Source: Chloroflexota bacterium | GTDB taxonomy: Bacteria; Chloroflexota; Anaerolineae; Anaerolineales; Villigracilaceae | Direction: 5' to 3' | Assembly: GCA_019873735.1 (NCBI GenBank) | Contig: JAIOAQ010000001.1 | Location: forward strand, 124,001 to 188,000 | DNA: 64,000 nt | Shown: positions 1-64,000 of the stretch, one piece after another | How the letters are laid out: every line of letters starts with the position of its first letter | Numbering within the stretch: the first letter of the stretch is position 1 | Position numbers and translations under genes: made by a program | The notes under the pieces: model-generated | The model's input: the letters and a program-made list of their open reading frames with translations, nothing else | Databases searched by the model: none | What the model was told of the DNA's origin: nothing

Positions 1-1094
1 TCATACACCAATTGAACCGTCAACTTGGCACCGGTACATCCAAGCGGGTGCCCCAGGGCGATGGCGCCGCCGTTGACATTGGTGATTTCTGTATTCAGGT
101 CGAGTTCGCGGATGACCGCCAGCGACTGAGCGGCAAAGGCCTCGTTCAGTTCAATCAGATCAATCTGATTGAGGCTCAGGCCAGCCAGTTTTAGCGCCTT
201 TGGAATGGCCACAACCGGGCCTATGCCCATGATTTCGGGCGGCACGCCGCCCACCGCAAAGGCGACAAAACGCGCCAGCGGTTTGAGACCAAGCGCCTGC
301 GCCCGTTCTGCCGACATTACCACCACCCCCGCTGCCCCATCAGACATTTGGGATGAATTGCCTGCTGTCACCATGCCGCCTTCTTTAAAGGCCGGCTTGA
401 GTTTGGCAAGCGCTTCCAGGTTTGTGTCGGCGCGCGGCCCTTCATCGCGGCTGACGGTAAATTTCTTGACCGTCGGCTTTCCGTCCGCATCCAGTTCCTT
501 GATTTCTACGTCAATCGGCACCAGTTCGGGGTCAAACAGGCCCGAAGTGACCGCTTCGGAAGCGCGCTGATGCGAGCGCAGGGAAAAGGCATCCTGGTCC
601 TCGCGGCTGATTTTGTATTTGACGGCCACGTTCTCGGCAGTCAGGCCCATGTTGGTGTAGTAATGGGGCAATTCGGCGGCAAAGTAAGGGTTCACCGAAA
701 GTTTGTAGCCCATCATCGGCACCATAGTCATTGATTCAACGCCGCCAGCAATAGCGATGTCAATCTGGCCCGACATAATGGCGTAGGCCACATGGGCAAT
801 GGATTGCACGCCAGAGGAGCAATAGCGGTTGATTGTTTCGCCGGGGACGCTATCGGGCAAGCCGGCACGCAAGGCGACCATGCGCGCCATATTAAGGCCC
901 TGCTCCCCTTCTGGGAAGGCACAGCCGAGGACTACATCGTCCACCATGGCCGGTTCCAGGCCGGGAGTACGCTCCAGCAACGCCCGCACGACGGCTGCTG
1001 CCATTTCGTCTGGTCGGACGGTTGCCAGACCGCCGCGTTTGGCTTTTCCCACCGGCGTGCGCACAGCACTGACAATTACGGCTTCACGTGTCAT
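1..1094 (-). CDS. acetyl-CoA acyltransferase (thiolase), C-terminus cut off by the window edge
   Basis: Manual minus-strand translation from ATG at 1094: [22 protein letters not shown]...[35 protein letters not shown]...[17 protein letters not shown]; thiolase motifs. Missing from the ORF track because it runs off the edge. Confidence 0.95.
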
Positions 1095-1110
1095 GTTTCA
1101 CCTCCAAACT

Positions 1111-3507
1111 CTAATTGCGCAGCGGCTTGCCCGTCTGCAGGAGGGCAAACATGCGTTCGTGGGTCTTCTCTTCGCCACACAGCGAGAGGAAGGCTTCCCG
1201 CTCCAGGTCGAGGAAATACTGTTCGCTCACCCAGGTCGGGCGGGTCAGGTCGCCGCCGGTCATCACATGAGCCAGTTTTTTGGCGATCACTTCTTCGTAA
1301 GAGGTGATGTAGTTGCCTTCCTTGTACATCCAGGCGCCCACTTGCAGATTTGCCAGGGCATCGCGGCCGGCCGCATAAATCAATTCGGGCGCGGGAGGAT
1401 GATATCCGCTGGCCGCCATGTGCAGCGCCTCGCGCTTGGCCTCGGTCAGCAAATGGTCGCGGTTCAAAACAATCCGGTCGCTGGGGCCAAGAATGGCAAA
1501 CTGACGGGCTTCTTCGGCGCTGGTGGCCACCTTCGCCTGCCCGATCTGCTCAAACACTTTCATCAGGAAGGGAAAGACCTCGGCGTTAGGAACGCGCATG
1601 CCAGGGTTGACAATACGGCGGACCATTTCTTTCGTCCCGCCGCCGGCTGGGATGACGCCGGCGCCAATTTCCACCAGGCCAATGTAGGTTTCGGCAGCCG
1701 CCACCACCCGGCTGGCATGCATGGTCACTTCACAGCCGCCGCCCAGGGCCAGCCCCGCCGGAGCGACAACAATCGGCTTGGGGAAATAGCGCATGCGCAT
1801 GTTCATGTTTTGGAACTTGCGTACAACGGCATCAAGCATTTCCCACTGACCCGATTTGGCCGCCATGAGAATCATGGCCAGATTCGCCCCGGCGCTGAAG
1901 GGCTCGGTCTCGCCGCCGACCACCAGGCCAACAAATTCGCGGCTGACCCGATCCATGGCCTCGTTGAGCATGTTCATGATGTCATCGTCAATGGCATTCA
2001 TCTTTGTGCGGAACTCAACCAGGGCAACACCATCGCCAATGTCGTAGAGGGCCGCGCCGGCATTTTGGGAGATGACCTTCTTCGCCTGCCGAAGTTCAGA
2101 GAGGATGACCATGCCAGGACGAGACGGGAAGGCCACGTATTTCTTCTTGCTCACGTCATAGACGCCGACTTTGGTTTCGCCTTTGTAGTCATAAAAGGTC
2201 TCACAGCCGGCCGCCAGCATTTTCTCGACCCATTCGGCGGGGGCATAGCCTGCTTCTTTCATTGCCTTGACCGTCTCTCGGACGCCAAGCATGTCCCAAA
2301 TTTCAAACGGCCCGGCCTCGTGCATGAAGCCCCAGCGGATGGCATCGTCTATGGGTTTGGGCGTGTCGGCCACTTCAGGGATGATGACCGAGGCATACTG
2401 CAGCCCCTGGTAGGTCAGGGCGCGGACAAGTTCGGCCGCCCGGTCCGATTCGGCCAGCAGGACCTTGAGCCGATCGCCCAGTGTTTCCATATCCTTTGCC
2501 TTGCCAACCGACTCAAAACGCGGCTTGGTAGGCGGAACATGTTCCAGGGTTTGTAAATCGAGCGGCCAGAAATCCTTCTTACCATCCTCGGTGCGGACTT
2601 CTTTGTAGAAACCGATTTTGGTCTTGTTGCCCAACCAGCCACGTTCCACCATCGTATGGATGAGTTTGTTGGGCTTCTCGGCCTCCAGATAGGGCATAAT
2701 AAACTTGTCGTAAGGGAGAGCCTCTTTGAGGTTCGCGCCAACGTGCTCCCAGACATCCACGCCGACCAGATCAATCAGGCGGAAGGTAGCCGTTTTGGGA
2801 TGACCGATCAACGGGCCGGTGAGGGCATCCACCTCGTCCACCGTATAACCATTTTCGATAAAGTAGTTGAGCGCAAAAGCGCCGGTGCCAAACGCCACGC
2901 GGTTACCGATGAAGTTGGGGGTATCTTTGCACAGGACAATGCCCTTTCCCAGGCGGTATTCCCCAAACCAGGCCATGAACTCGACCACTTCGGGCAAGGT
3001 GTCAGCGGTTGGGATGATCTCCAGCAGTTTCAAGTAGCGGGGCGGGTTGAAGAAGTGGGTACCCAGGAAATGCTGTCTGAAGCCTTGCGAGCGGCCAGCA
3101 GCGATTTCCTTGATGGAGATGCCCGAGGTATTGGTGCTGACAATCGCCTCCGGTTTGCGGACGGCATCAATGCGCTCCATCAGGTTTTGTTTGATCTTCA
3201 GGTTTTCAACAACCGCCTCAACAATCCAATCTGCCTGAGCGACAGCGTCAAAATCATCTTCCAGATTGCCCAATTTGACCAGCGTGGCCAGGTCGGAAGA
3301 CATCAGATTGGCCGGGCGCGCTTTCAGGCAGCGATCCCACCCCTCGGTGACAATCTTGTTGCGGGCTGCCTTGTCGCCGACCGGCGCATCTTTGGGGACA
3401 ATGTCCAGCAGTGTGACCGGCACACCGGCATTGGCCAGGTGGGCGGCAAGCGCCGCGCCCATCGTCCCGGCGCCGATCACAACAGCAGAATTGATTTGAT
3501 ATTTCAT
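1111..3507 (-). CDS. 3-hydroxyacyl-CoA dehydrogenase / enoyl-CoA hydratase fusion (FadB/FadN-like)
   Basis: N-terminal Rossmann AVVIGAGTMGAALAAHLANAGVPVTLLDI; C-terminal crotonase-like GLALGGGCEVTMHASRVVAAAETYIGLVEIGAGVIPAGGGTKEM; 798 aa. Confidence 0.93.
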   Translation of the reverse strand: MKYQINSAVVIGAGTMGAALAAHLANAGVPVTLLDIVPKDAPVGDKAARNKIVTEGWDRCLKARPANLMSSDLATLVKLGNLEDDFDAVAQADWIVEAVVENLKIKQNLMERIDAVRKPEAIVSTNTSGISIKEIAAGRSQGFRQHFLGTHFFNPPRYLKLLEIIPTADTLPEVVEFMAWFGEYRLGKGIVLCKDTPNFIGNRVAFGTGAFALNYFIENGYTVDEVDALTGPLIGHPKTATFRLIDLVGVDVWEHVGANLKEALPYDKFIMPYLEAEKPNKLIHTMVERGWLGNKTKIGFYKEVRTEDGKKDFWPLDLQTLEHVPPTKPRFESVGKAKDMETLGDRLKVLLAESDRAAELVRALTYQGLQYASVIIPEVADTPKPIDDAIRWGFMHEAGPFEIWDMLGVRETVKAMKEAGYAPAEWVEKMLAAGCETFYDYKGETKVGVYDVSKKKYVAFPSRPGMVILSELRQAKKVISQNAGAALYDIGDGVALVEFRTKMNAIDDDIMNMLNEAMDRVSREFVGLVVGGETEPFSAGANLAMILMAAKSGQWEMLDAVVRKFQNMNMRMRYFPKPIVVAPAGLALGGGCEVTMHASRVVAAAETYIGLVEIGAGVIPAGGGTKEMVRRIVNPGMRVPNAEVFPFLMKVFEQIGQAKVATSAEEARQFAILGPSDRIVLNRDHLLTEAKREALHMAASGYHPPAPELIYAAGRDALANLQVGAWMYKEGNYITSYEEVIAKKLAHVMTGGDLTRPTWVSEQYFLDLEREAFLSLCGEEKTHERMFALLQTGKPLRN

Positions 3508-3516
3508 GGGAACTCC

Positions 3517-4749
3517 TTATCTCAACTCGCTGCTGCGGTAGCCAAGTAACTGGCGGGCTACCACCAGCCGGTTAATCTGGCCGGTTCCTTCGTAAATGTC
3601 GCTAATCTTGGCGTCGCGGAACCATTTCTCCAGCAAGTACTCGCGGCTATATCCAAGCGGTCCCATAATTTCGACCGCCTTCTGGGTGATGCGATTCACC
3701 ACATCTCCGGCGCGCACCTTGGCCATAGAAGACTCCAGCGAATTGGGCTTGCCATTGTCCATCATCCAGACTGCCTTAAGCACCAGCCACCAGGCGGAGC
3801 GTAGCATGACCTCCATGTCAATCACGTCTTTTTCAATGGCGGTCAACTTCTGGCGCGGCAAGCCATAGCGAATAGTGACGCCGCGTTCGGCAAGCATTTC
3901 CTTGAGCAATTCCAGCGTCGCCCGCGCCAAACCGATGGCCTGCGCCGCAACCAACGGGCGGGTGGCGTCAAAGGTAGCCATGGCGCCCTTGAAACCGGTG
4001 GTGGCTTTTTCGGTGACGACCTCTGGGCTGCCGAGAATATTTTCAAAGGGCACGCGGCAATCTTGCAAGACAATGCTGACGGTGTCGCTGGCGCGGATCC
4101 CAAGTTTGTGTTCCATGTTCGTCACCTGGCAGCCGGGAGTTCCGGCTTCGATGACAAATGGCCGCATGCCGGCGCGTCCGGCCGAGGGGTCAATGGTTGC
4201 CCAGACAACGATAAAGCCTTCTGAATCGATCAAGGCTTTATGACCGGCGGTGACAAAAATCTTCTCGCCGTTCAATACCCACTCGTTGGTTTCCTTGTCC
4301 AGCATGGCTGTGGTACGAATGGCGGCCGTATCCGAACCGCAGTGTGGCTCGGTCATGCACATGGCATCAAAGACCGGCTTTTCGCCGCGGAAACGCGCCA
4401 GGAAACGTTCCTTCTGTTCGGGGGTGCCGGTGGCCGAGACGGCTGCCGAGCCCAGCATGCCGCCAGGGGTGCAGAGGTACATGCCCGCATCGCCCCACGA
4501 CAGCATCTCCACCATCACGGCCAGCCGCTGAAAGGTAAAGCGCGGGCCTTCTTTCTTGGGTTCTCCTCCAGCCATTGAACTGCCGCCCATGGCTTTAGAA
4601 GCCGTGTGCATGAAGTTGATGTAATCCCAGGGAATCTCGTGTTCGTGCTCGTCGTAATAACGCGAGACCGGGCGCATCATGTTGACCGCCACCGTCTCAA
4701 TCACGTTGCGGATTCCGGCAATTTTTTCGGGAATTTCAAAGTCAATCAT
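3517..4749 (-). CDS. acyl-CoA dehydrogenase
   Basis: MTEPHCGSDTAAIRTTA and KWFRDAKISDIYEGTGQINRLVVARQLLG motifs. Confidence 0.93.
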   Translation of the reverse strand: MIDFEIPEKIAGIRNVIETVAVNMMRPVSRYYDEHEHEIPWDYINFMHTASKAMGGSSMAGGEPKKEGPRFTFQRLAVMVEMLSWGDAGMYLCTPGGMLGSAAVSATGTPEQKERFLARFRGEKPVFDAMCMTEPHCGSDTAAIRTTAMLDKETNEWVLNGEKIFVTAGHKALIDSEGFIVVWATIDPSAGRAGMRPFVIEAGTPGCQVTNMEHKLGIRASDTVSIVLQDCRVPFENILGSPEVVTEKATTGFKGAMATFDATRPLVAAQAIGLARATLELLKEMLAERGVTIRYGLPRQKLTAIEKDVIDMEVMLRSAWWLVLKAVWMMDNGKPNSLESSMAKVRAGDVVNRITQKAVEIMGPLGYSREYLLEKWFRDAKISDIYEGTGQINRLVVARQLLGYRSSELR

Positions 4750-4767
4750 CGCAAACCTCCTTTGGCG

Positions 4768-5853
4768 TTAGACCATGGCCAGGCCGGTAAACATTGCAAA
4801 GCCGCGCCCGTTGCGCATCCACAATTCAACCGGGTGATCTCGGATGTAGCCATGCCCGCCAAGAATCTGCACGGCGCGGTCGGTAACCATCATGGCCATA
4901 TCAATCGCCCCGGTCAAAGCAAGGTAGGCTGTCTGACCGGCGTCCTCTTTCTGGTTGTCAATTGCCCAGGCCGCCTCCCAAACCAGCAAGCGGATGGCTT
5001 CAATTTCGGTTGCCATTTCGGCCAGCATGAATGCAATCGCTTGTTTTTGGGCCACTTTGACGCCAAACACCTCGCGCTCTTTGGCATAGTCGCGAGAGTA
5101 TTCAAAAGCCGCCCGTGCCACACCAACCGCCATTGCCGCCACGGCCACGCGGCTGGCATCCAGAATCGGGGCAAAATCACCCGGCAAAAGATTGGCCTGC
5201 GGGACCCTCACCTGCTCCAGTTTGACGGTGTAGAAGGGCAAAGCATTCAGCCCCATCCACTTTTCCCGTTCGGCCCCGACCGTCAGGCCGGGCGCGCCCT
5301 TGGGCAGGATGAAGCCTTTGGTTTGATCCCCCAACTTTGCAAAGACAAGCATCTCCTCTGCTTGGGCTGCAAATGGGACAAAGGTCTTCTCGCCGGTGAT
5401 GACGTAATCGCCGCCATCGGCTTGGGCAACCGTCTTCAGATCGTTGGGGTCAAAGTCGAAGGCCGGCTCGATCAAGGCAGCCGTATAAGGCTTCCATTCC
5501 CCGGTGATGACGGCAGGCAGGTATTGCTGTTTCTGCTGCTCGCTGCCGGCCAGAAGAATGGGGAACGCAAACAGGCTAGGGGTCCCGATGGCGAGCGCCC
5601 CTGCCAGGTCTCCGTAAGCAAACTCTTCGGCAGCCAATGCACCGCTCAGTGCAGAACGTTCGCCAAACCCACCATAGGCCTCAGGGATAGAAGCATGCAG
5701 GATGCCCAGTTCCCAGCCTTTGTTGATCACCGGCAGAGGAAATTCTTTGCTTTCCTCGGCCTCATGGGCTACTTTTCGCAATTCGTCCAGGGCGTACCGC
5801 CTGGCCGTTTCGATCAGCAATCTTTGCTCATCTGATGGTTCAAAAGAATACAT
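4768..5853 (-). CDS. acyl-CoA dehydrogenase family protein
   Basis: ACAD fold signatures, e.g. DRAVQILGGHGYIRDHPVELWMRNGRGFAMFTGLAMV at the C-terminus. Confidence 0.9.
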   Translation of the reverse strand: MYSFEPSDEQRLLIETARRYALDELRKVAHEAEESKEFPLPVINKGWELGILHASIPEAYGGFGERSALSGALAAEEFAYGDLAGALAIGTPSLFAFPILLAGSEQQKQQYLPAVITGEWKPYTAALIEPAFDFDPNDLKTVAQADGGDYVITGEKTFVPFAAQAEEMLVFAKLGDQTKGFILPKGAPGLTVGAEREKWMGLNALPFYTVKLEQVRVPQANLLPGDFAPILDASRVAVAAMAVGVARAAFEYSRDYAKEREVFGVKVAQKQAIAFMLAEMATEIEAIRLLVWEAAWAIDNQKEDAGQTAYLALTGAIDMAMMVTDRAVQILGGHGYIRDHPVELWMRNGRGFAMFTGLAMV

Positions 5854-5883
5854 GGCTCCTCCTTGGCATGTGGTTGACCGCTT

Positions 5884-6957
5884 TCACGGTTTGAATAGCG
5901 CCACCGTCTTGATGACAGGGGCATCTATTTGCTGATAGCGGATGACAGATGGGCAATCTCCAGAATTCACCTCCTCCGGGTTAACCACGCGCACCAGCCC
6001 TCGGTGATAGAGATATTCGACATTTGCTCCCGCTTCTTCAAGCGCAAGCAGCAAGTTATAGCCATTTACCTCCCCAAAGAGTTGGCGCGAGACCTCGGTG
6101 ATGGTGCGCGGCTTAGAAAGGAATTCCAAAACTTTTTGCAAACGGGCGATGTGCAGTTGACGAATTTCATTCACACGCCCAGGCAAATCCAGAATGGGGT
6201 TGTTGTGACCGGGCAAGGTCAGCGAAACATCTCCGGCCCACTCCAAAAGCAAGGCAAGCGAGGCGCCGTAATGGCGCAAACCGGCCCAGTAGGTCAGCCT
6301 TTCGGGCCATTGGTGGGGAGAAATTTGCTCCAGGACATGATCGCCGCTGAAAAGGATATCGTGAAGCCGAATGACAACGTGACCCGGGCAATGTCCCGGC
6401 ACGTGCAGCATTTCAAACGGGCCGAGGCGCATTCCGGCGCTTTCATAAGTGAAATCTACCGTCACGGAATGAAAGAGCATTTTGTTGACTCGGTAGAGTT
6501 CCAGGACATTCTCGTGCTCTTCCTGCGGGAAACCGGCTTCGGTCAAATAGGCCTTGAGCCGCTTTTCGGCTAACGTCACCCGTTCCTCGTAACTGGTGAG
6601 GCTGCCCAGGTCAAGTTCATGGATGCCAATCAGGGCCCGGCTATGTTCTTTCAGGAAAGCCAGACCGCCAAAGTGGTCAATGTGTCCGTGGGTAATGAGG
6701 ATATGAGTCAGGTCTGAAAAGCGAATCTCGCGTCCGAGTGTACGGCTGGCCTGCTCAAAACCTTGTTCCAAATCGGCGTTTGAGTCTCCAAAGCCCGAAC
6801 CGGTGTCTATGAGGACAACGTAATTGTCCGCCACAACCAGGTAGGCGTAAACCCAGAAATTTGGAAAAGCCCTCATTGGAATGCGATAGACGTGCGCACC
6901 GCCTGCAGTTTCAAAGGCCGCAAAGGTATGAGGGATTTTGGTGGAAGGCGTATTCAT
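5884..6957 (-). CDS. MBL-fold metallo-hydrolase
   Basis: ITHGHIDHFGG (HxHxDH), HVPGHCPGHVVI, FSGDHVL, LTLPGHN. Confidence 0.9.
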   Translation of the reverse strand: MNTPSTKIPHTFAAFETAGGAHVYRIPMRAFPNFWVYAYLVVADNYVVLIDTGSGFGDSNADLEQGFEQASRTLGREIRFSDLTHILITHGHIDHFGGLAFLKEHSRALIGIHELDLGSLTSYEERVTLAEKRLKAYLTEAGFPQEEHENVLELYRVNKMLFHSVTVDFTYESAGMRLGPFEMLHVPGHCPGHVVIRLHDILFSGDHVLEQISPHQWPERLTYWAGLRHYGASLALLLEWAGDVSLTLPGHNNPILDLPGRVNEIRQLHIARLQKVLEFLSKPRTITEVSRQLFGEVNGYNLLLALEEAGANVEYLYHRGLVRVVNPEEVNSGDCPSVIRYQQIDAPVIKTVALFKP

Positions 6958-6960
6958 TTA

Positions 6961-7521
6961 CTAGACTCTTAAACCGTCTAAAAACAGGCTGGCAAACTGG
7001 TCAGAAATGGCTTCGATGGGAAGCGGCCCATCGGCACGGTACCAGGTAATGGTCCAGTTCATGGTGCCGAGTAAAAAGCGCGCGGCCTGGGCCGCGTCGG
7101 TTTGACGGAATACCCCCGCGGAAATACCATCCTGAATCAATTCGCGCCACAATTGTTCAAAACGATCGCGGCGCGGGATATGCCGTTGACGGTATTCCGG
7201 CTCAAGAGAGCGATGCTCTAAAAAAAGAACAATGGACAAATCGGGGTGTTCGGTCAGCGTGGCGAGATACACCCGCATCGCCTGACGCAGTTTCTCTTCA
7301 ACAGGTAATTCCTGCGAAAAAACGGCTGCAATGCGCTCGGTAAGCAAATTGAGCGCCTGCTCCAGAAGTTCAAACAAAATTTCCTGTTTGCTCGAAACGT
7401 GATGATACAGGCTGGCTTTTTGTAAATTAACCGCCTCGGCAATATCTTGCATCGAGGCGGCGTGAAACCCCTTCTGGCTCATGAGTTGAGCAGCAGCATC
7501 CAGAATTTGATTTCGATCCAT
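6961..7521 (-). CDS. TetR/AcrR family transcriptional regulator
   Basis: N-terminal HTH ILDAAAQLMSQKGFHAASMQDIAEAVNLQKASLYHHVSSKQEIL; first gene of the beta-oxidation gene run. Confidence 0.93.
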   Translation of the reverse strand: MDRNQILDAAAQLMSQKGFHAASMQDIAEAVNLQKASLYHHVSSKQEILFELLEQALNLLTERIAAVFSQELPVEEKLRQAMRVYLATLTEHPDLSIVLFLEHRSLEPEYRQRHIPRRDRFEQLWRELIQDGISAGVFRQTDAAQAARFLLGTMNWTITWYRADGPLPIEAISDQFASLFLDGLRV

Positions 7522-7529
7522 TTGAACTC

Positions 7530-7547
7530 CTACCGACCGGTCGGTAG
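7530..7547. promoter_or_regulatory. candidate TetR-family operator (perfect 18-bp palindrome)
   Basis: CTACCGACC|GGTCGGTAG, 9 bp upstream of the tetR start codon. Confidence 0.75.
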
Positions 7548-7632
7548 AATAAGAGTATCAAATTTCAGGATCAAAGTCAATGGGTTTTGGAATGAATCTG
7601 CTGCATTTTTTAGGTCACGTTTCAAACGCGAC

Positions 7633-8112
7633 CTACTTTGTGTTGATCAGACGCATCAGATCGCGCATGTGCAACAATTGATGCCCGTAGATGGATTCGA
7701 TAATCGTTTCCACGCTCGCTTCCCCCAGGACGGGATGCCTGCCCCGCCTGTCTAACTGGCTTTCATCCAAAGTCTTCACCCACTCAATCGTTTCCTGCCG
7801 GGCAAGTTGCAGCATTTCCAGCAGACTGGAGGCCGTTTGGCTCTCCAGCCGGGCCTGTTCTCCAGCGTTGAAGCGATCTATGTCCATCTCCAGGGGCGCG
7901 CCCGGGCCACCGGCAACAATTGACTGAACCAGAGCAAGCAGGTGTTTCTCCGATGAGACAAAATGCGCCAGGAGATGACGCACCTGCCAGATGGGTTCCT
8001 GATAGAGAATTTCCTGCCATTGTTCAGGAGTCAAGCGGGTAAAGAAGTCGAGGGTCTTCTGCAACCCCCGCTCCAGTTTGGCAACCAACGCATCCGTTCT
8101 CGGATTTGACAT
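7633..8112 (-). CDS. DinB-like domain protein
   Basis: Start taken at MSNPRTD (8112). DinB-like pattern: LTPEQWQEILYQEPIWQVRHLLAHFVSSEKHLLALV ... ESIYGHQLLHMRDLMRL. Confidence 0.6.
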   Translation of the reverse strand: MSNPRTDALVAKLERGLQKTLDFFTRLTPEQWQEILYQEPIWQVRHLLAHFVSSEKHLLALVQSIVAGGPGAPLEMDIDRFNAGEQARLESQTASSLLEMLQLARQETIEWVKTLDESQLDRRGRHPVLGEASVETIIESIYGHQLLHMRDLMRLINTK

Positions 8113-8255
8113 GACACAAATTTCCTTTCTGCTTTTGAGGCTCTCTGTCTGTGGGCTGTGACTTTGCCGAACCAAAAGCCTTGAACAAGGTGTTGCCTTC
8201 CAGCCATATCCTGACTGATGCCGGTGCCTGTCCTATGGCCACCGGCAAGCAACCC

Positions 8256-8286
8256 TGTAGGACAACTGCTTTGCAGTTGTCCTACA
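8256..8286. repeat. perfect hairpin, copy 1 of a dispersed element; contains the stop codon of the GH2 gene
   Basis: TGTAGGACAACTGC-TTT-GCAGTTGTCCTACA, 14-bp arms; near-identical copy at 25995-26025. Confidence 0.85.
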
Positions 8287-10087
8287 CGTTTTGCTTCGCA
8301 AAACTGCCGCCGTATTCGATCAGGACGGTGTGCAGGCGGCGCAGGGTCTCGGCGTCCATCTTCTCCACCTGGCGGTCGTAGGTCAGGTAGCCGTTGATTT
8401 CGATTTCCACGTCGGTCGTCTGGGTGTAGACCACGGCCGTCAGGCCGCGCCCAATGAGCGGACGGATTTCGTTCTCCAGCAGGTCGCGGTAGGCTGCCGT
8501 CAGGGAGGCGGAGTCGGGGTAGAAGCGGTAGCCGAATTTGCGTTCTTCATCCCAGACATGGCCGGGGATTTTCAGGCTGTAGCCGCCGGTCTCCGAGATG
8601 ACGAAGGCGCGCCGGTCGGGTTTGGGCGCTTTGAGACGGGTGAAGTAGATGTGGCGGCTGAGGAAGTCGCCGCCGCCCTGGTCGAACCAGCCGGAGGCGT
8701 GATCCACCAGGCGGGTGGGGTCGCAGGCTTTGACCCACCCGGCGATTTCCCTGGCGTGGAATTGCCCCCAGGATTCGTTGAACGGCACCCAGGCGGCGAT
8801 GCAGGGGGCGTTGTAGAGATGGTCAATCATCTCTTTCAGTTCGGCCCGGTACCGGTCGCGGTTTTCCTGCTCGGCCCGCCCAAAGCGCTTGAGATGGCGG
8901 GTGTCGTCGCGCCGGAGGCCGAACGTCAGGGCGAGGAAGGCGGTCACGTCGCCGTCTATCCGCCCGCCGTTGGGCATATCCTGCCAGACGATCAGGCCGA
9001 GGCGGTCGCAGTGATAGTACCAGCGCAGCGGCTCGACCTTGACGTGCTTGCGGATGAAGTTACAGCCGATGCGGCGGGTGTACTCGATGTCGAAGAGCAT
9101 GGCTTCTTCGCCGGGCGGCGTGTAGAGGCCGTCGGGGAAGTAGCCCTGGTCGAGCGGGCCGTAGAGGAAGAGCGGCTCGTTGTTCAGGGCGAAGCGCAGG
9201 TGACCGTCCCGGTCGGGCAGCAGGCTGAACTTGCGCAGGGCGAAGTAGGAGGTCACCTCGTCGAGCAGGGTGTGGCCCTGCAGGAGGCGCAGGCGCAGGT
9301 CGTAGAGATGCGGATCGGCGGGGCTCCAGGGACGGGGGGCGGGAATCTCCAGTTGCAGGCGGCCGGCCGTGGGTCCGCTGGCCGAGGCGACCGGCTGGCC
9401 GCCGCTGGAGGCCTCTGCCCAAAGTTGGAGGGATTCTGCCGAAGCGGCGCCGCGCAGTTCCACTTCCACGGTCAGCGAGGCCTCGTCCAGGTTGGGGGTC
9501 AGTTTGAGCCGCTCGATGCTGATCTGCGGCACAACCTCCAGCCAGACGGTTTGCCAGATGCCGGAAACGGCCGTGTACCAGATGCTGCGCGGGCGCAACA
9601 CCTGTTTGCCGCGCTGCTGCAGGCCGGCGTCGGTCGGGTCGAGGACGGCAACCACCAGTTCGTTTTCGCCCGGCCGCAGGGCGGGGGTCAGGTCGAAGGT
9701 GAAGGGCAGGTAGCCGCCGACGTGTCCGCCGAGCGAAATGCCGTTGAGCCAGACTTCGCAGGCGTAATCCACCGCGCCGAAATGGAGCAGCAGGCGGGAG
9801 GGTTCGCCGCCGGCGAGGGGGTTCTCGAAGAAGCGGCGGTACCACAGGCGCTGATCGGGCCGCAGGGCGGTTTGAACGCCCGAAAGGAGCGATTCGAGCG
9901 GGAAGGGCACCAGGATTTTGCCGGCGTAGGCCTGCGGGGCGGGGGACTCGGCGGGCAGGAGGGCGTAGTCCCACAGGCCGTTCAGGTTCAGCCAGCGGCC
10001 ATCGGGGCGCACCATCTGCGGGCGGGGATGCTCCGGCAGCGGGCAGGGCAGGGAGGGGGTCCAGGGCGTGCGCAGGGGGGCGGTCAT
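8282..10087 (-). CDS. glycoside hydrolase family 2 protein (beta-galactosidase/glucuronidase-like)
   Basis: Start set at MTAPLRTPWTPSLP (10087). RPDGRWLNLNGLWDYAL, YRRFFENP, LLHFGAVDYACEVWLNGISLGGHVGGYLPF, CNFIRKHVKVEPLRWYYHCDRLGLIVWQDMPNG. Confidence 0.92.
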   Translation of the reverse strand: MTAPLRTPWTPSLPCPLPEHPRPQMVRPDGRWLNLNGLWDYALLPAESPAPQAYAGKILVPFPLESLLSGVQTALRPDQRLWYRRFFENPLAGGEPSRLLLHFGAVDYACEVWLNGISLGGHVGGYLPFTFDLTPALRPGENELVVAVLDPTDAGLQQRGKQVLRPRSIWYTAVSGIWQTVWLEVVPQISIERLKLTPNLDEASLTVEVELRGAASAESLQLWAEASSGGQPVASASGPTAGRLQLEIPAPRPWSPADPHLYDLRLRLLQGHTLLDEVTSYFALRKFSLLPDRDGHLRFALNNEPLFLYGPLDQGYFPDGLYTPPGEEAMLFDIEYTRRIGCNFIRKHVKVEPLRWYYHCDRLGLIVWQDMPNGGRIDGDVTAFLALTFGLRRDDTRHLKRFGRAEQENRDRYRAELKEMIDHLYNAPCIAAWVPFNESWGQFHAREIAGWVKACDPTRLVDHASGWFDQGGGDFLSRHIYFTRLKAPKPDRRAFVISETGGYSLKIPGHVWDEERKFGYRFYPDSASLTAAYRDLLENEIRPLIGRGLTAVVYTQTTDVEIEINGYLTYDRQVEKMDAETLRRLHTVLIEYGGSFAKQNV

Positions 10088-11091
10088 CGGGCGGCCTCCG
10101 GGGCAGAGGGGCGCTCCGGCAGGCGCACCCAGACGGTCATCCCGGAGGCGCCGCGGTTGCCCCACAGGAAGTAGGGGATGAATTTCAGCGGGCGGCCTTC
10201 GACGGTGCGGGCATGAATGGCGGTGAGGCCGCCCAGCAGGTCGGGTTCGTGGCGCTCGGTCAGCGAGGCCGGGTCGAGGCGCAGGGAGAAGAGGTCGAGG
10301 CCGGGGTTGTCGAGGCTTTCGAGACAATAGACCAGCAGCCCGGCAAAGACGACCGAGGACTTGCCCGCCCCCGAAGCGCCCACCACCGCCGTCAGGGGGC
10401 GGCCGGTCACTGCCTGCAGCAGGCGCTCGCTGAAGGCTTCGCGCCCGAAAAACAGGGCGGCATCCTGCTCGCGGAAGTAGTGCAGCCCGCGGTAGGGGTT
10501 GGGCGGCATGGCGCGCTCGGCCAGCATGGGCAGGGTTTGCAAAAGCGCGCTCACCGGGACGCAAAAGGCGGCTTTGACCTGCGGCGAACGCTCTGCCGCC
10601 ACGACCATGCCCACCACGCCTTCCAAGCGTTCGTCCCACACGGGCCCGCCGCTGAAGCCGGGCTGGACGGCGAAGCCGGTCTCTTTGGTGTCCTCGATGT
10701 GCAGCCAGCCTTCGGCGGTACGGTCACGCAGCACACCGCTCGCCCACACCCCGCCATCGTATCCCGCCGGGCAGCCAAAGGCGCGGAAGGGGTGCCCCCA
10801 CAGGTCGGCGCTCTGCACCAGGCGGACGGGAGCCACACCGCGCGGCAGCGAACGCGGCTCGATAGCAGCGATGTCTGCCGCATCTTCCCGGATCAAAACG
10901 CGCCCGGAGCAGTGCTCGGCGGGCGCGAGGAGGGGGAAGTCGAAGGTCACTTCGGTGGAGTCTCCCACGGCTTGTTCGATCACATGCGCGCAGGTGACGA
11001 TAACCTGCGGGGCGGCCAGGAAGCCGACGCCGACGGGTTTGCCGGCGCCGTTCAGAATGCGCACCAAACTGTTGTGCAGGGCGTGGGTCAT
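10084..11091 (-). CDS. chimeric ORF: trypsin-like serine protease + start of an nSTAND NTPase (ends just after Walker A), fused in frame to the C-terminal tail of a GH127 (DUF1680) glycosidase
   Basis: Trypsin-like H/D/S motifs (VTCAHV, DIAAIE, PGFSGGPVWD); NPYRGLHYFREQDAALFFGRE...LTAVVGASGAGKSSVVFAG; then LVYCLESLDNPGLDLFSLRLDP...LKFIPYFLWGNRGASGMTVWVRLP, a GH127-like ending. Confidence 0.75.
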   Translation of the reverse strand: MTHALHNSLVRILNGAGKPVGVGFLAAPQVIVTCAHVIEQAVGDSTEVTFDFPLLAPAEHCSGRVLIREDAADIAAIEPRSLPRGVAPVRLVQSADLWGHPFRAFGCPAGYDGGVWASGVLRDRTAEGWLHIEDTKETGFAVQPGFSGGPVWDERLEGVVGMVVAAERSPQVKAAFCVPVSALLQTLPMLAERAMPPNPYRGLHYFREQDAALFFGREAFSERLLQAVTGRPLTAVVGASGAGKSSVVFAGLLVYCLESLDNPGLDLFSLRLDPASLTERHEPDLLGGLTAIHARTVEGRPLKFIPYFLWGNRGASGMTVWVRLPERPSAPEAAR

Positions 11092-11120
11092 GCAGCCCCT
11101 CTGTAAATGAAGTCTGGTTT

Positions 11121-11150
11121 ATTTTACGCCATTCTTTCTTGCTCTGTAAA
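11121..11150 (-). promoter_or_regulatory. sigma70-like promoter upstream of the trypsin-nSTAND chimera
   Basis: Minus strand TTTACA-N18-TAAAAT, 30-59 bp upstream of ATG 11091. Confidence 0.5.
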
Positions 11151-11152
11151 GT

Positions 11153-11186
11153 TAAAAAACGCCCTGAAGGTTTGTGAACCTTCGGG
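11153..11186 (-). terminator. rho-independent terminator after the gatZ-like gene
   Basis: Minus-strand hairpin CCCGAAGGTT-CACA-AACCTTCAGG followed by GCGTTTTTT. Confidence 0.75.
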
Positions 11187-11231
11187 ACGGTTGTGGGACA
11201 GATCTTTGACCTGTCCGTTGCAGGACAAGTC

Positions 11232-12488
11232 CTACTGCACTGCCACCAAATACCCTTCCAGGCACGCTGTGACGTGCGCCATGATCAGGGCGCACGGCTG
11301 AGCGGATAATCGGCCGGCCCGCACCTGTTCATATTCCTGCGGCAGGTACTGGCTGAGCAGGGAGAGCGGCGGCGGGGTCTGCTCTAGGTTGCGCAGCAGG
11401 CGCTCAAAGGCTGCCTGCACCGCCGGAACGTTCCAGTAATAGCGGATGCGGTCGCTGAAACTGTAGGCGCGGGCAAATTTCTGGTGCTCTGGGCTGCCGC
11501 CGTAGTGCTTTTGCCAGTGTACCGGGTTGGCGAGCATGGCTTCTTCCAGGGTCTCGCGCATGCGAGAGGCGGGCGAGATTTTGAGGGCTTCCTCTATCTC
11601 TGCCAGGGCAAAGACGGCCTCGCGCAGGGCAAAGGTGAGCGCCGGGCCGACTTTGAGGATGGCGAAATGGTCCTGCACCAGGGCGCGCAGGGCGGCGGGG
11701 GTTTGATAATCGGTAGAGTGGGCTTCATAAACGATTCCCGGCACGGTTTCGATGAAGCGGGAGAGGGGCGCGGCGGCAGCGCGGTCGTAGTCGTGGATGG
11801 CCGCATCGCCAAATTCGACGCCGGGCTGCACCACCAGGGCGCGCACCCGCTCCCAAGCGGTGTGCAGACCGCGCGCCTGAAAGGCCTGGCGCGCCGCTTC
11901 CAGCGTTTGGGCGGCGGATTCGGGCGTGGTGACGGCGGGATGGGCCTCTCCAGCCCTGGCTCCGCCCGCCGCCGGCACCTCCGAGCCGATGACGTAGCGC
12001 AGGCTGCCGTTTGAGGCTTCTTGCTCGGCCGCTTCGGCCAGTTCTGCCGTGCGCCGGGCGATTTTCTCCAGGCTCAAATGCTCTTCCCCGCCGAGCGGCA
12101 TGGAACAATCCAGATGAATTTTTGTGTAACCTGCTTGAACGAAAGCGCGCACCAGGCCGGCGGCTTTGTGCATGGCGCTTTCGGCGGGTTCGTTTGCCCA
12201 GGGCAGCGGGCCGAGATGATCGCCGCCCAGCAGGAGCCGCTCAGGGGGTAAGCCCACCCGCCCGGCGGCCTCCCGCACAAAGCGGGCGAAATCGGCGGGG
12301 GTCTGGCCGGTGTAGCCGCCGAACTGATTGACCTGGTTGCAGGTGGCTTCGATGAGGACGGGGCGGTTGTGCGTCAATCCGTGACGCAAGGCGGCCTCGA
12401 TGACCAGCGGATGGGCCGAGCAGACCGAGGTCAGGCCAAGGGGCAGGCCGTAGTGATGGGAGGCAGCGAGGAAGTCTAGAAAGTTCAT
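11232..12488 (-). CDS. GatZ/KbaZ-like protein (D-tagatose-bisphosphate aldolase non-catalytic-subunit family)
   Basis: GLPLGLTSVCSAHPLVIEAALRHGLTHNRPVLIEATCNQVNQFGGYTGQTPADF ... LLGGDHLGPLPW ... KIHLDCSM; no GatY-type class II aldolase found nearby. Confidence 0.85.
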   Translation of the reverse strand: MNFLDFLAASHHYGLPLGLTSVCSAHPLVIEAALRHGLTHNRPVLIEATCNQVNQFGGYTGQTPADFARFVREAAGRVGLPPERLLLGGDHLGPLPWANEPAESAMHKAAGLVRAFVQAGYTKIHLDCSMPLGGEEHLSLEKIARRTAELAEAAEQEASNGSLRYVIGSEVPAAGGARAGEAHPAVTTPESAAQTLEAARQAFQARGLHTAWERVRALVVQPGVEFGDAAIHDYDRAAAAPLSRFIETVPGIVYEAHSTDYQTPAALRALVQDHFAILKVGPALTFALREAVFALAEIEEALKISPASRMRETLEEAMLANPVHWQKHYGGSPEHQKFARAYSFSDRIRYYWNVPAVQAAFERLLRNLEQTPPPLSLLSQYLPQEYEQVRAGRLSAQPCALIMAHVTACLEGYLVAVQ

Positions 12489-12539
12489 GGGAGAGAGGGA
12501 AGAGGAAAGAGAAGAGAGGAGAGAGGAGAGAGAAACGTA

Positions 12540-13454
12540 TTAGAGGTAGGCGAGGGCTTGAGCGAGGGCGGGCTGCGCGGCTGTGCCGCCCGGGGCTTGC
12601 GTGGAGAGCGCCCCGCACACGCACGCCAGCCGCAGGGATTTCTCCAGCGTCCACCCGTTGAGGTAGCCGTAGATGAAACCGGCGTCGAAACTATCGCCCG
12701 CGCCGACCGTATCCACGACTTGTACAGGAATACTTTGCACGCGGACTTTGCGCCCTTTGGAGACTCCCAACGCCCCCTCCTTTCCCAGTTTAATCGCTGC
12801 CGTTTCCACCCTGACCCCGAGCCTGTTGGCTGCTTCTTCGACAGTTTCCGCCGCTGTGAGCGACCTGGCTTCCACTTCGTTGGGGAGGAAAACGTTTGTA
12901 AGAGGAAGCAGGTCAAAGACCCCGCTCCAGGTTTCGGACGGGTCGTAGTTGGTGTCGAGGGAGGTGGTGAGGCCGAGGGAACGGGCGCGCTCGAAGAGGC
13001 GGGGCAGGCCGGGGCGCAGAGCATCTTGCAAAAAGTATGAGGCGACGTGCAGGTGGCGCGCCTGGCGGAGCAAAGCATCGGGGATGTCTTCGGCGGATAG
13101 CGCGGAAATCAGGCCCGGGTGAGTCAGAATCGCCCGGTCAACGCCGCGGTTGAGAATCACGCTCAGGCCGGTCACCCCGTCCGGGACCTGAATCACGTTT
13201 TCCACATTCACGCCGCGCTTTTGCATCTCTTCGAGCATAAAGCGGCCAAACACGTCAGCGCCGCACTTGCCGATGAAGGCCGCCTTCAGGCCCAGCCGCG
13301 CCGCGCCGCAGGCAAAGATGACCGAGGATGAGCCGATGGTGAGAACGGCTGAGTCAACCAGTTTTTCAACCTGGCCGAAGGCAGGTTCGACATCGCCGGA
13401 GAGAATCAGGTCGGGGTTGATTTCGCCGGCAACGAGGAGATCGTAGGGTTTCAT
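12540..13454 (-). CDS. PfkB-family carbohydrate kinase
   Basis: [59 protein letters not shown] (PfkB DTxGAGD). Start [15 protein letters not shown] at 13463 is an alternative. Confidence 0.9.
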
Positions 13455-13479
13455 ACGCAACATAAGGGATAGGCGGGGG

Positions 13480-13521
13480 AGTAAACAGGTAGGCAAGTAA
13501 ACAGGTAGATGAAGTACCTGT
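13480..13521. promoter_or_regulatory. direct repeat plus inverted repeat in the lacD-pfkB intergenic region
   Basis: AGTAAACAGGTAG at 13480-13492 and 13496-13508 (16-bp period), then ACAGGTA-N7-TACCTGT at 13501-13521. Confidence 0.35.
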
Positions 13522-13542
13522 GTACGTGTTTCCCTCTCTACA

Positions 13543-14487
13543 CTAATACGTCCTGTACCAGTCGAAGGGGGCTTCGGCGGTGTAGAAATCGGTGAAGGGC
13601 CTGGCGAGAGCGGCGCAGAGGGCATTCAGGCGGGTAAGCCGCTCGCGGGCAACCGTGCGCAGGAAATCGAGCCGGGCCTGCCCTTCGAGGTGGACGGCCT
13701 CCTGCCAGACGGCGCGGCCAACCGCAATCCCGCTCGCCCCGGCCTGGCAGGCGGCGATGACCTGTTTCAGGTACAGGTCAAAGGAGACGGCGGCGGAGAG
13801 GACAATCCAGGGGACGCGGCTGGCGGCGTTCAGTTCGGCGCAGGCGGCGGGCCAGTCAGTCTCCGGGCCCTCGCCGGAGAGGGGGAATTCGGCTTTGAGC
13901 AGGTCCACGCCGGGGATGGCGGTGAGACGGCGGGCGGTTTCGACCACCACGCGGCGTTTTTCTTCGCCGGAAAGTTTGGCCTCGGTGAGCGAGTAGGAGA
14001 GTGGTTCGAGCATCAGGCCGAGGTCGTATCGGACGCATTCGGCGGCGATTTGGGCGGTGAAGGCTTCGGCTTCGGCGGCGGCGGGCGAATCGGGGTGGTA
14101 GTAGACGAGCAGTTTCACCATGCTCGCGCCCATCCGTTTGGCTTTTTCCACGCTCCAGCCGGGGATGACCTGTCCCTTGCGGGCGGTGGCTTCGCCGGTG
14201 TAGCCGGTGGATTCAACCGCCACGACAAAACCCTTATCGCCGGGAAGTTTTCCGGCGGCGATGGCCTGGGCGGCGGAGACTTCCGGGTCGAGCAGGACGG
14301 AGGTGGCATAGGCGGCCAGTTCGGCGGTCACCTCCAGTTTGAAGCGGCTGAGTTCGGCATCGTCCTGAAAGCGCGGGTTGGCTTTGCGCAAGTTCTGGCG
14401 ATGGTCGAGGGCCAGGCAGGTGAAGGTGCCGCGCGGCGAGGCGCAGGTTTGCAGTCCGCGCAGTTTGCCGATGGTGAGAGGGTTCAT
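13543..14487 (-). CDS. tagatose-1,6-bisphosphate aldolase, LacD-like
   Basis: MNPLTIGKLRGLQTCASPRGTFTCLALDHRQNLRKA...VVAVESTGYTG...MGASMVKLLVYYHPDS...LMLEPLSYSL...VDLLKAEFPLSG...SGIAVGRAVWQEAV. Confidence 0.85.
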   Translation of the reverse strand: MNPLTIGKLRGLQTCASPRGTFTCLALDHRQNLRKANPRFQDDAELSRFKLEVTAELAAYATSVLLDPEVSAAQAIAAGKLPGDKGFVVAVESTGYTGEATARKGQVIPGWSVEKAKRMGASMVKLLVYYHPDSPAAAEAEAFTAQIAAECVRYDLGLMLEPLSYSLTEAKLSGEEKRRVVVETARRLTAIPGVDLLKAEFPLSGEGPETDWPAACAELNAASRVPWIVLSAAVSFDLYLKQVIAACQAGASGIAVGRAVWQEAVHLEGQARLDFLRTVARERLTRLNALCAALARPFTDFYTAEAPFDWYRTY

Positions 14488-14607
14488 GAGGTTTTTCTCC
14501 AGGAATTGGTTAATTTGCAAAATGTTGATGGTCAGATTAAGCCTTATCAGGTGCGTCAGTTTATGGATTTGGTTGAACGGTATAATCTGAAGTTGGAGGA
14601 CCGATGA
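14483..14607 (+). pseudogene. 3' remnant of a HicA-type toxin gene
   Basis: Frame ending in the TGA that overlaps the hicB ATG (ATGA) reads ...VHEVFLQELVNLQNVDGQIKPYQVRQFMDLVERYNLKLEDR*, like the C-terminal part of HicA proteins (NLQ..G..KPYQV(R/K)Q); the N-terminal half is absent. Confidence 0.55.
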
Positions 14608-14834
14608 AAGATTATCATATCAACATTTTCTATAGCGATGAGGATGGCGGCTATATTGCCGATATTCCAGACCTGGCGCATTGCTCGGCATTTGGCAATA
14701 CACCCGAGGAAGCCCTGGCGCAAGCCTTGATTGCCAAAAACGCCTGGCTGGAGGCCGCTAAAGCAGAGGGCAAGCCAATTCCTCGTCCAAAATACCGTCC
14801 AGTGATTTACCAACTGGCAGCGGCGGCAGGATAA
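14604..14834 (+). CDS. HicB-family antitoxin
   Basis: MKDYHINIFYSDEDGGYIADIPDLAHCSAFGNTPEEALAQALIAKNAWLEAAKAEGKPIPRPKY. Confidence 0.9.
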   Translation: MKDYHINIFYSDEDGGYIADIPDLAHCSAFGNTPEEALAQALIAKNAWLEAAKAEGKPIPRPKYRPVIYQLAAAAG

Positions 14835-14850
14835 ATGCCTGTTTGGGAGT

Positions 14851-14971
14851 AACTGCCTGCCCGCCCTCACCCCCAGCCCCTCTCCCGGGGGGGAGAGGGG
14901 AGAAAGGGGAGAAAATCGAATCTCCGTTTCCCTCTCCCTTTGGGAGAGGGTTAGGGTGAGGGCAGGCGGTT
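14851..14971. repeat. G/C-tract inverted repeat, copy 1
   Basis: AACTGCCTGCCCGCCCTCACCCCCAGCCCCTCTCCC ... GGGAGAGGGTTAGGGTGAGGGCAGGCGGTT; related copy at 42460-42566. Confidence 0.75.
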
Positions 14972-15791
14972 ATTCGCAGGTTTGCAGCCAGGCGTCGAGG
15001 TCACGGCGTTTGATGATGGTGCTGAAGCCCAACGTTTTGGATTGGCGGCAAAAGGCTTGGAAGTCGCCGGGCAGGTCGGTGTATTCGGCGGCGAAAACGG
15101 CTTTGTTGGCGGTGATGTATGGCCGCATGTCCTCGGCCCAGCCGTAGTAGAAAGCATCCTCGATGATGGCAAAGTCAAAAATGTCCACCAGGTCGGCCAC
15201 CATGTCGGGGACGTTTTTCTGGCCGATGGCCAGGCCGCGCTTGTGGGCTTCTTCGGCCAGCCAGATGGCATATTGCAACTGGTCGTTGTAGGTCAGCGGG
15301 AAGCCGGTGTCGTTGGTGTAGATTTCCATGTTGTCCGGCTCCACCCCGTCGAAGCCTTTGGCGGCGCACCGGTCGAGGCGGGCGAGCATGATGGGGGCAA
15401 GCAGGTCAATGCGGCGGATGTCGAGCCATTTTTCGCCGCTCCAGCCTTCGTAGTCTTTGCCCAAGACTTCGGGAGGAAATTGACCGGCATCTGAACGCCA
15501 GTTTTCATACGAGCCGACGCTGATGTAGCAGATGACTTTGGTGCCGCGGCTGTGATAGTAATCAACCACCGAGCGGTCCACGTCCAGGTCAACGTCAATG
15601 ACATCGGTTTGCAGGTCGAGGTTTAGTTTGCCGGTCAACTGCCACTGCCAGGTGAGGCCGGGGGCGGGACGCCACCAACCGGCAGCAGAAGTCATGGATG
15701 GGACAGGAGTAGGTGGCATGGGAGTAGGTTCAGTGTCAAAAGCACAGGAAGCAAGGAAAAGCAATACGATGGTAATCAAAATTCTCATCAT
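14970..15791 (-). CDS. GH114 endo-alpha-1,4-polygalactosaminidase-like lipoprotein
   Basis: Lipobox LLFLASC; WQWQLTGKLN...VDVDLDVDRSVVDYYHSRGTKVICYISVGSYENWR...GFDGVEPDNMEIY. Confidence 0.88.
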   Translation of the reverse strand: MMRILITIVLLFLASCAFDTEPTPMPPTPVPSMTSAAGWWRPAPGLTWQWQLTGKLNLDLQTDVIDVDLDVDRSVVDYYHSRGTKVICYISVGSYENWRSDAGQFPPEVLGKDYEGWSGEKWLDIRRIDLLAPIMLARLDRCAAKGFDGVEPDNMEIYTNDTGFPLTYNDQLQYAIWLAEEAHKRGLAIGQKNVPDMVADLVDIFDFAIIEDAFYYGWAEDMRPYITANKAVFAAEYTDLPGDFQAFCRQSKTLGFSTIIKRRDLDAWLQTCE

Positions 15792-15866
15792 TGCCAGTAA
15801 CGTTTACTGGCTGCCTGCCTTGATGACAGGCAGCCAGTTGTAGTTCAATAAGTGATTCTATTTCCC

Positions 15867-17993
15867 TTAGCGGACTTCATCAGCGCCAAGGTCAATGGTA
15901 ACTCCTTGTACACGAGCCTGGCCATCTATATCATACAAACCAGATTGGGTCAGCGTTTGGCCGACGTTAATGGCCGGTGAGGTGCTTTGTAAATGCAAGT
16001 CGCCGCCGCCCGGATTGACCAACAGAGGGTTGAGCCCGTTCAGGGAGTGAGCATCGTTGCCAGAGCCGGATTGATAGGCCGAGAAGGATGTATACGTTAC
16101 GTTCTTCCACTGCCAGGAAGCGCCATTGAAGAACAGATTGTAATCCACCAGGTTGCCGGTCATCACCGTGCTCCAGCTCAGGATATAGGGTTTGCCGCTC
16201 CCGGCGTAGAAGATATTGTTCTTGATGATGTTGTTTCGGGTGTCATATTGAACGTACAATTCGGCGCCCCAGGCATCGCTGAGTCGGGCATTGTTATAGA
16301 GCGTATTGTTGACAATCACGCAATTCTCGGTGGAACCGCGGTTGGTATCGTAGCCACCCATGGAAATGCCCGCATCAGTATTTTCATAGATGAAATTGTT
16401 CCGGATGGTGACATTGCTGGTGGCTTTTCCTTTGTGTTCACTGGCAATTTCGACACCGATATTGCAGTTGTGAGCCTTGTTGTGCTCGATGGTAATGTCC
16501 CGCCCGCCATCCACGTACACACAGCCCGCCGAGCGCTCGTTCCCATACGCCACATTGCCGGCCGAGGTGATATTATACACATCGTTGTAGGCAATCAGGC
16601 CGTTACGCGCTTGGTCATTCGAGGGAGCCGTTCCCTCAAAGCCAATCGCATCAATGCCAATGTTGTTGACATCATGGATGACGTTGTTTGTGACCTGCCA
16701 GCCATCCACATTGCCGTTGATGACCAGCGCTTCAGAGGAACCCAATTTCAGGCTGTAGAGGGTATTGCCGTCAATAACGACATCGTGAATGGCGCTGGAG
16801 CCAGAAGTCCCATGAACGGCAATCCCATGCGCGTCGGTGCCGATTTTGGCTGTGCCGTTATGTTCAATGTGGTGAATCGCGTTGTTACGGATTCCAATAT
16901 GATGCGCCGTCCCGGTAATGCGAACTCCAATAGGGACGAGATTCTTGGTGGAAGTCTTGTAATTGCGCACCTCAAAGCCCTTGACGATGATGTAGGCCCT
17001 GTCCTTGATGTAGAGCATACCGTTATCCTCTGCCGGGACGGTGAGCCCTGTGCCATCCAGGATAGCGGTCTCGCCAGGATAACTCTGGAAGGTTATGTAA
17101 GCGTCGGCTGTACCTGAAACATTGATGGTGACGCGCTCGTTGTAGGCACCTGCGCGCACGCAGACGATGTCACCAGGTTGAGCACTGTTGGCGGCTTTCT
17201 GAATCGTCTTCCAGGGAGCGTTGATGGTGCCATCATTATTGTCATTGCCACCGGTAGCCACAAAGCGCGAGCATGTTCCGGGCTGAGAGGTAGGAGTAGT
17301 GGTAGGCGGCACCGATGTATTGGTGGGAGTGGGCGGTACCGGCGTGTTGGTAGCGGTGGGCGGTACCGATGTCTTGGTAGGAGTGGGCGGCACCGGCGTG
17401 TTGGTAGCGGTAGGCGGTACCAATGTGTTGGTGGGAGTAGGCGGTATGGATGTGTTGGTGGGGGTGGCCGTTGCTCCGCCCTCATTATAGGTAACCGTTA
17501 CTGCCTCATAATCGAGGTCGCAGTTATCCTTGGCATTGTTCGATAGCAGTCGGATGCGAATTTCACGCGTATCGCTTTTTACGTAATTTGCCAGTGTACC
17601 TGTGGCCTCAAAAGTAAGAACTGTCCATTGCCAGTCGGCGGCCGCAGCATTGTCTCCAAGAGTTGCCCAGGACGAGTTGCTCCAATTATAAATCCCCCAG
17701 GTCCAGGTCTGGTAACTCTTGAGCGGACCCTTGTAATTCACAGTGATCTGGATAGCCGTGATGCTCTGCCGATCAATTTCGGAAGGTAAATAGTAGCGGC
17801 GGTAACCAGCATACTTGCTGCTCCCTGGCGTTGTGAATTCGACGTATTTGTTCCAATCATCCTGGGTGCCACTTTGGTCTTGCACATGCAAGTTTGTGAC
17901 CGGCTGGCCACCATCGCCACCAGATGTGGTCACATAAGATGATGGCAGCAGGGTGGTGGCGGTTGCGGCCTGCACTGGATGATCGGTCAGCAA
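15867..17993 (-). CDS. right-handed beta-helix repeat protein with N-terminal module and Pro/Thr-rich linker; no ATG in frame at the 5' end
   Basis: DUF1565-like FVATGGNDNNDGTINAPWKTIQKAANSAQPGDIVCVRAGAYNE; beta-helix rungs; linker PPTPTNTLVPPTATNTPVPPTPTKTSVPP; track start is TTG. Confidence 0.75.
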   Translation of the reverse strand: MLTDHPVQAATATTLLPSSYVTTSGGDGGQPVTNLHVQDQSGTQDDWNKYVEFTTPGSSKYAGYRRYYLPSEIDRQSITAIQITVNYKGPLKSYQTWTWGIYNWSNSSWATLGDNAAAADWQWTVLTFEATGTLANYVKSDTREIRIRLLSNNAKDNCDLDYEAVTVTYNEGGATATPTNTSIPPTPTNTLVPPTATNTPVPPTPTKTSVPPTATNTPVPPTPTNTSVPPTTTPTSQPGTCSRFVATGGNDNNDGTINAPWKTIQKAANSAQPGDIVCVRAGAYNERVTINVSGTADAYITFQSYPGETAILDGTGLTVPAEDNGMLYIKDRAYIIVKGFEVRNYKTSTKNLVPIGVRITGTAHHIGIRNNAIHHIEHNGTAKIGTDAHGIAVHGTSGSSAIHDVVIDGNTLYSLKLGSSEALVINGNVDGWQVTNNVIHDVNNIGIDAIGFEGTAPSNDQARNGLIAYNDVYNITSAGNVAYGNERSAGCVYVDGGRDITIEHNKAHNCNIGVEIASEHKGKATSNVTIRNNFIYENTDAGISMGGYDTNRGSTENCVIVNNTLYNNARLSDAWGAELYVQYDTRNNIIKNNIFYAGSGKPYILSWSTVMTGNLVDYNLFFNGASWQWKNVTYTSFSAYQSGSGNDAHSLNGLNPLLVNPGGGDLHLQSTSPAINVGQTLTQSGLYDIDGQARVQGVTIDLGADEVR

Positions 17994-18149
17994 GGTGGAG
18001 CATAGCAGGGCAGGGAAGCGGTCTTTAAGTTATGCGCCCCGCCACGCGCCTCACAAAGCGTTTGTCTGGTTGTGTTGTGATCTTACATAAAGCCACCTCC
18101 GCATTTCTCAGGATAGAACGAATGATAGGGAAAACGATCCACGCTAAAA

Positions 18150-19481
18150 TCAGACCTTATGTGCCCTGAACTGCGGCAGATATTCTTTGTGGACGGCAAA
18201 CAGTTCATTGGTCATCTCCCGAATCTCGGCCAGCGAGAGGACGGCGGCGGTCAACGGGTCGTGGCAGATGGCGCGATAAACCATGACCGGATCGCCGGCG
18301 AGCGAGGCCTGGATGGCCATCTCCTCGATGCCGCTGGAAAGTTGGGTCAGCAAGGCGCATTCGGGCGGCAGCGCGCCGACGTGCATGGGGTGGAATCCGG
18401 CGCGGTCCACCAGCACGGGAACTTCGACGCAGGCGCCCTGGGGCAGGTTGGTGATGAGGTGGGTGTTCTGGACGTTGCCGTTGAATTTGAACGGTTCGCC
18501 GCCTTTGAGGGCGTTGATGATGTAGGCGGCGTATTCATGGCCGCGCTTCAGGTCGTCCTCGGTCAACGGGCGGGCGAGTTCGGCCTTCACCTGGTCTTGC
18601 CAGGTGGCTTCGTTGCGCTGATATTCCTTCAGGATGTAGGCGTACTCGCCGGGATTCCAGTTGGTGCCGTGCGTGCAGTATTTTTCGATCAGGTCGGGGC
18701 GTTTGCGGAACCACCAGTTGTACTCGGAGTTGTGGCCGCTTGATTCGGTGACGTACTTGCCCAGCGCCAGGTACATTTCGTTGCGCACGGGTTCGGCGTT
18801 GTAGATTTCGGGGCGGGTGGTGATGGCCTCGTGGAGCAGGGGGTAGGCATCCTGGCCGCGCCAGCGGAAATCGAGGTACCAGGCCTGGTGGTTGATTCCG
18901 GCGCAGAGGTAGTCAATCTCTTCGTAAGGCGCGCCAATCCATTCGGCCAGCATCATGGCCGTGCCTTGCACCGAGTGGCATAGACCGGTGACGGTGATGA
19001 AGGATTGTTTTTGGATGGCCGAGACGAGCATGGCCATCGGGTTGGTGTAGTTGAGCAGGACGGCGTCCGGGCAGTAACGCTCCATGTCGCGAACGATGTC
19101 CATCATCGGGTTGATGGTGCGCAGGAAGCGGAAGATGCCGCTGGGGCCGCGCGTGTCGCCGACGTTGATGTCCACGCCGTATTTTTGGGGGATTTCGATG
19201 TCGTGCCGCCAGACTTCGGTGGAACCGGCCAGGATGGTGGTCAGGACGACGTCGGCGCCTTTGAGCGCCTCGGCGCGGTCGAGGGTGGCCGAGACGGTGG
19301 CGGGCCGATTTCCGGCGGCGATCAATTTTTCCACGCCCTTTTTGGCCCATTCCAGCCGCCCGGGATGGATGTCCATCAAGGCCAGGTGAGCGTCTTGAAG
19401 GAGGGGGAAGGTCAGGATGTCGCGCACGAGTTCGTGGGTGAAGCCGAGCGAACCGGCGCCGATAAACGTGATTTTGGTCAT
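18150..19481 (-). CDS. GH4 family alpha-galactosidase-like (MelA-type)
   Basis: [21 protein letters not shown]...[15 protein letters not shown]...[11 protein letters not shown]...[13 protein letters not shown]. Confidence 0.88.
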
Positions 19482-19486
19482 GCGAT

Positions 19487-20332
19487 TTATCCTTTCAAAC
19501 CACTGAGGGTAATGCCTTCAACGATCCAACGCTGGACGAACAGGAAAACAATCAGCACCGGCAGGATGACCAGCACCGAGGCGGCCATTGTCAGATGGTC
19601 GTTGCCAACCATGCGATTGGAGAACCAGGTCAGGATGATGGGCAGGGTGCGCACATTTTTCTCGGTCAGGACAATCAACGGCCAGAGATAAGCATTCCAG
19701 TTGAACATGAACGTCAACATGCCGAAGGTTGCCAGGGCAGGGCCCATCTGCGGCAGGGCAATGCGCCGGAAGATGTAAAATTCGCCTGCGCCGTCCACGC
19801 GCGCCGCGTCGAGCAGTTCGTTGGGGATGGCCAGCGCAAACTGCCGGAACAGGAAAATCCCAAAAGCATCAACGGCGGCAGGGAGTATCAAGCCTAACAG
19901 GTTATTGAGCAGTCCAAGTTTTGCCAGGATGAGATAGCCGGGAATCATGGTCATCTGTGGTGGAATCATCATCAGCGACAGGATAAACCAGAAGAGCGCC
20001 TTTTTGCCCTTGAACTCGAACTTGGCAAAGATGTAACCAAAGAGCGAACTGGTAAACAAGACCTGCGCCACATTCGCCAGCGCGATAATGGCCGAGTTGC
20101 GGTAAAAAATCCCCAGCGGTAAATCCTTGTCCGTCAGCACGCGCTGATAGTTACCGAGTGTAAACTCCTGGGGGAAAAAGGTGGGCGGAATTTGCCGAAT
20201 CTCGCGCCCGGTCTTGAACGAGCCGAGTATCATCCACAGGAACGGCAAGAGCGCGATCAGGCTGGCAGGGATAAGGACAAAATAGGCAAGATTCAGGCGA
20301 AACCTGCGGTGAGGCCGGGAAAACGTGGTCAT
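19487..20332 (-). CDS. carbohydrate ABC transporter permease (MalG-type)
   Basis: Start taken at [11 protein letters not shown]; multiple [26 protein letters not shown] (EAA loop). Confidence 0.92.
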
Positions 20333-20334
20333 CG

Positions 20335-21327
20335 TCAATACTCCAATTCTGTGTTCAGCAGGCGGTTTTGCAGCAGAGATATGCTCAGTATCATCAGGAA
20401 CATCACAATTGAGACAGCCGCTGCCCATCCCATTTTCTGATAGCGGAAAGCATAGTTATAGATGTGCAACAACAAGACCTGGGTTTGGCCTTGGGGGCCA
20501 CCATCGGTCATGACCTGTACGATGTCAAACACCTGGAAGGCTGAAATCATGGTCAGAATGGCGGTCAGCAGGATGGTGGGCATCAGCAAGGGGATGACAA
20601 TGCGGGTCAACAACTGCCACGAGTTCGCGCCGTCTATTAGGGCAGCGTCCTTGATTGTTTGCGGAATGCCCTGCAGGGCGGCGATAAAAATGACCATGTT
20701 ATAGCCCAGGTCCTGCCAGAGATAGGCCACGATGACCGCAAACAACGCGACGGGAATCCCCGCCACAACCAGGCTGGGGTCTCCGGTCCAGTTGATGGCA
20801 ACCAGTTTCCCCGTTACGCCGCCCAGGATGGCGTTCAATAGTCCGCGTTGGGGATGAAACACATAGCCCCACATGATGGCAACCCCCACCGAAGGCGCAA
20901 GCACCGGCAGGAAGAACAGCGTCCGAAAAATACCTTTGACCCGCTTGTTGACGGATTCAATCATGAACGCCAATGGCAGCGTCACCAACAGGTTGAGCGG
21001 CACGACCAGCGTCACAAATAACAGGGTGGTCTTGACGCCGGTATGAAATTGCTGCACTTCCAGCGGTGCATCCGGCGAAGAATACAGCATTTTTTGGAAG
21101 TTTTGTAATCCCACAAAAGGATTGTCCCCGCCAAAACCCAGGAAGCCGCCCATTCGTCGGGGGCTGTAATCGAAAAAAGCCAGCGCGCTGCCCCAAAGCA
21201 GGGGGAAAACCGTCCAAAATACCATGAAAAGTAGCAGGGGGATGATAGCAAGGGCGACAAATCGCTTTTTTGCCGAGTCGCGCCCGGAGAACAATCGCTG
21301 CCAGCCAGGCCAGGTGGATAGGGCCAT
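20335..21327 (-). CDS. carbohydrate ABC transporter permease (MalF-type)
   Basis: Start taken at MALSTWPGWQ; DAALIDGANSWQLLTRIVIPLLMPT EAA loop. Confidence 0.92.
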   Translation of the reverse strand: MALSTWPGWQRLFSGRDSAKKRFVALAIIPLLLFMVFWTVFPLLWGSALAFFDYSPRRMGGFLGFGGDNPFVGLQNFQKMLYSSPDAPLEVQQFHTGVKTTLLFVTLVVPLNLLVTLPLAFMIESVNKRVKGIFRTLFFLPVLAPSVGVAIMWGYVFHPQRGLLNAILGGVTGKLVAINWTGDPSLVVAGIPVALFAVIVAYLWQDLGYNMVIFIAALQGIPQTIKDAALIDGANSWQLLTRIVIPLLMPTILLTAILTMISAFQVFDIVQVMTDGGPQGQTQVLLLHIYNYAFRYQKMGWAAAVSIVMFLMILSISLLQNRLLNTELEY

Positions 21328-21447
21328 GTGAGCCTCCTTGGTTCCCTTTCCGCTCAAAGTGTGGCGGAAAGGGAACCAAAAAACATCGCTAACAACATCT
21401 TATAGGCTGAAGATAGTTCCTTGTGCCTCAAATCTTCTAGATGTTTG

Positions 21448-22791
21448 TTATTTGAACGAACCTTGCACCGCGTTTTCGATGGTTGCCAGGGTTTCTTCCG
21501 CAGTTGCGTTTCCTTGCAGGTAATTCAATACTTCTGGGTAAACCACCTCGTACCAGACGAAATCCCGGTCAGGGAATTGCCCTTCGTACTGGCCGTATTC
21601 CAGGAAGCCGAGGAACGGTTCAAAGTAGGGGAACTCGGAGACCAGTTTCTGGGCATTCTCGCCTTTGATGTTGTCTTTCAAAGCCGGCAGCGTGCCGGAA
21701 GCCAGATTCCACTGCAAGGCGTTGGCCGAATCCAGAGTCACAAACTTGACAAAGTCCCAGGCGGCTTGCTGCACTTTGCTGTTGGCAGAAACCGTCAGCC
21801 CCCAACCCGAAGCAGCCGCAAAGACAGGCGTATCGCCAACCGACGGCAGCGGCTGGTAAATGGTCACTGCTGCAACGTCGGCAAAATCGCCGCTGTATTC
21901 CGGGATGGCCCACGGCCCGATCAGGCCTGCCGCGCTGGTCTCGGCAAAGTACGAGTCGCCTACCCAGTTTTCTTCATCGTTGAAAAGCAAGGGGTCAACC
22001 AGACCCACATCCACCAGGCGCTTCATCAGTTCGAGAGTCTTGAGCCCTTCGGGCGTGTTGACGGTATACGTGCTGTCCTTCAGGTATTGCCCGCCATATT
22101 GCAGATATAGCGAATGGAACATGGTGGCAATCCCATCCGAGCCGGTGAAATGCAGCCCGGCGCGGGTCATCACCCCATCCTGCACAACCGCCATCTTCTG
22201 CAAATCTTCGATGGCTTCGTCCCAGGTTGCCCAGCCATCCTTGTAGTTGGTCGCGCCGACTTCGTCTGCAATGCGGGTGTTGAACAGCACCGCCCCGTAT
22301 TCGATGTTGAATTCCTGCGGAATGCCGTACAACTTTCCATCACAAATGTACCCGCCCAGCGGCGCATCGAGCAGTTTGCCCTTGACCTCTTCCAGCGAAG
22401 CAACGCTGGCGGGCATCTCGGCCAGGTTGCCGCCTTCGGCGTAGGAGCAAACCCACGAGCCAAACATTTGCAGGATGTCGGCCTCGGTCTTGGCAGGCAG
22501 GGCAGTTTGCAGAGTCTGGATGTAAGTATCGTAGTCGAAGGTTTCAAAAACGATGTTTACGTTGGGGTTCTGTTTCATGTACTCTGCCGCCAGCGCTTCG
22601 TACCCGGCATTGAACGAACTGTTTTGGTGCGTCCAAACGCGCAGAGTGACTTTTTCGCCAGCCGGCTGGGCAGGCGCGGAATCGCCGGCAGGCTGTCCGG
22701 CTGGCTGGTCTGCCGCAGGCTTTGTCCCGCCGCCGCAGGCTGCCAACAACAGAGCCAGCACCATCAGGGAAATGAATAACTTGGTTTTCAT
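21448..22791 (-). CDS. extracellular solute-binding protein, sugar ABC transporter lipoprotein
   Basis: Lipobox LALLLAACGGG; VTLRVWTHQNSSFNAGYEALAAEYMKQNPNVNIVFE. Confidence 0.93.
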   Translation of the reverse strand: MKTKLFISLMVLALLLAACGGGTKPAADQPAGQPAGDSAPAQPAGEKVTLRVWTHQNSSFNAGYEALAAEYMKQNPNVNIVFETFDYDTYIQTLQTALPAKTEADILQMFGSWVCSYAEGGNLAEMPASVASLEEVKGKLLDAPLGGYICDGKLYGIPQEFNIEYGAVLFNTRIADEVGATNYKDGWATWDEAIEDLQKMAVVQDGVMTRAGLHFTGSDGIATMFHSLYLQYGGQYLKDSTYTVNTPEGLKTLELMKRLVDVGLVDPLLFNDEENWVGDSYFAETSAAGLIGPWAIPEYSGDFADVAAVTIYQPLPSVGDTPVFAAASGWGLTVSANSKVQQAAWDFVKFVTLDSANALQWNLASGTLPALKDNIKGENAQKLVSEFPYFEPFLGFLEYGQYEGQFPDRDFVWYEVVYPEVLNYLQGNATAEETLATIENAVQGSFK

Positions 22792-22903
22792 CTTTCTTCT
22801 CCTTTATCAACTTGGATGACCGCGACACCACGCTCCCGCGCGTGCCAGACAGGGAACGCGGCCATCTGATAAAGCGCACCCCGCCGCTCGCATACCACCA
22901 AAC

Positions 22904-23932
22904 CTATTCCAGCATCACCACCGTCCTTAGATTTTTCGGCCGGTCAGGGTTCAACCCCTTGGCCAGCGAACGATAAAAAGCCATCAATTGCAGGACGGGC
23001 AGGTACAGGACGCCGCGCCCGCTTTCGGGGATTCCCGACCCGAAGACGACCTCCGCTTCAGACTCCCCGAGGCTGGCTGCCGTTGCCCCCAGCCCGGCCA
23101 TCTCTGACAGCACCTTCGCCTCGTGGACTCGATTCGCGTCTGAGAGCATTCCCACCACCACTGTATTGGCATTGACCATGCTCATCGGTCCGTGCCGGAA
23201 CTCGAGGAAGTGGAACGGCTCGCTGTGGGTGAGGGTCATCTCTTTCATCTTGAGATTGGCTTCACAGGCAAGTCCATAGCGGATGCCCGAACCGAGAAAA
23301 TAAAATCTGTCGAAGTCCAGGTTTTCACCAACCTCCTTTGCATACGGCTCATACCGATCAATCAACCGCTGACCCGTCTCAGGCAATTTCCCCATCGCAT
23401 CCAGCAAATCTGCCCGCCCGGCCATCTTCGCGCCGAGCGCCGCCGCGGCCACATACATCGAAGCGAAAGAACGTGTCTGCGCGACGGATTCTTCCTGTCC
23501 CTCGTCAATCACCACGTTGACATCCGCCAACCGGGAAAGGGCTTCGTCGTAGTTGCTGATGACCACTACCTCGCCGCGTTTCTCGGCCTTGAACTTTTCC
23601 ACCGCCCTGACCGTCTCGGTCGTCGTCCCGGAGCGGCTGACGGCCACCAGCAGTTGGCGCAAACCGGAATTTTGTGTGATGACCGTTTGCGGATTCAACA
23701 GCAACTCCCCGCCCGGCACGGCCCGCGCCGCGCGCCCGGTCAACTCCTGATACAGCGCTGCCGCCGCAAGCGAAAGATAATAAGTGGAACCGCAGCCTGT
23801 AAAAAGCACCTGATCGTACTCCGCCGCCTGCGGCAAAGCCGTCATGCTGACCAGATTCAAGGCCTGCTCCCACGCCCGAGTCTGGGATTTGATTTCGTGG
23901 TAGGTGTGATAGTCTTCTCGTCTCATTGTCAT
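22904..23932 (-). CDS. SIS-domain protein (GlmS C-terminal/AgaS-like sugar isomerase or deaminase)
   Basis: VLFTGCGSTYYLSLAAAALYQELTG...QLLVAVSRSGTTTETVRAVEKFK...VVISNYDEALSRLAD. Confidence 0.85.
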   Translation of the reverse strand: MTMRREDYHTYHEIKSQTRAWEQALNLVSMTALPQAAEYDQVLFTGCGSTYYLSLAAAALYQELTGRAARAVPGGELLLNPQTVITQNSGLRQLLVAVSRSGTTTETVRAVEKFKAEKRGEVVVISNYDEALSRLADVNVVIDEGQEESVAQTRSFASMYVAAAALGAKMAGRADLLDAMGKLPETGQRLIDRYEPYAKEVGENLDFDRFYFLGSGIRYGLACEANLKMKEMTLTHSEPFHFLEFRHGPMSMVNANTVVVGMLSDANRVHEAKVLSEMAGLGATAASLGESEAEVVFGSGIPESGRGVLYLPVLQLMAFYRSLAKGLNPDRPKNLRTVVMLE

Positions 23933-24996
23933 TTTGTCCTATCGTCTTGGGGAGTGAGGTGCCTGTGCGGGTTCAAGATTTTCTCTGCGTTTGCGTGATA
24001 CACCTTCTTCAGCACCTCTTCGGGCAGGTAGAGGCCATAAACGTACCAGCGTCCCTGTTGGGGAATTTCGCCCACGTTGTAGTTGAAATATTCGTCATCG
24101 GTTTCCAGGAAGCGGTAGGCCAGGCGATAGGCCTCGGGGTCGGGCCCCATGTCCGAGCCGAACAGGATGCGGTCCTGATACTGGATGAAAAAGCGGCGGG
24201 CGGTGTAAGGCTGCCGCCCCAACTCGCCCAGCCGGGCAGAAATGTCAATGTGGTAATTGGGACAGTCATCGAGCATCCGGCCCACCCAGGCCAGGTTTTC
24301 GGCATAACAGCCCCCATGCGCCCCGATGAAGGTCGTTTGGGGGTGACGTTTGACCAGGTTGTAGAAAGCGTTCAGAATGTCCAGGAACGGGGGGAACGGC
24401 GGGCTGGTGAAAGCCCACTCGGGGTGCCGGCCGAGTTCCTCCCAGCGCTCGTTGGTCTCGTCAATCGGGTCGAAGAAGGCCGCCGGGTCGGCGACATGCG
24501 CCAGCACCGGCAGGCCCAACTCGCCCGCTGCCTGCCAGATGGGGTCGAGACGCGGGTCGTCTACTTTGACGAGTTCGCCGTGCTGGTCCCGGACGTGCAG
24601 CCCAAACGGCTTCCAGATTTTCACGCCCTCCGCGCCCCACGATTTCTGGACCTCCAGACGGCGGGCGGCATATTCGGGGAAGGAATCGCCCAGTTTGGGC
24701 CATTGGCTCCAGTCCACGCCGCCGAAGATGTGAAAGCGCTCCGGGGCTTTGGCTTTGAAATAATCCAGGTGGGCCTGAAGGATGCCCTCGCCCCAGCCGC
24801 CATCCAGGTCCACATAGCCGACGACGCCGGCCTGATCGAGTTGATTGAGCAGTTCGGGCAGGGGTTTTTTATCCCAGCCGCCGCCGAACGGCTCGCCCAG
24901 GTGATTGTGCGCGTCAATGACCGGGAAGCGCGGTTTTGTGACCAGGGTGGTTTTGGTCACAAGTTGCGAACGGGGGCGGAAGTTTTCCAGCAACAT
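23929..24996 (-). CDS. amidohydrolase family protein
   Basis: Start taken at MLLENFRPRS; FPVIDAHNHLGEPFGG...FIGAHGGCYAENLAWVGRMLDDCPNYHIDISARLGELG...RILFGSDMGPD. Confidence 0.85.
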   Translation of the reverse strand: MLLENFRPRSQLVTKTTLVTKPRFPVIDAHNHLGEPFGGGWDKKPLPELLNQLDQAGVVGYVDLDGGWGEGILQAHLDYFKAKAPERFHIFGGVDWSQWPKLGDSFPEYAARRLEVQKSWGAEGVKIWKPFGLHVRDQHGELVKVDDPRLDPIWQAAGELGLPVLAHVADPAAFFDPIDETNERWEELGRHPEWAFTSPPFPPFLDILNAFYNLVKRHPQTTFIGAHGGCYAENLAWVGRMLDDCPNYHIDISARLGELGRQPYTARRFFIQYQDRILFGSDMGPDPEAYRLAYRFLETDDEYFNYNVGEIPQQGRWYVYGLYLPEEVLKKVYHANAEKILNPHRHLTPQDDRTK

Positions 24997-25015
24997 GGCT
25001 ACAGGCCGGAAGAGA

Positions 25016-25789
25016 TCAGGCGACGATGACGCGCAGGCCGCGCTCGCGCAGCGCGTCAAGGAGGTCGGGAGGCGTGGCGGCGTCGGTGACAACGGTGTGG
25101 ACGCTCTCCAGCGGGGCGAGAAACGCCGTGGCGACGCGGCCGAATTTGCTGTGATCGGCAACCAGGATCACTTCCTGCCCGGCTTTGAGAATGGCGCGGT
25201 CGGTCATGGTTTCGGGCAGGTAATCGTTGGTCAGCCCGTGTTCCAGGCTGATGGCGCGCGTCCCGATGATCACTTTGTCGACGCGCACTTCGCTCAAGGC
25301 CTGCTCGGTCAGATGGCCGATGAAGGAGAGTTCGCTATCGCGCAATTCTCCACCCAGGCAGATGACGTGAATGTTTTCCAGGCCGGCCAGGGCGTTGATG
25401 ACCGGCAGGGAATTGGTGATGACGGTCAGGCGGCTGCGCGTCCGCAGGGCGCGGGCCGCTTCGAGGACGGTGCTGCCCGATCCGAGGAAGACCGTCTCGC
25501 CATCCTGAACGAGGGCAGCGGCGGCCAGACCGATGCGGCTTTTCTCCTCCGCCTGTTCGCCTTCGCGCTGCAGGATGGGGGCTTCGGGCGGGGCCAGACT
25601 GAGGGGAATGGCGCCGCCATGGACGCGCTGCAATTTCCCTTGTTCGGCCAGCGCTTCGAGATCGCGGCGGGCGGTGGCCTCGCTGACGTCGAAGATTTCG
25701 CACACCTCGCTGACGCTGATGCGCTGGTTGCGGGCCAGGATTTGCAGGATTTGATTCTGGCGTTCGGGGCTGGAAAGGAGGGTGTTCAT
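25016..25789 (-). CDS. DeoR/GlpR-family transcriptional regulator
   Basis: Start MNTLLSSPERQNQILQILARNQRISVSEVCEIFDVSEATARRDLEALAEQGKLQRVHGGAI. Confidence 0.93.
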   Translation of the reverse strand: MNTLLSSPERQNQILQILARNQRISVSEVCEIFDVSEATARRDLEALAEQGKLQRVHGGAIPLSLAPPEAPILQREGEQAEEKSRIGLAAAALVQDGETVFLGSGSTVLEAARALRTRSRLTVITNSLPVINALAGLENIHVICLGGELRDSELSFIGHLTEQALSEVRVDKVIIGTRAISLEHGLTNDYLPETMTDRAILKAGQEVILVADHSKFGRVATAFLAPLESVHTVVTDAATPPDLLDALRERGLRVIVA

Positions 25790-25805
25790 CGGGAAAATCG
25801 CTCGC

Positions 25806-25835
25806 AATCAATCATAATCAATCATAAACAATCAA
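25806..25835. promoter_or_regulatory. three tandem 10-bp repeats upstream of the DeoR gene, candidate operator
   Basis: AATCAATCAT-AATCAATCAT-AAACAATCAA, starting 17 bp upstream of ATG 25789. Confidence 0.6.
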
Positions 25836-25911
25836 ATCGTAGCGTGTTTTGCGAGCGATTTCAAGTGACAAATGTCATGTTTTGGCTGGTTCACATACGG
25901 AACAAGCCCAT

Positions 25912-25955
25912 AAAAAACAGGCCGTCCCAAAGGCAGGGAGACCTTCGGGACGGGT
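25912..25955 (-). terminator. rho-independent terminator after the NTPase-TPR gene
   Basis: Minus strand CCGTCCCGAAGG...CCTTTGGGACGG followed by CCTGTTTTTTA. Confidence 0.7.
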
Positions 25956-25994
25956 GTGGATAGGCCTTTGAATTGTCCTGCCGCGCGTGATCGC

Positions 25995-26025
25995 TGTAGG
26001 ACAACTGCTCCGCAGTTGTCCTACA
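25995..26025. repeat. perfect hairpin, copy 2 of the dispersed element; contains the stop codon of the NTPase-TPR gene
   Basis: TGTAGGACAACTGC-TCC-GCAGTTGTCCTACA; differs from 8256-8286 only in the 3-nt loop. Confidence 0.88.
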
Positions 26026-28663
26026 GACAGCACCGGCGCAAGGCGGCCTCAATTCGTTGACGATCGCGCGCTTTGCGCGGCTTCAGCGCCAGGGCGCGGC
26101 GCAGGTGCTGGCAGGCCTCGTCGCGCTTCCCCTGTGGGAGCAGGCAATTCACGGCAAAATGATAGTGGGTGAGCGCATCCTTCTCGTTTAGCGTCAGCGC
26201 TTCGCGGAAGCAGTCTTCGGCCTGGGTGTACTCCTTGCGGCGGGCGAGCACGCCGCCCAGGGTGGAGAGTAGCAGGGCGCGCCCGCGCTGCTCGCGCACC
26301 CGCTCCAGCCCCTGGCGCAGGATGGTTTCCGCCTGATCCGGTCTGCCGTTCTGGGCTTCCAGCAGCGCCCAGGCTTGTAAGGTCGGCGCGTTTTTGGGGT
26401 CGGCCTGGCTGGCGCGCTCGAACAGGCGGCGGGCGTCTTCGATCCGCCCCTGCTCCTTCTCCAGCAGCGCCCAGGCTTGCCAGGAAACGGCATCGTTGGG
26501 ATTGGCTTGCGTGGCGCGCTCGAACAGGCGGCGGGCGTCTTCGATCCGCCCCTGCTCCTTCTCCAGCAACCCCCAGGCTTGTAAGGTCGGCGCATTTTTG
26601 GGGTCGGCCTGGCTGGCGCGCTCGAACAGGCGGCGGGCCTCTTCGATCCGCCCCTGCTCCTTCTCCAGCAACCCCCAGGCTTGCCAGGAAACGGCATCGT
26701 TGGGATTGGCTTGCGTGGCGCGCTCGAACAGGCGGCGGGCCTCCTCAATCCGCCCCTGCTCCTTCTCCAGCAGCGCCCAGGCTTGTAAGGTCGGCGCGTG
26801 TTTGGGGTCGGCCTGGCTGGCGCGCTCGAACAGGCGGCGGGCCTCCTCAATCCGCCCCTGCTCCTTCTCCAGCAGCGCCCAGGCTTGCCAAACGGGCGCG
26901 TGTTTGGGGTCGGCCTGGCTGGCGCGCTCGAACAGGCGGCGGGCCTCCTCAATCCGCCCCTGCTCCTCCTCCAGCAGCGCCCAGGCTTGCCAGGAAACGG
27001 CATCGTTGGGATTGGCTTGCGTGGCGCGCTCGAACAGGCGGCGGGCCTCTTCGATCCGCCCCTGCTCCTTCTCCAGCAACCCCCAGGCTTGTAAGGTCGG
27101 CGCATTTTTGGGGTCGGCCTGCACGGCGCGCTCGAACAGACGGCGGGCCTCCTCAATCCGCCCCTGCTCCTTCTCCAGCAACCCCCAGGCTTGTAAGGTC
27201 GGCGCATTTTTGGGGTCGGCCTGCACGGCGCGCTCGAACAGGCGGCGGGCCTCTTCGATCCGCCCCTGCTCCTTCTCCAGCAGCGCCCAGGCTTGTAAGG
27301 TCGGCGCGTGTTTGGGGTCGGCCTGGCTGGCGCGCTCGAACAGGCGGCGGGCCTCCTCAATCCGCCCCTGCTCCTTCTCCAGCAGCGCCCAGGCTTGCCA
27401 GGAAACGGCATCGTTGGGATTGGCTTGCGTGGCGCGCTCGAACAGGCGGCGGGCCTCCTCAATCCGCCCCTGATATTTGAAGGCCAGCGGTAACTTTGTG
27501 GTTAGTTTGCGCTCTTCGGCCAAGGGGTCAGCAGCGAGCAAGCCCCCCAGCACGGCGAACAGGTCCTGGTAGAGATAGCGCTCTTCCGGCAGGCGGCGGC
27601 CGGCCAGCAACTGCAGGGCGCGCTCGGCAATCCAGGGGTGACGAGTATACAGGCGCTGCGGTTCGCTCTCCTCGATATCGGTCAGTTCGCCCTTCAGAGG
27701 GGTGATCAGCAGGTGTTTCAGGTCGGCCTCGGCCTGGTGCAAAAAAGCGGCCAGCAGGCGGCGGGTCATCCAAAAGCCAAAGCGGTGCACCAGGGCGATG
27801 CCGACGTAGCCGCGCAGCAGAAGGGCTGCCCGGTCTTCGCCATAACGTCCCTGCAGACGATCGAAGACGCTTTCCAGGATGGCCTCGAAGGATCGTCCGG
27901 CGCGGGCGGTGATCAGGGCCGGCAGCAACTGTCCATCCGCTTGCAAACGGTCGAGAAAGTACTCCATTCGCTGGTAAGGCGAGCGTTCGGCCAGGGCGCC
28001 CAGAGCATTGTTGCCCTCCAGGCGCTGCAGGATGGCCTGGACTTCTTCCTCCTCCAGGCGGGAGAGGGGGAATTCTTCCACCGTGGCCATCTTTTCCACC
28101 TCTATGCGCAGCGCGCTGTTCTCCCACTCATGGGTGCGCGCCGCGCCGAGGAGCACGAAGGGAATGCCTTTGAGATGCAGATCGTGGAGCGGCTTATCCA
28201 ATCCATCGGCATAGGGCAAATCGTCTACGCAAATCAGGACGGGGCCGGGGTGCTCAAAAGGACGTTCGTAGGGTTCAAGGGCATAGCCGTAGTGCCGCCA
28301 GAGCACCGGCATCCCCTGGGCGGCGGCCTCCCAGGCCAGGCGCATGAGCAAGGTGGTCTTGCCCTCACCGGAAAGCCCGGTGATCACCCCCACCCGCTGC
28401 CCCGGCTCAGCCTGGACGAAATTCATCAGCAACGGGAGGAGCCGGCGCGGCGCATCGTGCCCGCGGGCGATGTTGGCCCAGTTGGCGCGAGTGCCGTTAT
28501 AAAAATCGGCCGGCGTGCCTGTTTGCTGCGCCTGGCGGAAGGCCTCATCCAGCAGGATGAAAGCAAAGCCACCCTGATGACCAATTTCAACCTGGTTGCC
28601 ATCGCCGCTGATGACGACGGTATGGTCGGCGCTGCCCTGAATGGTGATATTGCGTTGTGCCAT
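26021..28663 (-). CDS. P-loop (STAND-like) NTPase with C-terminal TPR array; N-terminal GDGN motif
   Basis: RNITIQGSADHTVVISGDGNQVEIG; Walker A GLSGEGKTTLL; Walker B-like PVLICVDDLPY; 11 near-identical 34-aa TPRs followed by diverged TPRs. Confidence 0.85.
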   Translation of the reverse strand: MAQRNITIQGSADHTVVISGDGNQVEIGHQGGFAFILLDEAFRQAQQTGTPADFYNGTRANWANIARGHDAPRRLLPLLMNFVQAEPGQRVGVITGLSGEGKTTLLMRLAWEAAAQGMPVLWRHYGYALEPYERPFEHPGPVLICVDDLPYADGLDKPLHDLHLKGIPFVLLGAARTHEWENSALRIEVEKMATVEEFPLSRLEEEEVQAILQRLEGNNALGALAERSPYQRMEYFLDRLQADGQLLPALITARAGRSFEAILESVFDRLQGRYGEDRAALLLRGYVGIALVHRFGFWMTRRLLAAFLHQAEADLKHLLITPLKGELTDIEESEPQRLYTRHPWIAERALQLLAGRRLPEERYLYQDLFAVLGGLLAADPLAEERKLTTKLPLAFKYQGRIEEARRLFERATQANPNDAVSWQAWALLEKEQGRIEEARRLFERASQADPKHAPTLQAWALLEKEQGRIEEARRLFERAVQADPKNAPTLQAWGLLEKEQGRIEEARRLFERAVQADPKNAPTLQAWGLLEKEQGRIEEARRLFERATQANPNDAVSWQAWALLEEEQGRIEEARRLFERASQADPKHAPVWQAWALLEKEQGRIEEARRLFERASQADPKHAPTLQAWALLEKEQGRIEEARRLFERATQANPNDAVSWQAWGLLEKEQGRIEEARRLFERASQADPKNAPTLQAWGLLEKEQGRIEDARRLFERATQANPNDAVSWQAWALLEKEQGRIEDARRLFERASQADPKNAPTLQAWALLEAQNGRPDQAETILRQGLERVREQRGRALLLSTLGGVLARRKEYTQAEDCFREALTLNEKDALTHYHFAVNCLLPQGKRDEACQHLRRALALKPRKARDRQRIEAALRRCCL
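26351..27472 (-). repeat. 11 tandem 102-bp (34-aa) near-identical TPR units
   Basis: QGRIEEARRLFERA(T/S/V)QA(N/D)P(N/K)(D/H/N)A...QAW(A/G)LLEKE x11, counted in the translation. Confidence 0.95.
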
Positions 28664-28669
28664 TGCGGT

Positions 28670-29083
28670 TCAGCGGCTTACCTTATTGCCATCGCCGGTG
28701 ATGATCACGCTCCCGCTCACGTTCCCGCCGATGGCGACCGAGCGCTCCCCGCGAGCGGTGACATTCACCCCGGCGGCTTTGGTCTGCTCCCACAGGCGGG
28801 CGATTTCGGCGCGCAGGTCGGCATCCTCCTGCAGGGCGCGGGCGATCTCGGCGCGGAGGGCCTCGCCGAGGGCGGCGTTATTGGGCAGGGCGGCCGCGGT
28901 CTGTGCCACCTGTTCAACGTTCTTCTTGCGGCGCAGTTTTTCCCACAGCGCTTTGGCGCGCTCCCAGGCGGCCTCGCCGAGTTTCTTGCCGGCCTCTTCG
29001 GCGGCCTTTTCGCCCATCTTGAGCAGGTAGGGCAGGAAGGGGGCGAGGAAGGTGGTCAGTTGTTGGATGGATTGGGCGTCCAT
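28670..29083 (-). CDS. small helical protein with C-terminal GDGN motif, partner of the NTPase-TPR gene
   Basis: Start taken at MDAQSIQQLTTFLAPFLPYLLKMGEKAAEEAGKKLGEAAW; C-terminus NVTARGERSVAIGGNVSGSVIITGDGNKVSR; 6 nt from the next gene. Confidence 0.75.
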   Translation of the reverse strand: MDAQSIQQLTTFLAPFLPYLLKMGEKAAEEAGKKLGEAAWERAKALWEKLRRKKNVEQVAQTAAALPNNAALGEALRAEIARALQEDADLRAEIARLWEQTKAAGVNVTARGERSVAIGGNVSGSVIITGDGNKVSR

Positions 29084-29177
29084 AGCATTCTCCGATCTGG
29101 ACAATTGCAAAGCAGTTATCCTGCGCATCAGGTTGGTTTTATTTTACATCCAACTTTTGGGCCGGGCGCCGCAGCGT

Positions 29178-30602
<1,425 letters not shown>

Positions 30603-30610
30603 TCAAAGTC

Positions 30611-30685
30611 AAAAAACGACCCTCCCGCAGGTTTTGGTGTACTGCCAGCATGGGTTGTCAGCCCCATGCTAACCTGCGAGAGGGT
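30611..30685 (-). terminator. nested inverted repeat followed by a T-run in the region upstream of the GH1 gene
   Basis: Outer arms 30619-30633/30671-30685 (ACCCTCCCGCAGGTT/AACCTGCGAGAGGGT), inner arms 30647-30654/30663-30670 (AGCATGGG/CCCATGCT); minus strand then reads CGTTTTTT. Confidence 0.55.
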
Positions 30686-30795
30686 TAAGGGGAAAACAGG
30701 GCCGCTTGACGAACTGCGGCACGGCCTTTATGATGTGTCTGGAAAACGCAGGATGGTTTGCATAACCTATCTTTGATTCCAGCGGAGGCTTAAAA

Positions 30796-31848
30796 ATGCG
30801 TATTCTCGATACGATCCAGGCTGTGGAGGCGCATGCTTGCGGCGAGCCCGGGCGCGTCATTGTCGGCGGCGTGGTGGATGTGCCCGGTTCCACAATGTAT
30901 GAAAAAATGGTCTATTTACAGACCCATGCAGATGGCCTGCGGCTGCGGATGCTGCGAGAGCCGCGCGGCTATCCGGTGCTGTGCTGCAACCTGATTCTCC
31001 CGCCTACCCATCCCGAAGCCGATGCCGGTTTCGTCATCATGGAGCAGACGGAATACCCGGGCATGTCGGGTACCAATACCATTTGCGTGGCTACCGTTTT
31101 GCTCGAAACCGGCATGGTGGCGATGAAAGAGCCGTTCACCGACCTGACCCTGGAGGCCCCGGCTGGCCTGATTCGTGTCCGCGCGGCCTGCGCCAACGGC
31201 AAGGTCAAGGCGGTCACTTTCCAAAACGTCCCTGCCTTTGCCGTTTATCTGGATGCTGAGATTGAAGTCCCACATTTGGGGCGGGTTGTTGTTGACGTCG
31301 CCTATGGCGGGATGTTTTACGTCATTGCTCAGGCGGAGCAATTCAACCTGCATCTCACCCCCGACGAAGGCGCCGAGATTGCCCGCATCGGCGCGATGAT
31401 TCGGGCGGCTGCACAGGAACAGTTGCCGGTTGTCCACCCTGAAAATCCCGGCTTCAACGGCGTGACGATTTCCCAACTTTCCGGCCCGGCGCACCATCCT
31501 GATTCAGACATGCGCAATGTGGTTGTCGTTGCTACCGGCCAGGTAGATTGGGACAAGCCCTCCACCTGGACCGGCGCCATTGACCGTTCGCCTTGCGGCA
31601 CCGGCACCTGCGCCCGCATGGCCACACTCCATGCCCGCGGCCGATTGGCGCTTAACCAGGATTTCCGCCACGAGGGGATTCTGGACACAGTCTTTACCGG
31701 CAGGCTGCTTTCTGAAACGCAGGTTGGCCCCTATCCGGCCGTTGTGCCTGCCATTACCGGCCGGGCCTGGATTACCGGCTATAGCAAGTACGTGCTTGAC
31801 GCCGAAGACCCGTTTCCCGAGGGCTTTACCGTAAGCGACATCTGGTAA
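30796..31848 (+). CDS. proline racemase family protein (4-hydroxyproline epimerase / trans-3-hydroxyproline dehydratase-like)
   Basis: IQAVEAHACGEPGRVIVGG; first catalytic motif GMSGTNTICVATVLLETG (Ser), second DRSPCGTGTCARMA (Cys). Confidence 0.88.
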   Translation: MRILDTIQAVEAHACGEPGRVIVGGVVDVPGSTMYEKMVYLQTHADGLRLRMLREPRGYPVLCCNLILPPTHPEADAGFVIMEQTEYPGMSGTNTICVATVLLETGMVAMKEPFTDLTLEAPAGLIRVRAACANGKVKAVTFQNVPAFAVYLDAEIEVPHLGRVVVDVAYGGMFYVIAQAEQFNLHLTPDEGAEIARIGAMIRAAAQEQLPVVHPENPGFNGVTISQLSGPAHHPDSDMRNVVVVATGQVDWDKPSTWTGAIDRSPCGTGTCARMATLHARGRLALNQDFRHEGILDTVFTGRLLSETQVGPYPAVVPAITGRAWITGYSKYVLDAEDPFPEGFTVSDIW

Positions 31849-31892
31849 GCACAGGGTCGCGGCCTGGGGGCGCCGCTCTTTCGGGCCTGAGA

Positions 31893-33497
31893 TTACCCAA
31901 CCTCGCCGCGCTCTCGCAGCCTCTGTTCAAGCGCGCGCTTTCCCAGCCACTCATTGACCTTTAGCACAACCGGCAGGCTGGTCAACGGGCCGAGCAGCGC
32001 GCTTGCCACATGCTCCAGCGGCGATTTGGGCGCGGGCAGTTCAATCGCCTGACCGAAATCTACCTCGCGCCCGTCTACCCGAAAGCGGGCGCGTCCCAGC
32101 CGCTCGACTTCCGGGCTGGCTTCCAGGAAGGCTTTCAGTTCCGCGCGCTCTTCTGGCGTCAGCCAGGCAGGCAGGTCAGAGGTGGCCTTGAAGCCGGTAA
32201 TGAATGCCAGGTCTTGAAGCAGGCGTTTTTGTTCCGCACTCAGGCCGTTATTGTAAGAACGGAAATAGACCACGTCAGGGTCGGTGTGCAGCAGCGGGGC
32301 CAGCCATAAACGGTTGATCGTGTTGCGGATGGCATTGCGCGCGCTGGGGACGGCGTAGTTGTCCAGGATTTGTGTCTCCAGGCGCCGATCCCAGATTTGA
32401 TCCACGTCTGCGCCCACTCTCAAGCCGTCGCACAATCCAATCGAGGGGATAATGGGCGCGCCGCAGGTCAGGAAATAGGCGTCTCCCATCGCCTCCCGCA
32501 GGACGCTCAAACCGTGCCGGTAGGCGGCCTCGCGCGGCATATCCTGATAACGCCTGCCGGGCAACGCGCCGGCGTACAGGAAGTCCAACTTAAGATAATC
32601 GTATCCCCAGGCGCGCACTTTTTTCATCAGGTTCGCCAGCCATTCAAGTGCGCCAGGGTGCGTCGTATCCAGGGCGTACAGCGGCTCTCCCCGGTTGTAG
32701 CCCGCCGGCACAGGCCGGCCTTTTTCGTCGCGCAGCAGCCAGTCGGCGTGTTGACGGTAGAGACTCGAAGATGGGACAACCAGCAGGGGGGCAAGCCACA
32801 GACCCGGCGTCCGACCCGTAGCGCGAATCTTCTGCGCCAGTCCCTCCATCCCAGACGGGAATTTCTCGTTGGCTTCCCAGTCGCCGATTCCTTTTTGCCA
32901 GCCGTCATCCACCTGGAAGACATCGAAGGGCAAGTCGGCCAGCCCGTCCAGGGCGTTCAGGATGCGTCTCTCGTTAATTTCGCGGTACAGGCTGTACCAG
33001 GAACACCAGATGCGCGGCGCCGATTGGACGCGTCCGCTGCCAAAGCGCTGACCAAGCCAATCTGCGTAACGGGCAAAGACGGCTATCTCTTCTCCAGACG
33101 TGATCAGCCATTCGGCTTCGGTTCCTTCCGACCACCCCAGCAGGCTGCCGTTATCGAGAGCGACGCGGGTCTCCAGGCTGAGCGCGCCGAGCAGCAGGGT
33201 TTGGCCTTCGGGCGTGCTGACTGCCCCAAGCCACGAACCGTTGGGCCGCGGGTCGTTCACAGACAGCGGATCGGTCTGCATGGGGTTGAGCAGACGCGGC
33301 TTGAGCGGCGGCAGGTAACGCTCTGGATCTACCCAGCCTGCAAGCGTCCAGGATTGCCAGCCATGGCGGTAGTATGCCTGCGGCCGGAACGGCAGCGGCA
33401 GCCGAATAGCAGCCGTTTTGAGGATGTAGCCGCCTTCGATAGGCGTTGCTTCTTCGGGTATAGGGATGGCGTAGGCGCCAACAGATAAAGTATGCAT
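31893..33497 (-). CDS. GH36-type alpha-galactosidase
   Basis: YYRHGWQSWTLAGW, WCSWYSLYREINERRILNALDGLADLPFDVFQVDDGWQKGIGDW, YDYLKLDFLYAGALPG, GLCDGLRVGADVDQIWD. Confidence 0.88.
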   Translation of the reverse strand: MHTLSVGAYAIPIPEEATPIEGGYILKTAAIRLPLPFRPQAYYRHGWQSWTLAGWVDPERYLPPLKPRLLNPMQTDPLSVNDPRPNGSWLGAVSTPEGQTLLLGALSLETRVALDNGSLLGWSEGTEAEWLITSGEEIAVFARYADWLGQRFGSGRVQSAPRIWCSWYSLYREINERRILNALDGLADLPFDVFQVDDGWQKGIGDWEANEKFPSGMEGLAQKIRATGRTPGLWLAPLLVVPSSSLYRQHADWLLRDEKGRPVPAGYNRGEPLYALDTTHPGALEWLANLMKKVRAWGYDYLKLDFLYAGALPGRRYQDMPREAAYRHGLSVLREAMGDAYFLTCGAPIIPSIGLCDGLRVGADVDQIWDRRLETQILDNYAVPSARNAIRNTINRLWLAPLLHTDPDVVYFRSYNNGLSAEQKRLLQDLAFITGFKATSDLPAWLTPEERAELKAFLEASPEVERLGRARFRVDGREVDFGQAIELPAPKSPLEHVASALLGPLTSLPVVLKVNEWLGKRALEQRLRERGEVG

Positions 33498-33661
33498 GTG
33501 GTGACCTCTGACGTGGGGTTGGATACGCTTTCATGCGCCGCCGGTAATGCCGCGCTGAAGTCTCAGACGGGTCAATTATGTCCCATATCCAGGTTGCTGA
33601 CAAGCCTTCATCAAAAAAGCAGGGTATACTATAAGCACTCTGACTTTCGAAGGAGCAAGGT

Positions 33662-34450
33662 ATGAAGGTTGCAATTACCGGAAAAGGCGGCGTAGGCAAG
33701 ACGACCCTGGCAGCCTTGCTTGCGCAGGCCTATGCAGACCAGGGCCGCGATGTGTTGGCCGTAGATGCCGATCCCAGTCCCTGCCTGGCCGGGGCTTTGG
33801 GTTTCCCCGCTGAACTGCGCGCCCGCCTGCGTCCGATTTCCGAGATGGACGATCTTATCGAGGAGCGCACCGGCGCCAAGCCCGGCACCGTCGGCGGCTT
33901 TTTCACGCTCAATCCGCGTGTGGATGACATTCCGGAGCGTTTCAGCGTTGTCCACCGCGGCGTGCGCCTTTTGGAGATGGGAAGCGTGGACACTGGCGGA
34001 AGCGGCTGCATCTGTCCCGAATCGGCCATGCTGAAGACGCTGTTTACGCATTTGCTTTTTCGTAAAGACGACATTCTTTTGCTGGATATGTATGCGGGCG
34101 TTGAGCATTTGGGCCGCGCCACGGTGGACTTTGTGGACGCCATGCTGGTAGTGGTTGAGCCAACCCGCCGCTCCTTAGGCACTGCGGCGCAGATCAAGAA
34201 ACTGGCCAACGACATCGGACTGACCCGCCTGTATCTGGTGGGGAATAAGGTGCGGAACGAAGACGAAGCCCGCTTTTTAGAAGCCGAGACCCCCGGCCTG
34301 CCGGTGTTGGGTCTGCTGCCGGCCGATCTGAAAGTCCAGGAAGCCGATCGGCTTGGTATTCCGGTGTATGATCACGTGCCGGATTTGAAGGCGGCTGCCT
34401 TGCGCATTGCCGGCAGCCTCTCCCGCGAATCTGCAGGAACAGCATCTTGA
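33662..34450 (+). CDS. CooC-like ATPase (Ni-CODH maturation family), paralog 1
   Basis: MKVAITGKGGVGKTTLAALLAQAYADQGRDVLAVDADPSPCL; CxC motif GSGCICPE; VVVEPTRRSLGTAAQI. Confidence 0.87.
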   Translation: MKVAITGKGGVGKTTLAALLAQAYADQGRDVLAVDADPSPCLAGALGFPAELRARLRPISEMDDLIEERTGAKPGTVGGFFTLNPRVDDIPERFSVVHRGVRLLEMGSVDTGGSGCICPESAMLKTLFTHLLFRKDDILLLDMYAGVEHLGRATVDFVDAMLVVVEPTRRSLGTAAQIKKLANDIGLTRLYLVGNKVRNEDEARFLEAETPGLPVLGLLPADLKVQEADRLGIPVYDHVPDLKAAALRIAGSLSRESAGTAS

Positions 34451-34474
34451 GACAAGACAGGAACTGTTTGAACT

Positions 34475-35266
34475 ATGACCATCACAATCGCGCTTGCAGG
34501 CAAAGGCGGGGTGGGTAAGACCACCGTCGCCGCAATGGTGATCAAGTATCTGGCGCAAAGCCAAAGCGGCAGCATCCTGGCCATTGACGCCGACCCGTCT
34601 TCCAACCTGAACCTGGTGTTGGGGCTCGAACTGGATTGGACGGTGGGGGATATCCGCGAAGATATGTTGGAGCAGGTCAAGACCTCCCTGGTGCAGGGCG
34701 GCGCGGCGATGGGTAACCTCCCTGGCGGAATCAGCAAGCGGGATTACCTGGAATATCAGGTGCGTTCATCTTTGGCAGAAGGTGCGCGTTTTGATCTGAT
34801 TGCGATGGGGCGTGGGGAAGGGCCGGGCTGTTATTGTGCCGTCAACCACAATTTGCGCGAAGTGATTGACAGCCTGAGCCGGCATTACGCCTATGTGGTC
34901 ATTGACAACGAGGCCGGCATGGAGCATCTTTCGCGCCGCACCACGCGCGATGTCCAGCACCTGCTGGTGGTCAGCGACCCGACTCAGCGCGGCCTGGTGG
35001 CTGCTCAGCGCATTGCCGAGTTGCGAAACGAATTAGAAATCAACGTCGAGCAGGCTTATCTTATTCTCAACCGCGTTGCCGGCGGCGCCCTTCATCCCGA
35101 CTTGAGCGCCTCGCTGGATAGGCTGGGTTTGCCGCTCTTGGGCGTCATCCCGGCTGACGATGAATTGTCCACGTTTGAATTTTCGGGCCGGCCGCTGATT
35201 GAACTGGGGGATGAATCGCCGGTTTATCAGGCGGTGGCCGCGATGATGGCCAAAATTCTGAACTAG
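34475..35266 (+). CDS. CooC-like ATPase, paralog 2
   Basis: MTITIALAGKGGVGKTTVAAMVIKYLA...AIDADPSSNLNLVLG; CxC motif GPGCYCAVN; VIDNEAGMEHLSRRT. Confidence 0.85.
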   Translation: MTITIALAGKGGVGKTTVAAMVIKYLAQSQSGSILAIDADPSSNLNLVLGLELDWTVGDIREDMLEQVKTSLVQGGAAMGNLPGGISKRDYLEYQVRSSLAEGARFDLIAMGRGEGPGCYCAVNHNLREVIDSLSRHYAYVVIDNEAGMEHLSRRTTRDVQHLLVVSDPTQRGLVAAQRIAELRNELEINVEQAYLILNRVAGGALHPDLSASLDRLGLPLLGVIPADDELSTFEFSGRPLIELGDESPVYQAVAAMMAKILN

Positions 35267-36423
35267 GCCTGTGCGGCCTGTTCCAGGATATGGATTAATT
35301 CCTGGTCGCTGAGGGGGATGGGGTTGCCCTTCATGCTGCTGGATTTTTGAGCCTGGGCTGCCAGGGCTGGGTAGTCTTCCGGCGTCAGCCCGTAGACGGA
35401 AAGCGGGGGGATGTGTAAATTCCGGTTTGTTGCGTGTAGCCAATCTAGCAGGCCGACCTGTCCCTGTTTCTTAGGCTGAACCAGGGCGGCCAGTTCATCG
35501 AACCGGCCCAAGGCTGGGGATTGCGGCGCGCGGCTGGCCAGCGCCCGCAGGTTCGTTTCCATGACGAACGGCAAGAGGCGGGCGCAGACGGCGCCGTGTG
35601 GCGCTTCGGGGAACATCCCGCCGATAGGGGCGGCCAGGCCGTGGACGGCACCCAGCCTGGCATTGGCCAGCGCCAGGCCGCCGCATAAACTTGCCACGCA
35701 CATATCCAGGCGGGCTTCTTTGTCTGCCCCGTTTGTATAGGCGCGGTGGAGTGAGTTGGCCACGCGGCGGATTCCTTCGCGGCAGAGCGCGTCGGTCAAA
35801 GGGTTGGCCGCGTTGGACAGAAAAGGTTCAATGCATTGGGTCAGGGCATCCAGGCCGGTCGTGGCGGTGAGGGCAGGAGGGAGGCTGTAGGTCAATTCGG
35901 GGTCAATGATGGCCAGGGCGGGCAGCATGACCGGGCTGCGCAGGCTGACCTTGACCTGCAGGTGCGGCAGCGAGAGGACGGCGTTGCGGGTCACTTCTGA
36001 ACCGGTGCCGGCTGTGGTTGGAATGGCAATGTACGGTATAGATGGCTGGGTAAGCGGCTTGCCCGCGCCGACAACTTCCAGGTAATCGAAGATTTCGCCT
36101 GGGTTGGTCAGTAAGGCCGCGATGGCCTTGCCCGTGTCCAGCGCGCTGCCGCCGCCAAACCCGATAATCACATCGGCGTTCAGCGCGCGTGCCTGCCGAA
36201 CGCCGTTTAGCACGCTCTCAACGGTCGGTTCGCCGTGGACGGAAAAGACAGAGGCCACGATTCCCGCCTGGGCCAGTTGCTCAAGCAGAGGCTGAGCCAG
36301 AGCCGGCGGCGCGCCCAGGGTCAGCAGGGCGCGCGTCCCAAATTTGCGTGCCGCCAGTGCAGCCTCGCTCACTGCCCCATGTCCAAAAAGGATGCGGTTG
36401 GCGGTGGCAAATTCAAAGTTCAT
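35263..36423 (-). CDS. iron-containing alcohol dehydrogenase
   Basis: IIGFGGGSALDTGKAIAALL, IPTTAGTGSEVTRNAV, LDALTQCIEPFLS, GAVHGLAAPIGG. Confidence 0.92.
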   Translation of the reverse strand: MNFEFATANRILFGHGAVSEAALAARKFGTRALLTLGAPPALAQPLLEQLAQAGIVASVFSVHGEPTVESVLNGVRQARALNADVIIGFGGGSALDTGKAIAALLTNPGEIFDYLEVVGAGKPLTQPSIPYIAIPTTAGTGSEVTRNAVLSLPHLQVKVSLRSPVMLPALAIIDPELTYSLPPALTATTGLDALTQCIEPFLSNAANPLTDALCREGIRRVANSLHRAYTNGADKEARLDMCVASLCGGLALANARLGAVHGLAAPIGGMFPEAPHGAVCARLLPFVMETNLRALASRAPQSPALGRFDELAALVQPKKQGQVGLLDWLHATNRNLHIPPLSVYGLTPEDYPALAAQAQKSSSMKGNPIPLSDQELIHILEQAAQA

Positions 36424-36425
36424 CT

Positions 36426-36731
36426 TTACCAGTCTTGGTCGGCGGGGAAGATATTGCTGTAAATGAAACGGGTACGCGGCTCGGCCATCATCGGTTCGGC
36501 CACCTCGCGCCAGCGGTTGTAATGAGCGGTTTCTTTGTGGCGGGCCGGGTCCTCTGCCGTGCGGTAGACTTCTACCAGCACAAAACGGGTGGGGTCATCG
36601 CTTTGCTGGATGACGTCGAAGCGTGCTATGCCCGGCTCTTGCAGGCTTTGACGGGCATTTTCCAGCGTGGCTTGTTTGAAGGCTTCTACAAATTCGGGCT
36701 TAACGTGAATGTGGACGTGGACAATGTACAT
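36426..36731 (-). CDS. antibiotic biosynthesis monooxygenase (ABM) domain protein
   Basis: [74 protein letters not shown]. Confidence 0.88.
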
Positions 36732-37003
36732 TGCATCCTCCGGCATGTTTTGCATACAATTGTCTTGCGGTGAGGTTGCTTTAAGTGTACCCCATTTTTC
36801 TATCGTGGTGTTGGCTATACAAGTTATGAAAATGAAATGATATTTTTTCTAAACTTTGGCATAATATAATTGTGGTGCCATTGTTCGTTGGGAGAGAATC
36901 TTGAAGGTTTTCCAGGGGTCACATCTCCTGGATTGACCTTTGAGTTTTTCTCCAAATGGAAAAGGGGCGCATTGGCATAAATGCTCAATAGCAGGAGGCA
37001 GTA

Positions 37004-40000
37004 GTGCCAGGCAGGCGTTCTTTGCGAGGTTTGAAAAATCTCCGGTTTTTTGTGCTTGGCCGGCAGGATATCCAAAGATATACGCTTGGCGCTGTTTTTG
37101 CACTTCTTTTTTTCTTTGTGTTCTTTTTCAATACCGGCGTTGACGCCCAGGTTATTTCTATACAGGTAGGGATTTACAATAACCCGCCGCTAAGTTTTCT
37201 GGACGAGGATGGCGTCCCTCAGGGGCTGGTGGTGGATTTGTTGACGGAGATTGCTGCGCAGGAAGGCTGGCGGTTGGAGTTTGTCTCCTGCGAGTGGGCA
37301 AATTGCTTGAGAATGCTGGAAAGCGGGCAGATTGATTTATTGGGGGCGATTGCCTATACCGAAGAGCGCGCTGCGCGTTTCGATTTCAATGAGCAGTCGT
37401 ATTTTGCAAATTGGGGCGTGGTCTATACCCGGCCGGACAATACCGTTCAGTCCTTGCTTGAACTGGACGGCATGACCATCGCCTGCGTAGAAGACGATAT
37501 CTATACGCGGGGGGTGCAAAACCTGCTTTCCCAACTGGGTGTCAATGCGGTCTATGTCTCGGCGCAGGATTACGATGCCGTTTTTGCAATGGTGGAAAGC
37601 GGTCAGGCGGACGCGGGCGTGGTTGCCCGCCTGTTTGGACTGCTTAACGAGGGGCGGTATCGGGTAAGGGCCTCGCCGATTATTCTTTCCCCGATCCAGT
37701 TACGCTATGCGGCCACAAAGGGGGCTCATCCGGAGATTTTGCACACCATTGACGGATACCTCAAAGCCTGGAAGGAGGATCCTGAGTCGCCCTATTTTCA
37801 GGCTTTGAGCCGTTGGTTGAATCACCGCCCTGAGAGTCGCAGGCTCCCCTCGTGGGTTGGCTGGGTGCTGGCCGGTTTGGTATTGTGGGGTGTGGCCGCG
37901 CTGGTAAGTATTGGTTTTTTGCGTCGGCGCGTTGGTGCTCGAACGAAAGATTTACGCGCTACAGAGTCGCGCTTGCGAGCCCTGGTGGAGCAAGTGCCGG
38001 CGATTATTTATACCGAGTCGGCTTCAGAACCCGGCAAGGCGTTGTATGTCAGCCCTCAATTTGAGACTTTGTTGGGACATCCAGTAGAGGACTGGCTGAA
38101 TGAGAAATATGGTTGGAAGAAATGCGTTCATCCGGATGACCTGGAGAAAGTGATTGCCGAAGATGAACGTACATTTGCTTCTGGCGAACCGTTTTGTCTT
38201 GAATATCGGGTGGTTACAAAAAATGGTGATGTGGTCTGGGTACGGGATGAAGCCGTCCTGATCCGCGATTCGAGCGGGCAGCCGCTTTTCTGGCAGGGGG
38301 TGATGTTTGACATTACCGAACGCAAACGCGCCGAAGAAGGCGTGCGGCGGCACTTATCTGAACTAGAGGCACTCTACGAAAATGGCGTGGCGATCAGCCG
38401 TTTGCTCGATCCACAACAGATTGGTCAGAAGTTGGTTGAGAATTTTTCCCGCTTTCTCTCGTGGCAACACATTACCATTCGATTGCGACGCGGGGAGAGC
38501 GATGAACTTGAACTGATTGCTTTTACTCAGCCCGGCCTGACAGATGAGAATCGGGAAGAGATTGCACGGCGTTTCAGCACCCTGGTTAGCCGCGTCGGTC
38601 AGGGGCTGAGCGGTTGGGCAATGCAAACGGGACAACTCATTCGGGCAGGTGATGTGCGCCAATACCCGCAGTTTGTGGATACGCATCCAGATATCAAGGC
38701 GGGTCTCTACGCTCCCCTGCGCGTTGGCGAGCGGGTGATCGGCTGCATTAGTGTGGAAAGCGAGACCCTGAATGCGTTTTCTGAGCAAGACGAGCGTCTT
38801 TTGTCAACTTTTGCTACTCAGGCTGCGGTTGCTTTTGAGAATGCTCGCCTGTATCAGGAAGCGGTTCGGAACCTGGAGCGGCGAACGGTTTTGCACCGCG
38901 CCAGCCAGGAAATTGTCTCTTCTGGGTTGGATCTGGAGACGCTGTACCTTGCCATTCATCGCGCCGCCACCGACCTGATGCCGGGGGATATCTTTTCTCT
39001 GGCCCTGATCGACGATACGGCACAGGAGATTGTGGGCGTTTATTTTGTGGAACGCGGCAAACGCTACCCGCCGGTCCGCTTTGGGTTAGAAGAGGGTTTT
39101 TCTGGCTATGTGATTCGCACAAATACGTCTTTGCGTATTGAGAACTATGAGGTGCAGGCGGAGGAAATCCCGGTCAAACCGGTGCTGACCGGCGAGAAGA
39201 CGTACCCGCGTTCGGTGCTGGTTGTCCCGCTTCGCTCTGGGTCGCAGGTAATTGGCGTGATGAGCGTCCAGAGTTATCAGCCAAACGTCTATACATCTGA
39301 GGACCAGGATTCGCTGGAGATGCTGGCGGCCTATGCGGGTTACGCCCTGGAAAACGCCCGGCTCTTTGAAGCAGAGCGGAAACAGCGTCTGCTTTCGGAG
39401 ACGCTGCGCGAGGCGCTTGGGGCGGGCGCTTCTCTGGCGAGCAGCCTTGAGTTTGAGACGGTCCTTGACCGTCTCTTGGAGACGCTTGAGCGGGTTGTTC
39501 CGTTTGATGGCGGTTGCATCATGTTGGTGGATGCCGAACATGATACGATCTGCATTGCCAGGACGCGCGGCTATCTCAAACGCGGGCCTCAGGTTGTTGC
39601 AGGCATTCAGAGTCTTGCCTTTAAAATCTCAGAGACAGCCAATTTGCGCTGGATGTATGAAAACCGAAAGCCTCTGGTTATCCCTGATGTGAAGAAGTAT
39701 CCAGGCTGGATCCATGTCAAAGAGTCGGAGTTTACGCGCTCTTGGGCTGGGGCGCCGATTATCATTAGCGACGAAGTGGCTGCCTTTTTCTCGCTTGACA
39801 GCGAGAAAGTCAACTTTTTTACCCAGGAACAGGCATCATTGTTGGGCGCCTTTGCGGGCCAGGCTTCGTTGGCCTTGCAAAATGCCCGTTTGTTTGGTCA
39901 AACCCGCCGCCGCGCCGACCGCCTGGCCATGCTCTATATGGTCTCACAGAGACTGAGCAGCATCATGAGCGTGGAGGAGATTGGCGAGTCGATTATCCCT

Positions 40001-41572
40001 GTAATCGAAGAAACCCTGGGCTGGAAGCGTGGCAGCCTTTGGCTGAAAAACGAGTCGGGCGGCGTGGATATGCTCTACCATGCTACGCCTGGCTTAGAAG
40101 GGGATGCCAGAGAAAGAGAATTGGAGCGCTTGCGTTCGCTGGGCATTCAAACTGGCCGCGGCATTGTGGGGCGGGTGATTCAGACTGGCGAAGTTATCCG
40201 CTGCGGCGATGTGCATCAAAACAAATACTATGTTGAAGGCGATCCACCTGTCCGCTCTGAATTGTGCGTGCCACTGCGCGCGCATGAGTGCGTTGTGGGC
40301 TGTATCAACTTTGAGAGCGATGACGAAAATGCTTTTACAGAGGACGACGAGCAAGTTGCTTTGACCCTGGCGGTGGAAATTTCTGGCGCTGTCGAACGCG
40401 CGCGCCTTCATGAGCAAACGCTCCGCCGCGCAGACGAACTGGCTGCGCTGGCTGCCGAAAACGAGCGCCTGTTGAACGAGACTCAGCGGCGGTTGCAATT
40501 TGTTTCAGCCCTGCATAACATTGACCAGGTGATTGCCTCCAGTTTGGATATGACACTGACCCTGAACATCATCCTGGATCAGGTGTTGAATCATTTGGGT
40601 GTGGACGCGACCGCAATCTACTTGCTCAACCCCCACTTGAATCAACTGGAATTTGCTGCCGGTCGGGGGAACGCCAGTGCCAATCTTCACCCTGGGCCGT
40701 TGCACCTGAGTGATCCGCTTGTATCTGCCGTGATCCTTGAGCGTCAGGTGGTTCAAATTCAAGACCTTGCCAACACTAAATTGCTGCCCAGGCGGCGGAT
40801 GCCGGCTGTGTCTGAAGGATTCGTTTTCTATGCCGCCCATCCCTTGGTGGCCAAGGGTGAGGCCAGGGGCTTGCTGGAAATCTTTCATCGCAATCCGGTT
40901 CGACCAGAGGCCGAATGGCTGGAGTACTTCCAGACCCTGGCCGGGCAGGCAGCCGTGGCGCTGGACATGGCTTCAATGTTCTCCGACTTACAGCGTGCCA
41001 ACCTAGAACTCACATTGGCTTATGATGCTACTATTGAAGGCTGGTCAAAGGCCCTGGATTTGCGCGATGAAGATACCGAAGGTCATACGCAGCGGGTTAC
41101 CGAAATGACTTTGCGCCTGGCGCGGCAAATGGGGTTGAGTGAAGCGGAATTGGTGCACATCTGGCGCGGGGCATTGCTGCACGACATCGGCAAGATGGGC
41201 ATTCCCGATTCCATTTTGCGTAAGCCCGGCCCGCTTGATGAAGATGAACAACGCATTATGCGCCGTCACCCGTCATATGCCTTTGAGTTGCTTTCTAAAA
41301 TAGAATATTTGCGGCCCGCTCTTGATATTCCCTATTGTCATCACGAGAAATGGGATGGCAGTGGTTACCCGCGCGGCCTGAAAGGTGAACAGATTCCGCT
41401 TGCGGCCCGTATCTTTGCAGTCGTAGATGTTTGGGACGCGCTTTGTTCTAATCGCTTTTATCGGCAAGCGTGGACAAAGGATGAGGCGCTGGAGTACATC
41501 ATTGCTCAGTCCGGCAAACATTTCGACCCGCGGGTTGTTCAGGCCTTTTTGACGATGTTGCATTCAGGGTGA
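37004..41572 (+). CDS. multidomain sensor: SBP_bac_3-like + TM + PAS + about 5 GAF + HD-GYP phosphodiesterase
   Basis: GTG start with AGGAGG; VGIYNNPPLSFLDEDGVPQGLVVDLLTEIA; PAS YTESASEPGKALYVSPQFETLLG; repeated GAF units; HD-GYP ALLHDIGKMGIPDSIL...HHEKWDGSGYPRGLKGEQIPLAARI. Confidence 0.9.
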   Translation: MPGRRSLRGLKNLRFFVLGRQDIQRYTLGAVFALLFFFVFFFNTGVDAQVISIQVGIYNNPPLSFLDEDGVPQGLVVDLLTEIAAQEGWRLEFVSCEWANCLRMLESGQIDLLGAIAYTEERAARFDFNEQSYFANWGVVYTRPDNTVQSLLELDGMTIACVEDDIYTRGVQNLLSQLGVNAVYVSAQDYDAVFAMVESGQADAGVVARLFGLLNEGRYRVRASPIILSPIQLRYAATKGAHPEILHTIDGYLKAWKEDPESPYFQALSRWLNHRPESRRLPSWVGWVLAGLVLWGVAALVSIGFLRRRVGARTKDLRATESRLRALVEQVPAIIYTESASEPGKALYVSPQFETLLGHPVEDWLNEKYGWKKCVHPDDLEKVIAEDERTFASGEPFCLEYRVVTKNGDVVWVRDEAVLIRDSSGQPLFWQGVMFDITERKRAEEGVRRHLSELEALYENGVAISRLLDPQQIGQKLVENFSRFLSWQHITIRLRRGESDELELIAFTQPGLTDENREEIARRFSTLVSRVGQGLSGWAMQTGQLIRAGDVRQYPQFVDTHPDIKAGLYAPLRVGERVIGCISVESETLNAFSEQDERLLSTFATQAAVAFENARLYQEAVRNLERRTVLHRASQEIVSSGLDLETLYLAIHRAATDLMPGDIFSLALIDDTAQEIVGVYFVERGKRYPPVRFGLEEGFSGYVIRTNTSLRIENYEVQAEEIPVKPVLTGEKTYPRSVLVVPLRSGSQVIGVMSVQSYQPNVYTSEDQDSLEMLAAYAGYALENARLFEAERKQRLLSETLREALGAGASLASSLEFETVLDRLLETLERVVPFDGGCIMLVDAEHDTICIARTRGYLKRGPQVVAGIQSLAFKISETANLRWMYENRKPLVIPDVKKYPGWIHVKESEFTRSWAGAPIIISDEVAAFFSLDSEKVNFFTQEQASLLGAFAGQASLALQNARLFGQTRRRADRLAMLYMVSQRLSSIMSVEEIGESIIPVIEETLGWKRGSLWLKNESGGVDMLYHATPGLEGDARERELERLRSLGIQTGRGIVGRVIQTGEVIRCGDVHQNKYYVEGDPPVRSELCVPLRAHECVVGCINFESDDENAFTEDDEQVALTLAVEISGAVERARLHEQTLRRADELAALAAENERLLNETQRRLQFVSALHNIDQVIASSLDMTLTLNIILDQVLNHLGVDATAIYLLNPHLNQLEFAAGRGNASANLHPGPLHLSDPLVSAVILERQVVQIQDLANTKLLPRRRMPAVSEGFVFYAAHPLVAKGEARGLLEIFHRNPVRPEAEWLEYFQTLAGQAAVALDMASMFSDLQRANLELTLAYDATIEGWSKALDLRDEDTEGHTQRVTEMTLRLARQMGLSEAELVHIWRGALLHDIGKMGIPDSILRKPGPLDEDEQRIMRRHPSYAFELLSKIEYLRPALDIPYCHHEKWDGSGYPRGLKGEQIPLAARIFAVVDVWDALCSNRFYRQAWTKDEALEYIIAQSGKHFDPRVVQAFLTMLHSG

Positions 41573-41581
41573 TTTTGCTCG

Positions 41582-42394
41582 TTATCCCAGGGCGACGTCC
41601 AAAATCATCATAATTGTAAATCCGAGCATAGTCCCAAAGGTGGCAACGTGGGGGTGCTTCTCAAGTTGCGATTCGGGAATCAGTTCTTCCACCACCACGT
41701 AAATCATTGCGCCGGCTGCAAAGGCCAGAGCGTATGGCAGCAAGGGGCGGATGAGCAAGACGGCAGCGGCTCCGACTACCCCCGCAACCGGCTCAACCAG
41801 CCCTGAGACCTGACCGTACCAGAAGGCTTTTAACCGGCTTACTCCCTCGCGGCGCAGCGGCACAGAGACAGCCGCCCCCTCCGGGAAGTTTTGCAGGCCA
41901 ATGCCCATTGCCAGGGCAATGGCTCCGGCCAGCGTAGCAGACGGGAGGTTGGCCCCCAGGGCGCCAAAGGCGACACCGACGGCCAGGCCCTCGGGGATGT
42001 TGTGCAGGGTAATGGCCAGCACAAGCAACAGGCTGCGCTGCCAGGAGGTCTTGATGCCCTCCGCGTCTTCGGTTGGATAGCCCAGATGCAAGTGCGGCAG
42101 AATCTGGTCGATGACCCACAAAAAGCCGCCGCCCAGCATAAACCCCACGGCGGCCGGCAGCCATCCGGGCGTGCCGTTTTGCGCAGCCATTTCAATGGCC
42201 GGTGATAGAAGCGACCAGAAACTGGCCGCAATCATCACACCGGCGGCAAATCCCAGCATGCCGTCCAAAATTTTACGGTTGATGGACTTGAAGAAGAAAA
42301 CAGCCGCTGCCCCAAGCGCAGTCATAAACCAGGTGAAGAGTGTGGCTACAAGCGCCTGAAGCACCGGTCCCAGATTCAGGAATTGGTCAAACAT
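41582..42394 (-). CDS. ZIP-family metal transporter
   Basis: Start [47 protein letters not shown]. Confidence 0.92.
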
Positions 42395-42459
42395 GGGGCA
42401 TCTTCCTTCACTGCTGTGTGTAAGAAAAGAAATGGAAAGGTATTTACGGCAACAGTTCG

Positions 42460-42566
42460 CCCTCACCCCTACCCACCTGTCCCCGTCAGGGGGTCTCTCG
42501 CCAGGAGGGGTCCGCTCTATATTTCGGCATCTCCTCTCTCCCTTTGGGGAGGGCTAGGGTGAGGGA
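42460..42566. repeat. G/C-tract inverted repeat, copy 2
   Basis: CCCTCACCCCTACCC ... CTCTCCCTTTGGGGAGGGCTAGGGTGAGGG; same family as 14851-14971. Confidence 0.7.
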
Positions 42567-42630
42567 AAATTTTAGTGAACTTTCTTTACGTTGTATTCAC
42601 CTATTTTATTGTGGTACAACCTCAAGTTGC

Positions 42631-44304
42631 CTAGCCTTGTTTTTGTTCGATTTTGGCCCAGGTGTCTTTTAACGATACGGTACGGTTGAAGACCGGTTTG
42701 CCGGGCGTCGAATCCGGGTCCATGCAAAAATAGCCGATCCGTTCAAACTGGAAGCGGTCGCCGGGTTTTGCCTCGGCCAGCGAAGGCTCAACAAAGCAAT
42801 CGGTCAGCACCTCCAGCGAGTGAGGATTGATAATCTGCTCCAGGTCTTCGATTTCGTCGGGCCGCTCAACGGTGAACAACTGGTCATATAAACGTATCTC
42901 TGCCGGGACGGCATGTTGGGCCGAGACCCAGTGCAGCGTGGCCTTTACCCGGCGGCCATCGGGCGCATCGCCGCCGCGCGTGGCCGGGTCGTAGGTACAA
43001 TGCACTTCGGTCACCTCGCCCGTGCTCGGGTCCCGCGTGACGCCCGTACAGGTCACCAGGTAGGCGTAGCGCAATCGCACTTCATTGCCCGGGTAGAGAC
43101 GGTGATACTTGGGAGGCGGTACCTCGCGGAAATCGTCTTGTTCAATGTACAGCACTTTGGAGAAAGGCACCTTGCGTGTACCGGCCTGTGCGTCTTCGGG
43201 ATTGTTGACCGCCTCCATCCATTCCACCTGCCCATCGGGGTAGTTGTCAATGACCAGTTTCAGCGGGCGCGTCACGGCCATGCGGCGCGGCGAATGTTTG
43301 TTCAGGTCGTCGCGGATGCAGGCCTCGAATTGAGCCATGTCCACCCAACTGTCGTTGCGTGTCTCGCCGGTGCGGGCAATGAAATCCAGAATGGCTTGCG
43401 GCGTAACGCCTCGCCGTCGCAGACCGCGCAGGGTTGTCAGGCGCGGATCGTCCCAGCCGCGCACAACGCCCAGTTCCACCAGTTTGCGCAGTTTGCGCTT
43501 GCTCATCATGGCATAGGTCAGATTGAGGCGCGAAAACTCAATTTGACGGCTGCGGAACTCGTCCAGTTGTTCCAGAAACCACTCGTAAAGCGGACGGTGG
43601 ATGATGTATTCCTGCGAACAAAGCGAGTGTGTAATGCCTTCCATCGAGTCGTTTTGCCCGTGTGACCAGTCGTAAAGCGGGTAGATGCACCATTTGGTGC
43701 CGGTGCGATGATGGGGCACTTTCAGGATGCGGTACATGACCGGATCGCGCATGACGATATTGGGATGGGCCATATCAATTTTGGCGCGCAAGACCCGGCT
43801 GCCTTCTGGAAATTCGCCGTTCTTCATGCGCTCAAGCAGGTCAAGGTTTTCTTCAACCGAACGATTGCGATACGGCGATTCGATACCGGGCTCTGTCAGC
43901 GTGCCGCGCGTGGCGCTGACTTCTTCGGGCGACTGATCGTCCACGTAGGCCAGGCCTTTCTTCACCAGGCGGATGGCCCATTCATACAGACGGTCGAAGT
44001 AGTCAGAAGCGTAAGTCTCCTTATCCCATTTAATGCCCAGCCAAAGGGTGTCTTCTTTGATGGCCTCGACATATTCCGTTTCTTCTTTGGCCGGGTTGGT
44101 ATCGTCGAAGCGCAAATACAACTCGCCGTTGAAATGCTTGGCCGTCAGGTAGTCAATGTAAAAGGCTTTGACATGTCCAATGTGCAAGTAACCGTTGGGT
44201 TCAGGTGGCAGGCGCGTGCGCACATAAGTGAAGCGGCCGCTGCGCAAATCTTCGGCCACTGCCTCAAGGATGAAATTGGCGGTTTTTGGTTCTTCGGTTG
44301 ACAT
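42631..44304 (-). CDS. glnS: glutaminyl-tRNA synthetase
   Basis: [65 protein letters not shown]. Confidence 0.95.
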
Positions 44305-44409
44305 ATACCTGCTCCGGTTAGGTGAGGGTAAACAGACTTTTTACATGCCGCGCATCGGCTGGCTTAACTGGTGTATTATATACCAAAAGAATTTTGCATG
44401 GAGGTAACG

Positions 44410-44739
44410 ATGAATCAAAAAACGCGTTTGCCGTTTTTGGGCACCTACTTTGATTCTCATTTCGTCTTTCGTCTGATTGGCGGCCTTCAAATTGCCGCCT
44501 GGGTGATTTTAGGGCTTTATGCGCTTGAATTCATTCTCAACATCACCATCTTTGTTCTACAAATTGCCCGCGGTTTCATGTTTGGCCTGGGGCCGACAGA
44601 CTACGCCTCACAGGTAACCTTCTATTTGAAACAACCGCTGGCCGGCATTTTGTTTTTCTTTGTGCTGCAGGCTGCGGCGCAGGCCCTGTTGATTTTGCTG
44701 GAAATTGAGGCCAACACCCGCGGCGCGAAAACGCGGTAG
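44410..44739 (+). CDS. hypothetical membrane protein
   Basis: MNQKTRLPFLGTYFDSHFVFRLIGGLQIAAWVILGLYALEFIL with two predicted TM stretches. Confidence 0.65.
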   Translation: MNQKTRLPFLGTYFDSHFVFRLIGGLQIAAWVILGLYALEFILNITIFVLQIARGFMFGLGPTDYASQVTFYLKQPLAGILFFFVLQAAAQALLILLEIEANTRGAKTR

Positions 44740-44776
44740 AAACTTCGCCGCTTTTGTGTTAGACTCAATCCTCGCG

Positions 44777-45364
44777 ATGAAGCCTTTGAGTCTAACCGTT
44801 TTGCTGGCATCCTGGCTGCTTTTTCCCTTTCCCGTCCTGGCGCAACAGGCGGGGATTGTGACCGCGCCGCTTTCGGGGCAGGCCGTGCAAGGCGCGGTGC
44901 CTGTTACCGGCACAACAGATGTAGAGGGTTTTTGCTCAGCCGAGATTGCCTTTGCTTATCAGGACGACCCGACCGACACCTGGTTTTTGATTGCCCAGAC
45001 CGAGGCTCCCGTGTTGGGAGATACGCTTGCGATTTGGGATACGACCATCATCACCGACGCTACCTACAAGTTGCGCCTGCGTATTTTCCTATCGGACGGC
45101 CGGGTTCTGGATACCTTTGTGACCAATCTCCGCGTGCGCAACTACACCCCGGTTGAGACCTCCACGCCCGACCCGGCGGCTCGTCCTACCCCGGGCCTGC
45201 TTCCGTTCCCTTTGCCGACCGACCCGCCCCAGCCGACTCCGCTGCCGCCCAATCCCGAGGCTGTGACCCCTCAAGAGGTATATCGGGCTGCATTCCAGGG
45301 CGCCCTGACAATTGTGGTTGCTTTCGTTGCGCTGGGCCTGCTCGTCCGCGTTCGTCGGCGTTAA
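44777..45364 (+). CDS. secreted or membrane-anchored protein, Pro-rich stalk and C-terminal TM
   Basis: Signal MKPLSLTVLLASWLLFPFPVLAQQ; PTPGLLPFPLPTDPPQPTPLPPNPE; C-terminal GALTIVVAFVALGLLVRVRRR. Confidence 0.7.
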   Translation: MKPLSLTVLLASWLLFPFPVLAQQAGIVTAPLSGQAVQGAVPVTGTTDVEGFCSAEIAFAYQDDPTDTWFLIAQTEAPVLGDTLAIWDTTIITDATYKLRLRIFLSDGRVLDTFVTNLRVRNYTPVETSTPDPAARPTPGLLPFPLPTDPPQPTPLPPNPEAVTPQEVYRAAFQGALTIVVAFVALGLLVRVRRR

Positions 45365-45384
45365 CTTTTTTCGATACCTTGCAC

Positions 45385-45978
45385 ATGTCTTCACTTCCTT
45401 TTCTTGTTGTTGGTCTTGGCAACCCTGGCCGTGAGTACCGCGAGAACCGCCACAATATCGGCTTTATGGTGATTGACCGCCTGTGCGTACGCCTGAACAT
45501 CGCCCTCAATCGGCTGCAAGCGCGCGCCCTGGTTGGATCGGCGCTGTATGAAGGCTGTAAAATGATCCTGGCCAAGCCTCAGACCTACATGAATTTATCC
45601 GGCCAGGCCGTGCAGGGACTGGTGCGTTTTTATAAACTGCCCCTCTCAAACCTGTTGGTGGTGCATGACGATCTCGATTTGCCATTGGGGGTAATTCGCA
45701 TGCGTCCCGGCGGCGGCTCCGCCGGACAAAAAGGGGTTGCTTCGATTATCGAGCGGCTTGGCACGCAGGACTTTCCGCGTCTGCGCCTGGGCATCGGCCG
45801 TCCTCCCGGCCGTATGGACCCGGCAGATTATGTCTTGCAGGATTTTCCGCCGGCCGACTTGTCCTTGCTTTCTGAGACGTTGGAGCGCGCCGCAAATGCG
45901 GTTCTGGTCTGGGTTGTGCAGGGGTTGGAAGCGGCCATGAATCAGTTCAACGGCAGCGTGGATTCGGGGGGAGTCTGA
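45385..45978 (+). CDS. pth: peptidyl-tRNA hydrolase
   Basis: FLVVGLGNPGREYRENRHNIGFMVID, KPQTYMNLSGQAV, VHDDLDLPLGVIRMRPGGGSAGQKGVASI. Confidence 0.96.
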   Translation: MSSLPFLVVGLGNPGREYRENRHNIGFMVIDRLCVRLNIALNRLQARALVGSALYEGCKMILAKPQTYMNLSGQAVQGLVRFYKLPLSNLLVVHDDLDLPLGVIRMRPGGGSAGQKGVASIIERLGTQDFPRLRLGIGRPPGRMDPADYVLQDFPPADLSLLSETLERAANAVLVWVVQGLEAAMNQFNGSVDSGGV

Positions 45979-45983
45979 TTTGA

Positions 45984-48900
45984 ATGCAGCCGCTTCTTGA
46001 TACCCTCAGGCAACTTCCGGCTTACAGCCGTTTTCTTGCCTCTCTGCGCGCAGGCGAGAGGCTGCCCGCGCTTTGCTTGCCCGCTGCGGCGCGTTTACCT
46101 GTCCTGGCCGCGCTGTATCAGGACCTGCAGCGTCCCCTCCTGCTGTTGACAGACCGCGCCGATCATGCCCTGGCGTTAACCGATGAACTTGCCTTCTGGC
46201 TGCCTGATGCGCCGCGCCTGAATTTTAATGAGCCGGTTCCGTTGTTCTATGAACAGGCTGCATGGGGCAGCGCAACCCGCCGCGGGCGTTTGCAGGCGCT
46301 GACCGCGCTGGCCTCGTATCATTTGCCCTTTGCCGAAAAGCCGCTCCGCCCGCCGGTGCTGATCGCCTCCGCACGCGCCCTGATGACGCGCACCCTGCCG
46401 CGGCGGGATTTTCTCAAAGCCTGCCGCCTTCTGCGCGCCGGGCAGGCAGTTCAGCCGACGGTTCTGCGCCGCGACTGGCTGGCGCAGGGCTATCAACCGG
46501 TTGACACCGTCCTTGAGCCGGGACAGTTTTCTCACCGCGGCGGGATTCTCGATATCTGGCCTGCAGCCGAATCCCTTCCGGTGCGCATAGATTTCTTTGG
46601 GGACGAGGTCGAAACCCTGCGTTCCTTCGACCCGGCCACGCAGCGTACGGTCAAGAACCTGACATCGGTCCTCATCACCCCGGCGCGGGAATATCTGCTT
46701 TCGGATATATCTGACAATCCCCGCGCCCAGATGGCCGAAGACGACATCACCGAGTTTTATATTCCCGTTTTGCATCCGTTTTCCGCCTCGCTGCTAGACT
46801 ACCTGCCTCAGGAGGCATGGGTGCTGGTGGACGATGCCAGCCTGTTTGAGAGTATGGTGATCGAAGTTGAAGAGCAGGCTGTCAAATTTCGGCAGGAATG
46901 TCTGGCCGAGGGTACGCTGGCTGACGATTTCCCAATCCCATACCTGACCTGGTCTGAATTGCAGGATGGTTTGCATGCCCGCCGCTGGATTGAACTGGGC
47001 TACTCCGGCGCAGGTGAAGAAGCGGGCTCGGCAGAGGGCCTTGCTGCCCATTTTGGCCAGTTAGAGCGCTTTGCGGGTCGCCTCAAGCCTTTTATCGAGT
47101 ACCTGGCCGGACTGGTTTCTGAGAACCGCCGGGTGTTTGTGGTCACCCGTCAGATGGCCCGCCTGCAGGAGTTATGGCTGGAATACCAGCCTCAGTTGAC
47201 TTTGCAAAAGCCAGATTTGAACCCGGCTCAGGCGGCTTTTGTCGAGGGTTCTCTTTCAGGCGGCTGGCAACTGGCCGATACGGCGCTGATCACCGATTCT
47301 GAAATCTTCGGTTGGGCGCGCCCGCAGCCGCGTAGCCGTCAGCCGACCGGCGCCGAGACGCCGGAAGCCGCTTATGCCGATTTGCATCCGGGCGATTATG
47401 TGGTGCATATTGACCATGGCATCGGCAAATACGTTGGCCTTGTTCGCCGCCACCTGGATGGCCTGGAACGCGAGTTTCTATGCGTCGAGTACCAGGACGG
47501 CGATCAGTTATTTGTCCCTATTCATCAAGCAGACCGGCTGACCCGTTACGTAGGCGCGGAGGGGTCGCTTCCGGCGCTTGACCATTTGGGCGGCGCCGAA
47601 TGGCATGCCACCAAGGGCCGCGTCAGGGAGGCGGTTCAGCAGGTGGCGCAGGAACTGCTCGACCTGTACGCTCGCCGTCAGGTTGTCCGCGGTTACGCCT
47701 TTTCCCCCGATACGGCCTGGCAAAAAGAACTGGAAGATTCGTTCCCGTACATTGAAACCGAAGACCAGTTGCGCGCCTTGCAGGAAATCAAACGCGATAT
47801 GGAAGCGCCGCGCCCGATGGATCGCCTCTTGTGCGGCGACGTGGGTTACGGCAAGACCGAGGTCGCCCTGCGCGCGGCTTTCAAGGCAGTAGTGGACAGC
47901 CGCCAGGTGGCCGTTTTGGTGCCGACCACCGTCCTGGCCCAGCAGCATTACGAGACCTTTCGTCAGCGGCTGGCGGCTTTCCCGGTCACGGTGGAGATGC
48001 TTTCCCGTTTCCGCAGCCCGCGCGAGCAGAGTGAAGTCTTAAGCGGCCTGGCGCAAGGGACGGTGGACATTGTCATCGGTACGCATCGTCTGCTCCAGCC
48101 GGATGTGCAATTCAAAGACTTGGGCCTGGTGATTATTGATGAAGAACAGCGCTTTGGCGTAACCCATAAAGAACATCTGAAAAAGTTGCGCACAGAAGTG
48201 GACGTGCTTACCCTCACGGCCACACCCATCCCGCGCACGCTTTACATGGCGTTGACAGGCGTGCGCGACATTTCAAATCTGAACACCCCTCCTGAAGAAC
48301 GCCTGCCCGTCGTCACCCATGTTGGCCCTTATTCCCCGCGCCTGGTGCGGCAGGCGATTCTGCGCGAACTGGAGCGCGGCGGTCAGGTCTTTTTTGTTCA
48401 CAACCGCGTGCAGACGATTCACGCCATGCGCATGCATCTTGAAAAACTCGTCCCTGAGGCACGCATTGCTGTGGCGCATGGACAAATGCCAGAGCATGAA
48501 CTGGCATCGGCCATGCAGCGCTTCAACGCCGGAGAAGTGGATATCCTGCTTGCAACCTCGATCATCGAATCGGGGCTGGATATTCCGAATGCCAACACCC
48601 TGATTGTGGATCGCGGTGACACCTTTGGTCTGGCGCAGTTGTACCAACTGCGCGGGCGTGTCGGGCGCGGCGCGGTGCGCGCCTATGCCTACATCTTTCG
48701 TCATCGCAAGAAACCGCCCACTCCCGATGGCCAGCAGCGGCTGGAGGTGATTGCCGAAAATACCCAGTTAGGGGCGGGCTATTCCATTGCCATGCGGGAT
48801 CTGGAAATTCGCGGCGCGGGCGAGTTGCTGGGCTCGCGTCAGCATGGACATATTCAGGCGGTGGGTTTTCACCTTTACACCCGCTTGCTGGCAGATGCCG

Positions 48901-49409
48901 TCCGCCGTCTGCGCGCCGCGGCCGGCGGTGCGCTCCCGCCCACCGCGGCCGGCTTCGACCAGTTCAGCGCGCCGCTTTCGCTGCCGGTCAACGTGGACTT
49001 GCCGCTTGCAATTGGCATCCCCACCGACTATATCCCCGACCAAGATTTGCGCCTTCGCCTCTATCGCCGTCTGGCCGATTTGCGCGACGAAGCCGAGATC
49101 GAGGCCCTGGCCGAAGAATTCAAAGACCGCTTTGGACCTTTGCCTGAAATGACGGCCAACCTGCTCTATCAGATGCGGGTTAAACTCCGGGCCGAGCGCG
49201 CCGGCCTGGCGTCGGTCGGAATCGAGGGAGGTCAAATTGCATTGCGTTACCCGCCGCCTCCAGACGGCAGTCAGCCCCAATCGTTACGCGATTTGCAGCC
49301 TCAAGTGCGTGGTGGGAAAAATGTCTACTGGTGTATGTTTATGCGAGAACCCGATTGGCAAGAGCGCTTGCTTGATGTGCTCAATTCACTCTTGGACGTG
49401 AAACTTTGA
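45984..49409 (+). CDS. mfd: transcription-repair coupling factor
   Basis: [74 protein letters not shown]. Confidence 0.97.
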   Translation: [1141 protein letters not shown]

Positions 49410-52400
49410 AACCATCCAATTCACCCGTTAGAACGGGCCGGGCAGAAGCCCGACTGGTTGCTCGTCGGCTGGGCAATGCCCTGGTCACCCTCCTGATCAT
49501 CGCCTACATCACCTTTTGGGGGCTGATTCTGGCCGAACGCGGCCGCGCCCATCAACCTGCGCGTCCGTTAGAGGCCGCCTGGCAAGCCCTCTTGCGTACC
49601 GCTGAATATATTTTCGCGCATCCGCAGGAATATCTTTGGAAAAAAGAAACCCATCAGGCCTTTGCGCTTGTAGCCGGCACATTGCAGGCCAGCGCCGTCC
49701 TGCTGTTGTTGGCGCTTGGGGTGGCTGTCCTGCTTGGCTTCTTGTTGGGGTTAACGGCCGCTTTGAGGCGCCAGAAGGCCGCCGCAGCTTTCGTCATGCT
49801 CCTCTCGGTGCTTGGCACTTCTACGCCCAGTTTCCTGTTCGCTATGCTTTTATGGGTGGGCAACATCTGGCTGCATCGGGGTTTTGGCTGGCGCGCCCTC
49901 CCCTCGGCCGGCTTTGGCTGGGATGCCCATCTCGTCATGCCCGTCCTTGTCTTGGCCATGCGGCCGTTATCGCAGATTGCACAGGTGACGTACATTACCA
50001 TCCGCGATGTCCTGCAACAGGACTATATACGTACCGCCCGTTCCAAAGGCCTTTCCTGGCGTCTGGTCCGCAACGCCCATGTTCTGCCCAACATTCTCAT
50101 TCCCACCCTGACCACCCTGGGGACTTCTTTGCGTTTCTCGCTGGCCAGCCTGCCGGTAGTTGACCTTTTCTTTAATTGGCCGGGCGTGGGGTTGACTCTG
50201 CTTCAAGCCATTGAACAGGGCAACTCGGCGTTTGTCGCCGACTTGCTTGTCTCTCTGGGGGCGTTTTTCTTGCTGGTCAACCTGTTGATTGAAATCCTGT
50301 TTCCGCTGGTGGATGCCCGCTTGCGGAACGAGGCCGGCGAGGAACGACGTGAAGATCGGCAGACGTTTTGGGACTGGCTGCGCGGCATAGCGGCCGGACT
50401 GAGGCTCTGGGTGGACGACGTGCGCCGGCGGTTCGTTCACCGGACCGGCAGTCTGCCTCCGTTACCCGAAGGTTTATCTCTGCCGAAAATGGAGCGCGAG
50501 AACCCGGCGGCTGCACGCCGCCGCTGGTTGGTATCCAGCCTGCTTGCCAACCCCGCTCTTTTGGCAGGCGGTTTGCTGCTGGCAGGGCTGTTGACAGTGG
50601 CCATCTTTGGCGAGAAAATGACCGCCGCCAGCCCGTACAAGGTCAACGGCGTGATGATGATAGACGGCGTCATCGGCGCTCCGCCTTACGCGCCTTCCGA
50701 AACCTTCCCCTGGGGGACAGATTACATCGGCCGTGACCTGCAAGCGTTGGTTCTGGCAGGCGGCAAGCGGACGCTTTTGCTCGCCTTTTTTGCCATGTTG
50801 GCCCGCCTGGGACTTGGCGCCTTTCTGGGCGCCCTGGCTGGCTGGCAGCGCGGCGGCTGGCTGGACCGCCTGGTCACCGGCGCAATTGGCGTTTGGGCGG
50901 CGTTTCCGGTGACGCTGTTTGCCGCCTTGCTGATCCAGGCGCTGGGCATTCAGCAAGGCATGTGGGTCTTTGTGGTGGCTCTCTCGGTCGTGGGCTGGGG
51001 AGAAGTGGCTCAGTTTGTGCGCGGCCAGGTAATCGCCCTGAAACCCCAACTCTTTGTGGAAGCGGCCCGCTCAGCCGGCTCCCGCTCCGGCCAGATCCTT
51101 GCGCGTCACATCCTGCCCAACCTGGTCAACGCGCTGATTGTTTTGGCCGTCCTGGAAATGGGCGGGGTGATGATGCTGCTGGCCGAACTGGGTTACCTGG
51201 ATATCTACATGGGCGGCGGCTTCCGCGCTGCCATTGCCGATCTGGGGCGTACCATGCTGGTGGTGCATTTTTCAGATGTCCCCGAATGGGCCGCTCTGAT
51301 TGCCAACATCCGCAACTGGTGGCGCAGTTATCCCTGGATGGCGCTTTATCCAGGAGCCGCCTTCTTTCTGGCAATCATCACGTTCAATCTGTTTGGCGAA
51401 GGCCTGCGCCGTTTTTTAGACGATACCCATGCCAACCTGAGCCGTCTGTTTAACCGTTACACCTTGGTCGCCGCGCTGGGCCTGTTTGTGGCTGTTGCCT
51501 TATTCTTGCAGAGTGTTTCGCCGCTTGGCATCTATCGCGCCGAGGCGTTGCGTTTTGACGAACAGAGAGTCGTAAAAGACATCTGTGCGCTGAGTTCGGC
51601 TGAGTTTGCCGGCCGCGAGAGCGGAACGCCGGGAGCGGAGGCGGCTGCCCGTTACATTGCCCGGCGGATGGAAGAGATTGGTCTCTTGCCGGGAGGAAAC
51701 GGCACTAACTACATCGAAGAGCAAATCAATCCCAGCCTTCACCTGGTTAAAACGCCCCGCTTGCAAGTCTTGAACGCCGAGGGGGGCGTGCTACAAGATT
51801 TTGTCTATCGTGCTGATTTCGTTGAAGTGCCGGGCTCTTTGCAATATGGTGACTTTCAAGGGCGGTTGGTGGCGCTTTCTTTTGGCCCGCCAAGGGAAAG
51901 CCCCGGCGCAGATGTTTACAGCGTGCACGATTTGATCACCCGCGACGACATTGTTCTGATAGAAAAAGACGACCTGGATAAGGTTTCTATTGGCATGCTT
52001 GGCGGTTTATTGATCATTACTCCCAATCCTGCCGACTTGACGGTCAGGCAATTGTATCCGTCTGAAGTCGCGGTTTTTAGCACACGTTCTGTGCCGGTGA
52101 TGTATATCTCGCCTGCCGCCGCCGACCGTCTGTTGCGCTATGGCGGCACAACCCTGGAGGAAGTGCGCGCCGTCTCCGCCTCGCTTGCCCCCGGTCAGGC
52201 CGTAAGACACGATACGGGTTTGCAGGCAGCCATGTCTGTGGACGTGCGGCTGCCAGAGAATCTGGCAGAAGAAAAGTCCTACCACGTTTTAGGTGTGCTC
52301 CCCGGCGCCGATTCCGAATCGGGCCTCGATTCGCAGGCGATTATCGTCAGCGCTTATTATGATGGGGTGGGCGTCAGCCCGGATGGGACAATTTACGCCG

Positions 52401-52924
52401 GCGCGAATGACAATGCCAGCGGCGTGGCTACGATGCTGGAACTTGCCCGCCTGCTTAAACAAAGCCCCTATCAGCCGGACAAAACCATTATCTTTGCGGC
52501 CTGGCCCGCCGGTGAACGCGGCGAAGGTTTGAGTGTGGCGACGATCATGAATCTGCGCACCGGCTTTGACCGCCTGGAAGTTGAAGCCGTGGTTGAACTT
52601 TCTGGCGTCGGCGCCGGCAGCGGCAAAGCGATTGCCGTGGGCGAAGACAGCAGTTACCGTCTGGTCAAACTCTTTCAGTCTGCGGCGGGCAAATTGAATG
52701 TTCCGACCACAACCCGCGGCCGCGGTCCGCATTATGGCCGCGATATTCCCCCTGCTTTTGGCGGACGGAAGTCTATGACGCTTTCCATATCCTGGGACGG
52801 CGCCGACGAATTCGCTCACACCCCCCTCGATGTGTGCGAACGCATTGACCCTCAAAAGATTCGCTCCATTGGCCGGACGGTGTATCTGACCTTGCTTGTG
52901 CTTGGCCGCGAGACCGAATACTAG
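49406..52924 (+). CDS. DppB-DppC-type ABC permease fused to an extracytoplasmic M28-like peptidase domain
   Basis: TTG start overlapping the mfd stop (TTGA). EAA loops ARSKGLSWRLVRNAHVLPN and ARSAGSRSGQILARHILPNLVNALI; TM; then M28-like AEFAGRESGTPGAEAAARYIARRM ... AYYDGVGVSPDGTIYAGANDNASGVATMLELARLL ... HTPLDVCERIDPQKI; 1172 aa without interruption. Confidence 0.88.
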   Translation: MKPSNSPVRTGRAEARLVARRLGNALVTLLIIAYITFWGLILAERGRAHQPARPLEAAWQALLRTAEYIFAHPQEYLWKKETHQAFALVAGTLQASAVLLLLALGVAVLLGFLLGLTAALRRQKAAAAFVMLLSVLGTSTPSFLFAMLLWVGNIWLHRGFGWRALPSAGFGWDAHLVMPVLVLAMRPLSQIAQVTYITIRDVLQQDYIRTARSKGLSWRLVRNAHVLPNILIPTLTTLGTSLRFSLASLPVVDLFFNWPGVGLTLLQAIEQGNSAFVADLLVSLGAFFLLVNLLIEILFPLVDARLRNEAGEERREDRQTFWDWLRGIAAGLRLWVDDVRRRFVHRTGSLPPLPEGLSLPKMERENPAAARRRWLVSSLLANPALLAGGLLLAGLLTVAIFGEKMTAASPYKVNGVMMIDGVIGAPPYAPSETFPWGTDYIGRDLQALVLAGGKRTLLLAFFAMLARLGLGAFLGALAGWQRGGWLDRLVTGAIGVWAAFPVTLFAALLIQALGIQQGMWVFVVALSVVGWGEVAQFVRGQVIALKPQLFVEAARSAGSRSGQILARHILPNLVNALIVLAVLEMGGVMMLLAELGYLDIYMGGGFRAAIADLGRTMLVVHFSDVPEWAALIANIRNWWRSYPWMALYPGAAFFLAIITFNLFGEGLRRFLDDTHANLSRLFNRYTLVAALGLFVAVALFLQSVSPLGIYRAEALRFDEQRVVKDICALSSAEFAGRESGTPGAEAAARYIARRMEEIGLLPGGNGTNYIEEQINPSLHLVKTPRLQVLNAEGGVLQDFVYRADFVEVPGSLQYGDFQGRLVALSFGPPRESPGADVYSVHDLITRDDIVLIEKDDLDKVSIGMLGGLLIITPNPADLTVRQLYPSEVAVFSTRSVPVMYISPAAADRLLRYGGTTLEEVRAVSASLAPGQAVRHDTGLQAAMSVDVRLPENLAEEKSYHVLGVLPGADSESGLDSQAIIVSAYYDGVGVSPDGTIYAGANDNASGVATMLELARLLKQSPYQPDKTIIFAAWPAGERGEGLSVATIMNLRTGFDRLEVEAVVELSGVGAGSGKAIAVGEDSSYRLVKLFQSAAGKLNVPTTTRGRGPHYGRDIPPAFGGRKSMTLSISWDGADEFAHTPLDVCERIDPQKIRSIGRTVYLTLLVLGRETEY

Positions 52925-52986
52925 CGTAATCGTGCCAGTTGCGTGCATGGTAAAATACCTCACTCTCAATTCTCCAAAGGTGTTCT

Positions 52987-54978
52987 GTGTCTGATACTGA
53001 TCTCCAAATTCGTGCTATTCACACGCTCCGTTTTCTCTCTGCCGACGCCGTTCAGCAAGCCAGGTCCGGACACCCTGGCCTGCCGATGGGCGCGGCTGCC
53101 ATTGCGTTTACCTTATGGACTCGCCATTTGCGCCATAACCCGCGCAACCCGCACTGGCCCAACCGCGATCGTTTTATTCTTTCCGGCGGTCACGGTTCCA
53201 TGTTGCTTTACTCCCTGCTTCATCTCACCGGTTATGATTTGCCGCTGGAAGAATTGAAAAACTTCCGCCAGTGGGGCAGCCGTACCCCCGGTCACCCGGA
53301 GTTCGGCCTCACGCCGGGGGTAGAGATGACCACCGGCCCCCTGGGGCAGGGGTTTGCCACCGGCGTGGGGATGGCGATTGCCGAGGCGCATCTTGCTGCC
53401 CGCTTCAACCAACCCGGCCACAAGATCATAGACCATTACACCTACGCCATTGTGACCGATGGCGACTTGATGGAGGGCGTGGCCTCTGAGGCCGCCTCCC
53501 TGGCGGGACATTTGCGGCTGGGGAAGTTGATTTATCTCTATGATGATAACCATATCTCCATTGACGGTCCTACCGACCTGGCGTTTACCGAAGATCGTCT
53601 GGCTCGTTTTGCTGCCTATGGCTGGCATGTCCAGCAGGTGGATGATGGCAACGATGTCGAAGCCATTGACGCTGCCATTTCCCTTGCCAAAACCGACCTG
53701 CGTCCCAGCCTGATTGCCGTCCGCACGGTGATTGGCTACGGCGCGCCCAACAAACAGGGCACCGCCAAGGCTCACGGCGAGCCGCTGGGCGAAGACGAAT
53801 TGCGCCTGGCCAAAGAGAATTTGGGCTGGCCCACCGAGCCCGGCTTCTACATCCCCGAAGATGTGTTGGCGTTTTATCGCCGGGCGCTGACTCGCGGCAG
53901 CGAATGGGAGGCCGACTGGCGGCTTCGCCTGGAGGCCTTTCAGCGGCTTTACCCGGCGCTCGGCTCCGAACTTCGCCGGCGGCTGGACGGCAGACTGCCC
54001 GACAACTGGCAGCAAGCCATGCCGCAATTTCCCTCAGACCCCAAAGGGATGGCCACCCGCGCCGCTTCTGGCAAGGTCATCAATGCTCTGGCCCCTGTCC
54101 TGCCGGAACTGATTGGCGGTTCGGCCGACCTGGCGCCCTCCAACAACACCTGGATTCGGGATGAGCCGGCTTTTCAAAAAGACTCGCCCGGCGGGCGCAA
54201 TTTCCACTTTGGCGTGCGCGAACATGCCATGGGCGCCGTCCTGAACGGCATGGCGCTGCATGGCGGGGTCATTCCGTATGGCGGGACCTTCCTGGTCTTT
54301 TCTGATTACATGCGGCCGGCGATTCGCCTGGCTTCGCTTTCGCATATACCGGCGATTTATGTCTTTACGCATGACAGCATCGGTTTGGGCGAAGATGGAC
54401 CAACTCACCAGCCGGTGGAACATCTTGCCGCCTTGCGCGCCATTCCCAACCTGACGGTCATCCGGCCGGCGGACGCGAATGAAACCGCACAGGCCTGGAA
54501 GGTCGCCATCGAGAACCGCCACGGCCCGACGGCCCTCATCCTTTCCCGCCAGAACCTCCCCGTCTTTGAAGCGGCAGAATTTCCAACGGTTGAGAAAGGC
54601 GCCTATGTGCTGGCCGACATGGGCGAGGGTGAACCGCAACTGATTCTGATGGCTTCCGGCTCAGAAGTGAGCCTCGTCTACGAAGCCGCGGCCCGCCTGG
54701 CAGCCGATGGGCTCTGCGTGCGCGTCGTCTCGTTTCCTTCGTGGGAACTGTTTGAGGCGCAGGATGAAGACTATCGGCGTGCAGTCCTGCCCGAGCATGT
54801 ACGCGCCCGCCTGTCCGTCGAGGCCGGAATCGGGCTTGGCTGGGAACGCTATGTCGGCCCGGCCGGCCGCGTCATTTCGTTGGAGCGTTTTGGCGCTTCA
54901 GCGCCGGGCAAGGTGCTGTTTGAGAAATTCGGCTTTACGGTTGAAAATATCATTGCCCAGGCCAGGGAGATCCTATGA
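52987..54978 (+). CDS. tkt: transketolase
   Basis: GTG start; [69 protein letters not shown]. Confidence 0.96.
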
Positions 54979-55427
54979 AAATTGCCGTTGCCTGTGACCA
55001 TGGCGGCTTTCCACTCAAGGCGCTTGTGCTGGAAGTGGCGCGCAATGCCGGCCATGAAGTGCTTGACCTTGGCACACATACCGCCGATCCGGTGGACTAC
55101 CCGGATTATGCCGAAAAACTCGGCCGCCTGATTCAAGAAGGAAAGGTTGAGCGGGGAATCTTGCTGTGCGGTTCGGGCGTTGGCGCTTGCATCGCGGCAA
55201 ACAAAATGAAAGGCGTGTATGCGGGCGTCTGCCACGACACGTACTCGGCTCATCAGGGCGTGGAACATGACGACATGAATGTCCTCTGCCTGGGCGCCCG
55301 CATCATTGGCCCTGAACTGGCCCGCGAGATTGTCGCCGCCTTCCTTGCCGCGCGCTTTATCGGTCATGACCCTGGCCAGGAACGCCACGCCCGGCGGGTG
55401 GCAAAAGTGCGCAAACTTGAAAGTTGA
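54975..55427 (+). CDS. rpiB: ribose-5-phosphate isomerase B
   Basis: [15 protein letters not shown]...[20 protein letters not shown]...[32 protein letters not shown] overlap with tkt. Confidence 0.95.
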
Positions 55428-55458
55428 TTCCCCCAATCTTTGCTCTTCCAGACCTCCT

Positions 55459-58188
55459 ATGAACCCTATCCGCGCCATTCACAGCCTTGGACAATCCATC
55501 TGGTACGACAATATTCAGCGCCGCCTGCTTGAAAACGGAAGCCTGCAGGCCCTGATTGAGAGCGGCGAGATTCGCGGCATTACCTCCAATCCGACCATTT
55601 TCCATCAGGCCATTGCCCGCTCGGATGACTACGATACCGCCCTTGTGCCGCTGGCCTGGGCGGGCTGGGAGGCCGAACAAATCTTTTGGCAGTTAGCCGT
55701 TGAAGACATTTGTTTGGCCTGCGACCTGTTCCTGCCGCTTTACCGGCAGACGCAGGGCGCCGATGGTTACGTCAGCCTGGAAGTTTCGCCCTATCTGGCG
55801 CGTGATGCCGAAGCCACCCTGCAGCAGGCGCAGGTCCTCTGGCAACGGGTCAACCGCCCGAACCTGATGATCAAAATCCCGGCCACAAAAGAGGGCTTAC
55901 CGGCGATCCGCCGCGCCATTGCAGCCGGCATCAATGTCAACGTAACCCTTATTTTTGACATTGAACGCTACCAGGAAGTGATGGATGCCTACCTTTCCGG
56001 CCTCGAAGACCGCCTGGCCGCCGGCAAAGAGATTGAGCATATTGCCTCGGTGGCCTCGTTCTTTGTCTCCCGGCTGGATACCAAACTGGATGCCCGCCTG
56101 CCTGCCGATTCGCCTCTGCGTGGCAGGGCCGCCATTGCCAACACCAAACTGGCGTATGCCGCCTATCAACAGGTGTTTTCTGGGGAGCGTTTTGCCCGTT
56201 TGCTGGCGCATGGCGCCCGGCCTCAGCGTCCCTTGTGGGCTTCCACCAGCACCAAGAACCCCGCCTCTCCCGATACCCTTTATGTAGACAACCTGATTGC
56301 TCCCGGTACCGTCAACACGGTTCCGCCGCAAACACTGGAAGCCTTTCGCGACCATGGCCGCGCCGCGCTGACCCTGACGGATGGACTGGACGAAGCGCGC
56401 CGCGTGCTTGCCGACCTTGAAGCCGCCGGTCACTCGTTGGCACAGGCAAACCAAGAACTGGAAGAAGAAGGCGTGCGCGCCTTTGCTGACTCGTTTACCG
56501 CCTTGCTTGCCGCCATTGAGGAGAAGCGGCGTCGTGCAGCGGCTCAGATCGGACCCCTATCTGCTTCCGTTTCCGCGCGTGTTGCCCGCCTGGAGGCTGA
56601 TTCTGTTGCCTCCCGTCTGTGGCGGAGCGACCCCTCGCTGTGGACGGACGACCCTGCCGCTCAGGCCGAGATACGCAAACGGCTGGGCTGGCTGACCCTG
56701 CCGGAGACCTCGCGGGCGCGTCTGGCCGAGATTCGCGCCGCAGCCGAAGATGTCCGCGCGGCGGGCATTCGCAAATTTCTCTTGCTGGGCATGGGCGGTT
56801 CGTCGCTTGCCCCCGAAGTCCTTTCGCTGGTCTTCTCTGCCGCGGAACGCTTTGCCATCCTCGATTCGACAGACCCGGCTCAGGTATTGGAAGCCGCGCG
56901 CCGCTTTCCGCCTGCCGAATCGCTTTACATTGTCTCCTCTAAATCCGGCGGGACTGCAGAAGTAAATGCCATGCTGGCCTACTTCTGGCATCTTTCGGGG
57001 CAGGATGGCTCCCGCTTCGTTGCCATTACCGATCCCGGCACCTCGCTTGAAAGGCTGGGGCGCGAGCGAAATTTTCGCCACATCCTGCTTGCCGACCCAA
57101 CGGTGGGCGGGCGCTTTTCTGTGCTGGCCGATTTTGGGCTCTTTCCAATGGCATTGATGGGCCTTGATCTTGAGCAAGTATTGGCCTCTGCCGCGGGCAT
57201 GCTGCGTGAGTGCCGCTTTGAAACTCCCGCGGCGCGCAACCCCGGCCTGGTGCTTGGTGCTGTTTTGGGCGAGGCTGCTCTTCCCGGGCGCGATAACCTG
57301 CGCGATAAATTGACCTTGCTTGCCGATTCGCCGCTGGCCTCGTTTGGATGGTGGTTGGAACAACTGATTGCCGAATCGTCGGGCAAACAGGGGCAGGGGA
57401 TTGTGGTTGTAGAGGGCGAGCCGGTGACAACGCCGGAAGGCTACGGTCACGACCGCATCTTTGCCTATTTCCGCCAGTCTGGTGAGTGGGACGCGGCCGT
57501 AGCAAGCCTGCGCGCCGCCGGTCATCCCGTGCTGGAATTTCCCGTCTCTGATGGCTATCACCTGTTCCGCGAATTCTATCGCTGGGAGGTGGCTACTGCC
57601 ATTGCCTGCCATGTGCTGGGGGTCAATGCCTTTGATCAGCCGGACGTGCAGGATAACAAAGATCGGACAAATGCCAAGATTACTTCGTATAGCCAAAAAG
57701 GGTCACTGGATGAACCGGCGCCGTTTTGGCAGGATGCCGGCTTGCGGCTCTTCACCAATTTGCCGCTCAAAGGCGATTCGTTGTCCGGCCTGCTGAAAGC
57801 CTTCCTGGCTTTGGCCGATGCCGGCAACTACGTGGCCATTAATGCCTACCTGCCGCGCAATAAAGAGACGCAGACTCTTTTGACCGAACTGCGGCTGAAG
57901 ATCCGCGCGCGGACAGGCTGCGCCACGACGCTTGGCTTCGGGCCGCGCTTTTTGCATTCCACCGGTCAACTGCACAAGGGTGGGGCAGATACCGGCCTTT
58001 TCTTGCAGATAACGGCCGATCCCTTTGAAGACCTTGAAATCCCTGAGCATGGAATGACTTTTGGGGTGTTGCAGCGGGCGCAGGCGCTGGGCGATTACGA
58101 AGCCCTGGCCGCGCGCGGCCGCCGCATTTTGCGCGTTCACCTGCCGCAGATTCAAGATTTGATCCGTCTGCTGGAGACGCTGAAATGA
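55459..58188 (+). CDS. bifunctional transaldolase / glucose-6-phosphate isomerase fusion
   Basis: Transaldolase: SIWYDNIQRRLLENGSL..GITSNPTIF..NVTLIFDIERYQEV..; PGI: FLLLGMGGSSLAPEVLS...YIVSSKSGGTAEVNAML. Confidence 0.93.
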   Translation: MNPIRAIHSLGQSIWYDNIQRRLLENGSLQALIESGEIRGITSNPTIFHQAIARSDDYDTALVPLAWAGWEAEQIFWQLAVEDICLACDLFLPLYRQTQGADGYVSLEVSPYLARDAEATLQQAQVLWQRVNRPNLMIKIPATKEGLPAIRRAIAAGINVNVTLIFDIERYQEVMDAYLSGLEDRLAAGKEIEHIASVASFFVSRLDTKLDARLPADSPLRGRAAIANTKLAYAAYQQVFSGERFARLLAHGARPQRPLWASTSTKNPASPDTLYVDNLIAPGTVNTVPPQTLEAFRDHGRAALTLTDGLDEARRVLADLEAAGHSLAQANQELEEEGVRAFADSFTALLAAIEEKRRRAAAQIGPLSASVSARVARLEADSVASRLWRSDPSLWTDDPAAQAEIRKRLGWLTLPETSRARLAEIRAAAEDVRAAGIRKFLLLGMGGSSLAPEVLSLVFSAAERFAILDSTDPAQVLEAARRFPPAESLYIVSSKSGGTAEVNAMLAYFWHLSGQDGSRFVAITDPGTSLERLGRERNFRHILLADPTVGGRFSVLADFGLFPMALMGLDLEQVLASAAGMLRECRFETPAARNPGLVLGAVLGEAALPGRDNLRDKLTLLADSPLASFGWWLEQLIAESSGKQGQGIVVVEGEPVTTPEGYGHDRIFAYFRQSGEWDAAVASLRAAGHPVLEFPVSDGYHLFREFYRWEVATAIACHVLGVNAFDQPDVQDNKDRTNAKITSYSQKGSLDEPAPFWQDAGLRLFTNLPLKGDSLSGLLKAFLALADAGNYVAINAYLPRNKETQTLLTELRLKIRARTGCATTLGFGPRFLHSTGQLHKGGADTGLFLQITADPFEDLEIPEHGMTFGVLQRAQALGDYEALAARGRRILRVHLPQIQDLIRLLETLK

Positions 58189-59766
58189 AGCCAGGCCGGC
58201 CGTCCTTTCTCGGCAAAGACAGATGGCTCTTCTTTCTTGTTCTGATTCTGGTCACGGCCTTTGTTATAGTTGTCAAATTTCGCACCCGCTTCTTTGTTGG
58301 GCAGAACGACTTTTGGAGTTTGCTGTTTTATGCACGTCACCTTTCCTGGTCGGAGAAGGCATCGCTTTATAATGGCTTCTATCCCATTGGCTATGCTTTG
58401 CTGTTACGGCTTTTCCCTTATAGTTATGTCATCTATTTAGCGTCCTTAACCAATGCCCTCTTTGCCGGCTTGCTGGCAGCCTCTGTCTTTGGGTTGGTGT
58501 GGTCAACCAGGCGGCTTTGGCCGGCAATTTTTGCTCTGTTACTTGCTGTTTCGTATCCCCTGATCTTTCAATACAGTATTTACCTTGTGCCGGATATTGG
58601 CAGCGCCGCTCTGACAGCGTTGGCCGTCTTTTTGCTCTTTAAGGATGATCTCAGCGGCGTGTCTGATTCGCGTTCAAGAAATTGGCACTATGGATTGGCC
58701 GGTGTGGCGCTGGGCGCAGCCTCGCTTTGGCGCAGTCATGCGGTTGTCTCATCTCTGGCCATTATTGTTGCCTACTGCCTGACACATCGGATTCCTTTTC
58801 GCCGCGCTGACGTTATTTTACCGCTTGCTTTTTTTGCTGTGGCTGCGGTTCAGCCGATGGTCAACATTATTTCCGGTCACGGCGCCTTCGAGACGGCACA
58901 GAAGTTTAACTTGTATAAGACCTTTTACGGGATAGATTGGATAAGGCTGCCAGGCGTAGAGGCTTTAGAAGATTTTTCCATTGTAGGTGCTTTTCTGGAG
59001 TCCCCACAGCGCTTTGCTGCTATCTACCTGAGAAGGCTGATCAAACTGATGGTGTACGTTCTTGCTCCATTGATCGGTTTTTTCCTGGTTTCTGGCGTTG
59101 CTGTAAAGCGTTTTTCCGTTTTTGCCGCGCTGGCGATGATTCTATATGCTGTGCCGGTGGCCGCAGGTGGCAGTCCTCGCTCCCCTTTACCGTTAAGGAA
59201 TGTTCTCCGGAATGTTGGGCCTGATTTTGGCTTCTCTGTCTCAGGCGAGCCGCTGCATCAAAAACAGATGGCTTCGTACCGTTGTGCCTGCTGGCCTAGC
59301 AATTGTGGTTATTTTACTGATTCGCGGCTGGGTCAAAGAGGATTTGCGTTTGGTGCAAAAATCGGCCTCGGCTCAGACTTCTCTTTTAGCCTTGCAGCGC
59401 GTTTTGACGAAGCGCGGTTTGACATCTGCCGATCAAATGTTTACTGACCGCTATGACGTTTATTTGCCGGATGTCATTCCATATTACCCGCGCGTTGCAG
59501 GCGGCTGGGACCAGGATTGGCTCTGGGGGTACAAAGAGAAATACCCGCCCGTGCCGGTGGACGGTTCTCAGGATGCATTTGTTCACGCATGCGCTGCTCA
59601 GGGGATCAGATTTGTGGTGCTTTCGCCGGACGCCGGACGCCTGAACGATTCCTTCCTGTCCTTGTATGAGTCAGAAACCGAATGGAATGCTGCCGGTGTC
59701 CGCCTTGTTTTTGTTAAAAAGGTGGGACCATTGAAGGTGTTTGAAGTACTGCAGATGCCAGAGTAG
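58185..59766 (+). pseudogene. multi-TM membrane protein (GT-C/PMT-like topology) with an apparent frameshift near 59197-59200
   Basis: ORF 58185-59447 (TM-rich) loses hydrophobic character after SPRSPLPLRN; ORF 59200-59766 continues MFSGMLGLILASLSQ...RTVVPAGLAIVVILLIRGWVKEDL in another frame. Confidence 0.65.
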
Positions 59767-59785
59767 GGCTTCTCAAGCCTTGGGT

Positions 59786-59819
59786 AAAGCGGTGTGGTCC
59801 GAAGACCTGACCGCTTTTT
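59786..59819 (+). terminator. rho-independent terminator
   Basis: AAAGCGGT-GTGGTCCGAAGACCTG-ACCGCTTTTT. Confidence 0.75.
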
Positions 59820-59848
59820 GACCCAAAACGTGCGTTAAAATAACAGGT

Positions 59849-60259
59849 ATGCCATTCGAAGAACTTGCCCACACTGCCGACTGGGCCGTGCGTGTTTGGT
59901 CGGATGACTTGCAGGGGCTGCTGGCCGAATCCGTTCGGGCGGTGAATGCCCTTTCGGGACTGAATCCGGCCGCGGGTCCGCGCTTGAACCGGCGTTTGGA
60001 ATTGCAAGCCGAGGACGCCGAGTCGCTGCTTGTCGCCTTTCTGAGCGAGATCGTCTACTTGATGGAGCAGGAAAATCTGGGGGTTCGTAGTCTGCATATC
60101 ACTCGGCTGGAGGGCGATGGGCCTTTCCGGCTGGAGGCCGAACTGGAGTGCGCCGCCGTCCAGGCGGTTCACAAATTAATCAAAGCCGTCACCTATCACA
60201 ACTTGCAGATTCGCCCTACCGAACGCGGGCTGGAAGTGGAAATCGTCTTCGACGTTTGA
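59849..60259 (+). CDS. archease
   Basis: [31 protein letters not shown]...[10 protein letters not shown]...AVTYHNLQI...VEIVFDV. Confidence 0.93.
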
Positions 60260-60273
60260 CCTGGAGGTGTGCA

Positions 60274-61725
60274 ATGGTTGGTCTTCAGGATTTGCTTCGG
60301 ATTTCGGATTACGAGTGGGAGATACCGCAATCTTTTCGGCACGATATGCGTGTGCCGGTGCGAATTTTTGCCGACCGTCGTTTGCTGGAACAGGTGCTGG
60401 GAGATAAGTCGCTGGAGCAGGCAGTTAACGCCGCCACGTTGCCGGGACTGGTTGGCGCGGTGGTGGTGATGCCCGACATGCATCAGGGGTATGGTTTTCC
60501 CATTGGCGGCGTGGCAGCAACAGAATATCCGCGGGGTGTGGTTTCTCCCGGCGCGATTGGCTACGATATTAATTGCGGCGTGCGTCTGCTGGCTTCGGGG
60601 GTTGACCTCGAGGCGGCCGAGCCGCACCTGGACCGATTGGCGACGCTGTTGAACTTATACTGTCCGAGCGGGGTGGGCAAGGAAGGCACTGTCCGGGTGA
60701 CTGTGGCCGAACTGGAACGGGTGTTGCGGGAAGGTGCGCGCTGGGCGCTCAAGCAAGGCTATGCCGACGAAGCGGATCTGGCCCGGACCGAGGAGGGGGG
60801 CTGCCTCGATGGGGCGAATCCGGCTGCTGTATCTGAGCGCGCCAAGGCGCGCGGCCGTGAGCAGATTGGTTCGCTTGGGGCGGGCAATCATTTTATCGAA
60901 GTAGATGTGGTGGAGCAGGTGTTTGATGCTCGCGCCGCGGCGGCAATGGGTCTGCGCGCAGGTTGTCTGTGCGTGCAGATTCACTGCGGCTCGCGCGGAC
61001 TGGGGCATCAGGTTTGTACCGACTATGTGCAGTCTTTTCAGTCGGCGGTACGCCGCTACAATATTTCCCTGCCCGATCGGGAACTGGTTTGTGCTCCCAT
61101 GGATTCCCCGGAAGGACAGGCTTACCTGGGCGCCATGCGGGCCGTAGCCAATTTTGCTTTTGCCAACCGGCAATTGCTGGCGCAATCTGCCCGCCGGGCT
61201 TTTGAGGAAACGTTCGCCGGCAAGGCGACGGATTGGCATTTGCGGCAGGTTTACGATATTGCTCACAATATGGGCAAGGTGGAGTCGCACGATGTGAACG
61301 GGAAACGCGTCAAGGTGTGTGTCCATCGCAAAGGAGCGACGCGCGCCTTTGGCCCTGGCGCGCCAGGCCTGCCGCCCGAATATCGCGAAATTGGGCAGCC
61401 GGTGCTGGTTCCGGGCAGCATGGGGACTGCCTCCTGGGTGTTGGTCGGCACCGAACAGTCTATGCTGCGCTCGTTTGGCTCTTCTTGCCATGGGGCGGGC
61501 CGTGTGATGAGCCGCGCAAAGGCCAAGCACGAGATTCGCGGGGAAGAATTGCGCCGCGACCTGGAAAAGCAGGGCATTCAAGTGCGCGCCGGTTCGATGC
61601 CCGGCCTGGCTGAGGAAGCGCCGCAGGCATACAAGGATGTGGATGCGGTGGTGGAAACCGTCTGTGCGGCAGGCATTGCCCGCAAGGTAGCGCGTCTCCG
61701 GCCGCTGGCGGTCATTAAGGGGTAG
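60274..61725 (+). CDS. rtcB: RtcB-family RNA ligase
   Basis: [72 protein letters not shown]. Confidence 0.96.
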
Positions 61726-61828
61726 GACGGTTACATCTGGCCTGCTGTTGTTTTTTGTCCGTGCGGGGGACGGGAACCTTAATCTCATCTGCAACGTCCA
61801 GATGGTGCAAAAGACCTGGAGGTGTCCG

Positions 61829-62305
61829 ATGAGCCGCAATCTTATCCAAATGGTATTTGTGTTGCTGGTTTTGACTGCCTGTATGCCCGTTGGGTTGGCG
61901 CCGGAAGAGCCCGTGATGGCCTTGCCCGACGCAACGGCGAAGCCAGAACCGTCCCCAACGGCGCAGGTGCCAGAATCGCCGGCATTGCCCAAAGAGGCAG
62001 ATTGGTTACGCGCGCCTGCGTATGTGGAATCGGCCGAATTGTTTATGCAGGAGAGTTATCCACTGCGGGTTGTGCTCAAACTGCGCGGCAATCTGCCTAC
62101 TCCCTGTCACCGGTTGCATACAGAGGTCAAGCCGGCAGACGCGAATAATCGAATTGATGTAGAAGTTTATTCTCTGGCCGACCCTGACAAGATCTGTATC
62201 CAGGCGCTGGCTGCTTTTGAGTTGGACCTTGATTTGGGCAGTTTTTCCGCAGGGCATTATTCGGTTTGGGTCAACGGAAAAAAGATCGGCGAGTTTGATA
62301 CCTGA
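61829..62305 (+). CDS. hypothetical lipoprotein
   Basis: MSRNLIQMVFVLLVLTACMPVG lipobox; short conserved-looking C-terminal domain. Confidence 0.7.
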   Translation: MSRNLIQMVFVLLVLTACMPVGLAPEEPVMALPDATAKPEPSPTAQVPESPALPKEADWLRAPAYVESAELFMQESYPLRVVLKLRGNLPTPCHRLHTEVKPADANNRIDVEVYSLADPDKICIQALAAFELDLDLGSFSAGHYSVWVNGKKIGEFDT

Positions 62306-62318
62306 TTAATAGATAAAA

Positions 62319-62344
62319 CAGCGGCAGTTCGTGACTGGCCGCTG
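62319..62344. terminator. hairpin between convergent genes, candidate bidirectional terminator
   Basis: CAGCGGCAGT-TCGTG-ACTGGCCGCTG (one bulge) flanked by short A and T tracts. Confidence 0.5.
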
Positions 62345-62367
62345 CTTTGATGATGGGGTGTTTTGCC

Positions 62368-63120
62368 TTAGTGTTGCAGGATTTGGGACAAGAATAACTT
62401 GGTGCGGTCTTCTTTGGGGTTGTTGAAAATTTCCTGCGGCGTCCCGCTTTCTACAATTTGCCCCTGGTCGAAGAAATACATCCGGTCGGCTACTGCCCGG
62501 GCAAAGCCCATTTCGTGGGTGACAACCAGCATGGTCATGCCTGAACGTGCCAGTTGAATCATGACGTCCAACACCTCTTTGATCATTTCAGGATCCAGAG
62601 CCGAGGTCGGTTCATCAAAGAGCATGATTTTGGGTTGCATGGCCAGGGCGCGGGCAATGGCCACGCGTTGTTGTTGCCCGCCGGAAAGTTGGCCCGGATA
62701 CTTTGGGGCTTGTTCGGGGATGCCAACTCGTTCCAGCAATTCCATTGCCACTTTTTCGGCTTTATCTTTTGGCCATTTGCGCACCCAAATTGGTGCCAGT
62801 GTGATATTTTGGAGAACTGTCAGATGGGGGAAAAGGTTGAATTGCTGAAAGACCATGCCCGTTTCCATGCGCACCGCTTCTACGTTGCGCACATCATGCG
62901 TCAGTTCGATGCCGTCTACGATGATGGTGCCTCTCTGATGCTCTTCCAGCCGGTTAATCGTGCGAATAAAGGTGGACTTTCCTGACCCTGAAGGTCCAAA
63001 GATGACAACCACCTCTCCTTTTTGGACTTCCATGTTGATGCCGCGTAGGACGTGAAAACTGCCAAACCACTTATGTACGTCTTTGCAAACAATGATGGGT
63101 TGTTGGGGCTCAGTGGACAT
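62368..63120 (-). CDS. polar amino acid ABC transporter ATP-binding protein (GlnQ-like)
   Basis: [57 protein letters not shown]. Confidence 0.96.
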
Positions 63121-63149
63121 TTCGGTTCCTTCCTGAAAGCAGAGGTGTG

Positions 63150-64000
63150 TCAGCGTTCGCCGACGCCCAGGCTTTTTTCAAGTTGCAAACTGGCGTAAGA
63201 CATGAAGTAACTGAAAACCCAGAAGATAGCCGCAATAAAAAGGTAAACTTCCATTTGAAGGCGAAAGAATTCTGGGCTTAGTTTTAGAACCGAGTTGCCT
63301 ACGCCAAGCAGGTCGTTGATGCCGACAATGACAACCAGGGTTGTGTCTTTGAAGAGGGAGATAAATTGACCGACAATGGCCGGTATGACCAGGCGCAGAG
63401 CCTGCGGGAGGACAATCAATGTTGTCGTTTGGAAGCCGTTCAGCCCAAGTGCCTTGGCAGCCTCAACCTGACCCGGCGGAATGGCCTGCAAGCCGCCGCG
63501 CACATTCTCTGCCGTGTAGGCGGCGCTGAAGACCACCATGCCCATCAGGGCGCGCAGGATGCGGTCAATGCGTGACTCGGCGGGCAAGAACAAGGCCAGG
63601 ATGACAGAGAACATGAAGAGAATGGTCACCAGGGGAACGCCGCGAATCACCTCGATGAAAAGAATGGAAAAGACTTTGACAACCGGCAGGGAGGAGCGCC
63701 GGCCAAGCGCAAGCAGGACGCCGATGGGGAATGAGAGCAAGATACCGCCGATTGCCAGCAGCAGGGTGATGAGCAGCCCGCCCCAGGCTGTTGTCGGTAC
63801 GCTTGGCAGGGCGGAACTTTTTGGGATACCCGGCAGAAGGACCAAGCTGATTAAAACGGCGATAACCGTCCACAGCATGACTGCCAGGCGGGCATTGACA
63901 AATTTGGAGCGGCCGAGGAGGTAGCCGGCGTAAATCAAAAGGGAGGCGGCCAGGAAAGCAGCCCGAATGCCTAAAGTAATCGTGGGCGTCTCAAGCGGCA
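63150..64000 (-). CDS. polar amino acid ABC transporter permease (AapM/GltK-like), N-terminus cut off by the window edge
   Basis: [44 protein letters not shown]; the frame stays open to 64000 ([29 protein letters not shown]), so the track start at 63938 is artificial. Confidence 0.9.

What the first reader, a model, noticed from the sequence alone, without database searches (positions are those of the whole stretch)
10084..11091. Chimeric ORF: trypsin-nSTAND sensor cut after its P-loop and fused to a GH127 tail
The protein begins as a trypsin-like protease with H, D and S motifs present, continues as an nSTAND NTPase (NPYRGLHYFREQDAALFFGRE...GASGAGKSSVVFAG) and then switches at about 10325-10345 to LVYCLESLDNPGLDLFSL...FIPYFLWGNRGASGMTVWVR, which reads as the C-terminus of a GH127 beta-L-arabinofuranosidase. 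The rest of the NTPase, any sensor repeats and most of the GH127 are missing. The chimera's stop overlaps the GH2 start (ATGA), as expected if GH127-GH2 was once an operon. Most likely a deletion joined a defence-type gene to the sugar operon; a misassembly is the alternative.
Basis: partly seen in the sequence, partly recalled or inferred. Interest (0 to 1): 0.72.

Follow-up and report, generated by a model that had tools for sequence, protein, structure and literature searches.

The report
Two genes fused by a deletion
In this bacterial genome assembly the front of a protease/ATPase gene of a defence-associated type is joined in frame to the tail end of a sugar-cutting enzyme gene, most likely because a stretch of DNA between the two was recently lost; it looks like a one-off accident (or an assembly error), not a new kind of protein.

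Summary
The 335-aa ORF at 10084-11091(-) is a Trypsin_2 domain, the first 56 of 379 positions of nSTAND1 (up to the P-loop) and positions 20-71 of 71 of the GH127 C-terminal domain. The join can be placed within four bases, GCTG, at 10333-10336. Both parents exist intact in relatives: trypsin-nSTAND1 genes that run on into WD40 repeats or GAF/kinase modules, and GH127 enzymes of about 650-700 aa. The predicted GH127-GH2 pair with the ATGA stop/start overlap is present in two relatives. No genome in the family, order or class samples has a match spanning the join. The home genome holds no GH127 catalytic domain and no close remainder of the nSTAND gene, and no repeat at the join could explain an ordinary assembler error. 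Neither half has decayed, so the event is recent, or it is an artefact. Best explanation: a deletion of at least about 5 kb by illegitimate recombination left a protease with a dead NTPase stub and a non-catalytic GH127 tail, and put GH2 behind the protease gene's promoter. Reads are needed to exclude a chimeric join. Interest is low to moderate.

The parts
10084..11091 (-). Chimeric ORF, 335 aa (trypsin-like protease + nSTAND1 stub + GH127 C-terminal tail)
10606..11031 (-). Trypsin_2 domain (residues 21-162), His/Asp/Ser motifs kept
   Evidence: E 1.5e-14; aligned with intact relatives; AlphaFold block pLDDT mostly 82-96 up to residue 120
10333..10497 (-). nSTAND1 stub (residues 199-253) ending just after the P-loop GASGAGKSS; Walker B and the rest of the NTPase missing
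   Evidence: profile 1-56/379
10333..10336 (-). Junction: the 4 bases GCTG that fit both parents; upstream follows nSTAND1, downstream follows GH127
10123..10332 (-). GH127 C-terminal tail (residues 254-323, VYCLES...MTVWVR)
   Evidence: Glyco_hydro127C, E 1.1e-12; best matches 57-64% identical to intact GH127
8282..10087 (-). GH2 glycoside hydrolase, 601 aa; its ATG overlaps the chimera's TGA (ATGA at 10084-10087)
   Evidence: orthologues up to 70% identical in relatives
11121..11150 (-). Sigma-70-like promoter (TTTACA-18-TAAAAT, 10/12) ahead of the chimera
   Evidence: 1 found, 0.1 expected
11154..11189 (-). Terminator-like hairpin followed by T6 after the upstream gatZ-like gene, so the chimera probably starts a separate transcription unit
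   Evidence: -16.6 kcal/mol, z -4.25

Best explanation
An ancestor carried, in the same orientation, a trypsin-nSTAND1 gene of the defence-associated type (about 1,240-1,670 aa in relatives, with C-terminal WD40 repeats or GAF/kinase modules) followed by a GH127-GH2 pair. One recent deletion, with 4 bases (GCTG) shared at its ends, removed everything from just after the P-loop of the first gene to just before the last ~80 codons of the GH127. Retained: the protease promoter and protease domain, a non-functional NTPase stub, a non-catalytic GH127 tail, and the intact GH2 with its ATGA overlap. Consequence (inferred): loss of the NTPase-regulated protease and of the GH127 activity; the protease domain can probably still fold; GH2 is now transcribed from the protease promoter, and because the join is in frame, ribosomes reach the ATGA and GH2 keeps its translational coupling. 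Shown: domain make-up, junction, parents, uniqueness, lack of decay. Inferred: deletion as the mechanism, expression, protein fate.
For: Domain split. Junction within 4 nt. Closest intact parent L078: 68% identical over residues 1-253, then continuing with nSTAND1 and, in another frame, WD-type repeats. GH127-GH2 with ATGA overlap in G126 and G138. No GH127 catalytic domain and no close nSTAND1 remainder elsewhere in the home genome. Junction DNA has no second copy. No match spanning the join in 151 other family genomes, 399 order genomes or 395 class genomes (the samples overlap in part). The tail breaks 0 of 22 conserved GH127C columns and the stub none of its conserved columns except the one lost beyond the join. 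GC and third-position GC are similar on both sides.
Against: No reads, so a chimeric join in the assembly is not excluded. No relative has the two parent genes side by side, so the ancestral order is assumed and the deletion size is a minimum. Lack of decay is expected from an artefact too.
Confidence: 0.7

Rival explanations
1. Assembly artefact: the two gene pieces come from separate places (same or another organism of the sample) and were joined by a chimeric read, gap filling or scaffolding.
For: The genome is a fragmented assembly of 71 contigs, 94.75% complete; single occurrence; no decay of either half; no relative with the two genes adjacent.
Against: Ordinary k-mer misjoins need a shared repeat of tens of bases, and here at most about 4-5 bases are shared with no other copy of the junction in the genome. 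The complementary pieces are absent from the whole assembly. The join is in frame and lies 134 kb into a 220 kb contig. Composition matches on both sides.
Confidence: 0.25
2. A selected fusion: the chimera is kept because a truncated, unregulated protease, or the GH127 beta-domain tail as a binding or folding element, has a new function.
For: Open in-frame ORF with intact catalytic motifs and undecayed halves; the protease part models with high confidence.
Against: Not found in any other genome searched. The nSTAND stub models poorly (block pLDDT 39-64) and the tail lacks the start of its domain and models patchily (blocks 40-86). A recent deletion explains the lack of decay without selection.
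Confidence: 0.05

Closest known systems
Trypsin-nSTAND1 proteins of putative bacterial conflict systems (nSTAND1 named in PMC8195603; peptidase effectors and STAND sensors discussed in PMC10907252)
   Same: Protease at the N terminus followed by the nSTAND1 start; 68% identical over 253 residues to the copy in L078
   Different: NTPase cut after the P-loop; no Walker B, no sensor repeats; cannot work as a switch
GH127 beta-L-arabinofuranosidase (3wkw; 4qjy)
   Same: Residues 254-323 are a clear GH127 C-terminal domain
   Different: Catalytic and middle domains absent; non-enzymatic
GH127-GH2 gene pairs in related genomes (G126, G138, G053)
   Same: GH2 orthologue starts at the GH127 stop by ATGA (or TTGA) overlap
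   Different: Here the GH127 body is replaced by the protease-nSTAND stub

Membership tests
Trypsin-nSTAND1 conflict protein | Trypsin-like domain with His/Asp/Ser motifs | tested here: met
Trypsin-nSTAND1 conflict protein | Complete STAND NTPase (Walker A and B, C-terminal helical part) | tested here: not met
   profile positions 1-56 of 379 only
Trypsin-nSTAND1 conflict protein | C-terminal sensor or repeat region | tested here: not met
   absent in the chimera; WD40 or GAF/kinase modules in intact relatives
Trypsin-nSTAND1 conflict protein | Role in anti-phage defence | not testable with these tools
   PADLOC gives only partial, weak matches (RT-Protease_XI, Avs1b) over the protease part
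GH127 beta-L-arabinofuranosidase | GH127 catalytic domain (PF07944) | tested here: not met
   absent from the ORF and from the whole genome
GH127 beta-L-arabinofuranosidase | GH127 C-terminal domain (PF20737) | tested here: met
   positions 20-71 of 71, E 1.1e-12

The most novel reading that the evidence does not exclude
The truncated protease is expressed, stable and active without NTPase control and drives the GH2 gene in a new regulatory setting: a sugar operon rewired by capture of a defence-type gene's promoter and reading frame.
Probability: 0.05. Interest if true: 0.45.

Novelty: new member of a known kind. Interest (0 to 1): 0.22.

Why it matters
It is a clean example of how a single deletion can remove a defence-type gene and an enzyme gene at once while keeping the downstream gene readable. 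For annotators it is a warning that this ORF should be called neither an nSTAND NTPase nor a GH127. It does not point to a new system.

Tried and rejected
Fusion as an established gene family: no spanning match in the family, order and class samples, among genome contigs or viral contigs. Missing pieces lying elsewhere in the genome: none found. Repeat-driven misjoin: no repeat. Old pseudogene: no excess of changes at conserved columns. A known defence-system assignment: only weak partial PADLOC matches. Shared gene order with relatives on the gatZ side, to show the ancestral order: none found in the loci held.

Full report
Observation. The ORF at 10084-11091 on the minus strand is open for 335 codons. 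Pfam finds, in order, a complete Trypsin_2 domain (residues 21-162), the first 56 of 379 positions of nSTAND1 (199-254) and positions 20-71 of the 71-position GH127 C-terminal domain (249-323), all above the curated cut-offs. PDB sequence matches agree: Deg/HhoA-type proteases for the front, GH127 enzymes 4qjy and 3wkw for the back.

The join. Intact nSTAND1 relatives mostly read SSVVxAGL(L/F/I)PxLR and intact GH127 relatives mostly read RGPLVYCLES; the chimera reads SSVVFAGLLVYCLES. At the DNA level the chimera is GCCGGGCTGCTG|GTCTATTGTCTCGAA. The codon before the GH127 leucine has C or A at its second base in every relative inspected, never T as here, and most nSTAND1 relatives go on with CC after the leucine-position codon. 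The two parents can therefore share only GCTG, 10333-10336, perhaps one base more.

Parents. The nearest intact front part is L078 (another family of the same order), 68% identical over residues 1-253 and 74% identical in DNA over about 600 bases. It continues with nSTAND1 to profile position 258 and, after one frame change, into WD-type repeat sequence (the WD reading of that last part is by eye). Full-length relatives of 1,238-1,668 aa carry WD40 repeats, or GAF and histidine-kinase-type ATPase domains. The back part is 57-64% identical to the ends of the closest GH127 enzymes, mostly about 650-700 aa long. In G126 and G138 the GH127 stop overlaps the start of the GH2 orthologue as ATGA, and in G053 as TTGA; other relatives have the two genes near each other with a gap.

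Uniqueness. Searches of 152 family genomes, 400 order genomes and 396 class genomes (home genome included, samples partly overlapping) give matches to the nSTAND/protease side or to the GH127 side, never across the join. Searches of genome contigs and viral contigs give none either. No other genome of the genus is held.

Deletion or artefact. The home genome contains no GH127 catalytic domain and no close nSTAND1 remainder (the other ten matches there are weak). The junction sequence has no second copy. A de Bruijn-type misjoin needs a shared word much longer than 4-5 bases (general knowledge of assemblers), so the artefact route would have to be a chimeric read or gap filling. GC (69 and 70%) and third-position GC (0.84 and 0.88) match on the two sides. 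These points favour a real deletion, but without reads they do not prove it. If the parents were adjacent, the loss is at least about 1,000 codons of the first gene plus about 575 codons of the GH127, roughly 5 kb (estimate from relatives' lengths).

Age. Neither half shows decay. The tail keeps all 22 columns conserved in 26 GH127 tails, and its mean identity to the panel (57.5%) lies inside the panel's own range. The stub keeps every conserved column up to the join. The deletion is therefore recent, or the join is artificial.

Likely consequences. A terminator-like hairpin (-16.6 kcal/mol, z -4.25) closes the upstream gatZ-like gene and a promoter-like site lies at 11121-11150, so the chimera probably starts its own unit. 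In the AlphaFold model the protease is mostly confident (ten-residue block means 82-96 up to residue 120), while the nSTAND stub (39-64 in residues 191-260) and much of the tail are not. The protein is expected to be at best a free protease domain with a floppy tail. Because the join is in frame, translation runs to the ATGA and GH2 stays coupled; this is inference from anatomy.

Verdict. The finding is a single, probably recent deletion fusion of two known gene kinds, with about one chance in four of being an assembly artefact.

Noticed in passing
L005:4859-5056, L011:6001-6161, L040:1501-1731: 5' stubs of the same protease family, ending at different points (about residues 52-77) and followed by unrelated sequence; the stubs are 78-83% identical to each other in DNA including bases upstream of the start. 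The 3' part of this gene family seems to be lost repeatedly.
   Followed up: partly
window 8250-14250: GC is mostly 60-72% here against 58.6% for the window; the stretch holds GH2, the chimera and tagatose-pathway-like genes (gatZ/kbaZ-like, PfkB kinase, LacD-like aldolase), possibly an acquired sugar cluster.
   Followed up: no
L078:5281-7711: The closest intact relative of the front half changes frame late in the nSTAND1 region, so it may itself be a pseudogene or carry a sequencing error.
   Followed up: no

Follow-up and report, generated by a model that had tools for sequence, protein, structure and literature searches.

A probable NLR-like gene pair sharing a short terminal motif in an Anaerolineae bacterium

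Two adjacent genes with a common terminal stretch

The window, a 64,000-nucleotide stretch of DNA from a filamentous-type bacterium of the Anaerolineae, carries two adjacent genes on its minus strand. Gene A (28670–29083, minus strand) encodes a small helical protein of 137 aa, the candidate effector, and gene B (26021–28663, minus strand) an NLR-like STAND NTPase-TPR protein of 880 aa. The stop codon of gene A and the ATG of gene B are 6 nt apart (28664–28669, minus strand), an operon-like spacing. Both frames and the gap between them had been described in an earlier note on this DNA, and the coordinates bear this description out, with the strand being minus. The start of gene A was placed at the ATG at 29083, which has GGAG ahead of it; an alternative in-frame ATG at 29128 is possible.

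The two proteins share a stretch that closes the one and opens the other. Gene A ends in GERSVAIGGNVSGSVIITGDGNKVSR and gene B starts with MAQRNITIQGSADHTVVISGDGNQVEIG, and 23 residues of these ends (ERSVAIGGNVSGSVIITGDGNKV versus QRNITIQGSADHTVVISGDGNQV) can be aligned without gaps. The alignment score is 60; when both 45-residue ends were shuffled, 20,000 times over, no score was as high, the maximum being 53. The effector-side copy, TARGERSVAIGGNVSGSVIITGDGNKV, comprises 27 aa at the C-terminus of gene A (28679–28759, minus strand), while the receptor-side copy, MAQRNITIQGSADHTVVISGDGNQV, makes up residues 1–25 of gene B (28589–28663, minus strand). The conserved unit spans about 24–27 residues and reads GERxVAIGGxxxGSxIITGDxNxV, with the 27-residue consensus xAxGERxVAIGGxxxGSxIITGDxNxV. 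The earlier note had given the shared motif as VxIxGDGNxV. The shared stretch is real and lies at the two termini where it had been placed, but the unit is longer, and GDGN is merely its tail. Of the whole unit, GDGN carries the least information: the third residue of this tail varies among relatives (G, N, H, Q, R or E), and the corresponding codon pattern is common in the genome (65 occurrences, against 31 when the pattern is reversed). On these grounds we rejected it as the motif. Literature searches found no paper on the motif.

The candidate effector and the NLR-like sensor

Gene A has no match at the family cut-offs of Pfam, NCBIfam and PADLOC, and its family carries no name in these collections. 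Homologues with 66–39% identity occur in Anaerolineae and Nostocales; they were found in about one-sixth of the sampled Anaerolineae-class genomes, some of these matches being to the motif only. An AlphaFold model based on 12 sequences predicts six helices forming a confident helical bundle (block pLDDT mostly 67–91), which corresponds to residues 3–103 (28775–29077, minus strand). The motif tail is unstructured in the model, with a pLDDT below 50, and two short strands are predicted with low confidence at and just before the motif. The first helix, residues 3–22 (29018–29077, minus strand), contains the conserved residues P15, P18 and K22 and is moderately hydrophobic, with a 15-residue mean of 1.23. 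Hydropathy and the model thus back the hydrophobic start and the helices that had been read from the sequence before.

A Foldseek comparison of the model with the PDB revealed no significant fold match, the best E-value being 1.0. MLKL appeared only with an E-value of 3.9 and a probability of 0.04, so that an MLKL/HeLo four-helix-bundle fold for gene A is unsupported by this comparison; a sequence search of solved structures for gene A returned nothing convincing. When the gene A family was compared by hhalign with BELL-type plasmid proteins, a set picked by pairing and sequence and not taken from the original BELL-BASS paper, the probability was 88.8% with intermediates included, versus 0.1–1.5% for controls. 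It was 79.5% without the L068 sequence and 36% once the four family members that diverge most were removed; leaving these four out and using non-Chloroflexota BELL proteins alone brought it to 3%. Because the probability depends on intermediate sequences, we call gene A BELL-like rather than BELL; judged by its sequence, the helical domain appears remotely BELL-like.

Gene B is a clear member of the nSTAND_NTPase5 family (Pfam PF25199). Its residues 53–183 (28115–28507, minus strand) match positions 2–140 of the 145-position profile with an E-value of 3.9e-22 and 79.1 bits, above the gathering score of 34. The P-loop within this domain, GLSGEGKTT (28352–28378, minus strand), is intact, and its residues are invariant in the aligned homologue. 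Downstream lies a TPR array, the putative sensor, consisting of 11 near-identical repeats of 34 aa (102 bp; 26358–27472, minus strand; TPR_2, E 5.1e-67), followed by degenerate C-terminal TPRs (26024–26347, minus strand) with TPR matches at residues 798–829. The P-loop NTPase and TPRs named in the earlier note are therefore both present. The repeats share a mean identity of 83% at the amino-acid and 87% at the nucleotide level, variation being mostly at repeat positions 14–24; in this internal homogenisation they are similar to repeats that have been reported from NLR sensors of fungi. An AlphaFold model of the N-terminal 420 residues, from two sequences, had a pLDDT of 42, which is too low for use. 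Other fetched loci contain ten frames homologous to the NTPase half, of which one is a duplicate owing to a contig present twice (L056/L094). In all ten the motif is N-terminal of the NTPase. Two nSTAND5 relatives adjoin Crp/Fnr-type regulators.

Spread and partners of the motif

We built a profile of the motif from 27 examples. It finds nine copies in the bacterium's own genome and, in two samples that overlap, has matches in 50 of 249 genomes for the class and 23 of 251 for the phylum. In the fetched loci it gave 137 matches against none for the reversed profile, a control that tests composition artefacts only, as these loci had been selected by the motif. A profile search for gene neighbours had been suggested in the earlier note as a check: among the 99 matches in the class sample, 20 make up 10 same-strand pairs within 1 kb, whereas about 0.03 pairs are expected.

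The proteins that carry the motif fall on two sides. Where it is N-terminal of a large region (56 proteins), Pfam assigns, in overlapping counts, NACHT (22), nSTAND5 (15), NB-ARC (11), EAD10 (10), nSTAND3 (8) and nSTAND1 (5), and a P-loop lies downstream of the motif in 40 of 48 N-side proteins versus 40 of 398 background ORFs from the same loci. In 59 other proteins, which are short or have the motif at the C-terminus or close to it, the Pfam domains include TCAD2 (9), caspase (5), TIR (2), SIR2 (1) and CHAT (1); L132 and L072, both helical proteins of BELL type, and L112, a protein with two TM segments, are further effector-side carriers. The motif is a mobile module, and since in related bacteria it is joined to varied effectors and to sensors, it looks like a plug coupling immune-type sensors to effectors. 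Over 14 pairs, motifs of partners are only slightly more alike within than across pairs (P 0.016–0.018); among these the window pair comes 7th by BLOSUM score and 11th by identity. With within-pair similarity barely above that of random pairing and the window pair unremarkable, specificity of coupling is unsupported, and so is pair-specific coding between gene A and gene B.

Contig 25 of the same genome encodes TIR, motif, nSTAND5 and TPRs in one chain (TIR_2, E 1.2e-26; nSTAND5, E 3.9e-24). This paralogue of gene B, with TIR in place of a separate helical partner, is a covalent version of the A/B pair and constitutes Rosetta-stone evidence; gene B itself opens with the motif at residue 1, its candidate effector being encoded separately. 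The helical part of gene A has seven further homologues that are joined within one protein to a NACHT-type region, most of them with an FGE-like C-terminus. The pair of A and B families recurs in two other genera, with the effector first (L048) or the sensor first and a 4-nt gap (L056). On plasmid3 of Aulosira laxa NIES-50, a gene A homologue, the motif copy of which scores weakly (E 0.036), is followed by an NLR with the motif in an EAD10-like N-terminus. On a plasmid of Tolypothrix PCC 7601, a CHAT protein with two motif copies precedes an nSTAND1 protein that has one copy N-terminally. In Streptomyces WAC00288 p1, a two-TM protein that lacks annotation and has the motif at its end is followed by an NB-ARC-TPR gene, whose copy lies in an extended frame upstream of the annotated start, and in Nonomuraea a helical protein has the motif as its end.

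These data bear on the reading of the shared segment as a beta-turn of a generic kind or a chance resemblance with no functional coupling, which the earlier note had named, in the form of a generic turn lacking neighbour association, as the outcome that would speak against its proposal. GDGN-like tetrapeptides are indeed common, as counted above, and half of the motif shows some likeness to a YadA-like repeat. The shuffle test, the excess of pairs, the association with STAND NTPases and conflict-type effectors, the TIR-motif-nSTAND5 fusion and the reversed-profile control all contradict this reading, and we regard it as extremely improbable.

The pair is not embedded in a defence island, the flanking genes being metabolic (a DeoR regulator, a GH1 glucosidase, an amidohydrolase and a proline racemase), and PADLOC gave no meaningful match for the two genes, its matches to gene B falling mainly within the TPR region and being left out of account. 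Together with the nSTAND5 relatives beside Crp/Fnr-type regulators, this would fit a regulatory pair, in which gene A serves as a scaffold or inhibitor on the N-terminus of gene B, and gene B controls development or metabolism rather than death or defence. We consider such a role unlikely in view of the caspase, TIR, SIR2, CHAT and TM proteins that fill the slot of gene A in relatives and of the TIR fused to the nSTAND5 paralogue in the same genome.

Relation to known systems and a possible mechanism

The earlier note had likened the pair to published effector/NLR pairs, and its layout is indeed that of the BELL-BASS bacterial NLR amyloid signalosomes (Dyrka et al. 2020, as described in PMC7889193 and PMC8086366), in which the motif lies at the effector C-terminus and the sensor N-terminus (PMC7889193). 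In both systems the genes are adjacent, the small protein is helical with a hydrophobic helix and carries the motif C-terminally, the motif is N-terminal on a STAND NTPase with superstructure-forming repeats, and it also occurs on TIR and CHAT proteins; here, too, the arrangement recurs in relatives. The systems differ in that the receptor NTPase is nSTAND5, the helical domain seems only remotely BELL-like, and the host belongs to the Chloroflexota, whereas the hosts of BELL-BASS are in the review mainly actinobacteria and cyanobacteria. From nSTAND_NTPase5-TPR proteins (PF25199), gene B differs by its N-terminal motif and its separately encoded helical partner. We conclude that genes A and B probably form a two-gene NLR-like effector-adaptor-sensor signalling module of the BELL-BASS/EAD kind.

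The motif itself resembles RHIM, fungal PP and BASS3 in being a short G/N-rich beta segment, and the BASS3 peptide VDLRDAKGVQVGDGNVQINRF also contains GDGN (PMC8086366). Equating the two on this ground was rejected by the motif profile, to which BASS3 is unrecognisable (E 5). Nor does the profile recognise the motif in either of two further BELL pairs that were compared, and the motif therefore belongs to a different class. The G-phi-Q-phi-G core, with the core glutamine of RHIM and PP, is absent from both window motifs. In some gene A relatives a second motif, GKYNINIGNAQGVVIGDGAQV, follows the main one; it is weakly BASS3-like (5.8 bits, with 2 of 300 shuffles as good), and in L053 positions 34–61 of EAD10 align to it.

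EAD10 (Pfam PF19954) is one of the effector-associated domains of Kaur et al. (PMC7159879, PMC8195603), which have been proposed to couple effectors through homotypic contacts. Like these, the motif is a non-enzymatic module on core NTPases and effectors, found in adjacent genes and in several copies per genome. For such domains, neighbouring copies are also expected to be more similar than distant ones; the 14 pairs here show the slight excess given above, with the window pair at rank 7 or 11. In several receptor-side relatives the EAD10 profile runs from a helical half into the motif (residues 4–67 in L075, residues 1–80 in Aulosira); genes A and B are without the helical half and have the beta half alone. 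PF19954 matches neither the C-terminus of gene A nor the N-terminus of gene B at E-values up to 10, whereas relatives do match, so that gene A is ruled out as a direct EAD10 member. With the motif alone giving no EAD10 match, the link is a lead and not proof. The best reading of the sequences is that the motif is distinct from BASS3, the BASS side of the comparison being BASS3 and two BELL-pair motifs, and related to EAD10. The interpretation given in the earlier note is supported as to the effector/NLR-like layout, its amyloid, membrane and defence aspects being putative.

Within the proposed module, gene B would act as sensor and switch, its TPR array detecting a ligand or a phage or stress product. 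Oligomerisation of the nSTAND5 NTPase would bring copies of the N-terminal beta-motif together, and these clusters could nucleate the C-terminal motif of gene A by homotypic stacking, possibly as an amyloid-like beta-arch. The helical bundles of gene A would thereby be gathered, and the hydrophobic N-terminal helix would attack or insert into the membrane, resulting in cell death or arrest. Homotypic binding, amyloid nature, membrane action, toxicity, trigger and defence function are what we infer here. Given the module, the odds of an amyloid mechanism seem even to us, and a putative anti-phage role is equally open to either answer.

The sensor-adaptor-effector logic would also be kept if the motif were a small soluble beta-solenoid or beta-roll or a beta-strand-swap tag that forms defined oligomers, with no prion-like amyloid. 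Over its first half the motif shows a weak likeness to the left-handed beta-roll repeat of the YadA head (E 0.036), a match that falls short of the cut-off; tandem copies exist in the Tolypothrix CHAT protein, the predicted strands lie at the motif, and the motif is not BASS3. Its length of 24–27 aa, terminal position, composition (G, N, D and S plus beta-branched residues) and partition between effector and NLR, however, fit published amyloid signalling motifs, and we deem the solenoid or tag rather unlikely.

Taken together with the EAD10 link, the data allow the tentative and somewhat doubtful proposal that the motif might represent a family of signalling motifs as yet unnamed, one that is widespread among the Anaerolineae and also occurs in cyanobacteria and actinobacteria, and might be the autonomous beta half of EAD10. 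The EAD and bacterial amyloid signalling motif literatures would then describe one coupling device, used here by a new helical effector family and nSTAND5-TPR sensors.

The locus offers a compact NLR/effector pair in the Chloroflexota, with the TIR-motif-nSTAND5 protein of the same genome as a natural covalent control. The motif, being searchable by profile, could serve to match orphan effectors to orphan sensors. Should it prove to be amyloid, prion-like immune signalling would extend to another phylum and connect to EAD10.

Motif proteins of the source genome

Contig C25 of the source genome encodes a fusion of TIR, adaptor motif, nSTAND5 and TPRs (L146:2422-4446), which is a paralogue of gene B, the NLR-like candidate sensor. 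Further proteins with the motif are encoded in the same genome at C20:31283 (L009), C35:21834 (L010), C45:18391 (L011), C2:51042 (L014), C24:48967 (L012) and C20:516 (L013). They include one CHAT-like and one TCAD2-type protein, one protein combining the motif with a single TM helix, two NACHT-like STAND proteins, and a 43-aa frame containing almost nothing but the motif.

Relatives of gene A and sequences flanking the motif

Many relatives of gene A, the candidate effector, carry a second motif, GKYNxxIxxAxGxAIGDxAxV, C-terminal to the adaptor motif (L051, L053, L059, L091, L093, L168). It weakly resembles the published amyloid signalling motif BASS3 and can be aligned with the beta half of EAD10. 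At L082, L083, L099, L100 and L010, another G-rich repeat, GGAYVGGNVNTGGGDFVGRDK, immediately precedes the adaptor motif and is possibly a second adaptor class. At L054, L062, L063, L065, L068 and L069, a gene A-like helical domain and a NACHT-type region are fused in a single chain whose C-terminus is FGE/SUMF1-like.

Neighbours of motif-bearing NLR-like genes

In Streptomyces WAC00288 p1, an unannotated two-TM gene (L180:2500-3243) ends in the motif. The annotated start of the adjoining NB-ARC-TPR gene looks too late, because the motif lies in frame upstream. A class-V aminotransferase fragment ending in a motif copy (L103:3-545), either an unusual effector or a fusion artefact, immediately precedes an NLR-like gene also bearing the motif. 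At L138 and L122, the place upstream of nSTAND5 genes with an N-terminal motif is taken by genes for Crp/Fnr-type regulators instead of an effector.

The TPR array of gene B

The array comprises 11 units of 102 bp each (26358-27472, minus strand) with a mean nucleotide identity of 87%, and two main unit sequence types are shuffled in order along its length. The long ORFs antisense to it are mechanical. The array suggests recent expansion or homogenisation in the sensor.
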